DNA from: Acidobacteriota bacterium
GTDB taxonomy: Bacteria; Acidobacteriota; Thermoanaerobaculia; Multivoradales; Multivoraceae
DNA length: 64,000 nucleotides
Assembly (NCBI GenBank): GCA_003388555.1
Contig: QQVD01000042.1
Coordinates: 62,001-126,000 of the forward strand
Direction of reading: 5' to 3'
Program-made: the position numbers and the translations under genes
Shown: one piece after another, positions 1 through 64,000 of the stretch
Position numbering within the stretch: the stretch's first letter is position 1
How the letters are laid out: each line of letters begins with the position of its first letter
The notes under the pieces: generated by a model
What the model was told of the DNA's origin: nothing
What the model saw: only the letters and a program-made list of their open reading frames with translations
Databases searched by the model: none

Positions 1-1
1 G

Positions 2-952
2 CGCACCTTCGTGGTCGACGTCAGCGATCCTCTCGCTCCGATACTCGCCGCGAGCTTCGAACAGGCGGCGGGCTTCAGCTACCCCCACAGCTTCGCCCAG
101 CTCCCGGATGGCCGCGTGCTGGCGACCTTCCAGACCGTGGGCGGCTCGCAGGTTCCTCCCGGAGGCCTGGTGGAGTTGACCGCCGACGGCGAGGCGATCC
201 GCGCCGTGTCGTCACGTACGCCGGAGATCGACGACGACCTCAACTGGCCGTACAGCCTGGTGGTACTGCCCGAGATCGATCGGGCGGTGTCGACCAGCGC
301 CGACATGGGTTTTCACCCCATGGACGAGTGGGAGTACCACTACACGCGGCACGTGCAGATCTGGGAGCTCGGCTCGCTCGAGCTGCTGGCCAGTGTGCCG
401 CTGCCCGAGGGGCCGGTGGGCGAATACCACTTCGCACCGGCCGAGCCGCGCCGGCTGCGAGACGGCACCGTCTACGTGAGCACGTTCGGCTGCGGCCTCT
501 ACCGCCTCGACGACATCACCACTTCGCAGCCGTCCGCTGTCTTCGTGCACGCCTTCCCAGGCAGCCTGACGCCGGGCGAGGAGTGCTTCGTTCCGGTGGT
601 GGTGGGGAGGTACTGGGTGCAGACCGCGGCGGCGCTGCCGGGTCTGGTGGTGCTCGACGTCGGCGATCCCACCGCGCCGCGCGAGGTGGCGCGCCTCGAG
701 CTCGACGCCGAGCTCTATCCGGTGCCCCACTGGATCGCCGCCGACCGTGGCTCCGGCCGCCTGGTGGTGGCGGGAAACAACGAGACCTGGGTGCTGGTGG
801 TGGAGATCGATCCGGAAAGCGGAGCGCTCAACGTCGACGGAACGTTCGGCGCGCCAGGCGCCGATGTGCCCGGGATCCGCTTCGACCGCGACGAGTGGCC
901 GCACGGCAGCACCGGCCCCGCCTGGGTGCACGGGGCGCTCTTCGGCGGCTGA
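2..952 (+). CDS. SBP56/LVIVD-like beta-propeller protein (5' end outside window)
   Basis: The frame is open from the left edge, so the N-terminus is missing. The visible 316 residues contain spaced propeller-like strands such as VDVSDPLAP and LDVGDPTAPRE, plus PHSFAQLPDGRVL and a C-terminal DEWPHGSTGPAWVHG segment. This pattern is typical of the LVIVD / 56-kDa selenium-binding-protein (methanethiol oxidase) propellers. Whether it is an enzyme or only a secreted propeller cannot be told without the N-terminal metal ligands. A GTG at 11 is only an internal codon of the open frame. The next gene starts about 70 bp downstream on the same strand. Confidence 0.75.
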   Translation, partial: RTFVVDVSDPLAPILAASFEQAAGFSYPHSFAQLPDGRVLATFQTVGGSQVPPGGLVELTADGEAIRAVSSRTPEIDDDLNWPYSLVVLPEIDRAVSTSADMGFHPMDEWEYHYTRHVQIWELGSLELLASVPLPEGPVGEYHFAPAEPRRLRDGTVYVSTFGCGLYRLDDITTSQPSAVFVHAFPGSLTPGEECFVPVVVGRYWVQTAAALPGLVVLDVGDPTAPREVARLELDAELYPVPHWIAADRGSGRLVVAGNNETWVLVVEIDPESGALNVDGTFGAPGADVPGIRFDRDEWPHGSTGPAWVHGALFGG

Positions 953-1020
953 TCGGGCGCAACGACGAATCAGTCGATCTCGAGGGGAACGCGTAGCGGG
1001 CCGCGGCGTTCTACGAAGTG

Positions 1021-2085
1021 ATGCTGAACCACTGCAAGCCGCCACGAGTCGGCGGCGGTGTGCGCCTCGGTGGGCTCGTCGCCGTCCTGCTGCTGCCCGG
1101 TCTCGCGACGACTGCCGTTGCCGCCCAGCAGCCATCGCTCCGCGAAGCTGATCGCCTCCGCCTCGCCGAGGCCTTCCGGCTCGCCGACGAGGTGCGCGAG
1201 GGGATCTGGCCCGGCTGGAGCGAGGTGCCCTTCGCGGTGCTGCTGGTGACGCCCGAGCAGGAGTTCCTCGTTCGCCATCCCGCACCGTCCGACGAGTTCG
1301 CCGTCGTCACCGAGCGGGACGCGCTGCTGGGCAGCGCCGTGCACGTGCGCGAGCGCCAGTTCGCGCCCAACCTGCTGGCGACCTTCCCCGCGGTCGGCGG
1401 CGTCTCCACCGTCGTCGTCGGTCAGCCCGAGAACACCGGCAGGTCGTCGACGGAGTGGGTCGTCACGCTGCTGCACGAGCACTTCCACCAGCTCCAGAAC
1501 ACCCAACCCGACTACTTCGAAGCCGTCGCCGCGCTCGACCTCTCGGGCGGCGACGAGACCGGGATGTGGATGCTGAACTACCCGTTCCCCTACCAGGAGC
1601 CGGCGGTCGGCGAGCGCTTCGCCGCCTACCGCCTCGCGTTGCGGGATGCGCTCGAGCGCCTCGATGGCGGCGAAGACTCACAGCGGGACCTGGGCGCAGT
1701 GCTCGCTGCGAGGGCGCGGCTCCGGAACGAGGTCGACGACGCCGACTACCGCTACTTCTCGTTCCAGCTCTGGCAGGAAGGCGTGGCGCGCTTCACCGAG
1801 CTGCGGGTCGCCGAGGCCGCCGCCGAGGCTGCCGCGTCGGGACGTGGTCCGCTGCCGGCGTTCTCTGCCCTCGCAGACGTCGTGCCCTACCAGCAGGTCG
1901 CCGAGGCGCTGCGCCGCGACCTGGTGGAGGAGCTGACGGCGCTGGATCTCGCCGCGTCCGGGAGACTCGTCTTCTACAGCGTCGGCGCCGCCGAGGCCCT
2001 GCTGCTCGACGCTGTGCGCCCGGGGTGGCGGTCGCGCTACCTGAGGGAGAAGTTCCAGCTCGAGCGTCTCTACGACGAGCAGTAG
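1021..2085 (+). CDS. secreted HExxH protein, putative zinc metallopeptidase
   Basis: This is a protein of about 354 residues. An N-terminal hydrophobic signal (VRLGGLVAVLLLPGLATTAVA) is followed by a probable Ala cleavage site near residue 36. LLHEHFHQLQN places an HExxH zinc motif at about residues 152-156. A second possible metal or substrate segment is the W-x-E-G-V-A-R-F-T-E stretch near residue 255, as in other HExxH families with a downstream glutamate ligand. No named family is recognised. GTG 1018 lies directly before ATG 1021; the ATG was chosen. It probably acts outside the cytoplasm, and its substrate is unknown. Confidence 0.7.
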   Translation: MLNHCKPPRVGGGVRLGGLVAVLLLPGLATTAVAAQQPSLREADRLRLAEAFRLADEVREGIWPGWSEVPFAVLLVTPEQEFLVRHPAPSDEFAVVTERDALLGSAVHVRERQFAPNLLATFPAVGGVSTVVVGQPENTGRSSTEWVVTLLHEHFHQLQNTQPDYFEAVAALDLSGGDETGMWMLNYPFPYQEPAVGERFAAYRLALRDALERLDGGEDSQRDLGAVLAARARLRNEVDDADYRYFSFQLWQEGVARFTELRVAEAAAEAAASGRGPLPAFSALADVVPYQQVAEALRRDLVEELTALDLAASGRLVFYSVGAAEALLLDAVRPGWRSRYLREKFQLERLYDEQ

Positions 2086-2198
2086 CGCCGCAACGGCGGC
2101 CGGCGCAGCGGAATCGTCCCCGAGGCGGTGGAGGTTTTCGCGGACGAGCGGCCGCTCGGCCCGGGAACTGGATCGACGGCGGGAGGGTCTGGGTCGAT

Positions 2199-2705
2199 AT
2201 GGCTCAACGGCGAGACGGAGCCGCGCAGCCAGGCCGCTGGCGCCCGGCACTGGCGATGGTCGCGCTCGGAGTCGCGCTCCAGATCGCCGTGCTGCAGGCA
2301 CTCGGCCTCTTCGGCGGCGGCTCGCCGTCGCTCACCGCGCCGACGCCGATGCCGCTGGCGCTCCTCGCCCTGCACTTCCTGCCGGCGGTGGCGCTGCCGA
2401 CGCTTGCCTTCTGGCTGTGGACCGTTCCGCTGTTCAGCGGAGCCACGGAGTTCCCGCGCCGTTCGGTCGTGCTCCTGGTCGTCGGCGGGGCTCTCTCCGT
2501 GCTCTGGTTCGCGGCCGCGGCCTGGCAGCGACTCGGGGTCGGCTGGCCGTTGCCGCTGCTCTCCGTCGGCCTCTTCCTCGTGGCCGCGGCGCTCGCTGGG
2601 TCGTGCCGGCTCCGCCCGTCGTTCTGGAAGAACGCCCTCGCGCACTGGCTGCTCTTCGCCTGGCTCGGCTCGTATGCCTTCGCCTGGTTGGGAGAGGTGC
2701 CGTGA
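2199..2705 (+). CDS. multi-pass membrane protein, unknown function
   Basis: This 168-residue protein is very hydrophobic, with about five predicted membrane segments: residues 15-35, 50-72, 83-105, 112-130 and 140-160. Charged residues are few and sit in loops. ATG 2199 is preceded by a purine-rich GGGAGG stretch. The stop codon overlaps the GTG start of the following lipoprotein-like gene by four bases (GTGA), so the two are probably translationally coupled. No family is recognised. Confidence 0.6.
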   Translation: MAQRRDGAAQPGRWRPALAMVALGVALQIAVLQALGLFGGGSPSLTAPTPMPLALLALHFLPAVALPTLAFWLWTVPLFSGATEFPRRSVVLLVVGGALSVLWFAAAAWQRLGVGWPLPLLSVGLFLVAAALAGSCRLRPSFWKNALAHWLLFAWLGSYAFAWLGEVP

Positions 2706-3256
2706 GGCGGCCGTCCTCGGTGGGCGAGAGCCCTGATCGGCGTCGAGGCGAGCGCAGGCGGCGCGCCCTGAGGATCGGGGCGTCACGCCGCACCCTGGCC
2801 CTCGTCCTCGTCATCTCCGGCGCCGTCGCCTGCCTCGAGAGGTCGCCTCTGCAGGAGGTCGGCGGTTGCCTGCGCTTGCAGTGGAGCCGCCAGGACCGAC
2901 CCCTGACCTTCGATCGCGCGTACTTCGGCGGCATGTCGCTACAGAAGGAATGGGGGTACACCAACTACCGAGGGATCCTTCTCGATCTCGATTCGGTGCT
3001 GGGGGAGCACGCCGCGAGGTTCGACGAGCCGGCCCTCTCCCTCGCGCCCGATCCACCCTCGACGAGCTCGTGCCTGTACGACGCCGAGTTCGATCTCGTC
3101 TCCTGCCGCGTCGTCACCGAGTCCCTGACCGGCACCAGGACGATGCTGGTCTACGTCTTCGCGGGAGAGCTCGAGCAGGCCGAGGCGATGCTGGAGACCG
3201 TTGAACGGGTCCTGGAGACGGAGGTGCTGGGTTGTGAGTCGGGGGGCCGACGGTGA
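2702..3256 (+). CDS. putative lipoprotein, unknown function
   Basis: The product has 184 residues with an Arg-rich n-region, a hydrophobic stretch (LALVLVISGAVAC) and a Cys at about residue 45 that could be lipidated, although the n-region is unusually long. The rest is soluble and contains four further cysteines that could pair. The GTG start overlaps the upstream TGA by four bases. The following DUF2238 gene starts 7 bp after its stop, so 2199-3917 reads as a three-gene membrane and envelope operon. No family is recognised. Confidence 0.55.
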   Translation: MRRPSSVGESPDRRRGERRRRALRIGASRRTLALVLVISGAVACLERSPLQEVGGCLRLQWSRQDRPLTFDRAYFGGMSLQKEWGYTNYRGILLDLDSVLGEHAARFDEPALSLAPDPPSTSSCLYDAEFDLVSCRVVTESLTGTRTMLVYVFAGELEQAEAMLETVERVLETEVLGCESGGRR

Positions 3257-3263
3257 GCCCGCG

Positions 3264-3917
3264 GTGAACCAAGACCGCGCGGCCGTCGTGCTTGTCGCCG
3301 CACTCCTGGCACTCAGCCTGGTGCAGCCGCTGTACCCGCGCGAGCAGATCCTCCAGCACCTGCCCACCGTACCGGCTCTCGCCGCGCTCTACCGGATCGC
3401 CGGTCGCTGCGTCTTCTCCAGCCTCGGCCTGCGCATGCTGCTCGCCTTCCTCGTGCTGCACATCATCGGGGCGCGCTACATCTACTCCTATGTGCCCTAC
3501 GACCGCGTCACCGACGCTCTCCTCGGGCGCTCGCTGAGCGACCTGCTGGACCTGCACCGCAACCACTACGACCGTTTCGTGCACCTCGCCTTCGGCGTCC
3601 TCGTCCTCCTGCCCCTGGCGGAGTTCGGAGCCCGTTTCGGCGGCATGAAGCGCAACTGGGCAGTGTGCTTCGCGGTCGCCGCGGTCCTGGGCTTCAGTGC
3701 GCTCTACGAGTCGTTCGAATGGGGACTCACCATGGTGCTGTCGCCCGGTCAGGCCGAGAACTACAACGGCCAGCAGGGCGATCCCTGGGATGCCCAGAAG
3801 GACATGGCGCTGGCATCTCTCGGAGCGGCGCTCGCCGCGTGGCCGGTGAGCCGAGCGAAGAGCCTGCGACCGACGGAGGCCGGAGGCGCCTCGCTCGAGC
3901 CACCCTCCTCGTCGTAG
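3264..3917 (+). CDS. DUF2238 (YjdF-like) inner membrane protein
   Basis: This protein of about 217 residues has five to six membrane segments. It carries the family's conserved stretches: an IGARYIYSYVPYD-like loop, RNHYDRFVHLAFG, and a Glu-rich YESFEWG segment followed by the GDPWDAQKDMALA motif near the C-terminus. DUF2238/YjdF proteins are integral membrane proteins of unknown activity; their conserved His/Asp residues suggest a metal site, which is inference. GTG 3264 was chosen because it sits 7 bp after the previous stop; GTG 3234, which would overlap that gene, is an alternative. Confidence 0.85.
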   Translation: MNQDRAAVVLVAALLALSLVQPLYPREQILQHLPTVPALAALYRIAGRCVFSSLGLRMLLAFLVLHIIGARYIYSYVPYDRVTDALLGRSLSDLLDLHRNHYDRFVHLAFGVLVLLPLAEFGARFGGMKRNWAVCFAVAAVLGFSALYESFEWGLTMVLSPGQAENYNGQQGDPWDAQKDMALASLGAALAAWPVSRAKSLRPTEAGGASLEPPSSS

Positions 3918-3961
3918 ATTCCGAGCCGAAGAGCTACGAGCCGACACTGAGGATCTGAGCT

Positions 3962-4447
3962 TTGACCGACGTGGATCACGATCAGTCCGAGACCGTCTAC
4001 GAGGCAGCCGGCGGACACGAGGGGATGCTGCGGTTGGCCGCTGCCTGGCATCGTCGGGTGCTGGAGGACGAGGTGGTCGCCCACGCGTTCAGCCACGGCT
4101 ACCACCCGCGCCACACCGAGCGCCTCGCGGCGTACTGGGCCGAAGCGCTGGGCGGGCCAAGCCACTACAGCGAGCGCTACGGCGACGAGACTTCGGTGGT
4201 GCGTATCCACAGCGGCAATGGCGAGCACGAGGAGATGGACGCACTGGCGATCGCCTGCTTCGACCAGGCGCTCGAGGATGCCGGGCTGGCGACGGACGAA
4301 CGGCTGCGTACCGTCCTGCACGACTACTTCGCGTGGGCGACCACCAGGTCGATGGCTCGCTATCCACGCTCACCGGACGACGTTCCGGCCGGCCTGCGCA
4401 TCCCCAGATGGTCCTGGCACGGCCTGGTCGAGAGTGAAAGCCCCTGA
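3962..4447 (+). CDS. group II-like truncated haemoglobin
   Basis: The protein has 161 residues. It contains the features of a 2-on-2 globin: VYEAAGGHEGMLRLAAAWHRRV at the N-terminus, AFSHGYHPRHTERLAAYWAEALGGP in the CD/E-F region with candidate proximal and distal histidines, and a helical C-terminus. Such proteins bind haem and O2 or NO and act in redox or NO handling in the cytosol. The start is a TTG at 3962; no ATG or GTG is in frame nearby upstream. The gene stands alone on the + strand, 35 bp before a DUF1801 gene. Confidence 0.8.
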   Translation: MTDVDHDQSETVYEAAGGHEGMLRLAAAWHRRVLEDEVVAHAFSHGYHPRHTERLAAYWAEALGGPSHYSERYGDETSVVRIHSGNGEHEEMDALAIACFDQALEDAGLATDERLRTVLHDYFAWATTRSMARYPRSPDDVPAGLRIPRWSWHGLVESESP

Positions 4448-4482
4448 GCGCCGCGAGACCCCAGAGTCCAGGAGCACCTTGT

Positions 4483-4836
4483 ATGAAACCGCAGAAGATG
4501 AAGGCGTACCCCTCGTTCGCCGCCTGGCGGCGTGACCAGTCGGCCCCCAACCAACGCCTGATCGACGACCTCGCCAGCCTGGTCGAGGAGACCGCGCCGC
4601 AGCTCGAATCCACCGTCAAGTGGGGCCAGGGCTGCTGGACCCTCGACGGCGTGCCCAAGGCCTACATCCACGCAGAGCCCGATCACCTCCAGTTCGGCTT
4701 CTATGCCGGCTCCACACTCGACGATCCCCAGGGCCTTCTCGTAGGACGCGGCAAGCACGTGCGCCACGTCAAGGTCAAAGGATCCGAGGAGATCCCGCGC
4801 GAGGCGTTGGTGGCGTTTCTGCAGCAGGTGCTCTGA
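4483..4836 (+). CDS. DUF1801 (YdhG-like) domain protein
   Basis: This 117-residue protein matches the small DUF1801/YdhG fold. It has helices around IDDLASLVEETAPQLE, a VKWGQGCWTL strand, a YIHAEPDHLQFGFYAG core and a final helix after GKHVRHVKVKGSEEIP. Members have been linked to iron handling (YdhG/frataxin-like fold), but the role here is unproven. It is a cytoplasmic single-domain gene of the sort often carried in cassettes. The diverged leader repeat begins 50 bp downstream. Confidence 0.8.
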   Translation: MKPQKMKAYPSFAAWRRDQSAPNQRLIDDLASLVEETAPQLESTVKWGQGCWTLDGVPKAYIHAEPDHLQFGFYAGSTLDDPQGLLVGRGKHVRHVKVKGSEEIPREALVAFLQQVL

Positions 4837-4886
4837 CCGTAGGCGGAAGCCTCGCCGGAGAACAAGGCTCGGCCACACCCGGCACC

Positions 4887-5019
4887 GAGGACCAGGAACA
4901 CCGCAGGGAGGTCGGATGCCGATGCCATCCATCCAACCGCCTGGGCGTGCTATGCGACCACAGATCGCCCGTTCCCGCGCGCCGGTGGCAGTGGCGTGTT
5001 GCCAACCGAGAAGTTGGGT
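4887..5019 (+). repeat. diverged third copy of the array leader (attI-like element)
   Basis: This stretch aligns with the leaders at 13291 and 26072. Shared landmarks in order are GAGGACC (4887), a GGGAGG block, TATGC followed by AGATCGC, CGTT-CCG-G, a GGTGGCAGTGG segment and a terminal CCAACCGAGAAGTTGGGT. The last is the counterpart of CTAACCAAGTAGTTGGGC in copy 2. The terminal GTTGGGT is at 5013-5019, and an inverted partner TACCCAAC follows at 5033-5040. In frame, the ATG in TATGCGACC gives a peptide resembling the leader peptides but running past the core. The homology was judged by eye and is less certain than that between copies 1 and 2. Confidence 0.5.
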
Positions 5020-5097
5020 AGGCAGAGAGAAGTACCCAACCCGAGGGTGAGCTCGGAAGCTCTGCCTGTGGCGGGACTTCCGAGTAGTATTCCGAGC

Positions 5098-5304
5098 ATG
5101 GACCTCGTTGAGATCCTCAAGCGCCCCGAAGGTAAGACGCTCGAGTTCAAGCGCGACCTCTCCTCGCCGGAGGAGGTAGAGGATCTTCTCGACAGGCTGT
5201 GCGTGCGGCTTGGCTTCTGCCTCCCGCCGGCCGACATCGTGCGTTTTGGAGAGGATCCACCTAGCTCCAACTCAGCCCGCGAGGGTTTCACCACGGGCTC
5301 CTAG
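5098..5304 (+). pseudogene. fused remnant: AlbA_2 N-terminus joined to an unrelated C-terminal fragment
   Basis: The 68-residue ORF begins MDLVEILKRPEGKTLEFKRDLSSPE. This is the opening of AlbA_2 (Schlafen-like, putative DNA-binding) transcriptional regulators, which normally continue for hundreds of residues. After that it switches to DLLDRLCVRLGFCLPPADI, a segment seen at the N-terminus of small unrelated hypothetical proteins, and then stops. A promoter-like TAGTAT lies just upstream (about 5088). The likely reading is a recombinant scrap at a cassette boundary; expression is possible but no function can be assigned. Confidence 0.5.
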
Positions 5305-6103
5305 GCGACACCGAGCCATCCCGTTCACCGCAGCCCACCCCGCGGCGATTCTGCCTCTCCTCCGTCCACTGGGTTCTCTGGCGGTGCCGGGAGCGCTTGT
5401 GGTGGGAACTGTCGCTCCCGACCTCGCCTACTTCCTGCCAGTCCCTGTAGAGCGGGAGGAGAGCCACAGTCTCGCTGGACTGTTCTGGTTCTGCCTGCCG
5501 GTCGGCCTCCTCGCATATGTGGCCTTCTACGTGGCTGTCGCGCCGCTTCTCGTAGAGCTCCTACCCTGGCGGGTTCAGGTGGCGGTCCATGGTTGGGCAG
5601 ACGGTCGGTTGCCGCGGGCGACCCTTGCTGCGGTGTTTGTGTCCCTGCTCGTTGGTGCCGTCACCCACATCGTGTGGGATTCCTTCACCCACAGCGACGG
5701 CTTCGTCGTTGTAGTCGTGCCTGCGCTCTCGGAGGCATTGTTCACGTGGCAGGGCTACACCTTCTACGTCTTCAAGTTGCTTCAGCACGGAAGCACTTTC
5801 ATGGGCGGGATCATCCTCGCATGGTGGGGCTACACGAAGCTGCCGCAGCCACCAGTAGAGTCAGGAGCTAGACCCCCTCTTCGCCGTCTTGCAGCGCTGG
5901 CTGCGTTGCTCATTCTCGGTCCAGCGTTGCTCGCTCTGGTGTCGGGGCTCGATCATCTGGATCAGGGCACTGGCATCCTCGGCCGGACGCGGTCCTTCCT
6001 GAGCGCCGCAATCTTCACCGGTGGTTCGGTGCTCATACCATGGGTGGTGCTCGTCGGTCTCCTTGCTCGCACTCGCCAGCTCGTTCGTGGGCGTTCCGCC
6101 TAG
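5246..6103 (+). CDS. DUF4184 family membrane protein
   Basis: The recognisable domain starts at IPFTAAHPAAILPLL (codon ATC at 5318). It continues with VGTVAPDLAYFL, HSLAGLFWFCLPVGLL and THIVWDSFTHSDGFVV, all standard DUF4184 landmarks, with about six membrane segments. Family members normally begin MPFTxxHPA, so the native start appears to have mutated from ATG to ATC. The nearest in-frame standard start upstream is TTG 5246, chosen here with low certainty. It reads through unrelated sequence that overlaps the preceding remnant. An attC-like site follows the stop immediately, so this behaves as a cassette gene. Function is unknown; the conserved His and Asp suggest metal binding. Confidence 0.7.
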   Translation: MERIHLAPTQPARVSPRAPRRHRAIPFTAAHPAAILPLLRPLGSLAVPGALVVGTVAPDLAYFLPVPVEREESHSLAGLFWFCLPVGLLAYVAFYVAVAPLLVELLPWRVQVAVHGWADGRLPRATLAAVFVSLLVGAVTHIVWDSFTHSDGFVVVVVPALSEALFTWQGYTFYVFKLLQHGSTFMGGIILAWWGYTKLPQPPVESGARPPLRRLAALAALLILGPALLALVSGLDHLDQGTGILGRTRSFLSAAIFTGGSVLIPWVVLVGLLARTRQLVRGRSA

Positions 6104-6220
6104 CGACGGTTGCAGCGGACGCTGCCCGGGCTGGTGGTTGGCAGCCCGTCGTCGAAACCGAAGTCACTCTCACCAATCAGCGCGCTCGTCAGCAGCCTTG
6201 CTGAGCTATGTCCGTCCGTA
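6098..6220 (+). other. attC-like site of the long lineage subfamily
   Basis: R'' is GCCTAGC at 6098-6104, overlapping the DUF4184 stop. It is followed by GACGGTTGCAGCGGACGCTG, the L'' side, and near the 3' end by CTTGCTGAGCTATGTCC, the L' side. The middle carries the ACCGAAGTCAC...CAGCGCGCTCG block shared with the sites at 27980 and 26667. The 3' core is degenerate (GTCCGTA). It is probably a decayed but genuine integron recombination site. Confidence 0.6.
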
Positions 6221-6257
6221 CGCGTTGCTTAACCCGCGGTGCAGCCGACCTGATGCC

Positions 6258-6668
6258 ATGAACAGCCCGAGAACCTTCCTCGAGCTCGTCGCTCTGGTGG
6301 TACACGACTACGATCCGGCGATTCGCTTCTTCGTCGACGTCTTGGACTTCGATCTGGTGGAGGACTCGCCTTCCACGACGACGGACGGCCGCTCGAAGCG
6401 ATGGGTGGTCGTGCGTCCACCCGGGGCTCAGACGGGACTGCTTCTGGCCCGTGCCGACGGCGACGCCCAGGTCGCAGTCGTCGGCAACCAGCACGCCGGC
6501 CGGGTCGGCTTCTTCCTGCGTGTCGAGGACTTCGGTGCCCAGTACGAGCGGATGCTGGCAGCCGGGGTCGAGTTCGTCCGGCCGCCACGAACCGAACCCT
6601 ATGGTCGGGTTGCGGTGTTTCTGGACATCGCGGGCAATCGCTGGGATCTTCTTGGCCCTGCCGCCTGA
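6258..6668 (+). CDS. VOC (glyoxalase/bleomycin-resistance) family protein
   Basis: This is a 136-residue single-domain VOC protein. A beta-alpha-beta-beta-beta unit starts at LVALVVHDYDPAIRFFVDVLDF. A second half covers GRVGFFLRVEDF, YERMLAAGVEFVRPPR and a C-terminal VAVFLDIAGNRWDLLGP strand. Candidate metal ligands are at the conserved family positions, but the reaction cannot be read from sequence. ATG 6258 follows a GATGCC context. It is the first of four VOC genes in the window and sits directly after an attC-like site, as the next cassette would. Confidence 0.85.
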   Translation: MNSPRTFLELVALVVHDYDPAIRFFVDVLDFDLVEDSPSTTTDGRSKRWVVVRPPGAQTGLLLARADGDAQVAVVGNQHAGRVGFFLRVEDFGAQYERMLAAGVEFVRPPRTEPYGRVAVFLDIAGNRWDLLGPAA

Positions 6669-6740
6669 GGCTGCGGTGAGATCGATCATGGGGCCGGCAG
6701 GGCGATATGGCACCCTCTACGAGTCTCCCTGGGGCGACTG

Positions 6741-7358
6741 ATGAGGCTCGCCACCGCGATTCTCCTCCTCGCGTCGTCTTCGACCGTGGCTGCAGAGGAC
6801 TCCACCCTCCGGGTCACGGTGGTGGCGCGAGCGGGCTATGGGCTTCCTGCTGCACGGGTCGAGCTGATCTCTGCGGCAGAGCCCTCGGCCGGCGAAGTCC
6901 AGGAAACCGACGAGTCTGGTCGGGTGGGCTTCAGGGTGGAGTCGACGGGCATCTACACCTTGCTGGTCAGCCTGGATGGCTTCGTGCCGGTGCAGATTCC
7001 CTGGTTCTCGGTCGGCTCGCGAAGTGACCTCGAGTGGTCGGTCACCCTGAACGATTCGTCCTTGGAGTTCGCTCCCGTTGCACGGCACTTGAACTGGCCA
7101 CCACGCATCGGAGTGAGGTCGTTGGGCGAGCCGGAGATGATGGATCTACGGGAGGCGGTTCTCCGGGTCCGGCTCGCGCGTTACGAGGGGTTGTCAGCCC
7201 AAGCTGGCGAGGAGGAGGGTGACGGCCGGTGCGTCGTCTTCGATGCACCGCCTCGGGAGCCTGGCGCCGACCCACCCGTGAGCTTCCTCGAGAGGCTCTC
7301 TGGGGTTGGCGACATCCACCCCGTGGCAGGCGACCGACATTCCGGCCGCCGGCACTAG
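6741..7358 (+). CDS. secreted protein with carboxypeptidase-regulatory-like domain
   Basis: The 205-residue product starts with a short signal peptide (RLATAILLLASSSTVAAE). It continues into a transthyretin-like, prealbumin-type beta sandwich: LRVTVVARAGYGLPAARVELIS, TDESGRVGFRV and GIYTLLVSLDGF. This is the common carboxypeptidase-regulatory-like module of Acidobacteriota envelope proteins. The C-terminal 80 residues are Arg and Pro rich and look less structured. It leads a run of + strand secreted and lipoprotein genes. Confidence 0.7.
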   Translation: MRLATAILLLASSSTVAAEDSTLRVTVVARAGYGLPAARVELISAAEPSAGEVQETDESGRVGFRVESTGIYTLLVSLDGFVPVQIPWFSVGSRSDLEWSVTLNDSSLEFAPVARHLNWPPRIGVRSLGEPEMMDLREAVLRVRLARYEGLSAQAGEEEGDGRCVVFDAPPREPGADPPVSFLERLSGVGDIHPVAGDRHSGRRH

Positions 7359-7574
7359 CGGCGGTGGTCACAGTCGGCGCCGATTGGGTCTTCCAATACC
7401 TCGTGCTCCTCTTCGTTCTTCCATGAGCGCTCGCGGCGGCGCTGCTTAGGGGAAAACGAGGCGTCCCGGAACGTCCGGCGCTCAGGCGAGCGCGGCTCGG
7501 ATGAAATCGGCTCACCGGCGGGTTCTCTAGGCGAGATCCGTCGGAGCCGAGTGACATCAAGAGGGGGGACCGAG

Positions 7575-8303
7575 ATGAGAGTCGGTTTGCAACTTCTCGG
7601 AGTGGCTGTCGTGACTGTTGCGCTGGGCGGCTGTTCGACCGCGAGATCGGCCCTCGATCCGGCGGCGATGGTCGCACCGTCGCCAGACGTTCCTGCCGAG
7701 TACCGGGAGGTTCTGTCGCTGGAGGAAATCGAGGGCCTACAGCCGCAGTTGCGTTTTCCGATCAAGCTCGCCATCTCTCAGCCGTCGTCCGGCTCGGGCT
7801 GGACTGCCGACGAGATCGCCATCATCGAATCCTGGGAGGAGCCCCTCAGAGCCACCGGGTTCGTCGACAGCATCGTGGTCCTCCCCGAGTCTCTGTCGGA
7901 GTCGTGTGGTTGGAGGCTGGCCTACCACTGCGGCGTTCTGCGCAATCGGAGGGCTGCCGCTCGGTTCCATGCCGATGCCTTGCTGTTCGTCGCGGCGCAG
8001 ACCGAAGTCCGGCAGTACGCCAATCCGGCCAGCATCCTGAACCTCACGGTCGTCGGTCTGTGGCTGGTCCCGGCCCACCACCGGAACGCTACGACCGTGC
8101 TCGAGGGGACGCTGATCGACAACCGGAACGAGTATGTGTATGCCTTCTCGCGAGCCTATGGCGAGGTCAAGATGGTCCGGCCGCTGGCATACTCGAACTG
8201 GAGGCGCTCCGCCGACCTCTCGAGGCAGCGGGCTCTGGCCGACTTCGGGTCGAGGATGCTGGCGGAGCTGGAGAAGTACGACGTGCCGGCGCCGACGCCT
8301 TGA
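7575..8303 (+). CDS. putative lipoprotein, unknown function
   Basis: ATG 7575 is preceded by a strong Shine-Dalgarno (GAGGGGGG at 7561-7568), so the upstream ATG-less extension was rejected. The signal is LLGVAVVTVALGGC, with the lipobox Cys at about residue 20. The mature part, about 220 residues, looks like a periplasmic domain with an ADALLFVAAQTEVRQYANPAS core and a WLVPAHHRNATTVLEGTLID strand pair. It resembles 'hypothetical lipoprotein' families that build a small alpha/beta domain, but no name is certain. The following secreted protein starts 22 bp later. Confidence 0.65.
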   Translation: MRVGLQLLGVAVVTVALGGCSTARSALDPAAMVAPSPDVPAEYREVLSLEEIEGLQPQLRFPIKLAISQPSSGSGWTADEIAIIESWEEPLRATGFVDSIVVLPESLSESCGWRLAYHCGVLRNRRAAARFHADALLFVAAQTEVRQYANPASILNLTVVGLWLVPAHHRNATTVLEGTLIDNRNEYVYAFSRAYGEVKMVRPLAYSNWRRSADLSRQRALADFGSRMLAELEKYDVPAPTP

Positions 8304-8325
8304 TGGTCGCCCCCGGGAGGTCACG

Positions 8326-9123
8326 ATGAGATGGTGCGCGGCTTGGCTGCTCCTCATGTTCGCTGCCGGGACCGCGACCGCTGACTGCGGCGAGGATGGG
8401 GACATCTGCCCTGGGGACTCACCATGGGCGAGGTCTGACTCTGCATCTGTTCGACTGCAGGAGGAGGGCAGCGCCGATTTCACACTCTGGGAGTTCGCCT
8501 TCGGTGGCGGCGAGGACCTCTTGCTGAACGTCCAGTCCAAGCAAGGACACGAACTGACTCGGGGATCGATCCTTCTCGTCTCGGGCCGGGCGATGCTCAC
8601 CAAGGACCTGGCTCTGGAGAAGGGCTTCGAGATCGACGCACTGGACGTTCCCGTGCTGATGTACCAGCTGGTGGTCAGCCTGTTGGCTCAGGCGGTTCCT
8701 GAGGGCCCCGAAGAACTGGTTGCATCCCGGGTAGTGGACGTCGCTGAAGTCGAGCGTGCGATACGGATCGGCACCCAGAGTGCCTCCGGAGGATTCTCAC
8801 CTCCTTGGAGTGTGGAGGGAGAGGTCGAGAGCACGGGGTCATCTCAGTTCGAGTACTCGCTTACCTTCACCTATTCGATCGGTCCCGGCGAGACCGCGGG
8901 GATGCACCTGAGCGGCAGTTGGAGCAGGAGACCTGAAGGGTCTTCTCTGGAAGACTCGCTCGACATCCAGGGATGGTCTCTCCACACGATCGGACCCTTC
9001 TCCGTCGAGCAGGAGGGCGTGACCATTTTCGACTTCGGCGCTCAGGCCAGTTCTCTGGAAGTCCGCACACTGGGCGAGTTGCGCAAGGCGCTGGCGGTCG
9101 ATGACGCGAGCGCCAATCGCTAG
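8326..9123 (+). CDS. secreted beta-rich protein, unknown function
   Basis: This protein of 265 residues has a signal peptide (WCAAWLLLMFAAGTATA) and then a DCGEDGDIC start that could carry a disulphide. The remainder alternates beta strands, including FTLWEFAFGGGEDLLLNV and FEYSLTFTYSIGPGETAGMHLSGSWS. The start has a GGGAGG Shine-Dalgarno seven bases upstream. The last 23 bp overlap the start of the next membrane protein gene, so the pair is probably co-translated. No family is recognised. Confidence 0.6.
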   Translation: MRWCAAWLLLMFAAGTATADCGEDGDICPGDSPWARSDSASVRLQEEGSADFTLWEFAFGGGEDLLLNVQSKQGHELTRGSILLVSGRAMLTKDLALEKGFEIDALDVPVLMYQLVVSLLAQAVPEGPEELVASRVVDVAEVERAIRIGTQSASGGFSPPWSVEGEVESTGSSQFEYSLTFTYSIGPGETAGMHLSGSWSRRPEGSSLEDSLDIQGWSLHTIGPFSVEQEGVTIFDFGAQASSLEVRTLGELRKALAVDDASANR

Positions 9124-9724
9124 GCCCAGCCGACGCATCGTCGACCGACTGACGGGGCGCCAGGTCTTCGCGATCCTCCAGGCTGCGGTGCTGATCTGCG
9201 GAACGATGTTCTTTCTGCAGATTCGGCAGTTCGAGACGTTCGGTGTCTTCGAGGCGTTGGTGGCGGGAACAGCGGTCGCAGTCTTGGTGGCGCTGTACTT
9301 CGGATGGATGCTCGCCGTGGCGATCACGATGAACAGTCTGCTGCCACGCGGGCGGCAGAGACGACAGATGCCGGCGGTCGTCGGCTTGGTCTTTGCGGTC
9401 GTCTACGCGCCCGTCTTCTTTCAGGCCATGCTCGTCGAGCCCATGCCTGTGGCGCTCGCGACGGCACTGTGGGTTGCTCACGTCGGTGCCTTGTTGGCCA
9501 ACCTCCACATCCTCGGACTCTGCAGCGCGACGCTCGTCGCCGCCGAGCGAGGGGCTGGGTCGCACCATCTCAGAACGGCGGCCGTGTTCCTCCTCCTCTG
9601 GTTGACTGCCCTCGTGCCGGTTGGTGCGTGGTGGGTCCACGACCGTGCAAGAAGACTTCTCGGTGCCGCCGAGGAAGTTGGTAGAGCTTCATGCTCGGGG
9701 AGCCGAAGCGATGAAACCGCCTGA
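9101..9724 (+). CDS. multi-pass membrane protein, unknown function
   Basis: The protein has 207 residues with about five membrane helices, at residues 22-40, 50-73, 90-110, 118-145 and 160-178. The extended N-terminal 20 residues are basic, which suggests a cytoplasmic N-terminus. The gene overlaps the end of the upstream secreted-protein gene by 23 bp and the start of the downstream zinc-finger gene by 14 bp. Overlap on both sides makes an operon spanning 8326-10154 likely. No family is recognised. Confidence 0.55.
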   Translation: MTRAPIARPSRRIVDRLTGRQVFAILQAAVLICGTMFFLQIRQFETFGVFEALVAGTAVAVLVALYFGWMLAVAITMNSLLPRGRQRRQMPAVVGLVFAVVYAPVFFQAMLVEPMPVALATALWVAHVGALLANLHILGLCSATLVAAERGAGSHHLRTAAVFLLLWLTALVPVGAWWVHDRARRLLGAAEEVGRASCSGSRSDETA

Positions 9725-10154
9725 GTCGATCGCCGCCGCGCGCGTGCTGGCCTATGCCTCGGTGTCGAGTTGCGACTTCCAGGGCTCGAACCTGTTCGTC
9801 GACGGGGTAGCCCTGGGGCCGGTGCCACGGCTCGCGATCGCTGAGGACCTGCAGTCTGGAACCACTCTGCTTCTCAGGTGCGGCCTAGACTGGTCAGTGC
9901 TCGGTCTGTCGGGCCATCCCTCCGCAGCGGCGGCACGTTCGCGGGCAGAGCGTGAGTATCGTGGCTCGTCGAGTCTGTGGAGAGAGACGGGCTACTCGGA
10001 CGAGGAGGCGAGGGCGGCCCGCGAGACCTCGTGGGGCGAAACGCGATGTTCCATCTGTGGGCGCACTCCTGACCACTACGCGGCGTTGGTGAAGAGTCCC
10101 AGTGGGACTTCGCTTTGCGACCAGTGTTTGAACGACCTGGATACCGCTCGGTAG
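9711..10154 (+). CDS. small protein with C-terminal ClpX-type C4 zinc finger
   Basis: The product is 147 residues from ATG 9711; the longer frame upstream is rejected because it runs inside the previous gene. The last 35 residues contain CSICGRTPDHYAALVKSP followed by CDQC, the spacing of the ClpX zinc-binding domain. The N-terminal 100 residues form an unrelated small domain with a SCDFQGSNLFVDGVALGPVP segment. No AAA ATPase follows. The zinc finger in ClpX mediates dimerisation and adaptor binding, so an adaptor-like or decoy role is conceivable, but that is speculation. Confidence 0.6.
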   Translation: MKPPESIAAARVLAYASVSSCDFQGSNLFVDGVALGPVPRLAIAEDLQSGTTLLLRCGLDWSVLGLSGHPSAAAARSRAEREYRGSSSLWRETGYSDEEARAARETSWGETRCSICGRTPDHYAALVKSPSGTSLCDQCLNDLDTAR

Positions 10155-10290
10155 GTCTCGGCCAGACGCAGGTCTGCGCGAGGCCGCCTTCGCCCGGCAC
10201 GCGTTCGTCCAACTGAGGTGCATCGACTTCGCGTGCGCTAGCGTTGCCCGATCGGGAGCTCCGCGCCGACGCCGCGGATCCACGAGGCTC

Positions 10291-10728
10291 ATGACGACCC
10301 ACTACCTCAACACCGACCTCGTGATCGATTCCGAGGACGACCTGACGCCGATCGTCGAGGAGCTCGGGGAGGACGTGGTCTGCCTCTACAACGGCCCTTG
10401 GGGCACCCGCCAGCTCGCCGCGTTCGAGATCGTCGGGCACGACATGGACGCCAGCTCCTGCATCCGGGCCTTCTGCGGCCTGGTGGAGGCACTGAGCCCG
10501 AAAGCGCGTGAAGTGTGGGACCGGTGTTCGCGGCGCTCGTTCGACATCGGCTTCGAGGCAGGCCTCGACCGCGAGAGCTGTGAGCGGGCGATCGATCTGG
10601 ACGCGCTGGAGATGGCAGTGTCGGTGCGCGCTCGGCTCGTGGTCACCGTCTATCCCCCGAGTGCGATTCATCCCGAAACGGAGGTGGGGCCGAGCTCATC
10701 GCTTCCGGTTTCGAGAGGGCCGCGATGA
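10291..10728 (+). CDS. conserved hypothetical protein (TxYLNTDLxIxSEDDL family)
   Basis: This 145-residue cytoplasmic protein begins MTTHYLNTDLVIDSEDDLTP. That opening belongs to a family of uncharacterised single-domain proteins that I recognise from memory only and cannot name. A second conserved part is the helix LVEALSPKAREVWDRCSRRSFDIGFEAG, followed by a final strand ARLVVTVYPP. The gene sits alone with 135 bp upstream that contains a TAGCGTTG promoter-like element at about 10238. The function is not known. Confidence 0.6.
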   Translation: MTTHYLNTDLVIDSEDDLTPIVEELGEDVVCLYNGPWGTRQLAAFEIVGHDMDASSCIRAFCGLVEALSPKAREVWDRCSRRSFDIGFEAGLDRESCERAIDLDALEMAVSVRARLVVTVYPPSAIHPETEVGPSSSLPVSRGPR

Positions 10729-10837
10729 GCGATCATCGTTCGCAGGGGAGTCCTTCTCAGCGGGCGAAGGCCGCTCTCGAGCTCAACGATCGGCCGAGGG
10801 GACGGTTGGCCTCGTCTCGAATCATCAGGAGGGCAGC

Positions 10838-11194
10838 ATGACGCGATACGTAGACGGTTTCGTCTTTCCCATTCCGCGACAGCGTCTCGAGGATTACAGG
10901 TTGCTGGCGCAGAGAGCCGCCGAGGTCTGGAAGGAGCACGGTGCTCTGGAGTACCGCGAGTTCGTGGGTGACGACCTGGTGCTCGAGGGGACGCGCTCGT
11001 TCGCCGACGTCGTGGCCGCGGCGGACGGCGAAGCGATCGTCTTCGGGTGGGTGCTCTTCGACTCTCGTCAGGCCCGCGACCTGGCGAACCAGAAGGTGGC
11101 CGCCGATCCGAGGATGGCCGAGCTGCTCGAGGCATCGGATGCGGGCTTCGATCCCCGCAGGATGGCCTACGGAGGCTTCGCGCCGCTCATCTGA
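10838..11194 (+). CDS. DUF1428 (YbaA-like) protein
   Basis: The 118-residue protein carries the DUF1428 signature in order: MTRYVDGFVFPIPRQRLEDYR, a helix through AQRAAEVWKEHGALEYREFVGDDL, IVFGWVLFDSRQARD, and the C-terminal RRMAYGGFAPLI. This is a ferredoxin-like dimeric alpha/beta barrel of unknown catalytic role. ATG 10838 has an AGGAGGG Shine-Dalgarno at 10827-10833. It is a stand-alone gene between an unknown protein and an esterase. Confidence 0.9.
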   Translation: MTRYVDGFVFPIPRQRLEDYRLLAQRAAEVWKEHGALEYREFVGDDLVLEGTRSFADVVAAADGEAIVFGWVLFDSRQARDLANQKVAADPRMAELLEASDAGFDPRRMAYGGFAPLI

Positions 11195-11231
11195 GGGCGC
11201 TCGCGGCGCGGATCGGTGGAGAATCGAGGGC

Positions 11232-12119
11232 ATGCCCAGCGCCGAGCACGAAGAGATCGCCGCGATGATGGCTGGAGGCCTCGGCCTCGAGCAGCTCACC
11301 GTGCACGAGCAGCGCGCCGCGATGGAGGCCTCGGTGGGTATGTCGCCGGTGCCGCCGGAAGTGAGCGCGAGCGAGGTCGACGCCGATGGCGTCGCGGCGG
11401 ACTGGGTGAAGGTCGACGGCGCGCGCGAGGACGAGCGCGTCGTGCTCTACCTGCACGGCGGCGCCTACGTGATGGGCTCGCGCAACACCCACCGCGGCCT
11501 CGCCGGGAGGATCGCGGTGGCGGCGGGGGCGAACGTCCTGCTGCCGGAGTATCGGCTGGCGCCGGAGCACCCGTTTCCCGCCGCGGTCGACGACGCGGTG
11601 GCCTGTTGGCGCTGGCTGCTGGCGCAGGGTCATGCGCCGGGGCGCCTGGCTATCGCCGGCGACTCGGCGGGTGGCGGTCTGGCCCTGGCGACCCTGCTGG
11701 CGCTGCGCGCGGCGGGGGAGCGGCTCCCCGCGTGCGCCGTGGCGATGTCTCCGTGGACCGATCTCGAGGGCACCGGGCCCACCGCCGAGCCGGGCGCGGT
11801 GGACGACCCGATGATGACGCCGGAGAGCCTGCGCGCCAGTGGCCGCGACTACGCGGGCGAGAACCTGTGCCATCCTCTCGCGGCGCCACTGCACGGTGAT
11901 CTCGCAGGGCTGCCTCCGCTGCTGCTCCAGGTGGGCACCCGGGAGGTTCTGATGTCCGACAGCACGCGGTTCGCCGACAAGGCCCGCGCCGCCGGCGTCG
12001 AGGTGACGCTCGAGGTCGAGGAGGGCCTGATCCACGTCTGGCAGATGTTCGCGGGCGTGCCGGAGGCGGAGAGCGCGATCGCCCGCATCGGCGCGTTCAT
12101 CCAGCGCCACTGCCGCTGA
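11232..12119 (+). CDS. HSL-family alpha/beta hydrolase (esterase/lipase)
   Basis: The 295-residue enzyme has the hormone-sensitive-lipase family oxyanion motif HGGAY near residue 80 and the nucleophile elbow GDSAGGG near residue 148. The acid and His are likely the Asp in LMSDSTRF and the His in GLIHVWQMF at the expected C-terminal positions. It would hydrolyse short to medium acyl esters in the cytosol. The ATG at 11232 starts just before the family's usual N-terminal cap helices; longer upstream frames are rejected. The gene is followed by an NAD-dependent epimerase but shares no obvious pathway with it. Confidence 0.9.
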   Translation: MPSAEHEEIAAMMAGGLGLEQLTVHEQRAAMEASVGMSPVPPEVSASEVDADGVAADWVKVDGAREDERVVLYLHGGAYVMGSRNTHRGLAGRIAVAAGANVLLPEYRLAPEHPFPAAVDDAVACWRWLLAQGHAPGRLAIAGDSAGGGLALATLLALRAAGERLPACAVAMSPWTDLEGTGPTAEPGAVDDPMMTPESLRASGRDYAGENLCHPLAAPLHGDLAGLPPLLLQVGTREVLMSDSTRFADKARAAGVEVTLEVEEGLIHVWQMFAGVPEAESAIARIGAFIQRHCR

Positions 12120-12206
12120 CGCCATGAGCTCGGCGCAGCGCAGCTTCCGACCTTTGTCGTCCTCGCGCCGTTCTCGACGGTCCTCACACCCAGTTTCCTG
12201 AAGAGC

Positions 12207-13148
12207 ATGAAGATCTTCATCGCCGGCGGAACGGGAGCGATCGGTCGCTTCCTCGTCCCGAGCATGGTGCGGCACGGGCACGACGTGGTGGCGCTCACCC
12301 GCTCCGCGGACGGTGCCCGCGTCCTCCACGAGATGGGGGCGCGGCCGGTGCTGGGCGACGTCTACGACCGGGGCGAGCTCTCGCGGCTCGTGACCGAAGC
12401 CGAGCCGGAAGTCGTCATCCATCAGCTCACCGCATTCGGCGCCGCCGAGGGCGACCCACTGCAGCAGACCCACCGGGTGCGCACCGAGGGCACCCGCAAC
12501 CTCGTCGCCGCCGCCCGGGCCGCGCACGCCAGGCGCTTCGTGGCGCAGAGCATCTCGTTCATCTGCTCGCCGGCGGGCGAAGGTCTCACCGACGAGGAGA
12601 CGCCGCTCTACCTCGATGCGCCTGCCGCCATCCGGCCCTTGGCCGAGTCGATCGCGTCTCTCGAAGAGCAGGTGCTGGGCGCCGACGGCCTGGCCGGCGT
12701 CGTGCTCCGCTACGGCTGGTTCTACGGCCCGGGCACCAACTACGACCCGGACGACGAGATACCGCGCGCGATCCGCAGGGGCAGGCTGCCCATCGTCGGC
12801 GAGGGGCTGGGCACCTACTCGTTCATCGGTCTCGCCGACGCGGCCGCCGCGACGCTGCTGGCGCTGACCCAAGGCCGCCCCGGCGTCTACAACATCGTCG
12901 ACGACACCCCCGCGCGCCTGAGCGAGTGGCTGCCCTTCGCCGCCCGCCTGCTCGGCGCGCCCACTCCGGTCCGCATGCACGAGACCCTGGCGCGCGAGAC
13001 ACTCGGTGAGATGCTGGTGTATGTGATGAACGAGCAACGCGGCGCTTCGAATGCGAAGGCCAAGCGCGAGCTCGGCTGGACACCTACCGTTCCCTCCTGG
13101 CGGACGGGCTTCGAGGCGCTCTACTCGGGATCGAAATCAACGCAGTAG
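12207..13148 (+). CDS. NAD(P)-dependent epimerase/dehydratase-like protein (extended/atypical SDR)
   Basis: The protein has 313 residues and starts MKIFIAGGTGAIGRFLVPS. The GGTGAIG dinucleotide-binding loop follows the first strand, an acidic patch follows strand 4, and conserved VLRYGWFYGPGTNY and YNIVDDTP segments are typical of NAD-dependent epimerases. The usual YxxxK is not obvious in its normal place, so it may be an atypical SDR that binds NAD(P) with altered chemistry. Substrate unknown. The leader repeat begins about 140 bp after its stop. Confidence 0.8.
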   Translation: MKIFIAGGTGAIGRFLVPSMVRHGHDVVALTRSADGARVLHEMGARPVLGDVYDRGELSRLVTEAEPEVVIHQLTAFGAAEGDPLQQTHRVRTEGTRNLVAAARAAHARRFVAQSISFICSPAGEGLTDEETPLYLDAPAAIRPLAESIASLEEQVLGADGLAGVVLRYGWFYGPGTNYDPDDEIPRAIRRGRLPIVGEGLGTYSFIGLADAAAATLLALTQGRPGVYNIVDDTPARLSEWLPFAARLLGAPTPVRMHETLARETLGEMLVYVMNEQRGASNAKAKRELGWTPTVPSWRTGFEALYSGSKSTQ

Positions 13149-13290
13149 AGCGCGATCGCAGTCGGGCACCCCAGCTCGCTAGTCGACGTTGCCCTCAGCG
13201 TCCCTGGCCTCTCGGCCCTTGGCCCGGCCCGCCCAGCCGCGGCACTGCAAGCCCGGGGTCGTCCAGACCGTGGCCCCCGTGGGACGAGCG

Positions 13291-13513
13291 TGAGCAGGCT
13301 CGAACGGCGTCGGTGGTGCCGGGGGCGTTATCGAGCGGAGCCAGGCTGCCTAACCGCTGCGCTAGAATTCCTCGCGAGGACCGAAAGCGCAGGAAGGGAG
13401 GGCAGATGCGGAGACCGCTTCATTCCCGTGCCGGAGCAGTTATGCAGCGAGATCGCGCTCGTTTCCGTGATTCGGCGGCGTTGATGGTGCCGCTAGCCAA
13501 GTAGTTGTGCGGT
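13291..13513 (+). repeat. array leader repeat, copy 1 (attI-like, with promoter and small ORF)
   Basis: This 223-bp element is a close copy of 26072-26293 in the same orientation. It contains GTTATCGAGCG near its start, a -10-like TAGAAT at 13363-13368 and a GAGGACC motif. A Shine-Dalgarno and a small ORF follow (13406-13504). A run of 35 bp (13436-13470) is identical to copy 2. It ends at GCTAGCCAAGTAGTTGTGC, whose GTTGTGC at 13504-13510 is the first cassette core. GTTATGCAGC followed by an inverted CTAxxCAA...GTTG simple site resembles class 1 attI1 as I remember it. No integrase gene lies next to it. Confidence 0.7.
13406..13504 (+). CDS. leader small ORF, copy 1 (32 aa)
   Basis: ATG 13406 follows a GGGAGGG Shine-Dalgarno and opens a 32-codon frame ending in a TAG that overlaps the first G of the cassette core. 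Its C-terminal part, AVMQRDRARFRDSAA, matches the leader ORF at 26173-26286. Class 1 attI1 also carries a short ORF (ORF-11) that helps translate the first cassette, so a similar role is plausible. The strong nucleotide conservation may instead reflect a DNA-binding site, and coding status is uncertain. Confidence 0.4.
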   Translation: MRRPLHSRAGAVMQRDRARFRDSAALMVPLAK

Positions 13514-13971
13514 CTGAAGTGCGGTACCAGGGTGGAGATGTTCTCGCCAGCTGTGGCCCGGTCACTTCCCACTGGGGCTTGAAGCTGTGGCGGCTCGTAT
13601 TCTTCCCAGAGGAGACACTGTTGTGGCCGTACTCGCGGGCAGAGGGCTTTCGGGTCGGCTTTGCGCAGTGCTTGCCAGGCGTTTCGTTCCCGAATGTCAT
13701 ACCAGTTGCCCTTGAAGAGCCAGGTAAACCAAGTCCTCTGCCGCCGGCCGGTCGCCGCCTCGCGAACTCAGTCCTGAGCAGGATCGTAGTGCGTTCGAAG
13801 TGGAGTCGCAACGTCATCGCGTTCGAGTGCCCGGATCAAACCTTGCGGGTCGGTATCTGGCACCGCGCCGCTACCGAGGAATACTGTACGCTTCTAGGCG
13901 AACTGTTTGAAGAGCGCTTTGCTACCGAGGGATTTTCAGACTCCGCATTGGTGCGGAAGCTCAAGTCATGA
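13507..13971 (+). CDS. cassette-encoded hypothetical protein (array A, cassette 1)
   Basis: This 154-residue protein is not recognised. GTG 13507 lies inside the cassette core, three bases after the leader ORF's TAG, so it has no room for its own leader and is probably translated by coupling to the leader ORF. Visible features are a WGLKLWRLVFFPEE segment, a central FPNVIPVALEEPGKPSP strand, a Ser/Arg-rich helix and an acidic C-terminal helix (YCTLLGELFEERF). It looks soluble. It is bounded by the leader core and an attC site, so it is a single-gene cassette. Confidence 0.55.
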   Translation: MRSEVRYQGGDVLASCGPVTSHWGLKLWRLVFFPEETLLWPYSRAEGFRVGFAQCLPGVSFPNVIPVALEEPGKPSPLPPAGRRLANSVLSRIVVRSKWSRNVIAFECPDQTLRVGIWHRAATEEYCTLLGELFEERFATEGFSDSALVRKLKS

Positions 13972-13980
13972 CGATAGGTT

Positions 13981-14067
13981 TCACAAGAAGAGAATTGCAG
14001 TGGACCCGCTCACGCTCGCGTTGTTGCGCGTTCCCCGGCGGCGCCTCTGAGTTCTGATCCGTTGGGC
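13981..14067 (+). other. attC site (array A, after cassette 1)
   Basis: The 3' half is canonical: CGCCTCTGAGTTCTGATCC then the core GTTGGGC at 14061-14067. The L'' side is AGAGAATTGCAGTGGACCCG, almost identical to the start of the site at 28736. R'' is degenerate (TCACAAG at 13981-13987) but still pairs with the cassette-1 start GTTGTGC at five of seven positions. The central ACGCTCGCGTTGTTGCGCG forms a small hairpin. Confidence 0.7.
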
Positions 14068-14082
14068 GGCAGGGCACCAGCT

Positions 14083-14946
14083 GTGATCTCCCGGCGAAAG
14101 CTCCTCGGCTACCTGCTCGGTACCGGCCTCGGTGCTACCTTCGGAGCTGGGCTCTACACTTGGCGTGTCGAGCCTCATTGGGTCGAAATCGTCCATCGCG
14201 TACTTGCCGTCCGAGACCTTCCGCCCTCGCTCGAGGGCGCGCTCTTGGTGCAGCTCAGTGACCTTCACGTCGGACCTGAGGTCTCCGATTCCTACCTGAG
14301 AGCCTGCTTCGACCGCGTCAGAGAACTCGAACCCCAGTTCGTGGCGATCACGGGGGATTGGGTGACCTATCGGGGTCCCTGGCAACTCGACCAGCTTCGG
14401 CACGTTCTCTCCAGAATCCCACTGGGAGAGATCGCTACGGTCGGCATACTGGGCAACCACGACTACGGCGCCAACTGGAGCCAGCCTGAGGTCGCTGGCG
14501 AGATCGCCGACATCGTCACCTCCAGCGGAGTCACGCTTCTTCGGAACGAAAGGTTCGAGGATCGAGGTCTCGTGTTCGTGGGTCTCGATGATCTCTGGGG
14601 TCCCGGTTTCGATGTCGAGAAGGCCCTTTCGGCGCACCGGCCTACGACGCCCGCGATAGCGCTTTGTCACAATCCCGACGCGGTCGACAGACCAGGTTGG
14701 GAGAACTTCAGTGGTTGGATCCTCGCGGGGCATACCCATGGCGGCCAATGCAAACCGCCCTTCCTTGCTCCACCCCTCCTCCCGGTCGTCAACAAGCGAT
14801 ACACCCGCGGGGAGTTCTCGCTCAACGACGGACGATCGCTCTACATCAATCGTGGCCTCGGGCACCTGCTGCAGGTCCGTTTCAACGTGCGGCCCGAGAT
14901 CACGGCCTTCACACTCACTTCTCGAGAGCCCAGGCCTGTCGCCTAA
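14083..14946 (+). CDS. YkuE/YaeI-type metallophosphoesterase with Tat-like signal
   Basis: The 287-residue protein begins with a twin-arginine-like signal (ISRRKLLGYLLGTGLGATFGAG). The phosphoesterase motifs are in order: QLSDLHVG (D-x-H), ITGDWVTY (GD), GNHDYG (GNHD/E), and near the end GHTHGGQ (GHxH). Together they form a dimetal site. Relatives act on UDP-diacylglucosamine-like lipids or other phosphoesters at the envelope. GTG 14083 puts the RR in the right place; TTG 14062 inside the attC core is less likely. It is cassette 2 of array A, large for a cassette, with attC on both sides. Confidence 0.85.
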   Translation: MISRRKLLGYLLGTGLGATFGAGLYTWRVEPHWVEIVHRVLAVRDLPPSLEGALLVQLSDLHVGPEVSDSYLRACFDRVRELEPQFVAITGDWVTYRGPWQLDQLRHVLSRIPLGEIATVGILGNHDYGANWSQPEVAGEIADIVTSSGVTLLRNERFEDRGLVFVGLDDLWGPGFDVEKALSAHRPTTPAIALCHNPDAVDRPGWENFSGWILAGHTHGGQCKPPFLAPPLLPVVNKRYTRGEFSLNDGRSLYINRGLGHLLQVRFNVRPEITAFTLTSREPRPVA

Positions 14947-15067
14947 CCGATCGCTGCAGTGGACGCCGCAGCATGCTCCGATCGACCGAACTCGGACCTA
15001 GGTCCGCCAGCCCGGCTCCGTCTACACTCAACGTCGCTGGCGGCGCGAACGAGCTAGGGCGTTGTGT
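14941..15067 (+). other. attC-like site (array A, after cassette 2)
   Basis: R'' is GCCTAAC at 14941-14947, overlapping the phosphoesterase stop, followed by CGATCGCTGCAGTGGACGCC as the L'' side. The 3' core is GTTGTGT at 15061-15067. The L' arm is poorly matched, so the site may be a hybrid or decayed. R'' pairs with the cassette-2 start GTTGGGC allowing a G-T type mismatch. An internal CGATCG...CGATCG palindrome is present at its 5' side. Confidence 0.5.
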
Positions 15068-15117
15068 GGCTTTGTAGGCACTTCTCTCTCGACGATACTC
15101 CATAGGATCGTACCGAA

Positions 15118-15513
15118 ATGTCAAAAGCACCAAAGTTCGAGGCGGCTTTCGCTTTTCAAGACGACGTCTTGGCGCTTCCCGTTGCAGATATCGACGCCGC
15201 CGCAGAATGGTACTCGAGCCATTTTGGTATGCGAGAGGTTGAGCGGCAGAGCGCTCCGGTGCCAACCGTCATTCTCGAGCGAGACGGAACGCGGATCGGT
15301 TTCGCTGTCAATGGCGGCGATCCTGCGCAGGATGGTGCGGCGGTGAAGGTGTCGAACATCGGTGCGATTCGCGACGAACTCGAGTCGTCCGGCGCGAAGA
15401 CCGGCAACTGGCGCATCGATGAACGGGAAGGAGAGCGGTTCCAGGTCTTCTTCGTCGTCGCGCCGGACGGTCTGTGCTACTACCTTCACGAACCCTTGGC
15501 GGGGTCAGCCTGA
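15118..15513 (+). CDS. VOC (glyoxalase) family protein (array A, cassette 3)
   Basis: The 131-residue single VOC domain has LALPVADIDAAAEWYSSHFGMREVE for the first beta-alpha unit, VILERDGTRIGFAVNG, VSNIGAIRDELESSGAKTG, and a final FFVVAPDGLCYYLHEP strand with a candidate metal Glu. Activity cannot be predicted beyond a metal-dependent VOC fold. It starts 50 bp after a cassette core. No attC is visible after its stop, so array A ends here or the terminal site has been lost. Confidence 0.85.
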   Translation: MSKAPKFEAAFAFQDDVLALPVADIDAAAEWYSSHFGMREVERQSAPVPTVILERDGTRIGFAVNGGDPAQDGAAVKVSNIGAIRDELESSGAKTGNWRIDEREGERFQVFFVVAPDGLCYYLHEPLAGSA

Positions 15514-15786
15514 TTGCCGTCGGTGCTCATCCTCAGCTTCATCAAAGGGTCAGAGGGGTGACGGGGTGGTCGATCTCCTGTCTTGTGGCCGTTGGAGACG
15601 ACGCGGGTCGCAGGGGCGCCTGGGTGAGTCCAATCCTCGGCTTCTCTGCCTGCACGGCCGCTGGCGCCGACCTGTCGCGCCTTCCAAGGGCACCCTCCTC
15701 ACGAGTTGGAAGCCGGCGTCACGCGGCGGTCCAACCCTCCTGTGGCCCTGAGCACCCGCCACCTCCACCTCGAGACGTCGCGCGCT

Positions 15787-17604
15787 TCAGTTCCAGGCGC
15801 TGGTGTTGGCGCGTTCGAAGCCGTCGGCGAAGATGCCGCCCCACTCGTAGGCGCCGGGATCGATCTCCGCTCCCACCAGGCGGGGAGCGCCGGCGAAGTC
15901 GACCTGGCTTGCCGACTGGCTGCCGTTCGAGTCGCACAGGTCGAGTGCCGGCGATCCCTGCTGCAGCCGCAGATCGTCGAAGGGGCTGACGAAGCCCGGG
16001 TTGGTGGTCGAGATGTCGGAGTTGATCGTCGGTAGCACCTGGCCTGGCGGCACCACCGCACAGTGCAGGCGCGGGCCCGACGGCGCCGCGAAGAGATCGC
16101 CGTCGTTCTGCCACAGGATGCTGCGGTCGACCTGGGTGGCGAAGTCGAGATCGAAGAGGTGCTCGTGGCCCCGGTTGTCGACGACGGTGGCGTGGTTGAG
16201 CAGCAGGTAGCTGCCGTTGACGCCGCTGAACAGCGCGCTGCCGGGCGAGGCCGGGGAGAGGTCGTTGGCCCGCACGATGCAGTTGCGGCACTGCAGTCCG
16301 GCGTCGTCCAGAACCACGACGGCGCCGTCCTCCGCGATGCCCGAGGTGTCCTCGGACCAGCCGTTGAGCTCGAAGAGGGTCGACTCGAAACGCGAGTCGG
16401 TGGTGTTGGTGAGCGCGATCGCCCCGCCGCGGGCGGCGCGGTTGCCCGAGAAGACGACGCAGTTCTCGCGGCCGGGGCACTGTTCGGTGGTGCGGAAGTT
16501 GGCACCGTCACGCAGGGCGAAGCCACCTCCCTCAGAGCTCGCGACGCCGCGCGGCACGGCCTGGTTGTTCATCACCCAAACGCCGTGGCCCCTTAGCTGG
16601 GTGACGAAGCCGGCGTGGATCGCGTACAGGCCGCCACCGGCGAGCCCCGCCTCGTTGCCGGCGATGACGATCGGTGATCCGTCGCCGTGCAGTCGCAGCA
16701 GCATGGGCGCGAGGTTGGTGGTCGCGTAGATGCCGCCGCCCGCACTCTCCGAGACGTTGTCCTCGATCTCGATCGAGCTCGCCACGTCGCGGCTGGTGAA
16801 CAGCGAGATGTCGCCACTGTCGAGGAACAGTCCGCCACCGTTGCCCGAGGCGTCGTTCTCGACGATGCGCACCTGGGTGGGGACCTGCGAGAGCACCTGC
16901 ACGGTGGCGTCCTGGGCGGCGATGCCGGCGCCGAGGAAGGCGCTGTTCTGGCTGATGGTGACGTCTCCTTCGAGACGGAGGACGGAGCCGCTGCTGACGT
17001 AGATGCCACCACCGCGGTCGGACTCGTTGCCGGAGATCTCGCAGTCGCGCACGGTGGCCTGCGAGGAGAACAGCTCGATGCCACCGCCGAAGTCGTCGTC
17101 GTCTGTTCCGCCGGTGATGATCAGCCGCTCGAGCGTCACGTCGGACGCGATGACCTCCAGGGTCGAGTCGAGGGCGGTCGACTGGCCGGCGAGGGTGGTC
17201 ATCCCGGTGCCCTGGGCGCCGCTGCAGCCGATGAACCCGCCGACCAGGTGGGCATCCGTGGCGAGATTGAAGTTGGCGATGAGCGAGCTGGTGTTGCTGA
17301 AGCTTCTCGCCTCGAGCTGGAGCACGTCGCCTGGCTGGAGAGCCGCCAGGGCCATGTTCAGGCTGGTGAAGTCGCAGCTCACGGCGTTCGAGCCGACCGT
17401 GAGGGTGGCTGCCGCCGACGCTGCCGGCAGGGCCGAGAAGAGGAGCAGGCACAGCGCCGCGGAGCTGCCGAAGCGCCGGGTGCTCCGGGACGTGCTGAGC
17501 GTGCGGGCCACGCCGCCGAGGTGAGCCGAGTCCGGGTCGACTCTGCGCAGGTCCCGGGTGGGGAAGTCGTTGGTTCTCCGCGCTGCGGAGTGGAGCGAGA
17601 ACAT
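15787..17604 (-). CDS. secreted right-handed beta-helix surface protein with FADGFE-type C-terminal tail
   Basis: The product is 605 residues from ATG 17604, chosen for its GGAGG Shine-Dalgarno 7 bases upstream; an upstream ATG at 17676 lacks one. A late signal segment (AALCLLLFSALPAASA) precedes repeats such as GGGIELFSSQATVRDCEISGN, GGGIYVSSG, GGGLFLDSG and GGGIYATT. This is the NxxxGxGGGI pattern of polymorphic-membrane-protein and parallel beta-helix folds. The C-terminus DPGAYEWGGIFADGFERANT resembles the IFADGFESGDTSAWS tail of many surface proteins in related bacteria, probably a sorting tag. It is last in the kinase-sigma run and may be its target. Confidence 0.85.
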   Translation of the reverse strand: MFSLHSAARRTNDFPTRDLRRVDPDSAHLGGVARTLSTSRSTRRFGSSAALCLLLFSALPAASAAATLTVGSNAVSCDFTSLNMALAALQPGDVLQLEARSFSNTSSLIANFNLATDAHLVGGFIGCSGAQGTGMTTLAGQSTALDSTLEVIASDVTLERLIITGGTDDDDFGGGIELFSSQATVRDCEISGNESDRGGGIYVSSGSVLRLEGDVTISQNSAFLGAGIAAQDATVQVLSQVPTQVRIVENDASGNGGGLFLDSGDISLFTSRDVASSIEIEDNVSESAGGGIYATTNLAPMLLRLHGDGSPIVIAGNEAGLAGGGLYAIHAGFVTQLRGHGVWVMNNQAVPRGVASSEGGGFALRDGANFRTTEQCPGRENCVVFSGNRAARGGAIALTNTTDSRFESTLFELNGWSEDTSGIAEDGAVVVLDDAGLQCRNCIVRANDLSPASPGSALFSGVNGSYLLLNHATVVDNRGHEHLFDLDFATQVDRSILWQNDGDLFAAPSGPRLHCAVVPPGQVLPTINSDISTTNPGFVSPFDDLRLQQGSPALDLCDSNGSQSASQVDFAGAPRLVGAEIDPGAYEWGGIFADGFERANTSAWN

Positions 17605-17773
17605 TGGCGAACCTCCACTGGAGATTGGGGGTTTGGGATCGGGAGCCGAGCCGCGTCGGCCTTGCTCACTGCCCATGCCAATCGGGAGGTCGCCGGAAAA
17701 CCGGGCAACGAAGTTCGGAAGTCGGCGCGAGAGCGGATGGTGTAGGTGGGGGCCGTGCCGCGGCCACCGCCGC

Positions 17774-18376
17774 TCAGGCCACCGTCAGCTCACGGTGCAG
17801 CCAGGCACGCGCTCGGTTCCAGTCGCGCCGCAGGGTGCGCTCGTGGCGACCCAGCGCAACCGCCATCTCCTCGAAGGTCAGGCCGCCGAAGAAGCGGCAG
17901 TCGACCACTCTCGCCAGGTGCTCGTCCTGGGCTCCCAGCCGCTGCAGCGCCGCATCGAGGTCGAGCAGCACCGATGGATCCGAGGAGATCCCGGCCGCCG
18001 CCTCGTCGAGCGGCAGGGCATCGCGCAGGTGGCCACGCTTCGCGGCCAGCTTCTCGCGTGCCCGGTCGACCAGGATGCGCCGCATCGCCATCGCCGCGAC
18101 GGCGAAGAAGTGGCAACGGTCGTTCCACTGCTGGCTGCAGCCGCGCACCAGCTTGATGAACGCCTCGTTGATCAGGCCGGTGGTGTGCAGCGAGTCGTTC
18201 CAACGCTTGCGCAGCTGCCGCCTGGCGATCAGCCGCAGCTCGTCGTGCACCAGCTCCACGACCTGGTCGAAGGCCTGCCGGTCACCCTGTCCCGCCTCGT
18301 GCAGGAGCGTCGTGATCTCGCTCGAAGCCTGCGGCGCCACGCTGTCGCCGAAGTCGGGATCCGGGGGACGGCTCAC
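17774..18376 (-). CDS. ECF-type sigma factor (TIGR02999-like)
   Basis: This 200-residue RNA polymerase sigma factor has region 2 in DRQAFDQVVELVHDELRLIARRQL, the SLHTTGLINEAFIKL segment typical of the acidobacterial TIGR02999 group, and FFAVAAMAMRRILVDRARE. Region 4 is HLARVVDCRFFGGLTFEEMAVALG, a helix-turn-helix followed by TLRRDWNRARAWL. It would direct transcription of a small regulon in response to an envelope or kinase signal. It lies 37 bp downstream of the serine/threonine kinase gene and 170 bp upstream of the beta-helix gene, all on the same strand. Confidence 0.9.
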   Translation of the reverse strand: MSRPPDPDFGDSVAPQASSEITTLLHEAGQGDRQAFDQVVELVHDELRLIARRQLRKRWNDSLHTTGLINEAFIKLVRGCSQQWNDRCHFFAVAAMAMRRILVDRAREKLAAKRGHLRDALPLDEAAAGISSDPSVLLDLDAALQRLGAQDEHLARVVDCRFFGGLTFEEMAVALGRHERTLRRDWNRARAWLHRELTVA

Positions 18377-18412
18377 CGGCTCATCGTATCGGTGGATTGG
18401 GGGCGGGTGGAG

Positions 18413-21400
18413 TCAGCGAGGGCCGAGCAGCGGGGTCCAGGCGGGCCAGCGCCGGAGCAGATCGCCCGGGTCCGACGCCGACGGCGCTGCAGCCAGAGCC
18501 ATGAGCTGCGCCAGGTGCAGATCGGCCCGGAACGGATCGTCGACCTGCGCTCGCCGCTCACCACGTAGCTCCTGCGCCAGCTCACGTGCACGCTGCAGGG
18601 TTTCGTCGTCGATCGGCTGGGCGTCGACGCGCCGTGCCTGGGCCCGGCGCAGGAGCAGGGTGAGCCCGAGCTCGGCGCAGGAGGCCCGCATCGGGCTCAG
18701 CGCCTCGCTGGCTCTGGACAATGCCGCCGCCGGCGAGTCGCCGACCGCGAGCGCGAGCCAGGCGCGGAGGGTCTCGAGCTCGACGCGGTCGCACGGATGG
18801 CTCGCCTCGCCGAGCGGAACGGTGCCGAGCAGCGACTCGGCCTCGTCGAGTTGGGGCGAAATCCAGCCGGAGTCGGCCTCGTCTGCGAGTCGCGGCAGCT
18901 CCCAGGGGGATCGCAACGACGCGGCGCGCACGGCGAGGAGGCGGTGCCTGGCGGCGCGTTCCCGCAACAGGCCGAAGTTGGGCAGCGCCGCGGCGACGTC
19001 GTCGAACCTCTCCGCGGCTTCTCGCTGCAGGGTGATCGCAGTGTCGACGTCGGCCTGCGAGAGCGCCAGGTCGGCACGTTCGGCACTGAGCTCGGCGAGA
19101 CCGATGCGTGGCGAGAGGTAGCTGTCGTCGAGCTCGCGGGCGCGCGCCAGGGCCTCTCTGGCCGCGGCAAACGCCTCTTCGGCGGCGGCCGGATCGTGCC
19201 CGGCCAGTGCCTGGCCCTGGTTCTTGCGCGCCAGACCGAGGTTGTTCCACAGCAGCGGCAGCTCGGGGACGAGATCGAGACCGCGTCGCAGGAGCTCCTC
19301 GGCGCGCCGGAAGTCGGCGAGAGGCTCGGGGCCGTTCGTCGTGACGGTGGCCCAGTCGGGGCCGCCGCGCAGGCCCTCCAGGCGTTCGAGCCCGCGATCG
19401 AGCAGGGTGATGGCGAAGCTGTTGAGGGACTGCAGGTGGTTCGGCTCGCGCTCGAGGATCTCGCCGTAGAGGTCGAGGCTTCGTGTCCGCACCTCACCCT
19501 CGTCGAGGAGGCCGTTCGCCGCTCCCAGCGAGAGACAGGTCGCCTCGAAGAACTCCGCCATCACCGAGGTCTCCCCGAGCTCCTGGGCGCGGCGCGCTGC
19601 CGCCAGGCACTGATCGAGCGAGGCCTGCAGCTCGCCGCCGACGCGCGAGCGGTGCACCGCCTGGCGCATGTACGTCGAGGCGTGGGCGGTCCAGACCGCG
19701 GCGCCGTCGGCGTGCACGGTGGCGGCGACCTGGCAGGATTCGGGCAGGGTGATGCCTTCGCCCTGCGCCAGGTTGGCGGCCGAGATCTCGGCGTGGTTCG
19801 AATCGAGCACGCACAGCGAGACGTGCAGGCGCGGGTCGCTGCGCAGGATCTCCAGTGCCTTCAGGAAGGTTGCCCGGGCGACCTGCGCAGTGCTCAGGGC
19901 CTGCTCGCGCTCGCCCTCCAGGAACTGGATCCACGAGCGGTCCTTGCGCAGCTCGGCGAGCAGGCGCAGGGCGTCGGCGTCGAGAGGATCCGCCTGCACC
20001 GCCACGTCGAGAAGCGCCTCGGCGCGGTCGCTGTGGCCGGCGAGCTCCATCTCCAGCGCGGCGTAGATGGCCGAGCTCCCGCCCCCGGCGACGGTGTCTC
20101 GAGCCGCCCACGGCGCGCTCCGCTCGTCGAGCTCGCCGCTGAGCTCGTCGCGTAGTGTGCGCGCGGACTGCAGCGCCTCGACTCCGGGCTCGGCCCACTG
20201 ACGCCGCAGCTCGGCGCGCCGCGCCGCGAGCGAGGCTCCACGCAGGCCGCGCAGCTCGCTCAGGCCCTGACGGTAGAGGCCGGCGTAGGCCTCGCCGAGG
20301 CGTTGCAGCAGCGTGGCGAGCTCCCGCGGCGAAGGCGAGGCGGCGGACGCGTCGCGCGCCTCGAGCAGGAGATCGCGGGCCCGTTCCCATTCGCCGAACG
20401 CGTTCCAGCCTGCTGCCACTGTCGACAGGGCCAGGGCCCGATCCGAGAGGCCGGCCCTGGCCTCGACCTCGAGGCGCTCGAGGCGAGAGGCCAGGGCCGA
20501 CAGCTCGGGCGAGACGTCGTGCACGGGATCGCGCACCACGATCTGCTGCCGGCTGGCGATCGCCTGCACCTCCTGGCCGAGGCGCTGCGAGAGGATCGCC
20601 TGACGTCGTGCCTCGGCCCTGCCCGAGAGCACCAGCCAGGTGCCGACGCTGGCGGCCAGCAGAGTCGAGCACGCCAGAGCGGTGATCAGGGGATTGCGGC
20701 GCATCGTCCGAGCGAGGCGCGCCGGCCATCCGATGCGGCGTGCCGAGACCGGCCGGTGCTCCAGCACCCGGCGCAGGTCGGCGGCGAGCTCGGAGGCCGA
20801 CGGGTAGCGTCGTTCGGGATCGCGCTCGAGGGATCGCAGCACCACCGCGTCGAGGTCGGCGCTGACCCGCAGGCCGGAGCCGCTGCGTCGCGCCAGGCGC
20901 GAAGGCGGGGCGATGGCTCCGGATTCGATGCGGCGCAGGAGCTCGCCGGTCGTCGGTTGGTCGGCCCGGTGCGGCGGCGAGCCGGCCAGCAGCTCGTAGA
21001 GCATCGCGCCGGCCGAGTAGATGTCGGTGGCGACGGTGAGGGATTCGCCGGCGAGCTGCTCGGGCGACGCCCAGTGCGGCGTCATCGGCGAGAACCCCTG
21101 CTGCGTCAGCCCCTCGTCGGCTTCGTCGGCGAGCTTCGAGATCCCGAAGTCGAGCAGCTTCACCCGACCGTCCGCGGTGACCAGGATGTTGCTGGGCTTG
21201 AGGTCGCGGTGGATCACCGCGGCGCGGTGGGCGTGGGCGACGGCGTCGAGCACCTGGAGGAACAGCTCGATCCGGCCCTCGAGATCGATCCCGGAGGTCT
21301 CGCAGTACTGCGGCAGCGGCACGCCGTCCACCCACTCCATGACCAGGTAGGGCAGTCCGTCCTCGGTGACCCCGCCGTCGAGCAGCCTGGTGATCCCAGG

Positions 21401-21823
21401 GTGGTCGAGGCGGGCGAGGATCTGGCGCTCGCGATGGAAACGTGCGACACCGGATCCGTCGGCCAGCTCCCAGCGCAGCACCTTGAGCGCCACGACCTGG
21501 TCGTATGAGCCGTCGGCGCGGACGGCGCGGAAGACACGGCCCATGCCTCCGCCGCCGACCGGCTCGTCGATCCGGTAGCGCCCGATCTGGCGCCGCGCAG
21601 GGTCCTGCTGCCGTGAGCCGGACGCCGACGTCGCGGCCACGGTGGGCATCGACGGGATGGAATCGAGAGGTCCGCGACCCTGCGCCGCCTCCAGCAGCGA
21701 GACGACCTCGCGGTGCAGCTCCGCGTCCTCCTGCCGCAGCGCGTCGAGGTAGGCCTCGCGCTCGTCGCCCTCGAGCTCGCAGGCTGTGTCGAAACGGGGG
21801 CCGACGAGGCTCCAGTTGGTCAC
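18413..21823 (-). CDS. membrane serine/threonine protein kinase with large helical-repeat C-terminus
   Basis: The protein is about 1136 residues from GTG 21823; longer frames with ATG 21973 add an unlikely tail. The kinase domain (about residues 80-350) shows the glycine loop GGGGMGRVF, ALKVL lysine, HRDLKPSNILV catalytic loop and DFGISKL. A membrane helix follows (PLITALACSTLLAASVGTWLVL). The remaining 700 residues are helical, TPR-like repeats (EYAGLYRQG, GEWERARDLLLEARDAS, LARARELDDSYLSP), probably extracytoplasmic. This is the large Hanks kinase common in Acidobacteriota. It is the first of three co-directional genes and probably signals to the adjacent sigma factor, which is inference. 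Confidence 0.9.
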   Translation of the reverse strand: MTNWSLVGPRFDTACELEGDEREAYLDALRQEDAELHREVVSLLEAAQGRGPLDSIPSMPTVAATSASGSRQQDPARRQIGRYRIDEPVGGGGMGRVFRAVRADGSYDQVVALKVLRWELADGSGVARFHRERQILARLDHPGITRLLDGGVTEDGLPYLVMEWVDGVPLPQYCETSGIDLEGRIELFLQVLDAVAHAHRAAVIHRDLKPSNILVTADGRVKLLDFGISKLADEADEGLTQQGFSPMTPHWASPEQLAGESLTVATDIYSAGAMLYELLAGSPPHRADQPTTGELLRRIESGAIAPPSRLARRSGSGLRVSADLDAVVLRSLERDPERRYPSASELAADLRRVLEHRPVSARRIGWPARLARTMRRNPLITALACSTLLAASVGTWLVLSGRAEARRQAILSQRLGQEVQAIASRQQIVVRDPVHDVSPELSALASRLERLEVEARAGLSDRALALSTVAAGWNAFGEWERARDLLLEARDASAASPSPRELATLLQRLGEAYAGLYRQGLSELRGLRGASLAARRAELRRQWAEPGVEALQSARTLRDELSGELDERSAPWAARDTVAGGGSSAIYAALEMELAGHSDRAEALLDVAVQADPLDADALRLLAELRKDRSWIQFLEGEREQALSTAQVARATFLKALEILRSDPRLHVSLCVLDSNHAEISAANLAQGEGITLPESCQVAATVHADGAAVWTAHASTYMRQAVHRSRVGGELQASLDQCLAAARRAQELGETSVMAEFFEATCLSLGAANGLLDEGEVRTRSLDLYGEILEREPNHLQSLNSFAITLLDRGLERLEGLRGGPDWATVTTNGPEPLADFRRAEELLRRGLDLVPELPLLWNNLGLARKNQGQALAGHDPAAAEEAFAAAREALARARELDDSYLSPRIGLAELSAERADLALSQADVDTAITLQREAAERFDDVAAALPNFGLLRERAARHRLLAVRAASLRSPWELPRLADEADSGWISPQLDEAESLLGTVPLGEASHPCDRVELETLRAWLALAVGDSPAAALSRASEALSPMRASCAELGLTLLLRRAQARRVDAQPIDDETLQRARELAQELRGERRAQVDDPFRADLHLAQLMALAAAPSASDPGDLLRRWPAWTPLLGPR

Positions 21824-22079
21824 GAGGGTCTCGTTCTCTCGGACACGGATCGAAAGGACGTCGCGAAGGAGGGGTGGGGCGCGGCGGTGCTGGAAGTGTT
21901 GTGTGACAGCGCAGTCTATTGCCGCTCGTCGCGGACTCTGGAAGTGGTCCGCGCTGGCGCTCGAAGGGGACACGTCGCTGCGCTAGGCTGATCGGGTCTG
22001 CGGTCTCGATGACGAGGTCTCTTCTCCCATCCGAGTTGCCATCGGCGCTCCGTCCACGAGAGCAGGCGGCCGCACCCCA

Positions 22080-22826
22080 ATGACGTCCAGCGACTTCACC
22101 AACGTCTACGACGACAGCGTGCGCGCCGACGCGTACGACAAGCTGGAGTTCCCGGCCACGTACTACCTCGCGTACCGGGATCTTCCCACCCTCCTCTCGA
22201 CCCACGTGCGGGGCCGCAGGGCGCTCGACTTCGGCTGCGGCGCCGGTCGCTCCACCCGCTTCCTGCAGGGTCTCGGTTTCGCCACCGTGGGCGTCGACAT
22301 CTCGGGACACATGCTCGCCAGAGCGCGCAGCCGCGACCCCGAAGGCGACTACCGGCTCCTGCCCGACGGCGATCTCAGCAGTCTGGCCGGCGAGCGCTTC
22401 GACCTCGTCCTGTCGTCCTTCACCTTCGACAACGTGCCTTCGATGCAGGGCAAGACCGAGCTGTTCCGCGCCTTCGGCGAGCTGCTCACCGAGGACGGAC
22501 GTTTCGTCAACATCGTCTCGGCGCCCGAGATCTACGTGCACGAGTGGGCGTCTTTCTCGACCCGCGACTTCCCCGACAACTGGCACGCGCGAAGCGGGGA
22601 GCGGGTGCACATCGTGATGCTCGACGTCGACGACCGGCGGCCGGTGGAGGACATCTTCTTCACCGACGACGCCTACCAGGAGGCCTACCGTCGCGCCGGG
22701 CTCGAGGTGACCGCGATCCACCGGCCTCTCGGTGACCCCGGCGAGCCGTACCCGTGGGTCAGCGAGACGAAGATCTCGCCGTGGGCGATCTATGTGGTGC
22801 GGCGGGATCGTGGGTCGGCTGCCTGA
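22080..22826 (+). CDS. class I SAM-dependent methyltransferase
   Basis: The 248-residue enzyme has motif I ALDFGCGAGRSTRFLQGLG near residue 48, an acidic VGVDISGHM loop, and FDLVLSSFTFDNVP as motif IV. The C-terminal part, SETKISPWAIYVVRR, is the last strand pair. It would bind S-adenosylmethionine, with the acceptor unknown. It starts at ATG 22080, divergent from the kinase gene. The 250-bp gap between them would hold both promoters. Confidence 0.85.
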   Translation: MTSSDFTNVYDDSVRADAYDKLEFPATYYLAYRDLPTLLSTHVRGRRALDFGCGAGRSTRFLQGLGFATVGVDISGHMLARARSRDPEGDYRLLPDGDLSSLAGERFDLVLSSFTFDNVPSMQGKTELFRAFGELLTEDGRFVNIVSAPEIYVHEWASFSTRDFPDNWHARSGERVHIVMLDVDDRRPVEDIFFTDDAYQEAYRRAGLEVTAIHRPLGDPGEPYPWVSETKISPWAIYVVRRDRGSAA

Positions 22827-23018
22827 TGACGGGGTGACTCGAGGGTCGTCGAGCCGGGGCGTCGTCAACTGTCTGGGCAGGAGGGCGTCGCTGCTGCGGC
22901 CGTCGCCCGGCGCGCGGCTGCTAGCCTCTCGACAGCTCTCGATCAACCCACTCCGCAGCGCGCGGGCCTGCGCCGCCGAGTCGGAACGGCCGCGCGGCGT
23001 ACTGCGCAAGGAACGACC

Positions 23019-24440
23019 ATGAGAGACGTCCTGGTCCTCGGACTATTCCTTCTTGCCGGCTGCGCGCAGGCGCCGTCCGCCGATCTCGCCATCAGGGACG
23101 TGACAATCGTGGACGTGGCGGACGGCACGTTGCATCCGGCGCAGACCGTCCTGGTGAAGGGGAATCGCATCGTGGCGGTCGGCCCTGCCGATGCCGTCGC
23201 GATCGCCCGCTCTGCCGAGGTGGTGGACGGCGAGGGCGGCTATCTCGCCCCGGGTCTGTGGGATGCGCACGTGCACTCGGCGACCAGTACGGGCTGGCAC
23301 TTCCCCCTGTACCTCGCCCATGGAATCACCAGCGTGCGCAACATGCACACCAGTGCCGAGGGCGCGCTGGAGTTGGTTCTCTCCATCAAGCAGCAGCTTG
23401 CCGACGGCGAGATGCGAGGGCCGCGCTTTCTGGCCAATGGCGCCGTCATCGACGGAGATCCTCCGGTCTGGCCGGGGAGTGTGGTGGTTCGCAACGCGGA
23501 AGAGGCGCGTGCCGCAGTGGATCGCTTGGCCGACGGCGGCGCGGACTTCCTCAAGGTCTACGATCGCTTGTCACCCGAGGCCTATTTCGCGATCCTGGAG
23601 CGCGCAGCGGAGCGCGGGATCCCGGTGGACGGGCACGTGCCGCCACTGGTCCCACCCGAGGAAGCGGCGGCCTCTGGCCAGCGCACCTTCGAGCACACCT
23701 CTGGGATCGCGGCCGGCTGCAACGCGGAGGCCACCGCCCTGCGCGCCGACTACGCGGCATACCTCGAACGGGTGCCCGAGATGCCGCCCTTCCCGGACCA
23801 GTTGGTGGGGTTCTTTCGACTGGTACGGCGACAGTTCGACGCGCGCGATGCGGAGCTCTGCGTGGAAGCCGCGCGGATCTTCAGCGAACACGGTGTGGTC
23901 TCGGTGCCGACCCTGGTCGCCAACTCCGGTTCCGACCCGCAGGGCTTCGTGGCCGACGCGTCTCGCCTGGACCTCTTGCCGCCGTCGGTTGGCGAGGCGT
24001 GGAGGGCGATGGCCGGGGGACCCGACCCGATCGGTGAACTGTTGGGCGCGGTCGACGCGACCATCCTCGACAACGTGCGACTGCTGCACGAGGCGGGGGT
24101 GCCGATCCTCGCGGGCACCGATGTCGGCAACCCCTTCCTGGTACCCGGCGAGAGCCTGCATCGAGAGCTCGAGCGACTCACCGAAGCGGGCCTCTCGCCT
24201 CTCGAAGCACTGCAGGCGGCCACCGTTCTGCCGGCGCGGGTGTTTGGTCTCGAAGACTCGCTGGGCACGGTCGAAGCGGGCAAGCTGGCCGACCTCGTGC
24301 TTCTCGAGGGCGACCCACTGCAGGGCATCTCCAACACGCGGCGGATCCGGGCAGTGATCGCCGACGGGCGCCTCTACCGCAGGTCCGAGCTCGACCAGTT
24401 GCTGACCGAAGCCTCGCGGTCGGACCCAGGAGCTGAGTAG
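23019..24440 (+). CDS. lipoprotein amidohydrolase (imidazolonepropionase-like)
   Basis: The 473-residue protein has a lipoprotein signal, LVLGLFLLAGC. It then has an N-terminal beta sandwich (DLAIRDVTIVDVADGTLHPAQTVLVKG) and the metal-dependent amidohydrolase barrel. Metal ligands visible are HVH in WDAHVHSA, the likely carboxylated Lys in FLKVYDRL, His in VDGHVPP and FEHTSG, and Asp in LAGTDVG. The C-terminal GTVEAGKLADLVLLEGDPL closes the sandwich. Relatives hydrolyse cyclic amides or dipeptides; this one faces the periplasm. AAGGA precedes the ATG. Confidence 0.9.
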   Translation: MRDVLVLGLFLLAGCAQAPSADLAIRDVTIVDVADGTLHPAQTVLVKGNRIVAVGPADAVAIARSAEVVDGEGGYLAPGLWDAHVHSATSTGWHFPLYLAHGITSVRNMHTSAEGALELVLSIKQQLADGEMRGPRFLANGAVIDGDPPVWPGSVVVRNAEEARAAVDRLADGGADFLKVYDRLSPEAYFAILERAAERGIPVDGHVPPLVPPEEAAASGQRTFEHTSGIAAGCNAEATALRADYAAYLERVPEMPPFPDQLVGFFRLVRRQFDARDAELCVEAARIFSEHGVVSVPTLVANSGSDPQGFVADASRLDLLPPSVGEAWRAMAGGPDPIGELLGAVDATILDNVRLLHEAGVPILAGTDVGNPFLVPGESLHRELERLTEAGLSPLEALQAATVLPARVFGLEDSLGTVEAGKLADLVLLEGDPLQGISNTRRIRAVIADGRLYRRSELDQLLTEASRSDPGAE

Positions 24441-24880
24441 GCCAGCCGAGCAGATGTTCGAGGCGCAGGCCGAGGTCGGGGCGGAGCCGCATCGACTTCC
24501 ACGACTCCACCGTTGTTCTGTTCCAGAGGGGCGATGCGATTCAGCGTCTGACACCCCTCGATGGCTGACCACCTTCCGCCCACCCCGAGCCCGGCAAGGG
24601 GCACGACGGACGCTCTTCTCGATCTGACCGTTGGCCTTCCCAGGGTGTACCGCCGTGTACGTCGAAGAGCTGGACTGCAGTCGTGGAGGCGGCCTCACGG
24701 CGATCAGAGGACGACGCTCGGACGGCTCGGAGGAGAATCTGGTCGAGGCTTTGGGTTGCTGGGCATCGTGAAGCGCCGCCGTACGCTGAAGAGCCTCCTG
24801 GAGGCGGTTGCCTCTCTGAAACCCGGGGCCTGAACGGGTGGAGAGTGCAATCTGCAAGAGTCACGCCGTGAGGAGTCGAC
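24441..24880 (+). other. 440-bp intergenic region with no convincing gene
   Basis: The gap between the amidohydrolase and the serine hydrolase holds only short Arg-rich open frames, such as a 90-codon one at 24561, without family-like features or good codon pattern. Just before the next gene a GTGAGGAG Shine-Dalgarno-like stretch is present at about 24869. No attC-like, leader-like or tRNA-like structure was seen here. Confidence 0.4.
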
Positions 24881-26074
24881 ATGAACGAAACCAGCTCGGG
24901 TCTCCGTGCCTCCTCGGAGGCTCTGCAGCCGATTGGGTCACGCGGACTGGCTTCCGTCCTGGCTTCGATGGCGCTGCTTCCCCTGCCCGTACTGCACGCC
25001 TCGCAGCCCGGCGACGACCTCGCCTCGCGAGCCCGCACCTACCTCGAGAAGCGAGCCGACGCACCGGCCTTCAGTGCCGCGATCCTGATCGCCTCACGCG
25101 GTGAGGTCGTCGTGCGGGAGGCCTACGGAATGGCCGACTTCGAGCTCGCCGTGCCGCTGCGCCCGGATCACGTCTTCCGCATCGGCTCGTTGACCAAGCC
25201 GTTCACCGCGGCCGCCGCCTTGAGGCTGCGCGACGAGGATCGGCTCGAGTTGTCCACTTCGGTCTGCGACTTCGTGCTTCGCTGCCCGTCGGCCTGGCGC
25301 CAGGTGACGATCGCCCACCTCCTCGGCCACACCTCCGGCATCCCCGACCTGTTCGGGCATCTCGATGCGGTGCCGGCGCCGGCGACCCGCGCCGAGGTCG
25401 ACCGGGTCCTCGAGGAGGTCGGCGAGCTGGCTCTCGAGTCGAGCCCGGGCGCAAGCTACGCCTACAGCAACTTCAACTACGTCCTCCTCGGTTACGTCAT
25501 CGAGGTGATCGCGGGGAAGAGCTGGGAGTCGTTCCTGCTCAGCGACGTCCTGCTGCCCGACGTCATGCCCGACACCCGCTACGACGATGTCTGGGCTGTG
25601 GTGCCGCGGCGGGTGCACGGATACGAGCTGGAGAACGGCGAGCTCCGCCTCACCCGCTACACCGACCACGCGGCCTACGCCGCCGGCGGCCTGCGCTCGA
25701 CCCTCGACGATCTGCGGCGCTGGAGCGATGCCTACTGGGCAGGCGGTATCGTGCCCAAGGCGACCGTCGCCCAGGCAGTCACTCCCGGGCTCGGAAGCTA
25801 CGGCTACGGTTGGCAGACCACCCAGCACTTCGGAAAGACCGTTCACAACCACACGGGGGGTATGCGCGGCTTCGCCTCCCACCTCGCGTTCTATCCGGGC
25901 GAGGAGCTCCTGATCATCGTGCTCTCCAACGTCGAGGACGAGAACACCAAAGGCACCGCCTGCGATCTCGCTGCGCTGGCCTTCGCACCCGAGGCGGTGC
26001 CGTCGCCGGGTATTGTGATGGAGCAGTGGTTGGAGCGCGCGAACGAAGAGCGCTGTGCCGTGCGGCAAGAGTGA
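24881..26074 (+). CDS. serine hydrolase, beta-lactamase/class C PBP-like
   Basis: The 397-residue protein has an N-terminal hydrophobic stretch (LASVLASMALLPLPVLHA) as a probable signal. It then carries the class C triad: the SxxK motif SLTK near residue 108, YSN at about residue 193 and the HTGG motif (KTG equivalent) near residue 328. It belongs to the esterase / penicillin-recognising family rather than to the resistance beta-lactamases proper. It likely acts on peptidoglycan-related or ester substrates in the periplasm. Leader repeat copy 2 starts exactly at its TGA (26072). Confidence 0.9.
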   Translation: MNETSSGLRASSEALQPIGSRGLASVLASMALLPLPVLHASQPGDDLASRARTYLEKRADAPAFSAAILIASRGEVVVREAYGMADFELAVPLRPDHVFRIGSLTKPFTAAAALRLRDEDRLELSTSVCDFVLRCPSAWRQVTIAHLLGHTSGIPDLFGHLDAVPAPATRAEVDRVLEEVGELALESSPGASYAYSNFNYVLLGYVIEVIAGKSWESFLLSDVLLPDVMPDTRYDDVWAVVPRRVHGYELENGELRLTRYTDHAAYAAGGLRSTLDDLRRWSDAYWAGGIVPKATVAQAVTPGLGSYGYGWQTTQHFGKTVHNHTGGMRGFASHLAFYPGEELLIIVLSNVEDENTKGTACDLAALAFAPEAVPSPGIVMEQWLERANEERCAVRQE

Positions 26075-26293
26075 GCAGGGTCGAAAGGGCGTCGCTGGCG
26101 CGGGGCGCGTTATCGAGCGAGTCCAGGCTGCATAACTGCTGCGCTACAATTCCCAATGAGGACCGACAAACCATGACGGGCGGGCAGGAGCGGAGACCCT
26201 CCACTCCCGGGCTGGAGGCAGTTATGCAGCGAGATCGCGCTCGTTTCCGTGAATCGGCGGCGATTGTGGCGCCGCTAACCAAGTAGTTGGGCT
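26072..26293 (+). repeat. array leader repeat, copy 2 (attI-like, with promoter and small ORF)
   Basis: This 222-bp element matches 13291-13513 almost throughout. It has GTTATCGAGCGAG, a -10-like TACAAT at 26145-26150, the GAGGACC motif, a 37-codon ORF (26173-26286) and the identical 35-bp run at 26218-26252. It ends in CTAACCAAGTAGTTGGGC with core GTTGGGC at 26286-26292. Inside it, GCTGCATAACTGC (26127-26139) and GCAGTTATGCAGC (26218-26230) form a perfect 13-bp inverted repeat. Position and structure suggest an attI-type entry site plus promoter for array B, but no integrase gene flanks it. Confidence 0.7.
26173..26286 (+). CDS. leader small ORF, copy 2 (37 aa)
   Basis: ATG 26173 opens 37 codons that end with TAG overlapping the first G of the array-B core. 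The C-terminal 20 residues are VMQRDRARFRESAAIVAPLT, close to the copy-1 peptide. The Shine-Dalgarno is weak. The most conserved DNA lies within this frame, so either a coding leader (as attI1 ORF-11) or a binding-site constraint could explain it. Confidence 0.4.
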   Translation: MTGGQERRPSTPGLEAVMQRDRARFRESAAIVAPLTK

Positions 26294-26300
26294 GCGAGAG

Positions 26301-26657
26301 GTGGGGAACTGGTTAGAAGCGTCTTTGGTTCCGACGGCCTTCTTGGTGGTGGCTGCGATCCATACCCCTAGGCAAGGCTCGCCGAAGGCTCCGTGGCTTG
26401 GGCTCGTCGCGTTCAACGCCGTCGGAGTTGCCTTGGCCCTAGCCGCAGGGCTCTTCGGAGAGGTAGAGGGAGCCGTGCGAAGAACGAGTGTTCTTTACTC
26501 ATTCATCTCCTTCGGGGGCACGAGCTGCTACGTGTCCTTTGTGCATCTCTGGAAACCCGGATCGAAGTGGCTCCTGCTGTTCGTGCTCCCTATCGCGCTG
26601 TTTGTCACTCTAGGAACCGCCCTATGGCATGCGATGCTCTTGGGGTACCAGTCGTGA
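26301..26657 (+). CDS. cassette membrane protein, unknown function
   Basis: The 118-residue protein has about four membrane segments, at residues 8-20, 30-50, 65-85 and 90-112, joined by short loops. GTG 26301 lies 15 bp after the leader core. The upstream leader ORF may assist translation. It is the first cassette of array B and is bounded by GTTGGGCTGCGAGAG on the left and its perfect 15-bp inverse at 26659-26673. No family is recognised. Confidence 0.6.
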   Translation: MGNWLEASLVPTAFLVVAAIHTPRQGSPKAPWLGLVAFNAVGVALALAAGLFGEVEGAVRRTSVLYSFISFGGTSCYVSFVHLWKPGSKWLLLFVLPIALFVTLGTALWHAMLLGYQS

Positions 26658-26666
26658 GCTCTCGCA

Positions 26667-26793
26667 GCCCAACAACAAGCTGCAGCGGGCGCTGCCCGGG
26701 CTCGCGGCTGCTAGCCTGTTGCTATGAATCCGAAGTCACAGCCACCCATCCGCGCGCTCGCCAGCAGCGCCGCTGAGCTTTGATCCGTTAGGC
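26667..26793 (+). other. attC site (long subfamily), after first array-B cassette
   Basis: R'' is GCCCAAC (26667-26673), L'' side AACAAGCTGCAGCGGGCGCTG, and the L' side CGCCGCTGAGCTTTGATCC leads into core GTTAGGC (26787-26793). The arms AAGCTGCAGCGG and CCGCTGAGCTT pair with one extrahelical base, the hallmark of attC bottom-strand folding. The 127-bp length and the ATCCGAAGTCAC middle match the other long sites in the window. Confidence 0.85.
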
Positions 26794-26831
26794 GGTCGGC
26801 CAGACAGTACGCTGAACCGGGACAGAAACCC

Positions 26832-27377
26832 ATGTCAGACAACAAGCTGGTGCTGATCCCCAAGGATCCTTCCTTGACCGCTGATGCCGCAAAGGTCAGC
26901 CAGCTTCTGGTCTCGATCGAGTTCGTAGAGCCTCCGCCGGCAGTCAATCCGACGGCTCACCACATTCCGGGGCGCCGATTCCTCGACCTGCTGCCATTCA
27001 CTCCACCGCCTAGGGCCGGAGCGCTCTGGGCTCCGCACACGGTTCAGGTTTTGGACCCATCGGACGAGATCAAGTTTCTCGGTGCAGCAAACACGGACGA
27101 TCCAACTTGTCCGAGCTGCGCGTCTGCCGCGGGCGAGTGGGGTGAAATCGCTGCCGAGTGGTACGAAGCAACATCGGGACTTCGGTGGAGCTGTGCTTCG
27201 TGTGGAGAACGGATTCCAATATGGGAGTTGGACTGGCACCGCACCTGTGGGTTTGGCCGGCAGTCAGTTGACGTGTGGCACGTGAGCGCTGGCGGAGCCG
27301 AGCCAAGTGTTGAGCTGATCGGCTCACTCAAGGCGCTTGGACTTGGCCCATGGGACTACTTCTACTATGTTCTGTAG
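26832..27377 (+). CDS. cassette hypothetical protein with CxxC pairs
   Basis: The 181-residue soluble protein starts MSDNKLVLIPKDPSL. It contains two CxxC pairs, TCPSCASAAGEW and WSCASCGERIP, about 30 residues apart, consistent with a zinc ribbon. A C-terminal VELIGSLKALGLGPWDYFYYVL segment is hydrophobic and aromatic. Its promoter-like TACGCT lies about 20 bp after the cassette core. The family is unknown to me, and a nucleic-acid or protein-binding role is only a guess from the zinc ribbon. Confidence 0.6.
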   Translation: MSDNKLVLIPKDPSLTADAAKVSQLLVSIEFVEPPPAVNPTAHHIPGRRFLDLLPFTPPPRAGALWAPHTVQVLDPSDEIKFLGAANTDDPTCPSCASAAGEWGEIAAEWYEATSGLRWSCASCGERIPIWELDWHRTCGFGRQSVDVWHVSAGGAEPSVELIGSLKALGLGPWDYFYYVL

Positions 27378-27403
27378 GGAATCGAGTCGACACCCAGCGA
27401 TCC

Positions 27404-27485
27404 GCCTAACCAAGGCGCTACAGCCGGACCAAGAGCTTCGGCTTCGCCTCCGGCTCTCTGCCGCTGAGCGCCAAGTCCGTTGGGC
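27404..27485 (+). other. attC site (short type)
   Basis: This is an 82-bp canonical site: R'' GCCTAAC (27404-27410), then CAAGGCGCTACAGCCGGACC, a central hairpin GAGCTTCGGCTTCGCCTC, GCCGCTGAGCGCCAAGTCC and core GTTGGGC (27479-27485). The two arms pair with an extrahelical base. Its sequence is unlike the long subfamily, so it came from another source. Confidence 0.9.
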
Positions 27486-27511
27486 GGCGCTTCGCGTCTA
27501 GAATTCTCGGC

Positions 27512-27742
27512 GTGCACTTCGAAATCGTCGGCGAGATTCGGTCGATCGACTTGATCGCGACTGGAAGGTCTATCCGCGAGCTCGAGCGATTGGTCGAAGC
27601 GTACGGGCCTGGACGGTGGCGCAAGCTCAAGGGCATCGCCGACATCCGCGTCTCGGGGGAGGCTTGCGTCGCTGAGATACACTGGTACGAAGCTCACGGC
27701 GTCGGGCGTCGAGAGTTCAAAATCAAACGCATCCTGGACTAG
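27512..27742 (+). CDS. cassette conserved hypothetical protein
   Basis: The 76-residue protein begins at GTG 27512 with MHFEIVGEIRSIDLIATGRS. It has a basic centre GRWRKLKGIADIRV and ends EIHWYEAHGVGRREFKIKR. I recognise this layout from small uncharacterised proteins in other bacteria, with a fold likely alpha/beta. A promoter-like TAGAATTC lies at 27500-27507, too close for a leader, so translation could be nearly leaderless. It shares a cassette with the next gene, 8 bp downstream. Confidence 0.6.
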   Translation: MHFEIVGEIRSIDLIATGRSIRELERLVEAYGPGRWRKLKGIADIRVSGEACVAEIHWYEAHGVGRREFKIKRILD

Positions 27743-27749
27743 TCAAGCC

Positions 27750-27971
27750 ATGCAGCCCGCCTTCTTCGTCATCTGCGTGAACCGTCAGGGCTACGAGGCC
27801 TCTCTCGAGATCCGCAAGGTCTACCGAGCCGTTCCCGACGAGGCGGCCTCGAAGCGCTCAATGACTCGCGTCATCGACGAGTCTGGCGAGGACTACCTCT
27901 ACCCGTCGAGCTTCTTCGTTCCGATCGAGGTTCCGGAAGAGGCCCAGGAGGCATTCGCGGCTGCATCCTAG
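27750..27971 (+). CDS. small cassette protein, unknown function
   Basis: The 73-residue protein starts at ATG 27750 only 8 bp after the previous stop, with no attC between the two, so the pair forms one two-gene cassette. The sequence is AFFVICVNRQGYEASLEIRKVYRAV, then RVIDESGEDYLYPSSFFVPIE and an acidic C-terminus. This looks like a small SH3-like or beta-barrel fold such as those of short 'DUF' proteins, but no family is certain. Confidence 0.6.
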   Translation: MQPAFFVICVNRQGYEASLEIRKVYRAVPDEAASKRSMTRVIDESGEDYLYPSSFFVPIEVPEEAQEAFAAAS

Positions 27972-27979
27972 ATGCGTCC

Positions 27980-28106
27980 GCCCAACAACAAGCTGCAGCG
28001 GACGCTGCCCGTGGTCGCGGCGGCAAGCCCTTGGCTATGAGACCGAAGTCACTCCCACTCAACAGCGCGCTTCTCAGCAGCGCCGCTGAACTTCGATCCG
28101 TGGACG
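27980..28106 (+). other. attC site (long subfamily)
   Basis: R'' is GCCCAAC (27980-27986), then AACAAGCTGCAGCGGACGCTG. The middle carries GACCGAAGTCACTCCCACTC and CAGCGCGCTTCTCAGCAGCG, and the 3' arm is CCGCTGAACTTCGATCC. The core is GTGGACG (28100-28106), a variant that nevertheless pairs with the R'' GTCCAAC of the next cassette (28736). It therefore reflects that cassette's own end. Confidence 0.85.
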
Positions 28107-28111
28107 GTCGG

Positions 28112-28720
28112 ATGGTTGATCCGATGCGGAGAGTCGTTCGGCTGGTCGGTCTAGAACGGCTTTGTGCGCTAGTGATGCTCGGGTTGCTAGCTTCTTCTTG
28201 CACCAGCTCCGGTTCCAGACTGGGCTGGCCTCAGCCCCAAGGAGAGCTGCTCGCTTCGATCAAAGTCCTGAGAGGCGAGTTCTCCGGCCCGGTGACCGGC
28301 GAGACAGGCTACTTCTTCTATCTCGAAGATCTGAGTTCTAGTGCCCTGTACCTTGGCATCCATGAACTCCGAGACGGTCGCGCCATCGATGTCCTAGCGG
28401 CCGGTCCGAAGCGGACCCGAGAGCTGCTCGACGAACTTGATGAGATCGGGTGTGTCAGCTTCGATTTTGAGGTCGAGGTCCAGAGGGCAGCCGAGACGAA
28501 GAAGGCAGCCGATGATGATTCCGCCTACATCGTTGTCGATGGCAACGAGTGGGAAATCTATCTACGTCTTGGGAGCACTGAACCTTTCGTCTTGCAGAAG
28601 TGGAACCCGTCGAGCGATTTCGCCAACTACGCTGCCTACTCGGAGAATCTGTCGAGACTGATCGCCGTGCTGAAGGCCCTCTCGGCCGTCTATGGTGAGG
28701 CCCGGATCGGGCTCCTGTGA
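28112..28720 (+). CDS. cassette lipoprotein, unknown function
   Basis: ATG 28112 (or 28124) opens a 202-residue protein with an n-region MVDPMRRVVRL and a signal LERLCALVMLGLLASSC whose lipobox Cys is at about residue 29. The mature part has beta strands (GYFFYLEDLSSSALYLGIHELRDGR), an acidic coil and WEIYLRLGSTEPFVLQKW, giving a small secreted beta-domain. A lipoprotein in an integron cassette is less common than soluble cassette products. Family unknown. Confidence 0.65.
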   Translation: MVDPMRRVVRLVGLERLCALVMLGLLASSCTSSGSRLGWPQPQGELLASIKVLRGEFSGPVTGETGYFFYLEDLSSSALYLGIHELRDGRAIDVLAAGPKRTRELLDELDEIGCVSFDFEVEVQRAAETKKAADDDSAYIVVDGNEWEIYLRLGSTEPFVLQKWNPSSDFANYAAYSENLSRLIAVLKALSAVYGEARIGLL

Positions 28721-28735
28721 GCACTCGGCGTCGCC

Positions 28736-28863
28736 GTCCAACAAGAGAACTGCAGTGGGCCCCGCTCGCGCTCGCGGTTGCTAGGCTTCTCCAATGACGC
28801 CAACATCCTATCCGTCCAGTGGCGCGCTAGCCAGCAGCGCCGCTGAGCTTTGATCCGTTGGGT
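28736..28863 (+). other. attC site (long subfamily)
   Basis: R'' is GTCCAAC (28736-28742), then AAGAGAACTGCAGTGGGCCC. The middle holds CGCGCTCGCGGTTGCTAGG and CCAGTGGCGCGCTAGCCAGC, and the 3' arm GCCGCTGAGCTTTGATCC leads to core GTTGGGT (28857-28863). The 5' arm is nearly the same as that of the site at 13981 in array A, linking the two arrays. Confidence 0.85.
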
Positions 28864-28903
28864 GGCAGAAGTCCGGGGAACGTAGACTGCGAAGGTTGAC
28901 CCG

Positions 28904-29587
28904 ATGGCCGAACGAAGCCTCATTCGATGGACGGCTGCCAACGCGATCGGGATGGCGCTTGGCTTCTTGACACTGCTGCAGACTGTGATGTTCCTGAGCT
29001 TTGGACTTGATCTCGAGGCCCATTGGTCGGAGCAGGCGATCGAGTCTAGGCAGGCGGCCCTGGCCCCAGAGGACGCCGAGAGGTTGCTCCGCCTCGGCCT
29101 CGGAATCGGCCTCCCACTGGCGGGCGCGGTAGTGGCCGCCTGCCAAGCGTGGGTGCTGCGCGGTCACCTACCGCGCATCTGGCAGTGGATCCTGTGCGCA
29201 CCGGCTGGCTTTGCCGCGATCATCCTGGCGATCTGGCCCTTCACGGCGATCTGGGGTGACATCCCCGGCCCGGTGGAGCCGTTCACCATCGTTGGAGGCG
29301 GACTTCTGGCGGCCGCCGGCCTCCAATGGCTCCTCCTTCGACGCCGTCACGTCCAGGCCACCCGGTGGCTTGTGCTGTGGATAGTCGGACTCCCGCTCGG
29401 GATGATCACCTTCATGGTGGCTTACACACTTCTCGACGCCCTCGTTAGCCCGAGCGAGAAGTACTCGATCAGTTGGGCCAGTGAGGTCGCTCTGATTGGC
29501 TTCTTCGTTGGTGGCACTGCCGCAGCGATCAGCGGGACCGCGCTCTTCCGAGCTCTTTCATCGCGCTTACCTGAGGAATGGGCTTAA
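28904..29587 (+). CDS. cassette multi-pass membrane protein
   Basis: The 227-residue protein has about six membrane segments: residues 10-32, 60-82, 95-117, 122-140, 152-172 and 190-210. Conserved-looking loops are GHLPRIWQW and LRRRHVQATRW. ATG 28904 lies 40 bp into the cassette, preceded by a promoter-like TAGACT at about 28883 and GAAGG. The family is unknown; a large hydrophobic product is unusual for a cassette. Confidence 0.65.
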   Translation: MAERSLIRWTAANAIGMALGFLTLLQTVMFLSFGLDLEAHWSEQAIESRQAALAPEDAERLLRLGLGIGLPLAGAVVAACQAWVLRGHLPRIWQWILCAPAGFAAIILAIWPFTAIWGDIPGPVEPFTIVGGGLLAAAGLQWLLLRRRHVQATRWLVLWIVGLPLGMITFMVAYTLLDALVSPSEKYSISWASEVALIGFFVGGTAAAISGTALFRALSSRLPEEWA

Positions 29588-29619
29588 CTGATGCTCGCCG
29601 GCAGAGATCCTTGCCTGCC

Positions 29620-29696
29620 GCCCTACCAAGCGAGTCCAGCGGACGAGACCCGCCGCTTCGCACCGGGTTTCGCCGCTGATCCGCGGGCCGTTAGGC
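29620..29696 (+). other. attC site (short type)
   Basis: R'' is degenerate (GCCCTAC, 29620-29626) but still pairs through CTGCCGCCCTAC with the cassette start GTTGGGTGGCAG. The L'' side is AAGCGAGTCCAGCGGACGAG, the centre hairpin is CCGCCGCTTCGCACCGGG, and core GTTAGGC is at 29690-29696. About 77 bp. Confidence 0.7.
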
Positions 29697-29721
29697 GTCA
29701 TCGCGCGATAGCATTGGCCCG

Positions 29722-29982
29722 ATGAGCCCTGCGATCTTCCGCGCTGGGCCCTAGCGGTTCTTCTTCTTCCTCTTCTTCTTCTTCTTCTTCTCACGCGAGG
29801 AGCCTCGGATCCATGTTCATGTGACCTCTGCAGATGGAGAGGCGAAATACTGGCTCGAGCCCGAGATTGAGGTTGCGCGGAGCCACGGCCTTCGGAGTCG
29901 CCAGCTGCGGAAGATCGAAGAGCTCATAAGGGAACACGAACAGGAGATTCGCGATGCCTGGAACGAGCACTTTTCAGATTGA
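29722..29982 (+). pseudogene. DUF4160 gene, interrupted by TAG and with expanded Phe tract
   Basis: The frame reads MSPAIFRAGP, then TAG (29752-29754) where family members have Tyr, then RFFFFLFFFFFFSREEPRIHVHVTSADGEAKYWLEPEIEVAR and a normal C-terminus to TGA 29982. Family members have GPYRFFFFSREE, so seven extra residues (LFFFFFF) come from a TTC repeat. DUF4160 is the usual partner of DUF2442 in a suspected toxin-antitoxin-like pair, and DUF2442 overlaps its end. The TAG either kills it, is read through, or is bypassed by an internal start after the stop. Confidence 0.85.
29758..29790 (+). repeat. in-frame TTC microsatellite
   Basis: Eleven codons are TTC four times, CTC once and TTC six times, all in the reading frame of DUF4160. 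Such trinucleotide tracts change length by slippage without altering frame. It lies one codon after the premature TAG. Nothing comparable is seen elsewhere in this window. Confidence 0.95.
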
Positions 29983-30211
29983 GGTGACCAACATCTCAGG
30001 ACACGGCTTTTGGATCTTGGTGAGCGAGGGCGAGTTCTTCCTGCCCTTCGATGAGTTCCCCTGGTTTCGTGATGCCTCGGTAGCCGCGATCGCGAACGTC
30101 GAGATGCCACATCCGGGCCACCTCTTCTGGCCTTCTCTGGACATCGACTTGAGTCTTGATTCGATCAGGCACCCAGAGAAGTATCCGTTGGTGGCCAGGG
30201 TGGACGCCTAA
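29954..30211 (+). CDS. DUF2442 protein (partner of DUF4160)
   Basis: The 85-residue protein has the DUF2442 core: IEVTNISGHGFWILVSEGEFFLPFDEFPWFRDAS, then IANVEMPHPGHLFWPSLDIDLSLDSIRHPEKYPL. DUF2442 and DUF4160 genes are commonly adjacent and are suspected to form a toxin-antitoxin-like pair; the partner here is broken. ATG 29954 overlaps the end of the DUF4160 frame by 29 bp. Both occupy a single cassette between attC sites at 29690 and 30206. Confidence 0.9.
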   Translation: MPGTSTFQIEVTNISGHGFWILVSEGEFFLPFDEFPWFRDASVAAIANVEMPHPGHLFWPSLDIDLSLDSIRHPEKYPLVARVDA

Positions 30212-30350
30212 CAACAAGCTTCAGCGGACGCTGCTCGCGCTCGCGGTCGCTGCCGGCGCTCGCGGCCGCTAGCCCGTCGCCATGACCTGTGTTCATCTCC
30301 GCTCCTAAGCGCGCTCGCCTGCAGCGCCGCTGAGCTTTGATCCGTTGTCT
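30206..30350 (+). other. attC site (long subfamily)
   Basis: R'' is GCCTAAC (30206-30212), L'' side AACAAGCTTCAGCGGACGCTG. A doubled CGCGCTCGCGGTCGCTG / GGCGCTCGCGGCCGCTAGC centre follows, then GCAGCGCCGCTGAGCTTTGATCC and a degenerate core GTTGTCT (30344-30350). At 145 bp it is longer than its relatives because of the duplicated inner arm. R'' pairs with the cassette start GTTAGGCGTC. Confidence 0.8.
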
Positions 30351-30422
30351 GTCTGGGAGGGGCTATCGCGTGAACGTGGAGGTTGTCGATGAGTATGTTG
30401 AAGTCCTGGGTGCGTGTGTGGG

Positions 30423-30694
30423 ATGAAGCGTAAATTGGCCATCGGTATCTGCTTGGCCTTTCTTGCTTCGGGCTTGATCCGCGTGGGAGTGAGCGTGCTG
30501 ATGATGGGCCAGGCTGCTGGCTGGTGGGCTTACGGCGGCGAAGCGACTGAAGCATTGTCTGATACTGAGCGCCTATTGCCGAGCGAGAGACAAATCTGGT
30601 GGGCTTTACGCCGATCACCTATTTCGGCTTCATCCTCTTCATGGGAGTTGCGGTCACACTCGGCGCGATCGGGCAGTTATGGCGAAAGCAGTGA
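30423..30694 (+). pseudogene. frameshifted small membrane protein gene
   Basis: ATG 30423 opens MKRKLAIGICLAFLASGLIRVGVSVLMMG and an aqueous loop to about codon 55. It then goes off frame; in the -1 (+2) frame the sequence continues as NLVGFTPITYFGFILFMGVAV and GAIGQLWRKQ to TGA 30694. The two hydrophobic halves fit one small two-to-three helix protein, so a single-base lesion around 30565-30590 is likely. This could be true decay or a sequencing error. It is AT-richer than its neighbours. Confidence 0.6.
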
Positions 30695-30979
30695 GGTCTG
30701 GTTCTCATAGTCGTTTATTGCTCTAGCCACGCGGCTTTGTTCGTCAACTTCATGACGATCAATCCCAAGGTTGCTTAATTGGCACTGGCCATCGCTGCCA
30801 CGATGGTGCTGCGATGGGCAAATCAAGACGAGTTCCGGAATGGTACAATGGTGTCCGACGCAGAAGATTGATAAAACTTGCAACTGCAGGAGTGCCCTGG
30901 GTCCTCGATCTGGGATGGCTTTGTTTGACCAATGCCCGAGGGGTTCACGTCGAGACTCATCTTCCGGTGCACGGTGGAC
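30695..30979 (+). other. AT-rich degenerate stretch, possible decayed membrane ORF
   Basis: In the same frame as the previous gene's tail, residues LVLIVVYCSSHAALFVNFM and KVA are followed by TAA and then LALAIAATMVLRWANQDEF to a TGA near 30880. This could be the relic of a second small membrane gene with a nonsense codon. A TACAAT hexamer is present near 30842. No complete gene can be called. Base composition is visibly lower in GC than the rest of the window. Confidence 0.3.
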
Positions 30980-31071
30980 GCGTAAGACGACGTTGAAGCG
31001 GACGTGGCAGCCTGTCACCCAAATTGCCTTCGCAATTGGGCCGCCAGAACTTCCACGCCGCTTCGCTTGGC
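30980..31071 (+). other. attC-like site (degenerate)
   Basis: R'' GCGTAAG (30980) precedes GACGACGTTGAAGCGGACG. The hairpin CCCAAATTGCCTTCGCAATTGGG (31017-31039, shown here as one inverted repeat) is the centre. CACGCCGCTTCGCTTGGC carries the 3' arm with core GCTTGGC at 31065-31071. The GTTGAAGCGGACG arm is shared with the next site at 31607. Confidence 0.6.
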
Positions 31072-31084
31072 GCTTGGCAGCGAG

Positions 31085-31612
31085 ATGGATCGTCCAGAAC
31101 TCACGAGAGCAGTCTCCGAGGCAGACTTCAAGGCGTGGTACTGGCTGAAGGCAGAACTCGTCGTGTTCTGCCGAACCGAGGGCCTACCTGCTAGCGGATC
31201 GAAGCGCCAGCTCGAGGCAACCATCTCCGCCTATCTCGCTTCGCGGGAACTCCCCAGTCGCGCGCGTCGACAGACGCGTGCCGCCGAGATGCCGAGCACC
31301 TTCACGCCAGAAACGATCATCGGCGATGGTTGGCGCTGCACGCAAGCGCTTCGCGGTTTCTTCGAATCACACCTTGGGAAGGGATTTCGCTTCAATGAGC
31401 CTCTGCGGAACTTCATCAGGTCTGGCTCGGGGCGCACTCTCGGCGAGGCGTTGGCACACTACCGGCGAAGTCTCGTCGCTGGGCCAAGGCCGATAGCAGG
31501 CCAGTTCGAATACAACAAGCATATGCGCGAGTACCGCAAGGCGAATCCAGGCAGTACCCACGCTGAGGCGGTCTCGGCATGGTGGGAGAAGCGCGGCAGG
31601 CCGCGCGCCTAA
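31085..31612 (+). CDS. SAP domain protein with DUF6434-like C-terminus
   Basis: The 175-residue protein has an N-terminal helical SAP-like segment, KAELVVFCRTEGLPASGSKRQLEATISAYL (about residues 15-45), typical of small DNA-binding domains. The C-terminal part, FTPETIIGDGWRCTQALRGFFESHLGKGFRFNEPLRNFIR and NKHMREYRKANPGS, matches the DUF6434 pattern. Such proteins are widespread, orphan and of unknown role. It starts at ATG 31085, 14 bp after the attC core, and is an intact single-gene cassette. Confidence 0.8.
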   Translation: MDRPELTRAVSEADFKAWYWLKAELVVFCRTEGLPASGSKRQLEATISAYLASRELPSRARRQTRAAEMPSTFTPETIIGDGWRCTQALRGFFESHLGKGFRFNEPLRNFIRSGSGRTLGEALAHYRRSLVAGPRPIAGQFEYNKHMREYRKANPGSTHAEAVSAWWEKRGRPRA

Positions 31613-31703
31613 ACAGTCGTTGAAGCGGACCGAATAGGCGTGAGCCAACTTGCATACGCAAGTCGCCGCCCTGCAGGGCCGCTGAGCCCGCAGTCCGTTG
31701 GGC
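31607..31703 (+). other. attC site
   Basis: R'' GCCTAAA (31607) overlaps the stop of the SAP gene. AACAGTCGTTGAAGCGGACC follows, then the central GAGCCAACTTGCATACGCAAG hairpin, GCAGGGCCGCTGAGCCCGCAGTCC and core GTTGGGC (31697-31703). It is 97 bp, with arms paired as expected. Confidence 0.8.
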
Positions 31704-31746
31704 GGCGAGCCCGAGATCGTTTCTCGACAGCGCCTCGGGTCGATTC

Positions 31747-31917
31747 ATGCACCGTGCGGAGGAACTGGATGAGATCCTCGCTTCGGTGTGCCTCACCGCG
31801 TTCGCAGACCTCTTCAATCTACCCGCTGCATTCGTGGCTCTACATGTGGTCGGCAGGCTGACCGCCCTTCAGCAACGGATCCGAAAACCAGCGGCTCCAG
31901 CCCCGAGCATCTTGTGA
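31747..31917 (+). CDS. 56-residue cassette protein, unknown function
   Basis: ATG 31747 opens MHRAEELDEILASVCLTAF, then ADLFNLPAAFVALHVVGRLTALQQRI and stops at TGA 31917. It looks helical and amphipathic, possibly one membrane-associated helix. It fits between the attC at 31697 and a truncated attC at 31923, so it is plausibly the gene of this cassette. No family is recognised. Confidence 0.45.
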   Translation: MHRAEELDEILASVCLTAFADLFNLPAAFVALHVVGRLTALQQRIRKPAAPAPSIL

Positions 31918-31922
31918 ACGCC

Positions 31923-31975
31923 GCCCGACGAGACGCCGCGGCGGACGCTGCATCGCACATTTTCGGTCGAGCTGG
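31923..31975 (+). other. truncated attC (5' half only)
   Basis: GCCCGAC (31923-31929) pairs with the cassette start GTTGGGCGGCG (31697) as an R'' box, followed by GAGACGCCGCGGCGGACGCTG as the L'' side. No matching GCCGCTGAG...GTT 3' arm follows; SNase-like coding sequence starts within 100 bp. The site has therefore lost its 3' half and is probably no longer a recombination site. Confidence 0.55.
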
Positions 31976-32035
31976 TAGCTTTCTGGCGCAGTGAACCCGT
32001 CTGTCTCAGCGACCCACGAGCCGAGGGAGAGCAGG

Positions 32036-32569
32036 ATGACGGCGATAGCTGTTCTTCATGCCGCCCTGATCGGGGTTCCCCTGCTGGCTCTGACAGCCGT
32101 GGCGCAAGAGGCGCCCGTGGCCGACCCGGCCGACCTGCTGCTGCTTGGCGAGGTCGTCTTCGAAGGCCGAGTCCGAGAGGTCGTTGGAGACGATTCGCTC
32201 GCTATCGAGCATCGCGGGCGAGAGGTCGTCGTCCAGCTTGCCCGGGTGGCGGTGCCTGACGATCCTGCCCTTCGAGAGGGATTGCGCGAGGCTCTGGCCA
32301 GGCAGGTTGGCCGTCTGGCGGAGGTACGCCTGGAAAGCGAGGCGACACCCCCGGCCAGGTCCTACGGTCGTGTCGTTGTGGGCGAGGACCTACGGCTTGG
32401 CTTCGTGGAGGCCGGTCTGCTGCTGTACTGTCCGGGGAGCAGGAAGGAGCTGGCTCTGGAGACCGCCGAGCAGCGGGCCGAGGCTCGAAGGCGGGGTTTC
32501 TGGGCGGCAGCCGGTCCGACAGCACGCGAGCGACTGTGCTCAGAGAAGGCGCTTCAACCAGGACGCTAG
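32036..32569 (+). CDS. secreted SNase-like (thermonuclease-fold) protein
   Basis: The 177-residue protein has a signal peptide (AIAVLHAALIGVPLLALTAVAQ). Its domain reads GEVVFEGRVREVVGDDSLAIEHRGREVVVQLARV, then REALARQVGRLAEVRL, YGRVVVGEDLRLGFVEAGLL and ALETAEQRAEARRRGFW, the order of staphylococcal-nuclease folds. Catalytic Arg/Glu positions are only partly matched, so nuclease activity is uncertain. ATG 32036 has GAGGGAG upstream; GTG 31991 is less likely. Confidence 0.8.
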   Translation: MTAIAVLHAALIGVPLLALTAVAQEAPVADPADLLLLGEVVFEGRVREVVGDDSLAIEHRGREVVVQLARVAVPDDPALREGLREALARQVGRLAEVRLESEATPPARSYGRVVVGEDLRLGFVEAGLLLYCPGSRKELALETAEQRAEARRRGFWAAAGPTARERLCSEKALQPGR

Positions 32570-32776
32570 GTTTTCGCTCCGGTCGGGCGTGAACGATGTC
32601 CGAAGCCACGGGTCCCGCGTCGTCTCGCTCGGCTTCCCAGCCGTCTTCCAAGGCTAGGACCTGCTGGCGTTTCAGTGGTGACGAGATGAAGAGCAGAGCT
32701 CTCAAAGGCCGCGCACCAGCCGCTTCGCGGCTCGCGCTTGCAGGTGGATCCAGATGTCGGGCGGTGGAGCACACCC

Positions 32777-33151
32777 ATGAGTGAACATCCTGTGTTGACG
32801 TTTGTCCGAGCCAAGGTCGCAGATGCCTCCCAGCCGTTCACCATCATCGCCGACCTCGAAGCGCAACCCGGGCGTGGTGACGCGGTGGCCGCGGCGATCG
32901 CTTCATCCGGAGCGATAGAGCTGACGCGGTCGGAGTCGGGGTGCGTCGCCTACGACGTCAGTCGTGACGTGGATGCGCCGGATCGCTTCGTTGCCTATGA
33001 GTGCTGGCGTGACCTGGCGGCGCTGGAGAGCCATCTGGCCACCCGCCACTTCGCGGCGGTGGGCGCGGCACTGGAAGGTCTGCTGGCCGGTGCGCCGAAG
33101 GTCCGGGTTCTCGTGCCGGCATCGGCGACGGGCGTTCCTGAGCGCGCCTGA
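32777..33151 (+). CDS. antibiotic biosynthesis monooxygenase (ABM) domain protein
   Basis: The 124-residue protein is an ABM/YgiN-type ferredoxin-like fold: FTIIADLEAQPGRGDAVAAAIA, SESGCVAYDVSRDVDAPDRFVAYECWRD, and LESHLATRHFAAVGAALEGLL. These small dimers act as quinol or polyketide monooxygenases, or have unknown roles. ATG 32777 is within the longer frame starting 32738. It lies in the fused 31.7-34.1 kb segment that lacks internal attC sites. Confidence 0.85.
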   Translation: MSEHPVLTFVRAKVADASQPFTIIADLEAQPGRGDAVAAAIASSGAIELTRSESGCVAYDVSRDVDAPDRFVAYECWRDLAALESHLATRHFAAVGAALEGLLAGAPKVRVLVPASATGVPERA

Positions 33152-33231
33152 CGGCAAAGGGCCGGCGAGAGAGCGGCGCGACGGTTTAGAGCCCCCTCTA
33201 ATCGCAGGAGCTGAAGGACGTCAGGAGTGTC

Positions 33232-33876
33232 ATGGGGCGAGAAGACTGGTACCGAAACACCGAGTGGTCCCCGGAGACCAGGGGGGCCTTCTGGGCGCGC
33301 CTGCATCGATCCCGATCGGAGTTCAGCAAGGCTCAGTATCTCCGGATCCAGGCGAGCTGCCTCGAGGGCGCCGGCCTCGCAGAGGAGGCGCTCGAGCTTC
33401 TCGAGTACATGTTCGATCACCATCCAGAGAAGAGCGAACTCGCCTCGGCTCTCCTCAGCCGTGCTACCGCTCTGGTGAGACTCGGTAGAGATCGTGAAGC
33501 CGTCGAAGCGTTCCGCGCCTCCTTGGAGGCCGAGCGCGGCTACCCGAATGCCCGCACGGAAGCCGCCCTCTCGTTCGGCGAGTTCGCGGTCCTCCGTGAC
33601 CTGGCCGAGCTCTACGAGGAGGTCGAAGTCGAGTTGAACGCCTTCGTCGCCTCGTTGCCCGTCCTCTTTCCCCTCCAGAGGTTCAAGATCCTGGCGATCG
33701 GGGCGGTCGTCGAGCACCATCAGGGCAACAGGTCGAAGGCAGAGGAGTTGGCGACCAACGCCCTCCGTGTCGCATCGCAGGACCAGTCGGGTCTTCGCTA
33801 CCACCCGAAGCTCGGTCTCGTTGGCGCAAGACAGTACGGGCTGCTCGAGAAGCTCGGCCAGCTGTCTGCTTCTTGA
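33232..33876 (+). CDS. tetratricopeptide-like protein (GREDWYRNTEW family)
   Basis: The 214-residue protein starts MGREDWYRNTEWSPETR. It is a series of helical TPR-like pairs such as QYLRIQASCLEGAGLAEEALELLEYM, ALVRLGRDREAVEAFRASLE and YEEVEVELNAFVASL. The N-terminal DWYRN motif is shared with a family of uncharacterised TPR proteins. It probably binds another protein. ATG 33232 follows GGAGTGTC, a modest ribosome-binding site. Confidence 0.75.
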   Translation: MGREDWYRNTEWSPETRGAFWARLHRSRSEFSKAQYLRIQASCLEGAGLAEEALELLEYMFDHHPEKSELASALLSRATALVRLGRDREAVEAFRASLEAERGYPNARTEAALSFGEFAVLRDLAELYEEVEVELNAFVASLPVLFPLQRFKILAIGAVVEHHQGNRSKAEELATNALRVASQDQSGLRYHPKLGLVGARQYGLLEKLGQLSAS

Positions 33877-34117
33877 TCGAGGCTCGAGCAGACGGTTTCA
33901 CGATGCCGAGAGCGCATGGCATCGGGTCGCGTCCACCCATCCGACTCCGTTCGACGTCGCCCTCTTGACGGTAGCGCTCGGCCGAGAGAACAGCCCGACG
34001 GAGATGGAGAAGAGGAGAGTCTTTGGCGCCAGTGGGTTCATTCGGCTGCGGCGCTGGGGCGCCGTTCTCACAGGAGTACGGCTCATCCGAGAGGATGCTC
34101 CCCGCCAGCTCGGTTGA
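33877..34117 (+). other. possible gene fragment before attC
   Basis: The frame FHDAESAWHRVASTHPTPF, TVALGRENSPTEMEKRRVF, GASGFIRLRRWGAVLT has a protein-like composition and no stop until 34117, but no start codon in good context. It could be the C-terminal part of a lost gene at the end of this cassette. Low confidence. Confidence 0.25.
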
Positions 34118-34121
34118 TGGC

Positions 34122-34259
34122 GTCTGACCTGACGAGTCGCTGCAGCCGTCGCTGCCCTCGGCGCGCCGGATTCAGGAGTGGTCCTTGGCGGCAAACCACT
34201 CGATGAACCCACGTAGTGCCGACGCGGCCAGCCGCGCTGAGCTCCGCAGGTCGTTCGGC
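34122..34259 (+). other. attC-like site with GTCTGAC R''
   Basis: R'' GTCTGAC (34122-34128) is followed by CTGACGAGTCGCTGCAGCCG. The 3' side GGCCAGCCGCGCTGAGCTCCGC leads to the core GTTCGGC (34253-34259). It is 138 bp. The 5' half resembles the start of 35990 (GTCTGACGAGACGCTGCGG). Confidence 0.6.
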
Positions 34260-34384
34260 AACAGCTAGCATTCGTGGAAGCACGGACCCTCCGGGCCGCC
34301 TGGTCGTGGATCGGGCTGCAGGCCGCGGCGCAGGAGTACGCTGCGGTTCGCACGATGGGATGGAACTGGAAGAGGTGGCTTCCG

Positions 34385-35086
34385 ATGGACGTTTCCGAGG
34401 TCCTCGCTCAGCTCGACGCTGAACGCGATGAGCGGGGAATCAGCAACTGGGAGAAGCTGGGCTCGGGCACCGCGGGCATGAGGAGCTACGGAATTGGGCT
34501 CACTCGTCTGCGCAAGCTGGCGAAGCGGATAGGGCGCAACCGGGAGCTCGCGCACGCGTTGTGGAAGACGGACGTCTACGAGGCCAGAGTGATCGCGCTT
34601 CTCGTCGACGACCCCGCGCGAGTGACTCGGGAGCAGGCCGAGACACAGGTCGAGGAGTTGGCCGGCGGCATGTTGGCCCACGTCTTTTCCTCCTGCGACG
34701 CAACGCTGGCGAAGACGTCCTTCGTGGTGGAGCTTGCCGATCAGTGGGTCAGAAGCGACGATCCCGTACGTCGCGAGTGCGGTTACGGGCTGCTCTATGA
34801 GGCGTCGAAGTTCTCTGGCAAGAAGGCGCCGAGCGGGGAGTTCTTCCTCGCCCATGTCGAGCGCATCGCGGAAACGATCGGGAAGGAGTCGGAGAAGGTC
34901 CGCCTGTCGATGGGCTCGGCGCTGATGGGGATCGGAAAGCGCAGCGCGGTTTTGAATCAGGCGGCTCTGGAGGTTGCAAGGGATGTCGGTCCGATCGAGT
35001 TCACCTCCGCCAGGGGCGAGTGCGAACCGTTCGACGTCGTGAAGCACCTGACCACCGAACGGCTGAAGGAGAAGCTGGGAGTGTAG
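34385..35086 (+). CDS. AlkD-family DNA alkylation repair (HEAT-repeat) protein
   Basis: The 233-residue protein begins MDVSEVLAQLDAERDERGISN and is built from HEAT-like helical pairs. It includes the AlkD features RSYGIGLTRLRKLAKRIGRNRELAHALWKTDVYEARVIALLV and SCDATLAKTSFVVELADQWVRSDDPVRRECGYGL. AlkD glycosylases remove bulky cationic alkyl bases without flipping. Key aromatic and Asp residues of the cleft are only partly traceable here. ATG 34385 is chosen over ATG 34354 and TTG starts further upstream. It is larger than average for a cassette. Confidence 0.8.
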   Translation: MDVSEVLAQLDAERDERGISNWEKLGSGTAGMRSYGIGLTRLRKLAKRIGRNRELAHALWKTDVYEARVIALLVDDPARVTREQAETQVEELAGGMLAHVFSSCDATLAKTSFVVELADQWVRSDDPVRRECGYGLLYEASKFSGKKAPSGEFFLAHVERIAETIGKESEKVRLSMGSALMGIGKRSAVLNQAALEVARDVGPIEFTSARGECEPFDVVKHLTTERLKEKLGV

Positions 35087-35162
35087 GTGTGTTTCCAGTG
35101 GCGACCGTGACCGAGGATGGCGAGATCGAGGCGGTGGTCGCGGCGTCGGCGAGTGGCACTTC

Positions 35163-35579
35163 ATGCGTCAGCTAGCGTTCGTGATCATCGCCTCGCTGCC
35201 CCTCGGTGTCGCTGCCGCGCAGGACGAGCAGCGCCTCGTCTTAGTGGCGAAGCTGGTCGAGTTCTCGGAGAACGCCGAGTGGTCTCATGCTGCCGACGGC
35301 TCATTCTCGACCTACCATCTCTCGAGGTTCGTCGTCGTTGTTCCAAGCCGCGTCTGCGGGAAGGAGCTCGTGGTCCTTCACTCGAGCATTCCGGACTCCG
35401 GCACACCTTGGCGCCAGATCGGCAAGTCCTTTGAGATGGCTCTGTCCGATGAGCGTGCAGCTGCGTTGCTAGAGGAGCAGCCTTCCGGGCCGACCAGGGT
35501 CTTCTATGGGACGACTTGGACCGAGATCCTCGGAGAGGTGGAGTCCGCTGAACCAGACTGTGGGGCCGAGGCGCCGTAG
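35163..35579 (+). CDS. secreted small protein, unknown function
   Basis: The 138-residue product has a signal peptide (LAFVIIASLPLGVAAAQ) and a beta-rich mature part (RLVLVAKLVEFSENAEWSHA, YHLSRFVVVVPSRVCGKELVVLHSSIP) with an FYGTTWTEI C-terminal strand. No family is recognised. A TAGCGTTC promoter-like element overlaps its first codons (CTAGCGTTC at about 35173), similar to CTAGCATTC at 34266. Confidence 0.55.
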   Translation: MRQLAFVIIASLPLGVAAAQDEQRLVLVAKLVEFSENAEWSHAADGSFSTYHLSRFVVVVPSRVCGKELVVLHSSIPDSGTPWRQIGKSFEMALSDERAAALLEEQPSGPTRVFYGTTWTEILGEVESAEPDCGAEAP

Positions 35580-35740
35580 GGCCTCGTGTCACGACAGTCA
35601 TCGATGGGCCGCATGGCGTCGTCTCCAGCGGCGTCGGCCTTCGCCTGGTTTGCAACGAAGGACCATTCACGGGCGTTGAGTACTGCTACTCTGCCTCCGC
35701 GCTGACTGCTCATTGATCGGCTGGCCAGCGGGAGTCCCAC

Positions 35741-35971
35741 GTGGCACAGGCCAAACCGACCGTCTTCGTGCTCTGGCATTCCTACCAGCGTGAGCCTTGT
35801 GGATGTGATGAGGCCAAGTGCCTCGGCGTTTTCAGCACCCGAGAGGCAGCGGAGCACTCGATCGCCCGTCTCAGTAGCCAACCAGGGTTTCGCGACCATC
35901 CCGAGGGTTTTGTCATCGACCCCTACGAGGTCGACCTGGAGCGTTGGCAGGATGGCTTCAGCTCGGCGTAG
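35741..35971 (+). CDS. DUF7336-like small protein
   Basis: The 76-residue protein from GTG 35741 contains VFVLWHSYQREPCGCDEAKCLGVFSTREAAEHSIARL and QPGFRDHPEGFVIDPYEVDLERWQDGF. This is the layout of small DUF7336-type proteins often found in cassettes: short, cytoplasmic, with an HxPxGFxIDxYE core. The insertion CGCDEAKC is unusual and may bind metal. Function unknown. Confidence 0.7.
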   Translation: MAQAKPTVFVLWHSYQREPCGCDEAKCLGVFSTREAAEHSIARLSSQPGFRDHPEGFVIDPYEVDLERWQDGFSSA

Positions 35972-35989
35972 TGGGGCGGGCAGCGCGCG

Positions 35990-36120
35990 GTCTGACGAGA
36001 CGCTGCGGCGGACTGGGTCACGGCCCGTTGCAAGTGGCCTTCGGTACCGGCTTGCTGTGAAACCCCGTGGTGCTTCGGGCCACCATCGGCGGAAGCCCTC
36101 CATCTGAGCCGCATGTCCGC
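35990..36120 (+). other. attC-like site, degenerate
   Basis: GTCTGAC (35990-35996) and GAGACGCTGCGGCGGACTGG make a credible 5' half. The 3' side (CCATCTGAGCCGCATGTCCGCC) is only weakly like the usual arm, with core-like GTCCGCC. The middle GGCCTTCGGTACCGGC can fold. Probably a decayed site. Confidence 0.4.
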
Positions 36121-36129
36121 CGAGTCCTC

Positions 36130-36720
36130 GTGAGCACGATGATGACGGTCGCCAGAGGCTTCGGGCTCATGGCGCTACTCGCCACCGCGGCCTGCACGCA
36201 GTCGTACTTCCCCGAGGCGACGTGGGGCCCCGATGGCGACGCGGATGAGTTCCGTCGGGAGTGGTATTCGAAACACCTCTCGGCTCTCCAAGAGCCCTCC
36301 CTCCAGGCGGTGGCGCGGGATCCGAGGGCCGAGGTCTACCGCTTCCTCTGGCTTCGATCGTTCGACCAGCCGGTAGCCCTTCGCGTCCACCTGAGTGGCC
36401 GAGCCAAGATCACGTAGAAGGCCAGCACCGGGGCCGGCGGCTACGATCCACGGGGTTGTCGCTGTCAGCGGGGCACGGAGCCTCGACCCCGACGAAGAAG
36501 CCGCCGTTCGCGAGAGCCTGGCCAAATGAGGTTCTGGCAGCTACCGACCGAAGAGACCGCTGGTGTCATTGGTATGGATGGCGCGCGATGGATCGTCGAG
36601 GGCGTGAAGGCGGGCCGCTATCATCTGGTCGATCGGTGGTCCCCCAAGGATGGAGCCGTGCGCGAGTTCGGCCTGTTGTTGGTGGGTCTGTCGGAGATCG
36701 ACAGCGAACCGATCTACTGA
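36130..36720 (+). pseudogene. lipoprotein gene with nonsense codon and two frameshifts
   Basis: GTG 36130 opens VSTMMTVARGFGLMALLATAAC, a lipobox start, then REWYSKHLSALQEPSLQAVARDP, RFLWLRSFDQPVALRVHLSGRAKIT and TAG (36415). KASTGAGGYDPRG continues in the same frame. VVAVSGARSLDPDEEAAVRESLAK follows in another frame, then FWQLPTEETAGVIGMDGARWIVEGV back in the first to 36720. It matches a family of uncharacterised lipoproteins whose intact members have all these segments collinear, so the lesions are certain from sequence. Decay or assembly error cannot be separated here. Confidence 0.75.
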
Positions 36721-36868
36721 CGCCGTCAGGATCTCGTAGAAGCCGTGCGCGAGACCTTCGGTGGAGCGCTGGAGCTCGAGCGGAGCGAGGTCTTGGCAAC
36801 CTTGGGCGATCAGTTCGGGCCAGGGCGCGGCTCAGCCTCCGTCGGCTGCCGCGCGAGGAGGTGAGCAC

Positions 36869-37621
36869 ATGGCCAGGTACTTCACGGCAGCCGAAGCCGG
36901 CGAAAGGTATGCGGCGTTCAGGCCGAAGGTCCATCATGTCGCCCTCCAGTGGCTCGAGGAGGCTGTTCCCGAAAGGCGATTCTCCCGTGCGCTCGACATC
37001 GCGTGTGGCACCGGCGATTCCACCGTGCCCCTGGCCGAGATCGCCGAGGAGGTTCTGGGCATCGATTCGTCAGAGGAGATGCTCCGCTTCGCGAGACGCC
37101 GGGGGTTGCACGTTCGGAGGGCGGACTACACGGAAGCGGCAGCACTCGGCACCTTCGATCTGATCTCGACCTGCATGGCGTTCCACTGGTTCGACGCCGA
37201 GGCTGCGATCTCGTCGTACAAGGCCGCTTCGGCCCCAGGCGCCGTTTGGCTGATCTACAACTTCGCGTTCGGTGGGCACTCGACCTCGGACGAGTTCAAC
37301 CGTTGGTTCCAGGACTTCTACCTCGAGAACTACCCCTCGCCGCCAAGAGGCAAGTCGAGCCGTGTCAGCCCCGGCACGGATCACGAGGTGGAGCTGTTGG
37401 CAGAGGGCAGTGGATGGCTGCCCGTGGAGCTCAGCAGAGAGGGCCTGTTTGGATACTTGTCGACACAGTCGAATCTGGAGGACCGGATCCGCCAGGGCGA
37501 AGCCCTCGAGGACCTGCGGGAAGTGATCATGGGTCACCTCGATGCCTTCGATCTCAGTGGGACCTTCAGGTACACCTATACGTACGAGATCCTCAGATGC
37601 GCGTGTGGGTCGAGGTCTTGA
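36869..37621 (+). CDS. class I SAM-dependent methyltransferase
   Basis: The 250-residue enzyme has motif I ALDIACGTGDSTVPLAEI, an acidic VLGIDSSEEML loop, and LISTCMAFHWFDAEA, a typical motif IV/V of small-molecule methyltransferases. ATG 36869 carries an AGGAGGTG Shine-Dalgarno 5 bases upstream, the strongest in this region. The acceptor substrate is unknown. The gene lies in array B, large for a cassette, with no clear attC immediately before it. Confidence 0.85.
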   Translation: MARYFTAAEAGERYAAFRPKVHHVALQWLEEAVPERRFSRALDIACGTGDSTVPLAEIAEEVLGIDSSEEMLRFARRRGLHVRRADYTEAAALGTFDLISTCMAFHWFDAEAAISSYKAASAPGAVWLIYNFAFGGHSTSDEFNRWFQDFYLENYPSPPRGKSSRVSPGTDHEVELLAEGSGWLPVELSREGLFGYLSTQSNLEDRIRQGEALEDLREVIMGHLDAFDLSGTFRYTYTYEILRCACGSRS

Positions 37622-37657
37622 CGCCCCGGCTGGAAACCAGATCGTTGGAGCTCGCCG

Positions 37658-37918
37658 ATGCGACCGCCCAAGCCAATCACCCTGGCAGCACTGGCCAGTA
37701 CCCTGCTCGGTCTGTTCTTCGCCTATGCCTTCTACATCCGCTACTGGCGGTGGAGGGACTGCATAGCAGCCGCCGAGTCTTCGTGCACGGAACCCGGCGC
37801 GTGGAACGCCACCACCGGTGGCGCGCTGTGGTCGGTGCCAGCGCTGTTCTTCTTCGCAGCGGCTGTGGTGTTGTGCGCGGTGAGAGTTTGGAGCAGGCGG
37901 AGGAGTAGCAAGGTCTAG
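37658..37918 (+). CDS. small two-helix membrane protein
   Basis: The 86-residue protein has two membrane helices, ITLAALASTLLGLFFAYAFY and ALWSVPALFFFAAAVVLCAV, joined by a loop with two cysteines (DCIAAAESSCTEPG). ATG 37658 follows TCGCCG with no clear Shine-Dalgarno. It is the last small gene of array B; its stop overlaps a possible R'' box at 37914. Family unknown. Confidence 0.55.
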   Translation: MRPPKPITLAALASTLLGLFFAYAFYIRYWRWRDCIAAAESSCTEPGAWNATTGGALWSVPALFFFAAAVVLCAVRVWSRRRSSKV

Positions 37919-38026
37919 CCTTCGCCAGGGAGGCTGGGCTTCTGCTGGGTTCGTGCGACAGATCGCTGCGCCGACGGCCGTGGTTTCTCACGTCACTGGC
38001 CGTGTCACCGAATCGAACTGTTGGGC
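37914..38026 (+). other. possible terminal attC/array-B right boundary
   Basis: GTCTAGC (37914-37920) could be R'', and the last core-like GTTGGGC is at 38020-38026. The intervening arms pair poorly. The segment TGCGACAGATCGC near 37966 also resembles part of the leader repeat (TGCGACCACAGATCGC in copy 3). After the core comes TGCGAG, as at the left edge of the array (26286-26298). Ambiguous. Confidence 0.35.
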
Positions 38027-38226
38027 TGCGAGTAGGCGGTGAGCGGGCGCGCCGCGTCGGTTTGGTGGCCCGGCGGTTCGCGAGCCAGCCTGGAAGTCCG
38101 CGGCCGGAGGAGGCCGACCGCAGCGGAGAGTGAACGAAGGGCGCGGCAAGCCTCGTGGGCCCGTGCGTCGTTCTCGAGAATGGACTCAGGAAGGCGAAAG
38201 GCGGGTCCGCGCTTGGAGGAGCAGTC

Positions 38227-39000
38227 GTGGGAGTGACACCGGAACAGATCGAGGAGTTCATCGCGGAGGGCTTCGTCCGCGTCGACGAGGCGTTTCCGGT
38301 GCGGGTGGCCGACGAGGCACTGAAGATCCTCTGGCGTGACACCGGGCTCGAGCGAGGGCGCCCGGAGTCGTGGACGCAGCCGGTGGTCTGGCTCGGCGAG
38401 TACGACGACGTTCCTTTCCGGGCTGCGGCGACGGCGCCGCGGCTGACCGCCGCGTTCGATGCGCTGGTGGGCGAGGGCAGGTGGATTTCGCGCTCGAGCC
38501 TGGGTGCGTTCCCGGTCCGCTTTCCGTCGGAGAGCTCGAGCGGTGACGACGGTTGGCACGTCGACGCGAGCTTCCCGGGGCAGGATCCGACCTCGTACTT
38601 CGACTGGAGGATCAACTACCTGTCGCGCGGTCGCGCGCTGCTCATGCTGTTCCTCTTCTCCGACGTCGGGCCCGACGATGCACCGACCCGTCTCCGCAGT
38701 GGCTCGCACCTCGACGTGGCGCGCCTGCTGCATGGCTACGGTGAAGACGGATTGAGCTTCAACCAGCTGGCCGCGGAGCTGCAGGCCTTGCCCGAGCGCC
38801 CGGAGACGATGGCGGTGGGCGGTCGGGGAACGGTCTACCTCTGCCACCCGTTCCTGGTGCACGCCGCGCAACGACATCGCGGTCGCAACCCCCGGTTCAT
38901 GGCGCAACCGGCTCTGCTCGCGAAGGGGTCGTTCGAGCTCGGTGGCCCCTCGCCGGTGGAGCGGGCGATCGCGCGGGGAATCGGAGCCGGCGCCGGGTGA
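38227..39000 (+). CDS. phytanoyl-CoA dioxygenase (PhyH) family protein
   Basis: The 257-residue protein begins at GTG 38227, six bases after GGAGGAG. The PhyH fold shows TPEQIEEFIAEGFVRVDEAFP at the N-terminus and the iron motif HVD in DGWHVDASFP. The distal His is in LVHAAQRHRGRNPRF, with a following Arg for 2-oxoglutarate. It would hydroxylate an unknown substrate using Fe(II), O2 and 2-oxoglutarate. It starts 200 bp after the array-B boundary in a region of intact stand-alone genes. Confidence 0.85.
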   Translation: MGVTPEQIEEFIAEGFVRVDEAFPVRVADEALKILWRDTGLERGRPESWTQPVVWLGEYDDVPFRAAATAPRLTAAFDALVGEGRWISRSSLGAFPVRFPSESSSGDDGWHVDASFPGQDPTSYFDWRINYLSRGRALLMLFLFSDVGPDDAPTRLRSGSHLDVARLLHGYGEDGLSFNQLAAELQALPERPETMAVGGRGTVYLCHPFLVHAAQRHRGRNPRFMAQPALLAKGSFELGGPSPVERAIARGIGAGAG

Positions 39001-39126
39001 CGGGAATCGGCAACGCAGCGCCTCGAAGCCCTGAGGTGAGAAGCGAATCGCCGGCAGCGCCGGCGTAGACTTCGAGGCGATACCTGGAGAGGCCCTCACA
39101 TAGGCCGCCACCTTCGCGAGGAATCG

Positions 39127-39522
39127 ATGAGCCAGCGCACCGCCTCCTGCAGCTGCGGCCAGCTCCGGGCCGAGGTCGACGCCGCTCCTATCCGCATCTC
39201 GATCTGCCACTGCCTGGCCTGTCAGCGGCGGACGGGAAGCGTGTTCGGCGCTCAGGCGCGATTCCCCACGAGGTCGGTGGCGGTCCGTGGCAGGGCGACG
39301 GAGTTCGTCCGCATCGGCGACGAGGGATCGAGGGCGACGTTTCGGTTCTGCCCCGACTGCGGCGCGACGGTGTACTACACGCTCGACGTCGTCGAAGACG
39401 CGGTCGTCATTCCGGTCGGCGCCTTCGCCGATCCGGGCTTCCCGAGCCCGACGGTCTCGGTGTACGAGGAGCGGATGCACCCCTGGGTGACTCTGCCAGC
39501 GGACATCGAGCACATCGACTGA
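39127..39522 (+). CDS. GFA/CENP-V family zinc protein
   Basis: The 131-residue protein has the GFA-type zinc ligands: SCSCGQLRAEV, then ICHCLACQRRTGSVFGAQARF, RFCPDCGATVYY and IPVGAFADPGFPSP. Family members bind zinc, and some react with glutathione adducts; the old formaldehyde-activating assignment is not generally supported. Substrate unknown. It starts 126 bp after the PhyH gene. Confidence 0.9.
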   Translation: MSQRTASCSCGQLRAEVDAAPIRISICHCLACQRRTGSVFGAQARFPTRSVAVRGRATEFVRIGDEGSRATFRFCPDCGATVYYTLDVVEDAVVIPVGAFADPGFPSPTVSVYEERMHPWVTLPADIEHID

Positions 39523-39544
39523 GTCTCGGCGACACCTCCAGACA

Positions 39545-40105
39545 ATGCGCCCCCTGCGCTACTCGATCAACGTCACCCTCGACGGTTGCTGCGACCACCA
39601 GGCCATCTCGGGCGATGAGACCCTGCACCGTCACCAGGCGGCGAACCTCGCCCGCGCCGATGCGCTGCTCTTCGGCCGCGTGACCTACCAGATGATGGAG
39701 GAGGCCTGGCGTGAGCCGGCGCGCACGGGGGTGATGCCCGAGTGGATGCAACCCTGGATGATGCCGTTCGCCCGCACCATCGACGCGGCGAAGAAGTACG
39801 TCGTCTCGAGCGCCCTCGAGCAGGTGGACTGGAACGCCGAGCTCGTGCGCGGAGACCTGGGCGAGGCCGTCGAGCAGCTCAAGTGCCAGCCGGGCGAGGG
39901 CCTGTTCCTGGGTGGTGTGAAGCTGCCGATGGCGCTGGCAGAGCTGGACCTGATCGACGAGTACGAGATCGTCGTGCATCCGCGACTGGCGGGTCACGGC
40001 CCGGCTCTGTTCGCGGGCCTGCCGCGGCACCTGGACCTCAGACTGATGAGCTGCCAAGAGCTCGGCTCAGGGGCTGTGGCACTGCGCTACGAGCCGAGCA
40101 GATAG
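39545..40105 (+). CDS. dihydrofolate reductase-family (RibD C-terminal-like) protein
   Basis: The 186-residue protein has the RibD C-terminal/DHFR-like fold: LRYSINVTLDGCCDHQA, ARADALLFGRVTYQMMEEAW, KKYVVSSALEQVDWNAELV, GLFLGGVKLPMALAELDLIDEYEIVVHP, and a final LFAGLPRHLDLRL. It likely binds NADPH, but the substrate is unknown and it is not a folate gene on this evidence. It starts 22 bp after the GFA stop, so the two may be co-transcribed. Confidence 0.88.
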   Translation: MRPLRYSINVTLDGCCDHQAISGDETLHRHQAANLARADALLFGRVTYQMMEEAWREPARTGVMPEWMQPWMMPFARTIDAAKKYVVSSALEQVDWNAELVRGDLGEAVEQLKCQPGEGLFLGGVKLPMALAELDLIDEYEIVVHPRLAGHGPALFAGLPRHLDLRLMSCQELGSGAVALRYEPSR

Positions 40106-40293
40106 TCGCGGTCGGGATCGCCGGAGATCGGGGGAGCCTGGACGGCTTCACTTGGACTTGGACTTGGACTGACGACTCCTCGCTGCGATCGCTCGCGCCC
40201 TCCGTGAGGGGATCGGGCTGCTACCCTCGTCTCGAACCCATCGAGCTCGCCGACCGAGCCTGGCGTGCGAGCGCAACGCGAGAGGAGGTGGCC

Positions 40294-40764
40294 GTGTCCC
40301 GAGTCACTTGGTGCGCGTGGTGGATGGTGCTCCTGGCGCTCGGTGGTGGCGCGCTGGCCGAGGAGAGCACGAGGGGGTTGGTGCTTCCCGACGAGGTGGT
40401 GTGGGGGCCAGCCTCGCCGAAGCTCCCCGCCGGAGCTCGCATCGCGGTGCTGGTGGGCGATCCGTCGGTGCCCGGTGAGCTGTACGTCTTCCGCGCCAAG
40501 CTCCCGGATGGCTACCGCGTGGCGCCGCACACCCATCCGATGGACGAGCACGTCACGGTGATCCGAGGCACCATGGTGCTCGGGTTCGGTGAGGAACGCG
40601 ACGAAGAGGAGATGAGGGAGCTGCCGACGGGTTCCTACGTCACCCTGCCTGCGGCGGTGCCGCACTACAACCGGATGCGGGGCGAGACGATCCTCCAGTT
40701 CCACGGCATCGGTCCCTACGACATCGTTTACGTGAACCCGGAGGACGATCCGAGCCGGCAGTAG
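40294..40764 (+). CDS. secreted cupin-domain protein
   Basis: The 156-residue protein starts at GTG 40294 with a near-perfect GAGAGGAGG Shine-Dalgarno. A signal peptide (MVLLALGGGALAE) precedes a single cupin with the metal ligands H-x-H...E in PHTHPMDEHVTVIRG and a distal His in PAAVPHYN. It lacks an extra catalytic domain, so it is a small periplasmic metal-binding or enzyme module of unknown substrate. Confidence 0.85.
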   Translation: MSRVTWCAWWMVLLALGGGALAEESTRGLVLPDEVVWGPASPKLPAGARIAVLVGDPSVPGELYVFRAKLPDGYRVAPHTHPMDEHVTVIRGTMVLGFGEERDEEEMRELPTGSYVTLPAAVPHYNRMRGETILQFHGIGPYDIVYVNPEDDPSRQ

Positions 40765-40868
40765 TGCCAGTCCCAGTCCTTTCGGTAGTGCCTTCGGCCG
40801 TCACGTCGACGGGCCGGGCGCAAGGGAAGGCCGGAGTGTGAGGTCGCTGGATCGCCGGAGGAGGTCGA

Positions 40869-41192
40869 GTGTCGTACCGCTGCTGGACCAAGGCCACGAA
40901 ACACGAGGCGGGTGTGCCGCGGCGTTCGGTGAACTGGGTGAAGGCCCGTCGTGACTGGTTGTGGTTTCACGAGGACCGCCTCACCTGTGGCGACTGGTCG
41001 ATTCCCTTCGCCGAGGTCGACACGGCGACGCTCTACCGGGTGAAGCAGCTCTTCATCCGATCCTCCGTGCTCGAGCTGACGACCGCCACCGACACCTTCC
41101 AGTTCGGCCTCAACCCTTGGGTCGATCCGGTTCCGCACATCCCTCTCGAGCTCGGCGTGCAGAACGTACGGCTCGGCTCGATTCTCGTGTGA
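40869..41192 (+). CDS. conserved hypothetical protein, PH-like
   Basis: This is a 107-residue protein from GTG 40869. Its RRDWLWFHEDRLTCGDWSIPFAEVDTATLYRVK and LELTTATDTFQFGLNP strands suggest a small PH-like beta-barrel. The stop overlaps the next gene's start (TGATG). It probably forms a two-gene unit with the membrane protein that follows. Not recognised by name. Confidence 0.55.
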   Translation: MSYRCWTKATKHEAGVPRRSVNWVKARRDWLWFHEDRLTCGDWSIPFAEVDTATLYRVKQLFIRSSVLELTTATDTFQFGLNPWVDPVPHIPLELGVQNVRLGSILV

Positions 41193-41593
41193 TGACGCGG
41201 CAGACCTCCGGGCTCGTCAGTATGCTCTTCGTCGCTGCCTACCTGGGTGGCGTCGCGGTGGCCATGTGGGTGAACACGTCGTTGCTGTGTCTCGGCGATG
41301 CGAAGTTCGACGCCGGATGTGGAGGCTTCGAGCTCTACTTCCCGCTGTGGGCGCTCTCTTACGTTCCCCCGGTCGTCCTCGCGCTGGTGCTGGCGCGCCC
41401 ACGCGAGGCTGCATCGTCGACGGGGCGGAAGCTGCTGCTCTCCATCTACCTGGTCCTCATCCTGGCGGCGCTCGAGGCCTCGTTCGTGGCGGATATCGGG
41501 CTGGCTGGGCTGGGGATCGTGTGGTTGGCGCTCGCCTTCGCCTTCTTCTTCCTGCGTTCGTTGGTGTCGCGTTCGGCGCCGGACGTCGTGTGA
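41192..41593 (+). CDS. membrane protein, unknown function
   Basis: The 133-residue protein has four membrane segments, roughly residues 5-25, 45-68, 78-96 and 100-122. A C-x-x-x-C-like loop lies between the first two (LLCLGDAKFDAGCGG). ATG 41192 overlaps the upstream stop by one base (TGATG). Function and family unknown. Confidence 0.55.
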   Translation: MTRQTSGLVSMLFVAAYLGGVAVAMWVNTSLLCLGDAKFDAGCGGFELYFPLWALSYVPPVVLALVLARPREAASSTGRKLLLSIYLVLILAALEASFVADIGLAGLGIVWLALAFAFFFLRSLVSRSAPDVV

Positions 41594-41699
41594 CGAGGTG
41601 GGATGGCGGTGTCGCGGTGACGTCGCCACGATCTCGGCAAGTCGAGGGGGAAATCGATGTTCGGCAGGGAACCGGTTCGAATCGCCATGAGGGCGCATC

Positions 41700-42353
41700 G
41701 TGGGCCAGGAACGTAGGTTCGCGGCGCGGGTCCTGGCTCTGGGCGGGGTGGTTGGCCCCGTCCAGTTCGTGTGGATCACGATCCTCTGCGCTGTGCTGCG
41801 GCCCGGCTACAGCCACACTCACCACTTCGTCAGCGAGCTGGGCGCCACGGGCACGGCGCACGCCTGGGTGATGAACTACCTGGGATTCGTCGCTGCCGGT
41901 CTGCTGCTCTGCTGCTTCGGCCTCTCTGCCGGAGCGATGGTGCAGCCGGGCCGTGGGGCTCTCATCGGTCCGGCGCTGGTGACGATCTTCGGCCTCGGCG
42001 TGGCGCTCTCGGGCCTGTTCTCCTGCGATCCGGGCTGTCCCCGAGCGAACGGCTCGACGCAGAACCTGATCCACGACCGGCTGGCTCCCCTCACCTTCCT
42101 CGCCGGCTCACTGGGGCCGGTCTTCCTCGGGCTGCACTTCCGCAGGCTGCCGCATCTACGCAGATTGTGGCTCTACTCGGTGGCCTCTGGCGCGTTGGGA
42201 TTGGTCCTTCTCGCGGCGGTCGCCAGCAGCCTGGAGAGCCGGGAGTTGACCGGTCTGTGGCAGCGCCTTCTCCTCGCCGTCCTGTTCAGTTGGTGCGCCA
42301 CGGTCAGCTTGAAGTTGTTCCACGCGCCGGGCGACGTTGCATCCTCGGCATGA
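41700..42353 (+). CDS. DUF998 family membrane protein
   Basis: The 217-residue protein has six membrane segments and the DUF998 landmarks: GYSHTHHFVSELGATGTAHAWVMN, then CDPGCPRANGSTQNLIHDRLAPLTFLAG. GTG 41700 starts close to the usual N-terminus. DUF998 proteins are membrane proteins of unknown role. The TGA overlaps an ATG for the next small gene (ATGA). Confidence 0.85.
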   Translation: MGQERRFAARVLALGGVVGPVQFVWITILCAVLRPGYSHTHHFVSELGATGTAHAWVMNYLGFVAAGLLLCCFGLSAGAMVQPGRGALIGPALVTIFGLGVALSGLFSCDPGCPRANGSTQNLIHDRLAPLTFLAGSLGPVFLGLHFRRLPHLRRLWLYSVASGALGLVLLAAVASSLESRELTGLWQRLLLAVLFSWCATVSLKLFHAPGDVASSA

Positions 42354-42409
42354 CGGCGGTCCCGCGGATCGCAGCGCGGTCGGGGAGCGACGAAGAGATG
42401 GAGGTACAG

Positions 42410-42595
42410 ATGGCAGGGAAACTGGACTGGCCGAACCTCACCGTGGCGTTGGTCGTCGGTGTCGTCGTCGGGGTCGGTGTCTCCCTGATGGCGACGCGGC
42501 TGGGCATGCCCCAGGGCTGGGTGGGTCCGGTGACGGGAGGACTCACCGGCGGTCTGGTGCCGCTGATCTACAGGCTGCGTACGCGCGAGAGCTGA
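42410..42595 (+). CDS. small membrane protein (61 aa)
   Basis: ATG 42410 has a GGAGG Shine-Dalgarno six bases upstream and gives a two-helix protein (LTVALVVGVVVGVGVSLMA and WVGPVTGGLTGGLVPLIY). An alternative ATG at 42350 overlaps the DUF998 stop by ATGA and would add 20 less hydrophobic residues. Function unknown; possibly coupled to the DUF998 gene. Confidence 0.5.
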   Translation: MAGKLDWPNLTVALVVGVVVGVGVSLMATRLGMPQGWVGPVTGGLTGGLVPLIYRLRTRES

Positions 42596-43176
42596 GTCCT
42601 CCGCGTCGGAGCCGAGCGGTCCTTCTGCAGGTCTCGCGATGCTGTCGCTCGACACGGCGATGGGCAAAGCTCGCGCCTGCGTCGGGTCCGCTGCGCCGGA
42701 TGCACGAGCCACCAACACGGTTCCTGCTGGCGCCGTTCCTACCCATTCGCTCTGGCGCTCGCCGTCGCGCTGTGCTGCGTCGGCACGCCGTCCGGGTCGT
42801 CGCAGCTCGGAGAGGAGCGGCTCGAGCCACCCGAGGGCGCGCGGCGGCTCTGCGGCGGGCACATCTCGGGCGCTCCACCCTCCGGCGGCGAGTCGGGCGC
42901 AGGCAATCGTGAAGGTCGAGAACGGCCTGCTCAGCCTGGCGGTGGACGACTTCTGGAGCGAGGTGCCGGAGAGCTTCGAAGCGGCGATGAGCCGCTACGA
43001 TCTCCTGAGAGTCGACCCTCCGGAGGGAGCCCTCACCGCCTCGGCTGAGGACTGGTGGGTGGCTACGCCCAGTCCCCCAACGAACCACGAGAAGCTCCGC
43101 GGCCGAGGCGGCCGGCCTGGGACCGAGAGCGTCCAGAGCCGAGCGCCCGATCGGAGAGGACACGAGAGCCAACGCC
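42596..43176 (+). other. 580-bp region with decayed lipoprotein-like coding traces
   Basis: No intact gene is evident. One frame contains PFALALAVALCCVGTPSGSSQ and EGARRLCGGHISGAPSGG, similar to LCSGHVTGAPSTDAAPGAHISW in the lipoprotein at 45136. It then shifts to IVKVENGLLSLAVDDFWSEVPESFEAA in another frame. This suggests a decayed relative of that lipoprotein, but the alignment is short. Nothing else was seen. Confidence 0.35.
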
Positions 43177-43533
43177 ATGAATCGACACGAGAAGCTGAAC
43201 TACGTCGAGTTCCCTGCATCCGATCTGACCTCCACCAAGGCGTTCTTCGAAGAGGCCTTCGGTTGGGCTTTCGTCGACTACGGCCCCGAGTACACCGCGT
43301 TCTCCGATCAGGGACTCGACGGGGGATTCTTCAAGGCCGATCTCCACTCGAGCACCGCCAACGGCGCCGCGCTCCTGGTCTTCTAAAGCAGTGACCTGGA
43401 GGGGACTCTGGCCAAGGTCACGGACGCCGGCGGCAAGGTGGTGAAGCCGATCTTCGACTTCCCGGGTGGCCGGCGGTTCCACTTCACCGAGCCCAGCGGC
43501 AACGAGTTCGCGGTGTGGTCTGAGCCGGCATGA
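43177..43533 (+). pseudogene. VOC-family gene with single in-frame TAA
   Basis: ATG 43177 starts MNRHEKLNYVEFPASDLTSTKAFFEEAFGW and runs to LLVF, then TAA at 43384-43386. The same frame continues SSDLEGTLAKVTDAGGKVVKPIFDFPGGRRFHFTEPSGNEFAVW to TGA 43533. Intact relatives read LYSSDLE at this point, so one Tyr codon became a stop. The rest is undamaged, so it is a very recent lesion or a sequencing error, or requires readthrough. Confidence 0.85.
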
Positions 43534-43633
43534 GGGTGCCGCATCCCGTCGCGGCGCTCCGGCCGGGCTGAGCGTCCCTCGCCATCAGGGTCCGCGGAAT
43601 ATGGGCCGCGCTGAGGAGTATGAGCCTTAGAGG

Positions 43634-44434
43634 ATGCGGCAGAACGAACCCCGATCTCGACTGGGCACCGATGCGGAAGCGGCGACGCCTGCCGATTCGC
43701 CGCAGCCGCTGATCCTCTCCTGGTTGGCGCTGTACGCCGCGACGATCGGCGCGCAGCTGGTCAGCCTCGCGTTCGGGAGGGTCGATGCGGCGACGGCCTT
43801 CGGCTCGATGCTGCTGCCGAGTCTCGCCTTCATCACCTTGTTGACGGTGCCGGCGATCACACTGGGCACCTTCCTGGGACGACGCATCGCACTCGGTGCG
43901 CCGCTGCTCGGCGCCCTCCTGTCGAGGCAGCCAGGCTCCGGGGCGCGGCTGCTCAGGCACGCCGCCCTGGCCGTTGCGCTGGGCGGGTCACTCGGGGCAC
44001 CGCTTCTGCTGGTGCGCCTCTTCACGGCACCCCACCTGCCGCCCCAGCTCCCGGCCTTCGGGCATCGCGGCGTGATCGGAGGGCTGGCTGTCTCGCTGGG
44101 AGCCGCGGTGGCCGAGGAGGTCTGGTTCCGCCTCGGCCTGATGACCGCGCTGGTGTGGTGTGTCGCGCGGTTGCTGGGTCATCGGGAGGCTCGTCCGACC
44201 GTCGTGTGGCCGATCCTCTGCGTCACTTCGATCGGCTTCGGAGTGGCGCATCTGCCGCAGCTGATGTCGTACGGCGCCGGTTCACCCTTCGCCATCGGTG
44301 GGACGATCCTCGGCAACAGCGCCGTCGGCATCGTCTACGGCTGGTGCTACTGGAGGCGCAGTCTGCTGGCGGCGATGGTCGCCCACTTCTCGGTCGACGT
44401 GGTCCTCCACGTGCTACCCGCGCTGCTCGGTTGA
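43634..44434 (+). CDS. CPBP-family intramembrane metalloprotease-like protein
   Basis: The 266-residue membrane protein has about seven to eight helices. CPBP (Abi) motifs are visible: EEVWFRLGL (EExxxR) near residue 158, FGVAHLPQ (FxxxH) near residue 197, and HFSVDVV (HxxxD) near the C-terminus. These form the glutamate-histidine metal site of the Abi/CAAX protease family. Roles include prenyl-protein processing, bacteriocin immunity and, commonly, unknown functions. Confidence 0.88.
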   Translation: MRQNEPRSRLGTDAEAATPADSPQPLILSWLALYAATIGAQLVSLAFGRVDAATAFGSMLLPSLAFITLLTVPAITLGTFLGRRIALGAPLLGALLSRQPGSGARLLRHAALAVALGGSLGAPLLLVRLFTAPHLPPQLPAFGHRGVIGGLAVSLGAAVAEEVWFRLGLMTALVWCVARLLGHREARPTVVWPILCVTSIGFGVAHLPQLMSYGAGSPFAIGGTILGNSAVGIVYGWCYWRRSLLAAMVAHFSVDVVLHVLPALLG

Positions 44435-44559
44435 GCGGAAAGGGGGGAAGAGTGGGAGGATCGAGGCTTCGATGACGGGGCCCGAGGGTCGATCCGAGAT
44501 GCGGCTCGTGGCGCCAGAATCCGAGAGACCGAGGGCACTAGGATGGGATACCTCGAGTC

Positions 44560-44988
44560 ATGTTGGATCACGCCTCCATCCCGGTGGCCGATCTGAACCG
44601 GTCGGCAGCGTTCTACGACGCCGTGCTCGCCGGTCTGGGGTACGAGCGCCGGAAGCAGCGCGAAGGGGCGATCGGCTACGGTCCGCCGTCGCGCCGAGCC
44701 CCGGTGTTCTGGATTCTGAGCCGCGATGCCCTGGGTGCCCTCGATGCTCCTGATGCCCCAGATACTCGAGGTCCCGCCGACACTGCGAGGGCTGGCGTCG
44801 GCCTGCACATCAGTTTCGAGGCCCCTGATCGAGCGAGCGTCGACACCTTCCACTCCGTCGCGCTGTCGAGCGGCGGCGTCGATGCCGGCCCGCCTGGTGA
44901 GCGGCCGCATTACACCCAGCCGTTCTACGGCGCCTTCGTCCTCGATCCGGATGGCTTCAAGATCGAGGCGGTCTGTCGCAAGGGTTGA
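44560..44988 (+). CDS. VOC (glyoxalase) family protein
   Basis: The 142-residue protein begins LDHASIPVADLNRSAAFYDAVLAGLGYERRKQREG, a canonical VOC start. GVGLHISFEAPDRASVDTFHSVALSSGG and AFVLDPDGFKIEAVCRKG follow. The conserved His and Glu suggest a metal site. Substrate unknown. ATG 44560 is preceded by a promoter-like TAGGAT near 44540. It is the fourth VOC gene in the window. Confidence 0.88.
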   Translation: MLDHASIPVADLNRSAAFYDAVLAGLGYERRKQREGAIGYGPPSRRAPVFWILSRDALGALDAPDAPDTRGPADTARAGVGLHISFEAPDRASVDTFHSVALSSGGVDAGPPGERPHYTQPFYGAFVLDPDGFKIEAVCRKG

Positions 44989-45135
44989 TCCGCCGTCGCT
45001 GCCTCGGGTCCAAGGACGCAGCGGCCCGCTCCGCACCGATCTTCGGGACGCCCTCGAAGCCGTCACACCTGTGGCCGCCGAACCTCGGTGACCGATGGCC
45101 CGGGATCGCGAGCGTGCCTGCGCTACGCTGCGATC

Positions 45136-45624
45136 GTGACCTCTGCATCTCACGTCGGACTGCTGGTCGCCGTCCCGATGACGTCGATCGTCCTGCTGGT
45201 CGGTTGTGCCCGCTCCGGTTCGCAGGACGCTCCGCTCGAGAGCGCGCCCGAGCCGGCGGCGAGCTTGGAGCCGAGGGTCGAGTTCGAAGTGCCGGGTCGT
45301 TCGGCGCCGCTCTGCAGCGGGCACGTCACGGGCGCTCCGAGCACAGATGCCGCGCCGGGAGCGCACATCTCCTGGTACGCGTTCAGCAGCGCGGAGACTG
45401 CTGCCGATCTCTACGCTCACTACGAGCAGTCGCTGGGCCGCGAGGCGGACGCGGCGCGTGACGGGTGCCGGACGTGGCGGCAGCCGCCGGTCGATCCCCG
45501 CAGCTTCCTCGAGGTCTGTCCGCTGGGCGTGGAGCGGCCGTGGTCGGAGTGCGGACCGTTGCCGAGAGGCACCGCGAGCGTCGTCGTGGTCTCGTCGATG
45601 ACGAGGGCCGAGCGAGACGCCTGA
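45136..45624 (+). CDS. putative lipoprotein
   Basis: GTG 45136 gives a 162-residue protein with a signal VPMTSIVLLVGC and a lipobox Cys at about residue 24. The mature part contains APLCSGHVTGAPSTDAAPGAHISWYAFSSAETAADLYAHYEQ, similar to the decayed sequence at 42.7-42.9 kb. A C-terminal DGCRTWRQPP region suggests a disulphide. ATG 45178 is an alternative start that would lose half the signal. Unknown family. Confidence 0.6.
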   Translation: MTSASHVGLLVAVPMTSIVLLVGCARSGSQDAPLESAPEPAASLEPRVEFEVPGRSAPLCSGHVTGAPSTDAAPGAHISWYAFSSAETAADLYAHYEQSLGREADAARDGCRTWRQPPVDPRSFLEVCPLGVERPWSECGPLPRGTASVVVVSSMTRAERDA

Positions 45625-45660
45625 GCCGGCGTGTGGTCGTGGCGCATGTAGTCTGGCGCG

Positions 45661-46653
45661 ATGCGGTACCTGGTCACCGGTAGCTCGGGCCATCTCGGCG
45701 AAGGGCTGATGCGCACCCTGCGCGAGCATGGCCACGAGGCGCGCGGGATCGATCTCCTCGACTCGCCCTTCACCACCCACGTCGGTTCCATCGCCGACGC
45801 CGAGTTCGTCGCCCGGTGCGCCCGCGGGGTCGACTGGATCCTGCACGCCGCGACGCTGCACAAACCCCACATCGCGACGCACTCCCGCGCCGCCTTCGTC
45901 GAGACCAACGTCGCCGGCACGCTGAACGTGCTCGAGGCCGCGGTGCGCCACGGCACCGCGGGCGTCGTCTTCAGCAGCACCACCAGCACCTTCGGCGGCG
46001 CGCTGCGGCCGGCGGCTGACGAGCCCGCCGCCTGGATCACCGAGGACGTCGCGTGCGTGCCGCGCAACATCTACGGGGTGACCAAGAAGGCCGCCGAGGA
46101 CCTCTGCGAGCTCTACCATCGCTCGCGCGATCTGCCCTGCATCGTGCTGCGCCTCGCCCGCTTCTTCCCCGAGACCGACGACGATCGGGCGATGCGCAAT
46201 CGCTACGAAGATCTCAACCTCAAGGTCAACGAGTACCTGCACCGCCGCCTCGACCTGGCGGACGCGGTGGAGGCGCACCTGTTGGCGGCCGCGCGCGCAG
46301 GTGACATCGGTTTCGGTCGCTACATCCTGAGCGCTACGACTCCGTTCGAACCGGAACATCTCGCGGAGCTGCGGGCCGACACCCCGGCGATCGTCAGCGA
46401 GCTGTTCCCGGAGTACGAAGAGGTCTATAGGCAGCGGGGCTGGCGGATGCTGCCGTCGATCGACCGGGTGTACGTGAACCGCCGGGCGCGGGAGGAGCTC
46501 GGGTGGCAGCCGAAGGTCGACTTCGCGCGGGCGCTCGAGGCCGTGCGCCGCGGTGACGAGGTGTTCAGCCCACTGGCGCGAGCGGTGGGCGCCAAGGGCT
46601 ATCACTCTGAGGTCTTCGACGACGGTCCGTACCCGGTGGAGGAGAGCGGGTAG
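45661..46653 (+). CDS. NAD-dependent epimerase/dehydratase (extended SDR)
   Basis: The 330-residue protein starts MRYLVTGSSGHLGEGLMRTL. The GSSGHLG dinucleotide motif follows, then IDLLDSP for NAD preference, the catalytic YGVTKKA (YxxxK) near residue 140 with an upstream Ser (VVFSSTTSTFGG), and VLRLARFFPE. It likely epimerises or oxidises a nucleotide sugar. It stands alone. Confidence 0.88.
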   Translation: MRYLVTGSSGHLGEGLMRTLREHGHEARGIDLLDSPFTTHVGSIADAEFVARCARGVDWILHAATLHKPHIATHSRAAFVETNVAGTLNVLEAAVRHGTAGVVFSSTTSTFGGALRPAADEPAAWITEDVACVPRNIYGVTKKAAEDLCELYHRSRDLPCIVLRLARFFPETDDDRAMRNRYEDLNLKVNEYLHRRLDLADAVEAHLLAAARAGDIGFGRYILSATTPFEPEHLAELRADTPAIVSELFPEYEEVYRQRGWRMLPSIDRVYVNRRAREELGWQPKVDFARALEAVRRGDEVFSPLARAVGAKGYHSEVFDDGPYPVEESG

Positions 46654-46771
46654 CGCGGGCGGATCCGCGACCGATGGCTAGGATCCGTCGAGCGCTCCAC
46701 GACCGACGCGGCTACGAGGGTCCATCGACGTCGCGGGGCCGGGATCGGAGGAGAAGGAGAAGGAGCTCGCC

Positions 46772-47791
46772 ATGAGCTTGCTGCAGGACTTCGAACGCTA
46801 CCCGCTGACCTTCGGGCCGACGCCGATCGAGCCGTTGCCTCGCCTCAGCGAAACCCTGGGGGGTGCGGTCGAGATCTACGCCAAGCGCGAGGACTGCAAC
46901 TCGGGGCTGGCGCTGGGCGGCAACAAGCTGCGCAAGCTCGAGTACATCGTGCCCGACGCCCTCGCCGCCGGCGCCGACACCCTGGTGTCGATCGGCGGCG
47001 TGCAGTCGAACCACACCCGCATGGTCGCCGCGGTCGCCGCCAAGATCGGCATGAAGTGCCGACTGGTGCAGGAGAGCTGGGTGCCGCACGAGGACGCGGT
47101 CTACGACCGGGTCGGCAACATCCTGCTCACCCGGCTGATGGGCGCCGACTCGCGCATCGTCGCCGACGGCTTCGACATCGGCATTCGGCGCAGCTGGGAA
47201 GAGGCGATCCGCGAGGTGGAGGAGAGCGGCGGGGTGCCGTACGGCATCCCGGCCGGCGCCTCGATGCACCCGCTCGGCGGCCTCGGCTACGTCGGCTTCG
47301 CCGAAGAGGTGCGCGCCCAGGAGGCCGAGCTCGGCTTCACCTTCGACTACGTCGTCGTCTGCGTGGTCACCGGATCGACCCAGGGCGGCATGATCGTCGG
47401 CTTCAAGGTCGACGGGCGCGCCAGTCGGGTGATCGGCATCGACGCCTCGGGCACGCTCGAGAAGACCCGCGCCCAGGTGATGGAGATCGCCCGCAACACC
47501 GCGCGACTCGTCGAGCTCGGCGACGAGATCGGCGAGGACGACGTGCACATCAACCCGGACTACGCCTACCCGGCCTACGGTGTCCCCAGCAACGAGACCA
47601 ACGAGGCGATCCGTCTCGCGGCGCGCACCGAGGCGATGATCACCGACCCGGTGTACGAGGGGAAGTCGATGCAGGGCATGATCGACCTGATCCGGAGAGG
47701 CTTCTTCGCACCGGGGTCGAAGATCCTCTACGCGCACCTCGGCGGCGCCCCGGCGCTGAACGGCTACAGCTACATCTACCGCAACGGATGA
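46772..47791 (+). CDS. acdS: 1-aminocyclopropane-1-carboxylate deaminase
   Basis: The 339-residue PLP enzyme closely matches ACC deaminases: [36 protein letters not shown] with the PLP lysine at about residue 52, [47 protein letters not shown] and [17 protein letters not shown]. The Glu in RTEAM and the Leu in YAHLGG match residues that separate ACC deaminase from D-cysteine desulfhydrase. It breaks ACC, the plant ethylene precursor, into ammonia and 2-oxobutyrate. The gene is GAAGGAGAAGGAG-primed. It would suit a soil or root-associated bacterium, though that is inference. Confidence 0.93.
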
Positions 47792-47804
47792 GGGCGGCGT
47801 CTCC

Positions 47805-48323
47805 TTGACCCGACTCGACGGCCGACTCCGCAACGCCGCCAACAACGGCGAGATCGACACGGTGCGGCGGTTGCTGGCCGAGGGAGCCTCGCCCGACGCT
47901 CCCAACGCAGACGGCATGACCGGTCTGCAGCTGGCGACCCGCAACGGACACCTCGACGTGGTTGCCGAGCTGATCGCCGCGGGAGCCGACCCGTTCCGTC
48001 GTGAGCGAGGCCTGCAGAGTTCCCTGGCGATCGCCTCGAGCTCGGGAGACGCGGAGACGGTGCTCGCTCTGCTGCGGAGCGAGCGGGAACCCGTCGTCGG
48101 TGATCTGGAGAACGCCGTCGGTTGGGCCGTCGCGTTCGCCAGCCCCGAGACGATCGAGATCCTGGTCGAGCACGGTGCCGACGTCCGCGCCGTCGACCCG
48201 GCCACCGGCCGCACGGCGCTCGACCACGCGCAGTGGTGGTGCGAACAGGCGCATCCCGACAACCGGCCGAAGTTCGAGCGCGTGCTGGCAACGCTGCGCG
48301 CCTTCGCTTCCGGCGCCGGGTGA
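47805..48323 (+). CDS. ankyrin-repeat protein
   Basis: The 172-residue protein, from TTG 47805, contains three ankyrin-like repeats: LRNAANNGEIDTVRRLLAEGASPDAPNADG, LQLATRNGHLDVVAELIAAGADP and VAFASPETIEILVEHGADVRA. Such proteins bind partner proteins. It starts 13 bp after acdS, so it may be co-transcribed with it. No signal peptide. Confidence 0.75.
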   Translation: MTRLDGRLRNAANNGEIDTVRRLLAEGASPDAPNADGMTGLQLATRNGHLDVVAELIAAGADPFRRERGLQSSLAIASSSGDAETVLALLRSEREPVVGDLENAVGWAVAFASPETIEILVEHGADVRAVDPATGRTALDHAQWWCEQAHPDNRPKFERVLATLRAFASGAG

Positions 48324-48389
48324 GCGCTGGGCGGAGAGTCACCGGGGCCGCTGCGTCGGCGACTCTGCGCGACAGGAGGTCACCCGCTG

Positions 48390-48548
48390 TGAGCGGACGA
48401 TTCACCAACCCGGTCACCGCGGCGCTGCGCGATCACGCGATCACGACGATGACCTTCCCCGAGACCAGCGAGGCTCCTCCCGCGTCAATAGCGCAGGCGC
48501 GGCATTGGGCCGAGGAGCGCGGGCGCGACCGAGGGATGGGTGGATATG
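48390..48548 (+). pseudogene. possible fragment of a YbaK-like or other gene
   Basis: From GTG 48390 the frame reads SGRFTNPVTAALRDHAITTMTFPETSEAPPASIAQA. This vaguely recalls the N-terminal part of YbaK-type aminoacyl-tRNA deacylases, but it then runs into unrelated, Arg-rich sequence. It may be a truncated gene or chance. The 150 bp up to the next gene have no other feature. Confidence 0.25.
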
Positions 48549-48611
48549 CTGACTCGGTGGGCGCCGCGGCTGAGAGGTCAGGTGCCGGTTCACGACCAAG
48601 GAGCGCATTCG

Positions 48612-48988
48612 ATGCGAGCATGGATGTCGGTCTTCGCCGCTCTGCTGATCGCGATCTCGCCGTCGTCGTCTGCGCAGCAGTTCCCGCCCGAGCAGGCCCT
48701 GGTCGAGGCCACGATCGAGGCGCAGGACGACGGCACGTTCCTGTGCACTGTGCTGATCCGGGATGCCGCCGACCAGAGTGTCGTGGCAGCTCCCACGATC
48801 CGCTTCGTCAGTGGCGAGTCGGCGACGGTGACGATGACGCCGCAGGACGACACCTCGGGCACCTTGAAGGTCGACGTCGTCGCGGACGCAGACGCCGCTT
48901 CGGCCCGCGCCTCACCGTCGCCGCGGTGGAGAACGGCGTCGAGCGCAAGTTGCAGAAGCTGAGCGTGCAGCTGAAGCCGATGGGCTGA
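48612..48988 (+). CDS. small secreted protein with a frameshift near the C-terminus
   Basis: ATG 48612 opens a signal peptide (WMSVFAALLIAISPSSSAQQ) and a beta domain: LVEATIEAQDDGTFLCTVLIRDAADQ, TIRFVSGESATVTMTPQDDTSGTLKVDVVAD. At about 48890 the frame must shift to reach RFGPRLTVAAVENGVERKLQKLSVQLKPMG and TGA 48988, which completes the domain. In the original frame the tail is Ser/Arg-rich and unlike it. Either a real frameshift mutation or an error. Confidence 0.55.
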
Positions 48989-49013
48989 GCCGGTGGCGGA
49001 TGGAGGGCGCCAG

Positions 49014-49427
49014 GTGAGGGCCTGGAGGATCGTGTCTCGGGTGGTCGCGGTCTTCTACGGCTACGGCGCCCTGGTGCACGTGCTGAACATGTTGAGCCTC
49101 ACCGGATTCGACTGGCCGGCGGCGCCGCTGCGCTGGCAGGTGCTGGACGTCGCGTATCTGTGGCTCGATCTCCTGGTCGCCGTCGGACTGTGGCGTGGCT
49201 GGAGCGCCGGTGTCGCCGCGTTCTACGTCGCGGCGTCGAGTCAGGTCGTGCTCTACACGGTGCTGCGCGAGTGGATCCTCGACGTGCCCCCGGAGTTCAC
49301 GGTTTCGGCCGAGCAGCGCGACTACCTCTCCGGGCTCGTGGTCTTCCACCTCGTGACGCTGGTCGCCGTCTCGGCGGCGCTCTGGGTGCGCCATCAACGC
49401 CTGGCTCCTGGCGTGCGAACCGACTGA
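49014..49427 (+). CDS. membrane protein, unknown function
   Basis: The 137-residue protein starts at GTG 49014 with GGAGGGC upstream; GTG 48993 is an alternative. It has about four membrane segments (VSRVVAVFYGYGALVHVLNML, VLDVAYLWLDLLVAVGLW, SAGVAAFYVAASSQVVLYTV and LVVFHLVTLVAVSAALWV). No family is recognised. Confidence 0.55.
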   Translation: MRAWRIVSRVVAVFYGYGALVHVLNMLSLTGFDWPAAPLRWQVLDVAYLWLDLLVAVGLWRGWSAGVAAFYVAASSQVVLYTVLREWILDVPPEFTVSAEQRDYLSGLVVFHLVTLVAVSAALWVRHQRLAPGVRTD

Positions 49428-49498
49428 GCTCCCGACGTCGAGGCTGCTGATCCAGGTGGCGCACCGGCCGCGGTCGCCGATCGGTCCGGATCCGCGCT

Positions 49499-50140
49499 CT
49501 ACAGCCGGTCGATGAGCTGGTGCAGGTCGCCAGCGATCAGCGCCGGGTCGGTGTAGGCCGGGTAGGTGAGCACGACGCGGCCTTCGCCGTCGACGAGGAA
49601 GAGCGTCGCGGTGTGGTCGACGGTGTAGTTGTCGGGCTTCTCGGGATCGAAGGGCGGCTGCGCCTCGACCACCAGGCCGAAACTCTCCACGGTGCGCGCG
49701 AGCTGCTGCTCGTCGAGCCGCACACCGTAGGCCTCGGCGTCGAAGGCGCGCACGTAGCGGCCGATCTGGTCGAGGGTGTCGCGCGGCGGATCGACGCTGG
49801 CGAAGACCACCGCGACGCGGTCGGCGTTGTCGCCGAGGACCTCGCGGGCGCGATCGAGGTTGCCGAGGGTGATCGGACAGACGTCGGGGCACGAGGTGAA
49901 GCCGAAGAAGACCAGCGCGAACGGCTCCTCGAGCGCGGTGAGGTCGAACGGCGTGCCGTCGTAGTGGGTGCCCTCGAGCACCCTCGGCGGCCCCGGTTCG
50001 ACAGCGACGCGACCCGAGAGCTCGGGCTCGGGGCGGCAGGCGATCGTCAGCAGGGCCAGGAGTGCCAGCAGGGCCAGCGGAGCCAGCAGAGTGGCCAGCG
50101 CGACCGGAGCGCCGGCAGACGGGGAGCTTCGGTACGTCAT
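49499..50140 (-). CDS. SCO1/SenC-like copper-binding thioredoxin-fold lipoprotein
   Basis: The 213-residue protein from ATG 50140 has a signal LLAPLALLALLALLTIAC with a lipobox Cys. The SCO fold carries the copper/thiol motif CPDVC in FTSCPDVCPITLGNL and the distal His in VDHTATLFLVDGEG. SCO proteins deliver copper to cytochrome oxidase or act as thiol-disulphide reductases. It overlaps the RND pump gene by four bases and is co-transcribed with it, which ties copper or redox handling to efflux here. Confidence 0.9.
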   Translation of the reverse strand: MTYRSSPSAGAPVALATLLAPLALLALLALLTIACRPEPELSGRVAVEPGPPRVLEGTHYDGTPFDLTALEEPFALVFFGFTSCPDVCPITLGNLDRAREVLGDNADRVAVVFASVDPPRDTLDQIGRYVRAFDAEAYGVRLDEQQLARTVESFGLVVEAQPPFDPEKPDNYTVDHTATLFLVDGEGRVVLTYPAYTDPALIAGDLHQLIDRL

Positions 50141-53100
50141 CCGTGCGCACCCGCCGGCAGCTCCTCGGCGTCGCCCGCCGCGTCGCCTTCCTCGTCGGCG
50201 ACGTCCCAGTGCGGCGCCTCGCGTGCCGCGAGATGGCGTCCGGTGACCTTCACCGACAGGTCGTCGACGATCCGGTAGACGCACGGGATCAGGCCGAGGC
50301 AGAGCACGGTGGAGAAGATCAGGCCGCAGGCGATGGCGATCGCCATCGGCTTGAGGAAGTCGTCGACGCCGAACAGGCCGAGCGCCACCGGCAGCAGACC
50401 GAGGATGGTGGTCACCGAGGTGAGGATGATCGGCCGCAGGCGCATGCTCGACGCCTCTACGATCGACTCCATCGCAGCCAGGCCCTCGCTGCGCTTGCGG
50501 TTGATGAAGTCGATCAGGATCAGGCTGTCGTTGACCACGATGCCGGCCAGGGCGATGGTGCCGATCGCCGCGAACATGCCGAGCGGCTCGCGCAGCAGCC
50601 AGAAGCCGAGCACCACGCCGATGAAGGCGAACGGCACCGAGCACATGACGATCAGCGGCTGCACGAAGGAGCGGAAGAGGCCGCCGAGGATGACGTAGAT
50701 GAGCACGACCGAGATGCCCAGCGCGCGCACCATCGAGGCGAGGCTCTCCTGGGTGTCCTCGTATTCGCCGCCGAGGGTCAGCGTGTAGCCGGGGTAGCGC
50801 TGGCCGAGGTCGGCGAACTCCTCGAGCAGACGTCGGTTGACGGCGGTGGAGGTCTCGGCGCCTTCGGCGAGATCGGCGGTGACGACGATGGTGCGGTTCT
50901 CGAAGTAGTGACCGATCTGCGAGATCCCCTGGTGGCGCGCCATGCTCGCCAGGCTCGAGAACGGCACCATGCCGTGCGGCGTGGTGAACTGCATGTCGGC
51001 AAGCGCCGCGAGGCTGGAGCGCTCCGACTCGGCGTACTTGACCATCACCTCGATCTCTTCGTCGCCGTCGTAGACCCGCGTCGCCTCGAGGCCGTCGAAG
51101 GCGCCGCGGATCTCGGTGGCGACGGTGCGCACATCGAGGCCGAGCTCGGCGATGCGCTCGAGATCGAGCTCGGGGCGCACCTCGTCCTTGCCGACCGGGA
51201 AGTTGTCGGCGATGTCCTCGACCCCGTCGACGGTGGCGAGGAAGAGCTTCACCTCGTCGGCGATCTGGCGCAGGGTCTCGAAGCTGTCGCCGCTGATCCG
51301 CACCGCCACCGGCTTGCCCACCGGCGGGCCGTCGCGGGCGTCGACGTACTGGATGGCGCGCGCGCCGGTGAGGTCGGTGAGGCTGTCGCGCAGCTCGTCG
51401 CGCACCGCCTGGCCGCTGCGCTCGCGCCGTCGCAGGTCGACGAGGTCGACCACCACCTCGCCGACGTTGCTGCCGGTGCCGCGGTTGGGGCTGTTCTGCT
51501 GCATCGAGCCGACCTCGGTGCGCACGCTGTCGGCCTCGCCGTTGCGGCCGGTGATCTCGAGCGCCCGAGCCTCGATCTCGCCGAGCAGCCGGGTGGTCTC
51601 CTCGATCGTCGCGCCGGGAGGCGCCTCGACGGTCACCGCGAACGACTCGAGATCGCGGCCGCCGAAGAGCACGAAGTCCATGCGGAAGAAGGCGAGGTGC
51701 AGGCAGAAGGCGGCCAGCGCGAGCACCGCGGCGACGGAGAGGTAGCGCCAGCGCAGGGCGAAGCCGAGCGCCCTCCGGTAGTGGCCGAGCAGGCGACCGA
51801 ACCAGGGGCGCGACTCTTCGGCGCGCCGCCGCTTGCCGCGACCGCCCCACTCGGCGACGTGCGACGGCAGGATCACGAACGCCTCGAAGAGCGAAGCGAG
51901 CAGGGCGCAGGTGACCACCACCGGGATGATGCTCATGAACTCGCCGAGGATGCCCTCCATCAGCAGCAGCGGCAGGAAGGCGGCGACCGTGGTGGCGATG
52001 GTGGCGCTGACCGGCAGCATGATCTGCTCGGTGCCGTGCACCGCGGCGCGCGTGATGCTCATCCCCGACTCGTAGTGGCGGTAGATGTTCTCGCACACGA
52101 CGATCGCGTCGTCGACCACCAGGCCGATCACCAGGATGAGGCTGAACAGCACCATGGTGTCGATCGAGTAGCCGATGAAGTCGATGACCACGAAGGTGGC
52201 GAGGAACGAGACCGGGATGCCGAGCGCCACCATCAGAGCGGCGCGCCGGCCGATGAAGATCGAGATCGACAGAACCACCAGGGCGAGGCCGAGCAGCAGG
52301 TTCGAGTAGAGGCCCGACAGGCGGTTGCGGATCTCGATCGACGAGTCGTCGACGATCCGCATCTCGAGGCCGGCGGGAAGCTGCGCGGTCATCTCGGTCG
52401 CCAGCTCGTGGATCTGGTCGACGACCGACAGGGTGTTGGCGCTCTGGTCCTTGGTGACGATGAGGTTGACGCTCTCGGCGCCGTCGAGGCGCGCCAGCGA
52501 TCGACGGTCCTCGAAGGTGTCGCGCACCGTCGCGACGTCGGCGATGCGCACGAAGCCGGGGGTGCCGTCGTCGGCGACCGTCTGGCGCACCACGGTGTCG
52601 CGGATCTGGTCGAGGTCGCGGAACTCGGCCTCGGTGCGCACCGCGAACTCGGCCCGATCGAGCCGGATCAGGCCGCCGGGCAGGTTGAGGTTGCGGCGCT
52701 GCAGCGCGGTCGCCAGATCCTGCAGCGACAGCCGGTAGGAGGCGAGGCGGGCGGGATCCGCCTCGACCCAGATCTCGCGCTCGCGCACCCCGGTGACCCG
52801 CACCTCGGAGACGCCGGGCAGGGTCTTGAGCCGGTCCTCGAGGGCGTCGGCGAACTCCTTGATCTCGTGCTCGGGCGCGGTGCCCAGGATCGCCACGGTG
52901 GCGGTGGCGAACGGCGGCTTCATCTCGAGCACCACCGGCGGCTCGGCGTCCTCGGGGAAGCGCTGCACCTGAGCGATGCGGTTCTGGATCTCGGTGACCT
53001 TCTCGAAGTTGTGCTCCGAGTCGAGATCGAACTGCACGATGATCATCGACAGCCCTTCGAGCGAGGTCGACTCGATCGTCTCGATATCGGCCACCTGGGC

Positions 53101-53313
53101 GATCTCCTCCTCGAGCGGGATCGTCACCAGCTGCTCGACCTCCTTCGGCGAGGCGCCGGGGAAGAGGGTCTGCACGAACGCCCCCGCCATGGCGACATCG
53201 GGGTACTGCGACTTCGGCATCTGCCGGTAGGCGGCGATGCCGGCGAGTACCGTGAGGATGACGATCAGGTGCACCAGCACCGGATTGCCGACGGAGAACT
53301 TGGGCAGGCTCAT
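50137..53313 (-). CDS. RND-family efflux permease (AcrB/HAE1-like)
   Basis: The 1058-residue permease starts at ATG 53313 (MSLPKFSVGNPVLVHLIVIL). It has the RND layout: a first membrane helix, two large periplasmic loops, and helices II-VI including VVDDAIVVCENIYRH (adjacent Asp pair for proton relay). A second half repeats the plan (FGVDDFLKPMAIAIACGLIF). It exports hydrophobic compounds, or possibly metals, using the proton gradient. It sits between its adaptor and a SCO1-like gene, 28 bp from the former. Confidence 0.93.
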   Translation of the reverse strand: MSLPKFSVGNPVLVHLIVILTVLAGIAAYRQMPKSQYPDVAMAGAFVQTLFPGASPKEVEQLVTIPLEEEIAQVADIETIESTSLEGLSMIIVQFDLDSEHNFEKVTEIQNRIAQVQRFPEDAEPPVVLEMKPPFATATVAILGTAPEHEIKEFADALEDRLKTLPGVSEVRVTGVREREIWVEADPARLASYRLSLQDLATALQRRNLNLPGGLIRLDRAEFAVRTEAEFRDLDQIRDTVVRQTVADDGTPGFVRIADVATVRDTFEDRRSLARLDGAESVNLIVTKDQSANTLSVVDQIHELATEMTAQLPAGLEMRIVDDSSIEIRNRLSGLYSNLLLGLALVVLSISIFIGRRAALMVALGIPVSFLATFVVIDFIGYSIDTMVLFSLILVIGLVVDDAIVVCENIYRHYESGMSITRAAVHGTEQIMLPVSATIATTVAAFLPLLLMEGILGEFMSIIPVVVTCALLASLFEAFVILPSHVAEWGGRGKRRRAEESRPWFGRLLGHYRRALGFALRWRYLSVAAVLALAAFCLHLAFFRMDFVLFGGRDLESFAVTVEAPPGATIEETTRLLGEIEARALEITGRNGEADSVRTEVGSMQQNSPNRGTGSNVGEVVVDLVDLRRRERSGQAVRDELRDSLTDLTGARAIQYVDARDGPPVGKPVAVRISGDSFETLRQIADEVKLFLATVDGVEDIADNFPVGKDEVRPELDLERIAELGLDVRTVATEIRGAFDGLEATRVYDGDEEIEVMVKYAESERSSLAALADMQFTTPHGMVPFSSLASMARHQGISQIGHYFENRTIVVTADLAEGAETSTAVNRRLLEEFADLGQRYPGYTLTLGGEYEDTQESLASMVRALGISVVLIYVILGGLFRSFVQPLIVMCSVPFAFIGVVLGFWLLREPLGMFAAIGTIALAGIVVNDSLILIDFINRKRSEGLAAMESIVEASSMRLRPIILTSVTTILGLLPVALGLFGVDDFLKPMAIAIACGLIFSTVLCLGLIPCVYRIVDDLSVKVTGRHLAAREAPHWDVADEEGDAAGDAEELPAGAHG

Positions 53314-53341
53314 GGCGGCTGCGGTGATCGGTCTTCGGCGC

Positions 53342-54568
53342 TCAGTCGAAGACGCTGCTCGGAGGTTGGTCGTGCACGCGGCGCACCCGCAGCGCGTCGC
53401 CTTCGGCGATCGCCGCCTGGCCGAGGATGACCACCTGGAGCTCGGCGGGCTCGGCGGCGCTGCCGAGGTCGGCGCCCGCCGCGGCGCCGTCGCGGGCCGG
53501 CGCACTCTCGGAGGTCAGCACGAGGTCGGTGGAGAGCACGGCGAGGTCCGCGGTCTGCGAGACGATTCGCGTCTCGGCCCGCACCGCCCGCCCGTCGCGG
53601 ACCAGGAAGAGGTAGGAGCGGTCGCCTTCGCGCAGCAGGGCGCTCTCGGGAACCAGGTAGGCGCTGTCGTGACGCCGCCGCACCACGTCGGCGCGGCCGG
53701 CCATGCCGGGCAGCAGCGGTGCGTCGACGGGATTCTCCATCCGCAGCTCGACGCGGAAGGTGCGGGTTCCCTCGGCGCCGGCCGGGGCGATGCCGACCAC
53801 CGTGCCACGGTAGGCGCGCTCGGGCCTCGCGTCGATCTCGACCTCGATCTCCTCGCCGCCGTTGAGCGAGACGACGTCACGCTCCGACACCGAGAAGACG
53901 AACTTCACCGGATCGGTGGCGACGAGGTCGTAGAGGGGAGTGCCCGGAGCCACGTACTCACCGGGGGAGACGTGGCGCCGAGCGACTCGCGCGTCGAGTG
54001 GCGATCGGATCGTGGTGCGCTCGAGGTCGACCCGGGCCACCGCCAGGTCGGCCTCGCGGGCCGCCAGCTCGTCGCTGGCGACGTCGAAGGCTCGCTGCGC
54101 GGCGTCGCGAGCCTGCTCGGCGGTGACCTGGTCCTCGAACAGGCGCAGCTGTCGCTCGAGATCCCGCTGCGCCCACGCGAGCTCCGTGCGGGCGCGGGCG
54201 ACGTCGGCCTCGAGGCGCTGCACCTGCGCCTGCTGGGCCCGCGCGTCGAGCTCGACGAGCACGGTGCCGCGGCTGACGGGCTCGCCGATCTCCAGGTGGA
54301 CCCGCAGCACCCGGCCGGCGATCTCCGCCGCGACGGTGGCTCGTTCATCGGCCTCGACCACGCCGGGCGCCGCGTAGCGCTCGTCGAACGGGCGCGGCAC
54401 CAGGCGCAGGGTCTCCACCGGGACCGCCGTCTCGGCCTCGGAATCCCCGGGCGAGATGTCGGCGGCGGCGTCGCCGCAGGCCAGGCTCGAGAGGTAGAGA
54501 GCGACGCTGCACAGCGCCGCGAGCGCGGCCGGCCGAAGCGGTGCGACGAGAAGGCGGGACAGGGGCAC
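53342..54568 (-). CDS. RND periplasmic adaptor (membrane fusion protein), lipoprotein
   Basis: The 408-residue adaptor starts at GTG 54568 with a lipobox (LYLSSLAC). The MFP domains are in order: APGVVEADERATVAAEIAGRVLRVHLEIGEPVSRGTVLVELD, a coiled-coil hairpin (VQRLEADVARARTELAW...ERTTIRSPLDARVARR), GEYVAPGTPLYDL, and a beta-barrel (VEIDARPERAYRGTVVGIAPAGAEGTRTFRV). It links the RND pump to an outer-membrane factor, not found in this window. A TTG/ATG-like start at 54613 is possible but less likely. Confidence 0.92.
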   Translation of the reverse strand: MPLSRLLVAPLRPAALAALCSVALYLSSLACGDAAADISPGDSEAETAVPVETLRLVPRPFDERYAAPGVVEADERATVAAEIAGRVLRVHLEIGEPVSRGTVLVELDARAQQAQVQRLEADVARARTELAWAQRDLERQLRLFEDQVTAEQARDAAQRAFDVASDELAAREADLAVARVDLERTTIRSPLDARVARRHVSPGEYVAPGTPLYDLVATDPVKFVFSVSERDVVSLNGGEEIEVEIDARPERAYRGTVVGIAPAGAEGTRTFRVELRMENPVDAPLLPGMAGRADVVRRRHDSAYLVPESALLREGDRSYLFLVRDGRAVRAETRIVSQTADLAVLSTDLVLTSESAPARDGAAAGADLGSAAEPAELQVVILGQAAIAEGDALRVRRVHDQPPSSVFD

Positions 54569-54704
54569 GCAGGGCTCCCGGAGGCGAGCGGGGAGATATG
54601 GGACGGCGGCCAACTGGCCGAGTGGTCAGTAGGCGGTCGCCAGTCTAGCGCGCCGGGCCATCGGCCGGCCCCGAGTCGTTCCGCTGGTGGCCCAAGGAAC
54701 GCCG

Positions 54705-57614
54705 ATGGCGCAACTTCGCCCATCGCAGCTTGTTGGCAACATAGGAGGAATGCTCCCAGATCGTCCGCCAGCCCGTCGTCCCGCAGGTCGTGTGCGGTGC
54801 CTGGCGCCGTCGCTCCCGCGAGCGACCGGCGCCGGTTCGCGTCGGCGCACGGCGGCGTTTGCACGGGCTTCGGCGCTCGCGGTCCTGCTGGCGGTCCTCG
54901 GCGCCTCCTCCGTGGGGGCAGACGGCCGCCAGCTCGCACGGGTGGCAGGTGGCCTGAGCTCCGAGAGTGCCGGCGGAGCGGCGCCCCGGAGGATCGAGCT
55001 GACGCCGTTCGATGCGGCGGCGCCGTCTCGCTGGGTGGAGCTCGACGACAGCGGTCGCTTCCTCTTCGCCGCCGTGGCGCCGGGGGAGTACGAGCTGGCG
55101 TTCGCCGGCGTGGCTCGGCGGATCGAGGTGATGCCGGGTGGCACGTACGAGATCGCGTTGCCTCTGCGCCGCGTCGCTGCGGCGCCGGTCGTCGCGGAGG
55201 AGCTCGTGGTGCTGGCGGGCGAGGGTCGGCGCGAGCCGCAGAGCGTCGTCTACGGTCGTTCGGGCACGCTGCTCGAGCTGCTGCCGGCGGCGTCACGCTC
55301 GGCGCCCAGTCTCAGCGAGACGCTGCCGACCGCGGTGCACGACGCCGCCTCGCGCTTCGGCGGTGAGCGGGCGCCGGCGCTCGGCGGCGGCCTGCAGCAC
55401 GAGCTGGTCTCGCTGCTCGACGGCGTCGACACCAGCTTCGCCCGCTCCGGAGGCCGCCTGCGCCTCTTCCTGCCGAGCGCCGCGGTGCAGCGCGTCGGCA
55501 GCCGCTTCGGCGGCCTCGGCGCCGAGTACGGTCGCGGCGCCGCGGGCGTGATCGAGCTGTCGCTGCGCTCCGGCGGCGAGTGGCCGCACGGCTCCGCGCT
55601 GGGGGTCTTCCAGAGCCCCAGCTGGCGCGCCGCGCCGAGGGGATTCGAGCTGCCGCGAGACGACCGTGTCGAGCTGCGGCCGGAGGCCACCCTGGGCGGG
55701 CCGCTGCGGCCGGAGCGCGCCTGGTTCTTCGTCGCCGCGGCGGAGACCTCGACGGCGCGCCACGACCAGCTCGACGGCGCCCTGCTCGACGTCGGCTTCC
55801 AGGTGCGCACCGCGCTGGCCAAGGCGAGCCTGGCTCCGGACCGCCGCGGCGCCCACCGCCTGACGTTGCTGGCACTCGACGCGCCGGTCGAGAGGACGGT
55901 GGTGCGCCCGGGGAGCGCCGACCGCTTCACGCCGTGCCGCTGCGACGAGCAGCAGCGTCTCTTCAGCCTGCACTGGGGCGCCCAGCCGACGCCGCGTTTC
56001 GGCTTCGAGGCGCAGATCGCGTGGCGGCGCGAGGAGACGGCGCGCTCGGCGACTCCGGCGCTGCTCGAGCGGCCGCTCGATCCGGCGGCTTCACCCGACG
56101 ACCCGGACGGCAACCGCTCGCTCTACTTCGACCGCGGCTCCGGGCTGCGCTTCAACGGGCTGGCGGTCACCGGTGGCAGCGGCGACCAGAGGGCGCCGCG
56201 CGATCAGGCCGGGTGGATCGGCACCTGGTCGACGCCCGGAGCGGCGAGCTGGCAGGGCGGCGTCGACCTGCAGCGGGCCAGCTTCGCGTCGACCAGCAGC
56301 CTCGGTGACGAGTACCAGGGCGTCGGCTTCTCGCGCTCACTGCCGGGTGGCTTCGCGCAGCCTCAGTTCGTGCGCCGCTACGAGCCTTCGGTGACGGGAT
56401 GCTGCGACAGTCTCGCCGAGCTGTCGGCGCTGCACCTCGAGCGTCGCTGGAGCGCCGGCCGTTGGGCGGTGCGCCTGGGGGCGCGGCTCGACCGACAGCG
56501 GATCGAGAACGACCTCGGCGGGACGGTGGTCGAGACGGACGATCTGGCGCCGCGCTTCGGGTTCACCTTCGATCCCGGACGCGACGGGGGCCTGTTGCTG
56601 CGCGCCTCGCTCGGCCGCGTGGTGCAGACCGTGCCGCTCGAGCTGGCGCTGCGTGAGCTCTCGCGGCTGCCTGGCGGCGCCAACGTGTTCGACGAGCTGG
56701 GCTGGAACCGCGCCACCGGCCGCTACGATCGCTTCCGCCGCCGCGGCGTGCCGGCACCGGCTGCCTCCATCGGCGATCTCGACGCCTACGCCCGCGACGA
56801 GGCGGCCGCGAGCCTCGACTGGCTGCCGGCGGCGGGCTCGCGCTGGCGGCTGCAGAGCCACGTCGTCGCCTGGCGGTCGGGCGACTTCTACTGGAGCACC
56901 GACCAGTTCGACGCCGAGGGCGCGGTGGTGCGCGACGTGCGCAACTGGGAGGGCGGCTGGCGACGGGGTCTGCTCCTGGTGCAGCAGTTCGACGCCCGTC
57001 TCGGCCGGCAGGGCCGCCTGCGTCTCGACGGCGACCTGACCTGGAGCCGGATTCGCGGCAACACCTTCGAGCTCGACGACGACGCCCTCTACGAGGGGCT
57101 CGGCGGCGTCGACCCCGAGACCGGCGAGGGCGGTGTGACGGTGCGCTTCCGCACCGGCCACTCTCCACTCGAGCGGCGCTGGAGTGGCAACCTGAGGGCC
57201 GCCTGGCAGCAGCCGGTCGGCCGCTCCTGGCTGCGCCTCGGCGCCCAGCTCGGCTGGCGCAGCGGGGCTCCCTGGGGCCGCACCGCCAGCGTCGACCTGG
57301 TGCATCCGGTGTCGGACGAGGTGATCCGCAGCAGCCGCTTCGTCGAGCCGCGCGACGCCCGCAGGCTGCAAGACGAGCGCTGGCTGCACCTGTCGCTGGC
57401 GTGGTCCGGCCCGGTCCTGGGAGGCCGGCAGTCGAGCGGCGGGCGCCGCGGGCGAATCTCCGGGCTGCGGCCCGAGATCGGAATCGAGGTCGCCAACCTG
57501 ACCGACGAACAGGTGGTGCTGGGGATCAACGGCAACACCGGCGAGCCGCTGCCCGGCGTGCGGGCGCTGCAGGCGCCGCGCGAGGTGCGGGTGTGGGCGG
57601 GAGTGCGCTTCTGA
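54705..57614 (+). CDS. TonB-dependent receptor-like outer membrane protein with carboxypeptidase-regulatory N-domain
   Basis: The product is about 969 residues from ATG 54705 (AAGGAA five bases upstream). ATG 54750 and GTG 54792 are alternatives; the latter gives a more typical signal peptide (LAVLLAVLGASSVGA). After the signal comes a carboxypeptidase-regulatory sandwich (RIELTPFDAAAPSRWVELDDSG, VAPGEYELAFAG). Then follow a plug with DGVDTSFARSGGRLRL and RFGGLGAEYGRGAAGVIEL, and a long beta-barrel ending VREVRVWAGVRF-like with a terminal Phe. It imports or exports a large substrate via TonB, substrate unknown. It is divergent from the efflux operon. Confidence 0.85.
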   Translation: MAQLRPSQLVGNIGGMLPDRPPARRPAGRVRCLAPSLPRATGAGSRRRTAAFARASALAVLLAVLGASSVGADGRQLARVAGGLSSESAGGAAPRRIELTPFDAAAPSRWVELDDSGRFLFAAVAPGEYELAFAGVARRIEVMPGGTYEIALPLRRVAAAPVVAEELVVLAGEGRREPQSVVYGRSGTLLELLPAASRSAPSLSETLPTAVHDAASRFGGERAPALGGGLQHELVSLLDGVDTSFARSGGRLRLFLPSAAVQRVGSRFGGLGAEYGRGAAGVIELSLRSGGEWPHGSALGVFQSPSWRAAPRGFELPRDDRVELRPEATLGGPLRPERAWFFVAAAETSTARHDQLDGALLDVGFQVRTALAKASLAPDRRGAHRLTLLALDAPVERTVVRPGSADRFTPCRCDEQQRLFSLHWGAQPTPRFGFEAQIAWRREETARSATPALLERPLDPAASPDDPDGNRSLYFDRGSGLRFNGLAVTGGSGDQRAPRDQAGWIGTWSTPGAASWQGGVDLQRASFASTSSLGDEYQGVGFSRSLPGGFAQPQFVRRYEPSVTGCCDSLAELSALHLERRWSAGRWAVRLGARLDRQRIENDLGGTVVETDDLAPRFGFTFDPGRDGGLLLRASLGRVVQTVPLELALRELSRLPGGANVFDELGWNRATGRYDRFRRRGVPAPAASIGDLDAYARDEAAASLDWLPAAGSRWRLQSHVVAWRSGDFYWSTDQFDAEGAVVRDVRNWEGGWRRGLLLVQQFDARLGRQGRLRLDGDLTWSRIRGNTFELDDDALYEGLGGVDPETGEGGVTVRFRTGHSPLERRWSGNLRAAWQQPVGRSWLRLGAQLGWRSGAPWGRTASVDLVHPVSDEVIRSSRFVEPRDARRLQDERWLHLSLAWSGPVLGGRQSSGGRRGRISGLRPEIGIEVANLTDEQVVLGINGNTGEPLPGVRALQAPREVRVWAGVRF

Positions 57615-57690
57615 GAGCCAGGGACCGAACAGGCGGTACGAAAAGGCGCGTCGGGGTGAGTCCGTCGTTGCCGCGAGAGGAGGGTCTGAG

Positions 57691-60528
57691 ATGAGCCGGA
57701 AGCAGTCGCGAAGCACCAGGATCACGCCCGAGGCGACCGAGCCGAGGGAGGTGCGGGAGGTGCGGGAGGTGTGGGTGCGGGAGGACGGGCAGCGAGGGGT
57801 GGGGCGCCGCGACCTGCTGCAGCTCGGCCTGCTCGGTACCGCCGCGGGGGCACTGCGCGGCGCTGCGCCGGCGCCGGCGCAGCCCGGCAGCCGCCGCGGC
57901 CGATCCGGCGCGGCAGCAGGCCCCACCGCCAGGCCGCCGATCTCGCCGCAGTTCGTGGTGCCGCCGACTCCCGTCGACGCCGCGAGCGCGCCGGAGACGT
58001 GGATCGAGCCGTGGGTGTGGAAGCCGTCGCTGTGGCCGGGGCAGCAGCTGCAGCTCAACGTGGTCGAGAACGAGGTGCCGGGCCCGATCGTCGGCTTCGG
58101 CAACGACAGCAGCGTGCTGTTCAGCTACGGCGGCATCACGCCGGGCCCGACGATCCGCATGAAGGGCGACGAGATCCTCTTCGTCAAGCTGCGCAACCTG
58201 CTCGGGGAGGACCTCGGCAAGACCCCGGTCGGTCCGGCCCCCGACCTCAACGAGCTGACTCCGGAGCTCGACGCGGCGATCGAGAAGGCGGGTGGCGATC
58301 CCTACTCGGTGATCCCGGCCGACGTGCGCGAGGACTTCTGTCTCGGCGAGCACACCAACGGCCAGCACTCGGCGCACGTCAGCAACCTGCACACGCACGG
58401 TCTGCACGTGCGGCCCGGACGCAACCCCGACGGCACCCACAGCGACAACGTGATCCTGCGGGTGATTCCCCAGCGCGACCTCGAGCGCCGCCGCCGCCGC
58501 GCCGGCGATCCGACCTGCGAGTGGCTGCGCGATCCCGAGCAGACGACCTTCCTGCGCGACGACGAGCAGGTCGGCGAGGCGAACTACGAGTTCCGCATCG
58601 GCAACACGCCGGCGACGCCGATGCACCCGCCCGGCACCTTCTGGTACCACCCCCACTCGCACGGCTCGACCCACAACCAGGTCTCCAGCGGCATGGCCGG
58701 TTTCCTGCTGGTCGAGGGCGACGTCGACGTGGCGATCAACCGCGCCATGACCGGCGATCCCGATCCGGATCTCGAACAGAAGCACGGCGAGTGGGACTAC
58801 CGCGAGCGCCTGATGCTGGTGCAGGCGGTGCTCAACACACCGAAGGACCCCGACGCCGAGAACGAGGAGCTGCGCAGCCCGCCGAACCCGGCGATCAACG
58901 GCAGTGCTCTGCCGCGGGTCATGACCATGCGGCCGGGAGCGGTCGAACGCTGGCGGGTGCTCAACGGCAGCGTCGACGGCCGCGGCTACCGGCGCCTGAT
59001 GGTGCTCGCCGGCCAGTACGCGGTCGACGAGGACAACGAGCTGGTGCGCTGGGACGCCGCGACGAAGACCTGGCAGCGACGCACCCGCGAGCAGGTGGAA
59101 GGCGACAAGCAGCAGCTCTGGCAGCTCGCCTTCGACGGCATCACCCTGATGGAGGAGCGCGGCGGCGAGATGCGCTACGTGATCCGCGACCTGGCGCGGC
59201 AGAACGCGGGCGCGCCGTTCCCGCTCGCCGGCCCGGTGCCGAGCGACTGTCCCGCGAAGTGGCGCGAGACCGCCAATGGCCGCGAGCTGTGCCGCTACGA
59301 GAACGCCTACCGCAACGGCGAGAACGTCTACGACACCTACGTGCGGCCGAACGAGGTCTACATGGCGCCGGCCAACCGTGCCGACGTCTTCTTCCAGGCG
59401 CCGCGCGACGCCGGGAGCGACGGCGAGGTGTACACGGTGCTGGCGCACAAGGTGATCGTGCACGCCGACAATCCCGAGCAGGGCATGCAGAAGAACCTGG
59501 CGCAGGGGGTCGAGGCGCCGCCGCAGGGCCCGGTGCAGATCGTGATCGGCTGGCTGGCGGTCTCGGGCGATCCCTGTCCGCCGTTCGATATCGAGAGCCT
59601 GACCGCCGAGCTGCCGCCGGTGCCCGACTACCTGAAGCCGGTGCGCGACGACGAGCTACGCGCCGCCAGCGGCTCGGGCTTCAGGACACGGGTGATCGAG
59701 TACTCGGGCTGGGGCTCGCAGGACTATCCCCTGATCGAGGTGCCGCAGTCGTTCGTCGACACCCATCCCGAGCTCGAGAACCTGCGCTACGCGAGGCACG
59801 GCGGTGGCTGGGTGCTGCTGCCGGCGGCGATCCGGTCGATGGCGATCGACGGGCGCAAGTTCGACCCCACCGACCCGGAGCGGCCGCGCATGGAGCTCGA
59901 CACGGCGGAGGAGTGGGTGCTCTACAACAGCTCGACGATGCTGTGGGGCGACGTCGACCCAGAGGATCAACCGCCGACCCGGTTCAAGGGGCACTACCGC
60001 AGCCACGCCATCTCGCGCGCCGAGGGGCAGCGCCGTTTCCGCCGCGACACCAGCTTCCAGATCACCAGTCGGGCGGTCGACCATCCGTTCCACATCCACC
60101 AGAACCCGTTCTGGGTCACCCGCATCGAGGTGCCGGACGAGAACGGCGAGCTGCACAACGTGCTGCCGCACCCGCGCTGGCAGGACGTGGTGTGGATCCC
60201 GCGCAACCGCGGCCGGGTGGTCTTCCGCTCGCGTTTCCCTGACTACGTCGGCACCTTCGTCGAGCACTGCCACCTGCTGCTGCACGAGGACAACGGCATG
60301 ATGCAGGTGCTCGAGATCACTCCCTTCGCCGACCAGGCCAACTACGTGCTGCGGCCACGGGTCACCTCTCCCGGCATGAGCGCCGAGCAGATCAGCGAGC
60401 TCTATCCGCGGCCGACCAGGGAGCAGGCCTACCGGCGCAGCGCCTCGTTCGTCGACCCCAACCACGCCACCGGCCAGGTCTATCCCGGCTTCGAGGTCGA
60501 GCCGCCGCCGCTCGAGGACGACGAATGA
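57691..60528 (+). CDS. Tat-exported multicopper oxidase
   Basis: The 945-residue protein has a Tat-like signal (GRRDLLQLGLLGTAAGAL) after an odd REVREVREVWV repeat. Copper ligand motifs are LHTHGLH near residue 232, WYHPHSHG near residue 317, HPFHIHQNPF near residue 797 and HCHLLLHEDNGMM near residue 859, the last giving types 1 and 3 ligands. The axial position is Met. It oxidises metals or phenolic compounds in the periplasm. It is longer than simple two- or three-domain laccases. The SCO1-like gene nearby could help load copper. It follows the receptor by 76 bp. Confidence 0.92.
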   Translation: MSRKQSRSTRITPEATEPREVREVREVWVREDGQRGVGRRDLLQLGLLGTAAGALRGAAPAPAQPGSRRGRSGAAAGPTARPPISPQFVVPPTPVDAASAPETWIEPWVWKPSLWPGQQLQLNVVENEVPGPIVGFGNDSSVLFSYGGITPGPTIRMKGDEILFVKLRNLLGEDLGKTPVGPAPDLNELTPELDAAIEKAGGDPYSVIPADVREDFCLGEHTNGQHSAHVSNLHTHGLHVRPGRNPDGTHSDNVILRVIPQRDLERRRRRAGDPTCEWLRDPEQTTFLRDDEQVGEANYEFRIGNTPATPMHPPGTFWYHPHSHGSTHNQVSSGMAGFLLVEGDVDVAINRAMTGDPDPDLEQKHGEWDYRERLMLVQAVLNTPKDPDAENEELRSPPNPAINGSALPRVMTMRPGAVERWRVLNGSVDGRGYRRLMVLAGQYAVDEDNELVRWDAATKTWQRRTREQVEGDKQQLWQLAFDGITLMEERGGEMRYVIRDLARQNAGAPFPLAGPVPSDCPAKWRETANGRELCRYENAYRNGENVYDTYVRPNEVYMAPANRADVFFQAPRDAGSDGEVYTVLAHKVIVHADNPEQGMQKNLAQGVEAPPQGPVQIVIGWLAVSGDPCPPFDIESLTAELPPVPDYLKPVRDDELRAASGSGFRTRVIEYSGWGSQDYPLIEVPQSFVDTHPELENLRYARHGGGWVLLPAAIRSMAIDGRKFDPTDPERPRMELDTAEEWVLYNSSTMLWGDVDPEDQPPTRFKGHYRSHAISRAEGQRRFRRDTSFQITSRAVDHPFHIHQNPFWVTRIEVPDENGELHNVLPHPRWQDVVWIPRNRGRVVFRSRFPDYVGTFVEHCHLLLHEDNGMMQVLEITPFADQANYVLRPRVTSPGMSAEQISELYPRPTREQAYRRSASFVDPNHATGQVYPGFEVEPPPLEDDE

Positions 60529-60573
60529 GTCGGACGAGCCGGCGGCTGTGGGTTCCGGCGTTGGCTTGAAGGC

Positions 60574-62037
60574 CTACTCGACCACCGGCGAGCTGAGCCG
60601 CGGCACCGGCAGCGCGTTGTGCTCGCGCTCGGCGCGGCGCTCGCCGCGCTCCCACTCCTTGCGCAGGTCCGCCACGTAGTGCTCGAAGTCGAGCTGCATG
60701 CGGTGGCGCGCCGAGTCGTAGTAGTGGCCGAGGTAGCGGCGCTCGTCACGCTCGATGGTGCGCTCCATCGCCTCGGCGTCGGGCAGGTGGTACTCGCCGA
60801 CCAGGTAGGCGGCGATCCAGCGCGCCTGCTGCTCGGCGAGGTTGACCAGGGTGGGCAGTGACTGGGCGAGTCCGAGGAAGCCGAGGTTCGGGATGTCGGG
60901 CCGGAACACCCGTTTGAACAGCGGCAGGTGGTTGTCCTCGATCGGCAGGTCGAGGTCGCGCAGGAAGGGGAACGAGATGTCGTAGCCGGTGGCGTAGACG
61001 ATGGCATCGATCGTCTCGCTGCTGCCGTCGGCGAAGCGCACCTTCTTGCCCTCGTAGGCCTCGATCGCCGGCTTCATCGCGATGTCGCCGCAGCCGACGC
61101 GGGTGAGGAACTCGCCCGAGACGCTGGGATGCGCCTCGAGCGGCTCGTGATCGGGCGCGGGCAGGCCGTAGTTCTCCATCCGGCCGACCGCGCGCAGCAG
61201 CGTGCGTTTGGCGATCCAGCGCTGGACCCGCGGCGGGATCCAGCTCGGCAGCACCGTCTTGTCCGCCGGCTGGCCGTTGATGTACTTGGGGAAGATCCAC
61301 ACCCCGCGCCGCGCCGACACCGAGAGCTTCTCGGCGATCGGCCGCTGCGACAGCTCGGAGGCGATGTCCATGGCGCTGTTGCCCATGCCGACGACGAGCA
61401 CCCGCTTGCCGCGCAGGTCGTGCGGCTCGAACGGCGAACGGTAGGAGTGAGAGTGCAGCTCGATGCCGGCGAACTCACCCGGGGCACGCGGCGTCGGCCA
61501 GCGCGGCGACCAGTGGTGGCCGTTGGCAAACAGCAGCATGTCGAAGTGGTGCAGGGTGCGGGCGCCGCGCGGCCCGAGCACCTCGACCGTCCAGCTGCCG
61601 TCGTCGCGCCGCAGGCAGCGCTCGACGGTGCTCTCGAAGGTGATGCGCTCGCGTAGCCCGAAGTGGTCGACGTAGTGGTTGAAGTACTCGAGGATCTGGC
61701 TGTGGTGCGGGAAGTCGGGGAAGTGCTCGGGGATCGGGAAGTCCTCGAACTGCATGCGGTACTTCGAGGTGTCGATGTGCAGCGACTGGTAGCACGCCGA
61801 CATGCCGTTGGGATTCCGGTATGCCCAGTTGCCGCCGATCCGGTCGCTGGCCTCGAAGCACTCGAAGTCGAGGCCGCGGTCCTGCAGCGCCTTGGCGGTG
61901 GTGAAGCCGGAGCATCCGGCGCCGACGATGCAGCAGCGCGGGTGCGACTCGGGCTCGGCGAAGCCGACGAAGGCACCCGAATCGGGCTTGCGCGATCGGC
62001 GCCGGCGGCCCGGTCCGCGCGGGACCGGCTCGCTCAT
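60574..62037 (-). CDS. flavin-containing monooxygenase
   Basis: The 487-residue FMO has the FAD motif CCIVGAGCSGFTTAKAL, FECFEASDRIGGNW, an NADP motif GKRVLVVGMGNSAMDIASEL, and the FMO fingerprint FATGY-like YATGYDISF. It oxygenates a nucleophilic hetero-atom or carries out Baeyer-Villiger-like chemistry. Its start ATG 62037 overlaps the stop of the upstream HpcH/HpaI aldolase by four bases (ATGA), so the two are co-translated. Confidence 0.9.
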   Translation of the reverse strand: MSEPVPRGPGRRRRSRKPDSGAFVGFAEPESHPRCCIVGAGCSGFTTAKALQDRGLDFECFEASDRIGGNWAYRNPNGMSACYQSLHIDTSKYRMQFEDFPIPEHFPDFPHHSQILEYFNHYVDHFGLRERITFESTVERCLRRDDGSWTVEVLGPRGARTLHHFDMLLFANGHHWSPRWPTPRAPGEFAGIELHSHSYRSPFEPHDLRGKRVLVVGMGNSAMDIASELSQRPIAEKLSVSARRGVWIFPKYINGQPADKTVLPSWIPPRVQRWIAKRTLLRAVGRMENYGLPAPDHEPLEAHPSVSGEFLTRVGCGDIAMKPAIEAYEGKKVRFADGSSETIDAIVYATGYDISFPFLRDLDLPIEDNHLPLFKRVFRPDIPNLGFLGLAQSLPTLVNLAEQQARWIAAYLVGEYHLPDAEAMERTIERDERRYLGHYYDSARHRMQLDFEHYVADLRKEWERGERRAEREHNALPVPRLSSPVVE

Positions 62038-62819
62038 CCGGCGACGATCGCGGCCCGCGCCGCCGCGATCTGCTCCTGCATGGCGCGCACCAGCAGGCCG
62101 AAGTCGTTGCCGACGTTGACCATCTGGAAGCCGCGCTCGACCCGCCTGGCGGCCGTCTTGCCGCTGTTGCAGTAGATGCCGACCCCGACCCCCTGCTGCA
62201 GGGCGTGGTCGAGCACCCGGTGCACCGCCTGCTCGACCTCCTCGTGACCGGGGTCGCCGAAGTGCCCAAGCGAGGCGGAGAGATCGGCCGGACCGACGAA
62301 GACGACGTCGACGCCCGGCACCGCGACGATCTCGTCGATGGCGTCGACCGCCTCGCGCGATTCGATCTGCACCGCGATCACCAACCGGCCGTTGGCGCGC
62401 GAGAGCGCGTCGGCGGTGGCGGTGAAGTAGGAGGAGGAGCGGTGCGGGCCGATGCCGCGCTGCCCGGCGGGCGGATAGCGGCAGGCCTCGACGACCTTGG
62501 CGGCCTCCTGGGCGTTGTCGACCTTCGGCACCATGATCCCGTGCGCCCCGGCGTCCAGCACGCGGCCGATCAGCGAGGGCTCGAGGTGCGGCACCCGCAC
62601 GAAGACGGTCTTGCCGCCTCGGTCGGCTGCCTGGATCTGCACCAGGCACCGCTCGGCGCCGGTGAGGCCATGCTCGCAGTCGATCATCAGCCAGTCGAGG
62701 TCGAGGTGGGTCATCGCCTCGATGGTCGCTGGCGAGTCGAGCGCGCACCAGGCTCCCAGCAGGGCCTCGCCGTTCTTCATCCGTTCCTTGAATCGCAGTC
62801 CCGGGTGCACGCTGTGCAT
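62034..62819 (-). CDS. HpcH/HpaI aldolase (class II, pyruvate-type)
   Basis: The 261-residue protein starts MHSVHPGLRFKERMKNGEALLGAWCALDSP. It has LDWLMIDCEHG, GAHGIMVPKVDNAQEAAKVVEACRYPPAGQRGIGP and VQIESREAVDAIDEIVAVPGVDVVFVGPADLSASLG, the metal-binding and pyruvate-binding landmarks of HpaI aldolases. These cleave 2-keto-3-deoxy acids into pyruvate and an aldehyde. Overlap with the FMO suggests a shared catabolic route for an aromatic or other hydroxylated substrate, which is inference. Confidence 0.92.
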   Translation of the reverse strand: MHSVHPGLRFKERMKNGEALLGAWCALDSPATIEAMTHLDLDWLMIDCEHGLTGAERCLVQIQAADRGGKTVFVRVPHLEPSLIGRVLDAGAHGIMVPKVDNAQEAAKVVEACRYPPAGQRGIGPHRSSSYFTATADALSRANGRLVIAVQIESREAVDAIDEIVAVPGVDVVFVGPADLSASLGHFGDPGHEEVEQAVHRVLDHALQQGVGVGIYCNSGKTAARRVERGFQMVNVGNDFGLLVRAMQEQIAAARAAIVAG

Positions 62820-62925
62820 GGTGTCGTGTCGGTTCCTGATGGACGGTCTTCAGGAGCCAGCGGCTCCCGGAGAAGGTGAGCTCTCTGCCGCGCCGAGCCC
62901 CCGCGGCGCGCCCGATGGCCGGACG

Positions 62926-63876
62926 CTACCGCAACGCGAGCCGCCACGCCGAGAGCGCGACGATGGCGTCGCCGAGCACGGTGACGGCGCGGAAGGCGAG
63001 TGCCAGGCCGCTGGCGTCGGCGGCGCCGAGAAGCGGCTCGAGGCCGATGAAGAAGATCGCCTCGCGGACGCCGAGACCGCCCGGCGCTCCCGGCGCCAGG
63101 GTGCCGACCAGCCAGCCCGCGGGCACCACCCAGAGCATGGTGGAGAAGGCATCGGGCGCGGCGGTTCCGTGCCAGCCCGCCTGCAGCAGGAGGGTGACGA
63201 TGCCGGCCGAGCCGATGAAGAGCAGAGCGTGCGCCGGGATGGTGCGCACCAGGGTGCTGGCGTTGGTGGCCAGACCGACCCGGGGCAGGTGGCGCTGCAC
63301 CCGCTCGGGCAGCCCGAGCCGGGCCAGCAGCTCGACGCCCAGCGGCCAGAGCAGCAGCCCGCCGACGACCAGGAGAGCGAGCAGGGGCAGCGGCACCGGC
63401 AGTGCTCCGGCCCAATCGGCGGAGCGCCCGAAGAGCAGCAGCAGGGCGAGCGCCGCGCCGGCGAGCGAGGCGTGCTCGAGCACGCTGGCCGTCGCCAGGG
63501 TGGACTGACGCAGGCCGAGGCGGCGCCCGAGGATCTGCCGTCCAACCAGGTGCATGGTGTTGGAGGGCAGGTACTTGGCCCACTGCGAGCGGCCGATGCA
63601 CCACCAGGCGTCGCGCAGGCTGGGAGGTGCCTCGAACGCTCCGATCAGCAGGCGCCAGGGCGCCACGACGAACAGGTAGAGGCCGGCGTAGAGGACGCCG
63701 CAGACGGCGATCGCCGCGGCGAGGTGCAGCGGAGAGACGCGGTCTCTGAGCTCGCCGAGATCGGCGACCAGGGGTCGCAGCACCCAGACGAAGCAGGCGA
63801 TCGCCAGAACGCCCACCAGCCGGCGCAGCAGCACGACCGCCGGACGGGGCGAGGGCTCGGCCGACTCCTGGCTCAC
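62926..63876 (-). CDS. UPF0104/lysylphosphatidylglycerol-synthase-like transmembrane protein
   Basis: The 316-residue protein starts at GTG 63876. It has about eight membrane helices and the family's conserved GRSQWAKYLPSNTMHLVGRQ and GTLAPGAPGGLGVREAIFF segments. It is the flippase-like domain of the LPG synthase/UPF0104 group but lacks a synthase domain. It probably moves or shields a lipid-linked intermediate. It is adjacent to a partial methyltransferase whose stop lies 7 bp upstream of its start. Confidence 0.85.
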   Translation of the reverse strand: MSQESAEPSPRPAVVLLRRLVGVLAIACFVWVLRPLVADLGELRDRVSPLHLAAAIAVCGVLYAGLYLFVVAPWRLLIGAFEAPPSLRDAWWCIGRSQWAKYLPSNTMHLVGRQILGRRLGLRQSTLATASVLEHASLAGAALALLLLFGRSADWAGALPVPLPLLALLVVGGLLLWPLGVELLARLGLPERVQRHLPRVGLATNASTLVRTIPAHALLFIGSAGIVTLLLQAGWHGTAAPDAFSTMLWVVPAGWLVGTLAPGAPGGLGVREAIFFIGLEPLLGAADASGLALAFRAVTVLGDAIVALSAWRLALR

Positions 63877-63883
63877 GGCCGGC

Positions 63884-64000
63884 TCACCGCAACCGCGCCA
63901 GCAGCAGCGTCCAGGGCAGCGGTCGGCGCTCGCCGATGACCTCGAAGCGACGACCGACCAGGTCGCGGATGGTGCGGCGCGAGAAGTGCTGCAGGTGGCC
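63884..64000 (-). CDS. methyltransferase-like protein, C-terminal part (5' end outside window)
   Basis: The frame entering from the right edge ends GHLQHFSRRTIRDLVGRRFEV then IGERRPLPWTLLLARLR and TGA. The GHLxxFSxRxLRxLL pattern is typical of the end of class I methyltransferases of the SAM-binding superfamily. Only 38 residues are visible. It is followed closely by the membrane protein gene on the same strand. Confidence 0.6.
   Translation of the reverse strand, partial: GHLQHFSRRTIRDLVGRRFEVIGERRPLPWTLLLARLR

Follow-up and report, generated by a model that had tools for sequence, protein, structure and literature searches.

The sequence at positions 4886-5019 of the window is best read as a paralogue, now decayed, of an integron attI site, of which the genome appears to hold four copies. 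The window is the whole stretch of 64,000 nucleotides analyzed here (positions 62001-126000 of contig C8), and it comes from a 6.8-Mb draft genome of 74 contigs that is 98.8% complete and is taken to belong to the class Thermoanaerobaculia (Acidobacteriota). Three of the copies, called leaders A, B, and C, lie in the window (Table 1), and the fourth, leader D, lies elsewhere in the genome, on contig C13. The paralogy of the leaders, their anatomy, the break in their homology at the crossover point, the attC-bearing cassettes behind each copy, and the lack of a detectable intI were all computed directly. We propose, with a probability of roughly 0.7 judged from sequence, that the leaders belong to a dispersed integron with several attI sites, which probably received its cassettes from an integrase that acted in trans and has since been lost or was missed by the assembly.

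According to this proposal, IntI would bind a leader at its GTTATGCAGC-type repeats, its inverted half-core, and its GTTRRRY core, and it would recombine the duplex attI, at its G^TT, with the attC of a circular cassette, which would take part as a folded single strand. Each attI copy would then found and feed its own cassette array, with one IntI acting in trans on all four leaders. Later loss of the enzyme, or its location in an assembly gap, would account for its absence from the sequence, and subsequent decay may have affected the arrays and, among the leaders, the oldest one (A), having gone furthest at 4887.

Four related leader sequences in one genome

An earlier note on this DNA had marked 4887-5019 as a third, diverged leader copy. 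A nucleotide HMM built from leaders B (13290-13512), C (26072-26294), and D, with A left out, nearly reproduced these coordinates (4890-5018, or 4886-5019 when the profile was made from B and C only). When 249 kb of sequence from the same genome was searched, copy A was the next-best match of the B+C+D profile (E 7e-4, 16.3 bits), and the first unrelated match below it scored 4.6 bits; with the B+C-only profile, copy A had an E of 0.0028. The pairwise alignment with shuffled controls proposed in the note was performed with 4887-5019 (A) against 13303-13530 (B), 26085-26302 (C), and D. In this comparison, A scored 60 against B and 59 against C, the shuffled sequences scored 25 ± 4, and neither score was matched by any of 300 shuffles or 473 tiles of the window. 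The score of A against D alone (27) was no better than chance (shuffles, 27). The motifs that had been named for A (GAGGACC, TATGC, CGTT.CCG, and CCAACCGAGAAGTTGGGT) do occur in the stated order.

Leaders B and C share 82% identity across 208 bp, and the better-kept leaders are about 200-220 bp long. Copy A is much more diverged than B and C and is the most decayed leader. When the whole 6.8-Mb genome was scored with R2, a short, 79-base, core-only leader model, copy A ranked fourth (15.8 bits, E 0.10), with noise starting at 15.5 bits. Because this score is barely above the noise, the case for copy A is one of sequence plus position.

The search for further copies, also suggested in the note, returned one more leader, D. 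Full-length copies were found neither in 60 relatives by BLAST nor in 149 genomes of the class with R2; these searches gave three weak matches with E values of 3e-4 to 7e-4. A scan for the exact leader pattern found no match among 84,980 species, one genome each. Weak leader matches of the R3 model on contigs C9 and C55 were rejected, as they had no core and no attC and one was intragenic. The first 36 kb of the window had no match in Rfam, and a synteny comparison of the C locus found nothing close to its beta-lactamase-like gene among the 23 other genomes of the family.

Table 1. Leaders, cassettes, and attC sites in the window
Feature	Position	Strand	Description
Leader A, decayed attI-like	4886-5019	+	held-out profile match; shuffles 0/300
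Core of leader A	5013-5019	+	GTTGGGT; presumed crossover G5013^T5014, anchored alignment
Single cassette of array A	5014-6221	+	DUF4184 gene (about 5327-6103) plus attC
attC of array A	6098-6221	+	both core boxes mutated (GCCTAGC ... CCGTAC)
Leader B, attI-like	13291-13510	+	core GTTGTGC 13504-13510; GCTAGC half-core
Small ORF in leader B, putative	13442-13504	+	MQRDRARFRDSAALMVPLAK-stop; stop overlaps core G
Truncated attC closing cassette B	13981-14067	+	R' GTTGGGC intact; R1 46.7 bits, outside training set
Leader C, attI-like	26072-26292	+	core GTTGGGC 26286-26292
Small ORF in leader C, putative	26224-26286	+	MQRDRARFRESAAIVAPLTK-stop
attC 1, array C	26667-26793	+	both cores intact; attC hairpin folds on bottom strand
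Short-type attC, array C	27404-27485	+	core boxes GCCTAAC/GTTGGGC
attC with mutated R' box, array C	27980-28106	+	R1
attC, array C	28736-28863	+	R1
Short-type attC, array C	29620-29696	+	folds, z -2.6
attC with mutated R' box (GTTGTCT), array C	30206-30350	+	R1; folds, z -2.6

Anatomy of the leaders

At an attI site, the sequence 3' of the core G comes from whichever cassette was inserted first, so a homology break at G^TT among copies is the mark expected of attI. Each leader carries a core at the junction with its first cassette (GTTGGGT in A, GTTGTGC in B, GTTGGGC in C, and GTTAGGC in D), and these cores follow GTTRRRY except that the core of B deviates by one base. When B, C, and D were anchored on the core G, 13-14 of the 15 positions just 5' of it were identical, the GTT was shared by all three, and identity then fell to chance level; the BLAST alignment of B with C stops at 13510, the final base of the core. 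An inverted half-core is found beside the core of each leader (GCTAGC/GCTAAC immediately 5' of it in B, C, and D; GCCAAC in A). The leaders have no extended hairpin in the core region (z -0.3 to -1.5), compared with z values of -2 to -3 for several of the attC sites.

The better-kept leaders also contain candidate accessory repeats. Leaders B, C, and D all carry GTTATGCAGC at -65. A direct copy of this type is at -177/-178 (with two mismatches in B and C), and an inverted copy is at -159 in B and C. In leader B these repeats are GTTATCGAGC at 13327, inverted GCTGCCTAAC at 13345, and GTTATGCAGC at 13439, and in leader C they include GTTATGCAGC at 26221 and the inverted copy at 26127. There are two repeat matches with at most one mismatch per leader, a result obtained in 0 of 2000 shuffles; leader A is without the GTTATGCAGC repeat. 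By sequence, the repeats are close to DR1 and DR2 of attI1, which read GTTATGGAGC at -51 and GTTACGCAGC at -32 when checked against plasmid records, and they are candidate integrase-binding repeats. At 80 loci, the GTTATGCAGC motif had 5 and 3 matches beside intI genes versus 2.0 and 2.7 expected. As this is no clear enrichment, part of the resemblance to the attI1 repeats may be coincidental.

The attI cores that lie 3' of intI at two loci of the same class, GCTAAGTGGTAGTTGGGC (L089) and TTAAATAGTAGTTAGGT (L075), have the same build as the GCTARCCAAGTAGTTRGGC of the leader. R2 had no match over 31 intI loci, which suggests that attI sequences diverge quickly and have mainly the core in common.

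A 20-codon frame of the form MQR..AR.RD.AA.....LAK is present in B, C, and D (D being in locus L019), with a TAG stop that overlaps the core G. A codon-position test of this small ORF showed no third-position bias in its substitutions. We found no sigma-70-type promoter in the three window leaders, and the -10-like sequences TACAAT (leader C) and TAGAAT (leader B) were too little to call one.

Cassettes and attC sites behind the leaders

The description of these elements in the earlier note as leaders of cassette blocks, or array-founding elements, is well supported by their attI anatomy and by the attC-bearing cassettes that follow all four of them. Downstream of A, the DUF4184 gene was verified (PF13803, 4.7e-47), as was the attC-like site at 6098, which is 81% identical to another attC over 54 nt and scores 100 bits with R1, a covariance model made from seven attC sites of which it is one. 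A search of the genome with R1 gave about 16 good attC sites: one in array A, one (truncated) in B, four long ones in C, three in D, and others in an array on contig C41 that continues to the contig end. The two short sites of array C were found by eye. Members of this attC family are about 127 bp long, with an R'' box like GCCYAAC and an R' box like GTTRGGC, and several have bottom-strand attC hairpins.

Base composition changes at the leaders, GC3 being 0.85-0.90 in the gene 5' of each leader and mostly 0.64-0.75 in the cassettes; in array A, the values are 0.85-0.87 for the upstream genes and 0.71 for the cassette. Core boxes have decayed in A (both boxes), in B (R'' lost), and in several attC sites of C and D, which agrees with a long absence of the integrase.

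Several other features were observed in these regions. Between leader A and the DUF4184 gene (5096-5304) is a short open frame beginning MDLVEILKRPEGKTLEFKRDLSSPE, which has no Pfam match and resembles the beginning of a further cassette gene that has been cut short. In most long attC sites, the 3' half holds a small ORF, 18-19 codons long (26724-26783 and 28794-28853 in the window, and in the attC sites of loci L019 and L051), that reads roughly MNPKSxPxxSALxSSAAEL-stop, and most of these ORFs have a TAGCCT-like sequence shortly 5' of the ATG. One variant is a codon shorter and in frame, another has lost its stop and stays open into the cassette gene that follows, and an excess of third-position changes was seen in the last six codons only. 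The segment at 22893-22981, between a methyltransferase and an amidohydrolase gene, is attC-like but has no core boxes (R1, 36 bits) and is perhaps an attC relic. An attC-stem-like repeat (GCAGAGCTGCAGTGGACGCTGCTGG...) is present in more than one copy at contig ends (C16:166395-166583 and C6:1-200), again without core boxes or cassettes.

Integrase genes and genome setting

No intI above the cut-off was found in this draft, 98.8% complete genome, and no intI fragment was found genome-wide or in the 249 kb of sequence around the arrays. The best profile matches were XerC and XerD, whose alignments leave out the middle part of the IntI profile, from about position 177 to 224-253. Among genomes of the class, 51 of 149 contain IntI. 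The intI gene of genome G001 was considered as a leader neighbor and rejected, as it lies at a contig end where no leader-like sequence was seen.

In the genome analyzed here, none of the four leaders is linked to intI, and the leaders adjoin ordinary host genes. The assembly breaks within at least one array, at a copy of a group II intron, so intI may be unassembled. The 3' end of this intron occurs at C41:55170-55297, C72:9878-10004, C8:105-231, and C27:12502-12564 (three of the copies match RF00029), and it closes several contigs. At all four places it is followed by GTAAGGATCTACCAATG, a Shine-Dalgarno-like AAGGA with an ATG; in C41 this ATG is inside an attC, and elsewhere it appears to start host genes.

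Alternative explanations

The proposal in the earlier note that the leaders arose by repeated copying fits the presence of four related copies at four unrelated positions (three in the window and one on C13) that have no flanking genes in common, but it is not the only history that would leave such copies. They may instead be remnants of several complete integrons (intI-attI-array), each of which has had its own intI deleted, an explanation that we consider unlikely. In several genomes of the class, intI is on the same strand and just upstream of attI, and the distance from the leader core to the upstream stop (177-356 bp) resembles the intI-to-core distances of 135 bp (L075) and 246 bp (L089); in addition, all four upstream genes are co-oriented with their array. 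The explanation is nevertheless costly, since it calls for four clean deletions that left the same leader beside four unrelated host genes. Furthermore, the intI fragments that might have remained are missing from the genome and from the sequence around the arrays, and the stop codon at which the homology of leader C starts belongs to a host gene whose GC3 is host-like. From these two results, we conclude that separate lost integrons are less likely than attI sites served in trans.

Two other readings have little probability. If copy A were a chance resemblance and B, C, and D alone were true leaders, its near-noise core-only score and its lack of similarity to D taken alone would be explained. 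Against this, the full-length held-out profile places a wide gap between A and the next unrelated match, the alignment of A runs exactly to the core, and A is 1.1 kb 5' of an attC of the same family, where base composition turns from host-like to cassette-like; chance is thus a very improbable source of copy A. Slightly less probable still is that the leader is another kind of repeat, such as a small transposable or regulatory element, whose GTT-bearing end was used as an attG-like integrase target. Non-classical attG sites have been mentioned for integron integrases (PMC12901181), the copies are at unrelated sites, and leader C contains an inverted repeat (26107-26250) that folds on either strand (z about -3). 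However, every copy found in the genome has a core at its end and a cassette behind it; none was found without a cassette, as would also be expected of an ordinary repeat.

Implications

In descriptions of integrons, a single attI lies next to intI. Both attI sites and attC clusters without intI are known, and the literature searched, which included few subscription papers, contained no account of a genome that lacks intI but has several paralogous attI heads. Four attI-like heads without a detectable intI would represent one concrete route to the widespread intI-less cassette clusters, namely dispersal of attI followed by loss of the enzyme. Whether this amounts to a multi-headed integron, in which attI is a dispersed repeat, one integrase serves several arrays, and the arrays outlive the integrase, is a more tentative matter, to which we give somewhat less than even odds. 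If it is true, attI is a copyable unit, and attI-led arrays form a third class, intermediate between complete integrons and the ordinary attC clusters that lack intI. Since current tools seek attI in class 1 integrons only, orphan attI sites may be overlooked elsewhere, and those outside class 1 can be sought by comparing the array leaders of one genome.

Comparison with known systems

The leaders resemble known attI sites (attI1 of class 1 integrons and those of Thermoanaerobaculia) in heading an array, in having a GTTRRRY core with an inverted half-core, and in their repeats of the form GTTAYGSAGC, which are candidate accessory sites. They differ in that no intI adjoins them and that four paralogous copies are present in one genome. 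Compared with attI1, their repeats span about 180 bp and one is inverted. Their small ORF, which reaches the core, is reminiscent of attI1 ORF-11, but it has its own stop, whereas the stop of ORF-11 is supplied by the cassette (PMC8876359). Sites of attI outside class 1 are poorly described and are not sought by IntegronFinder (PMC9024848).

Arrays C, D, and C41 each have two or more attC sites and no intI was found with them, so they qualify as CALINs (clusters of attC sites lacking an integron-integrase); array A does not, arrays A and B having a single attC each. The origins proposed for CALINs include intI loss and off-target insertion (PMC8618304), and the arrays described here are different in beginning with a shared attI-like leader. 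In the integron remnant of Treponema phagedenis, attC sites and cassettes persist after intI loss (PMC3607928), but this remnant is a single locus for which no attI copies are described.

A precedent for mobile attI sequence is provided by the delta-attI-type cassettes of mobile integrons, which carry attI copies that have moved away from the platform (one keeps 244 nt of attI2) and are recombined by IntI1 (PMC12901181). The host-like GC3 of the upstream genes disfavors the possibility that these genes are the ORFs of such cassettes. In a delta-attI-type unit, the attI copy lies at the end of a cassette within an array, whereas the leaders in this genome start arrays at separate chromosomal sites, and the genes 5' of them look like host DNA.
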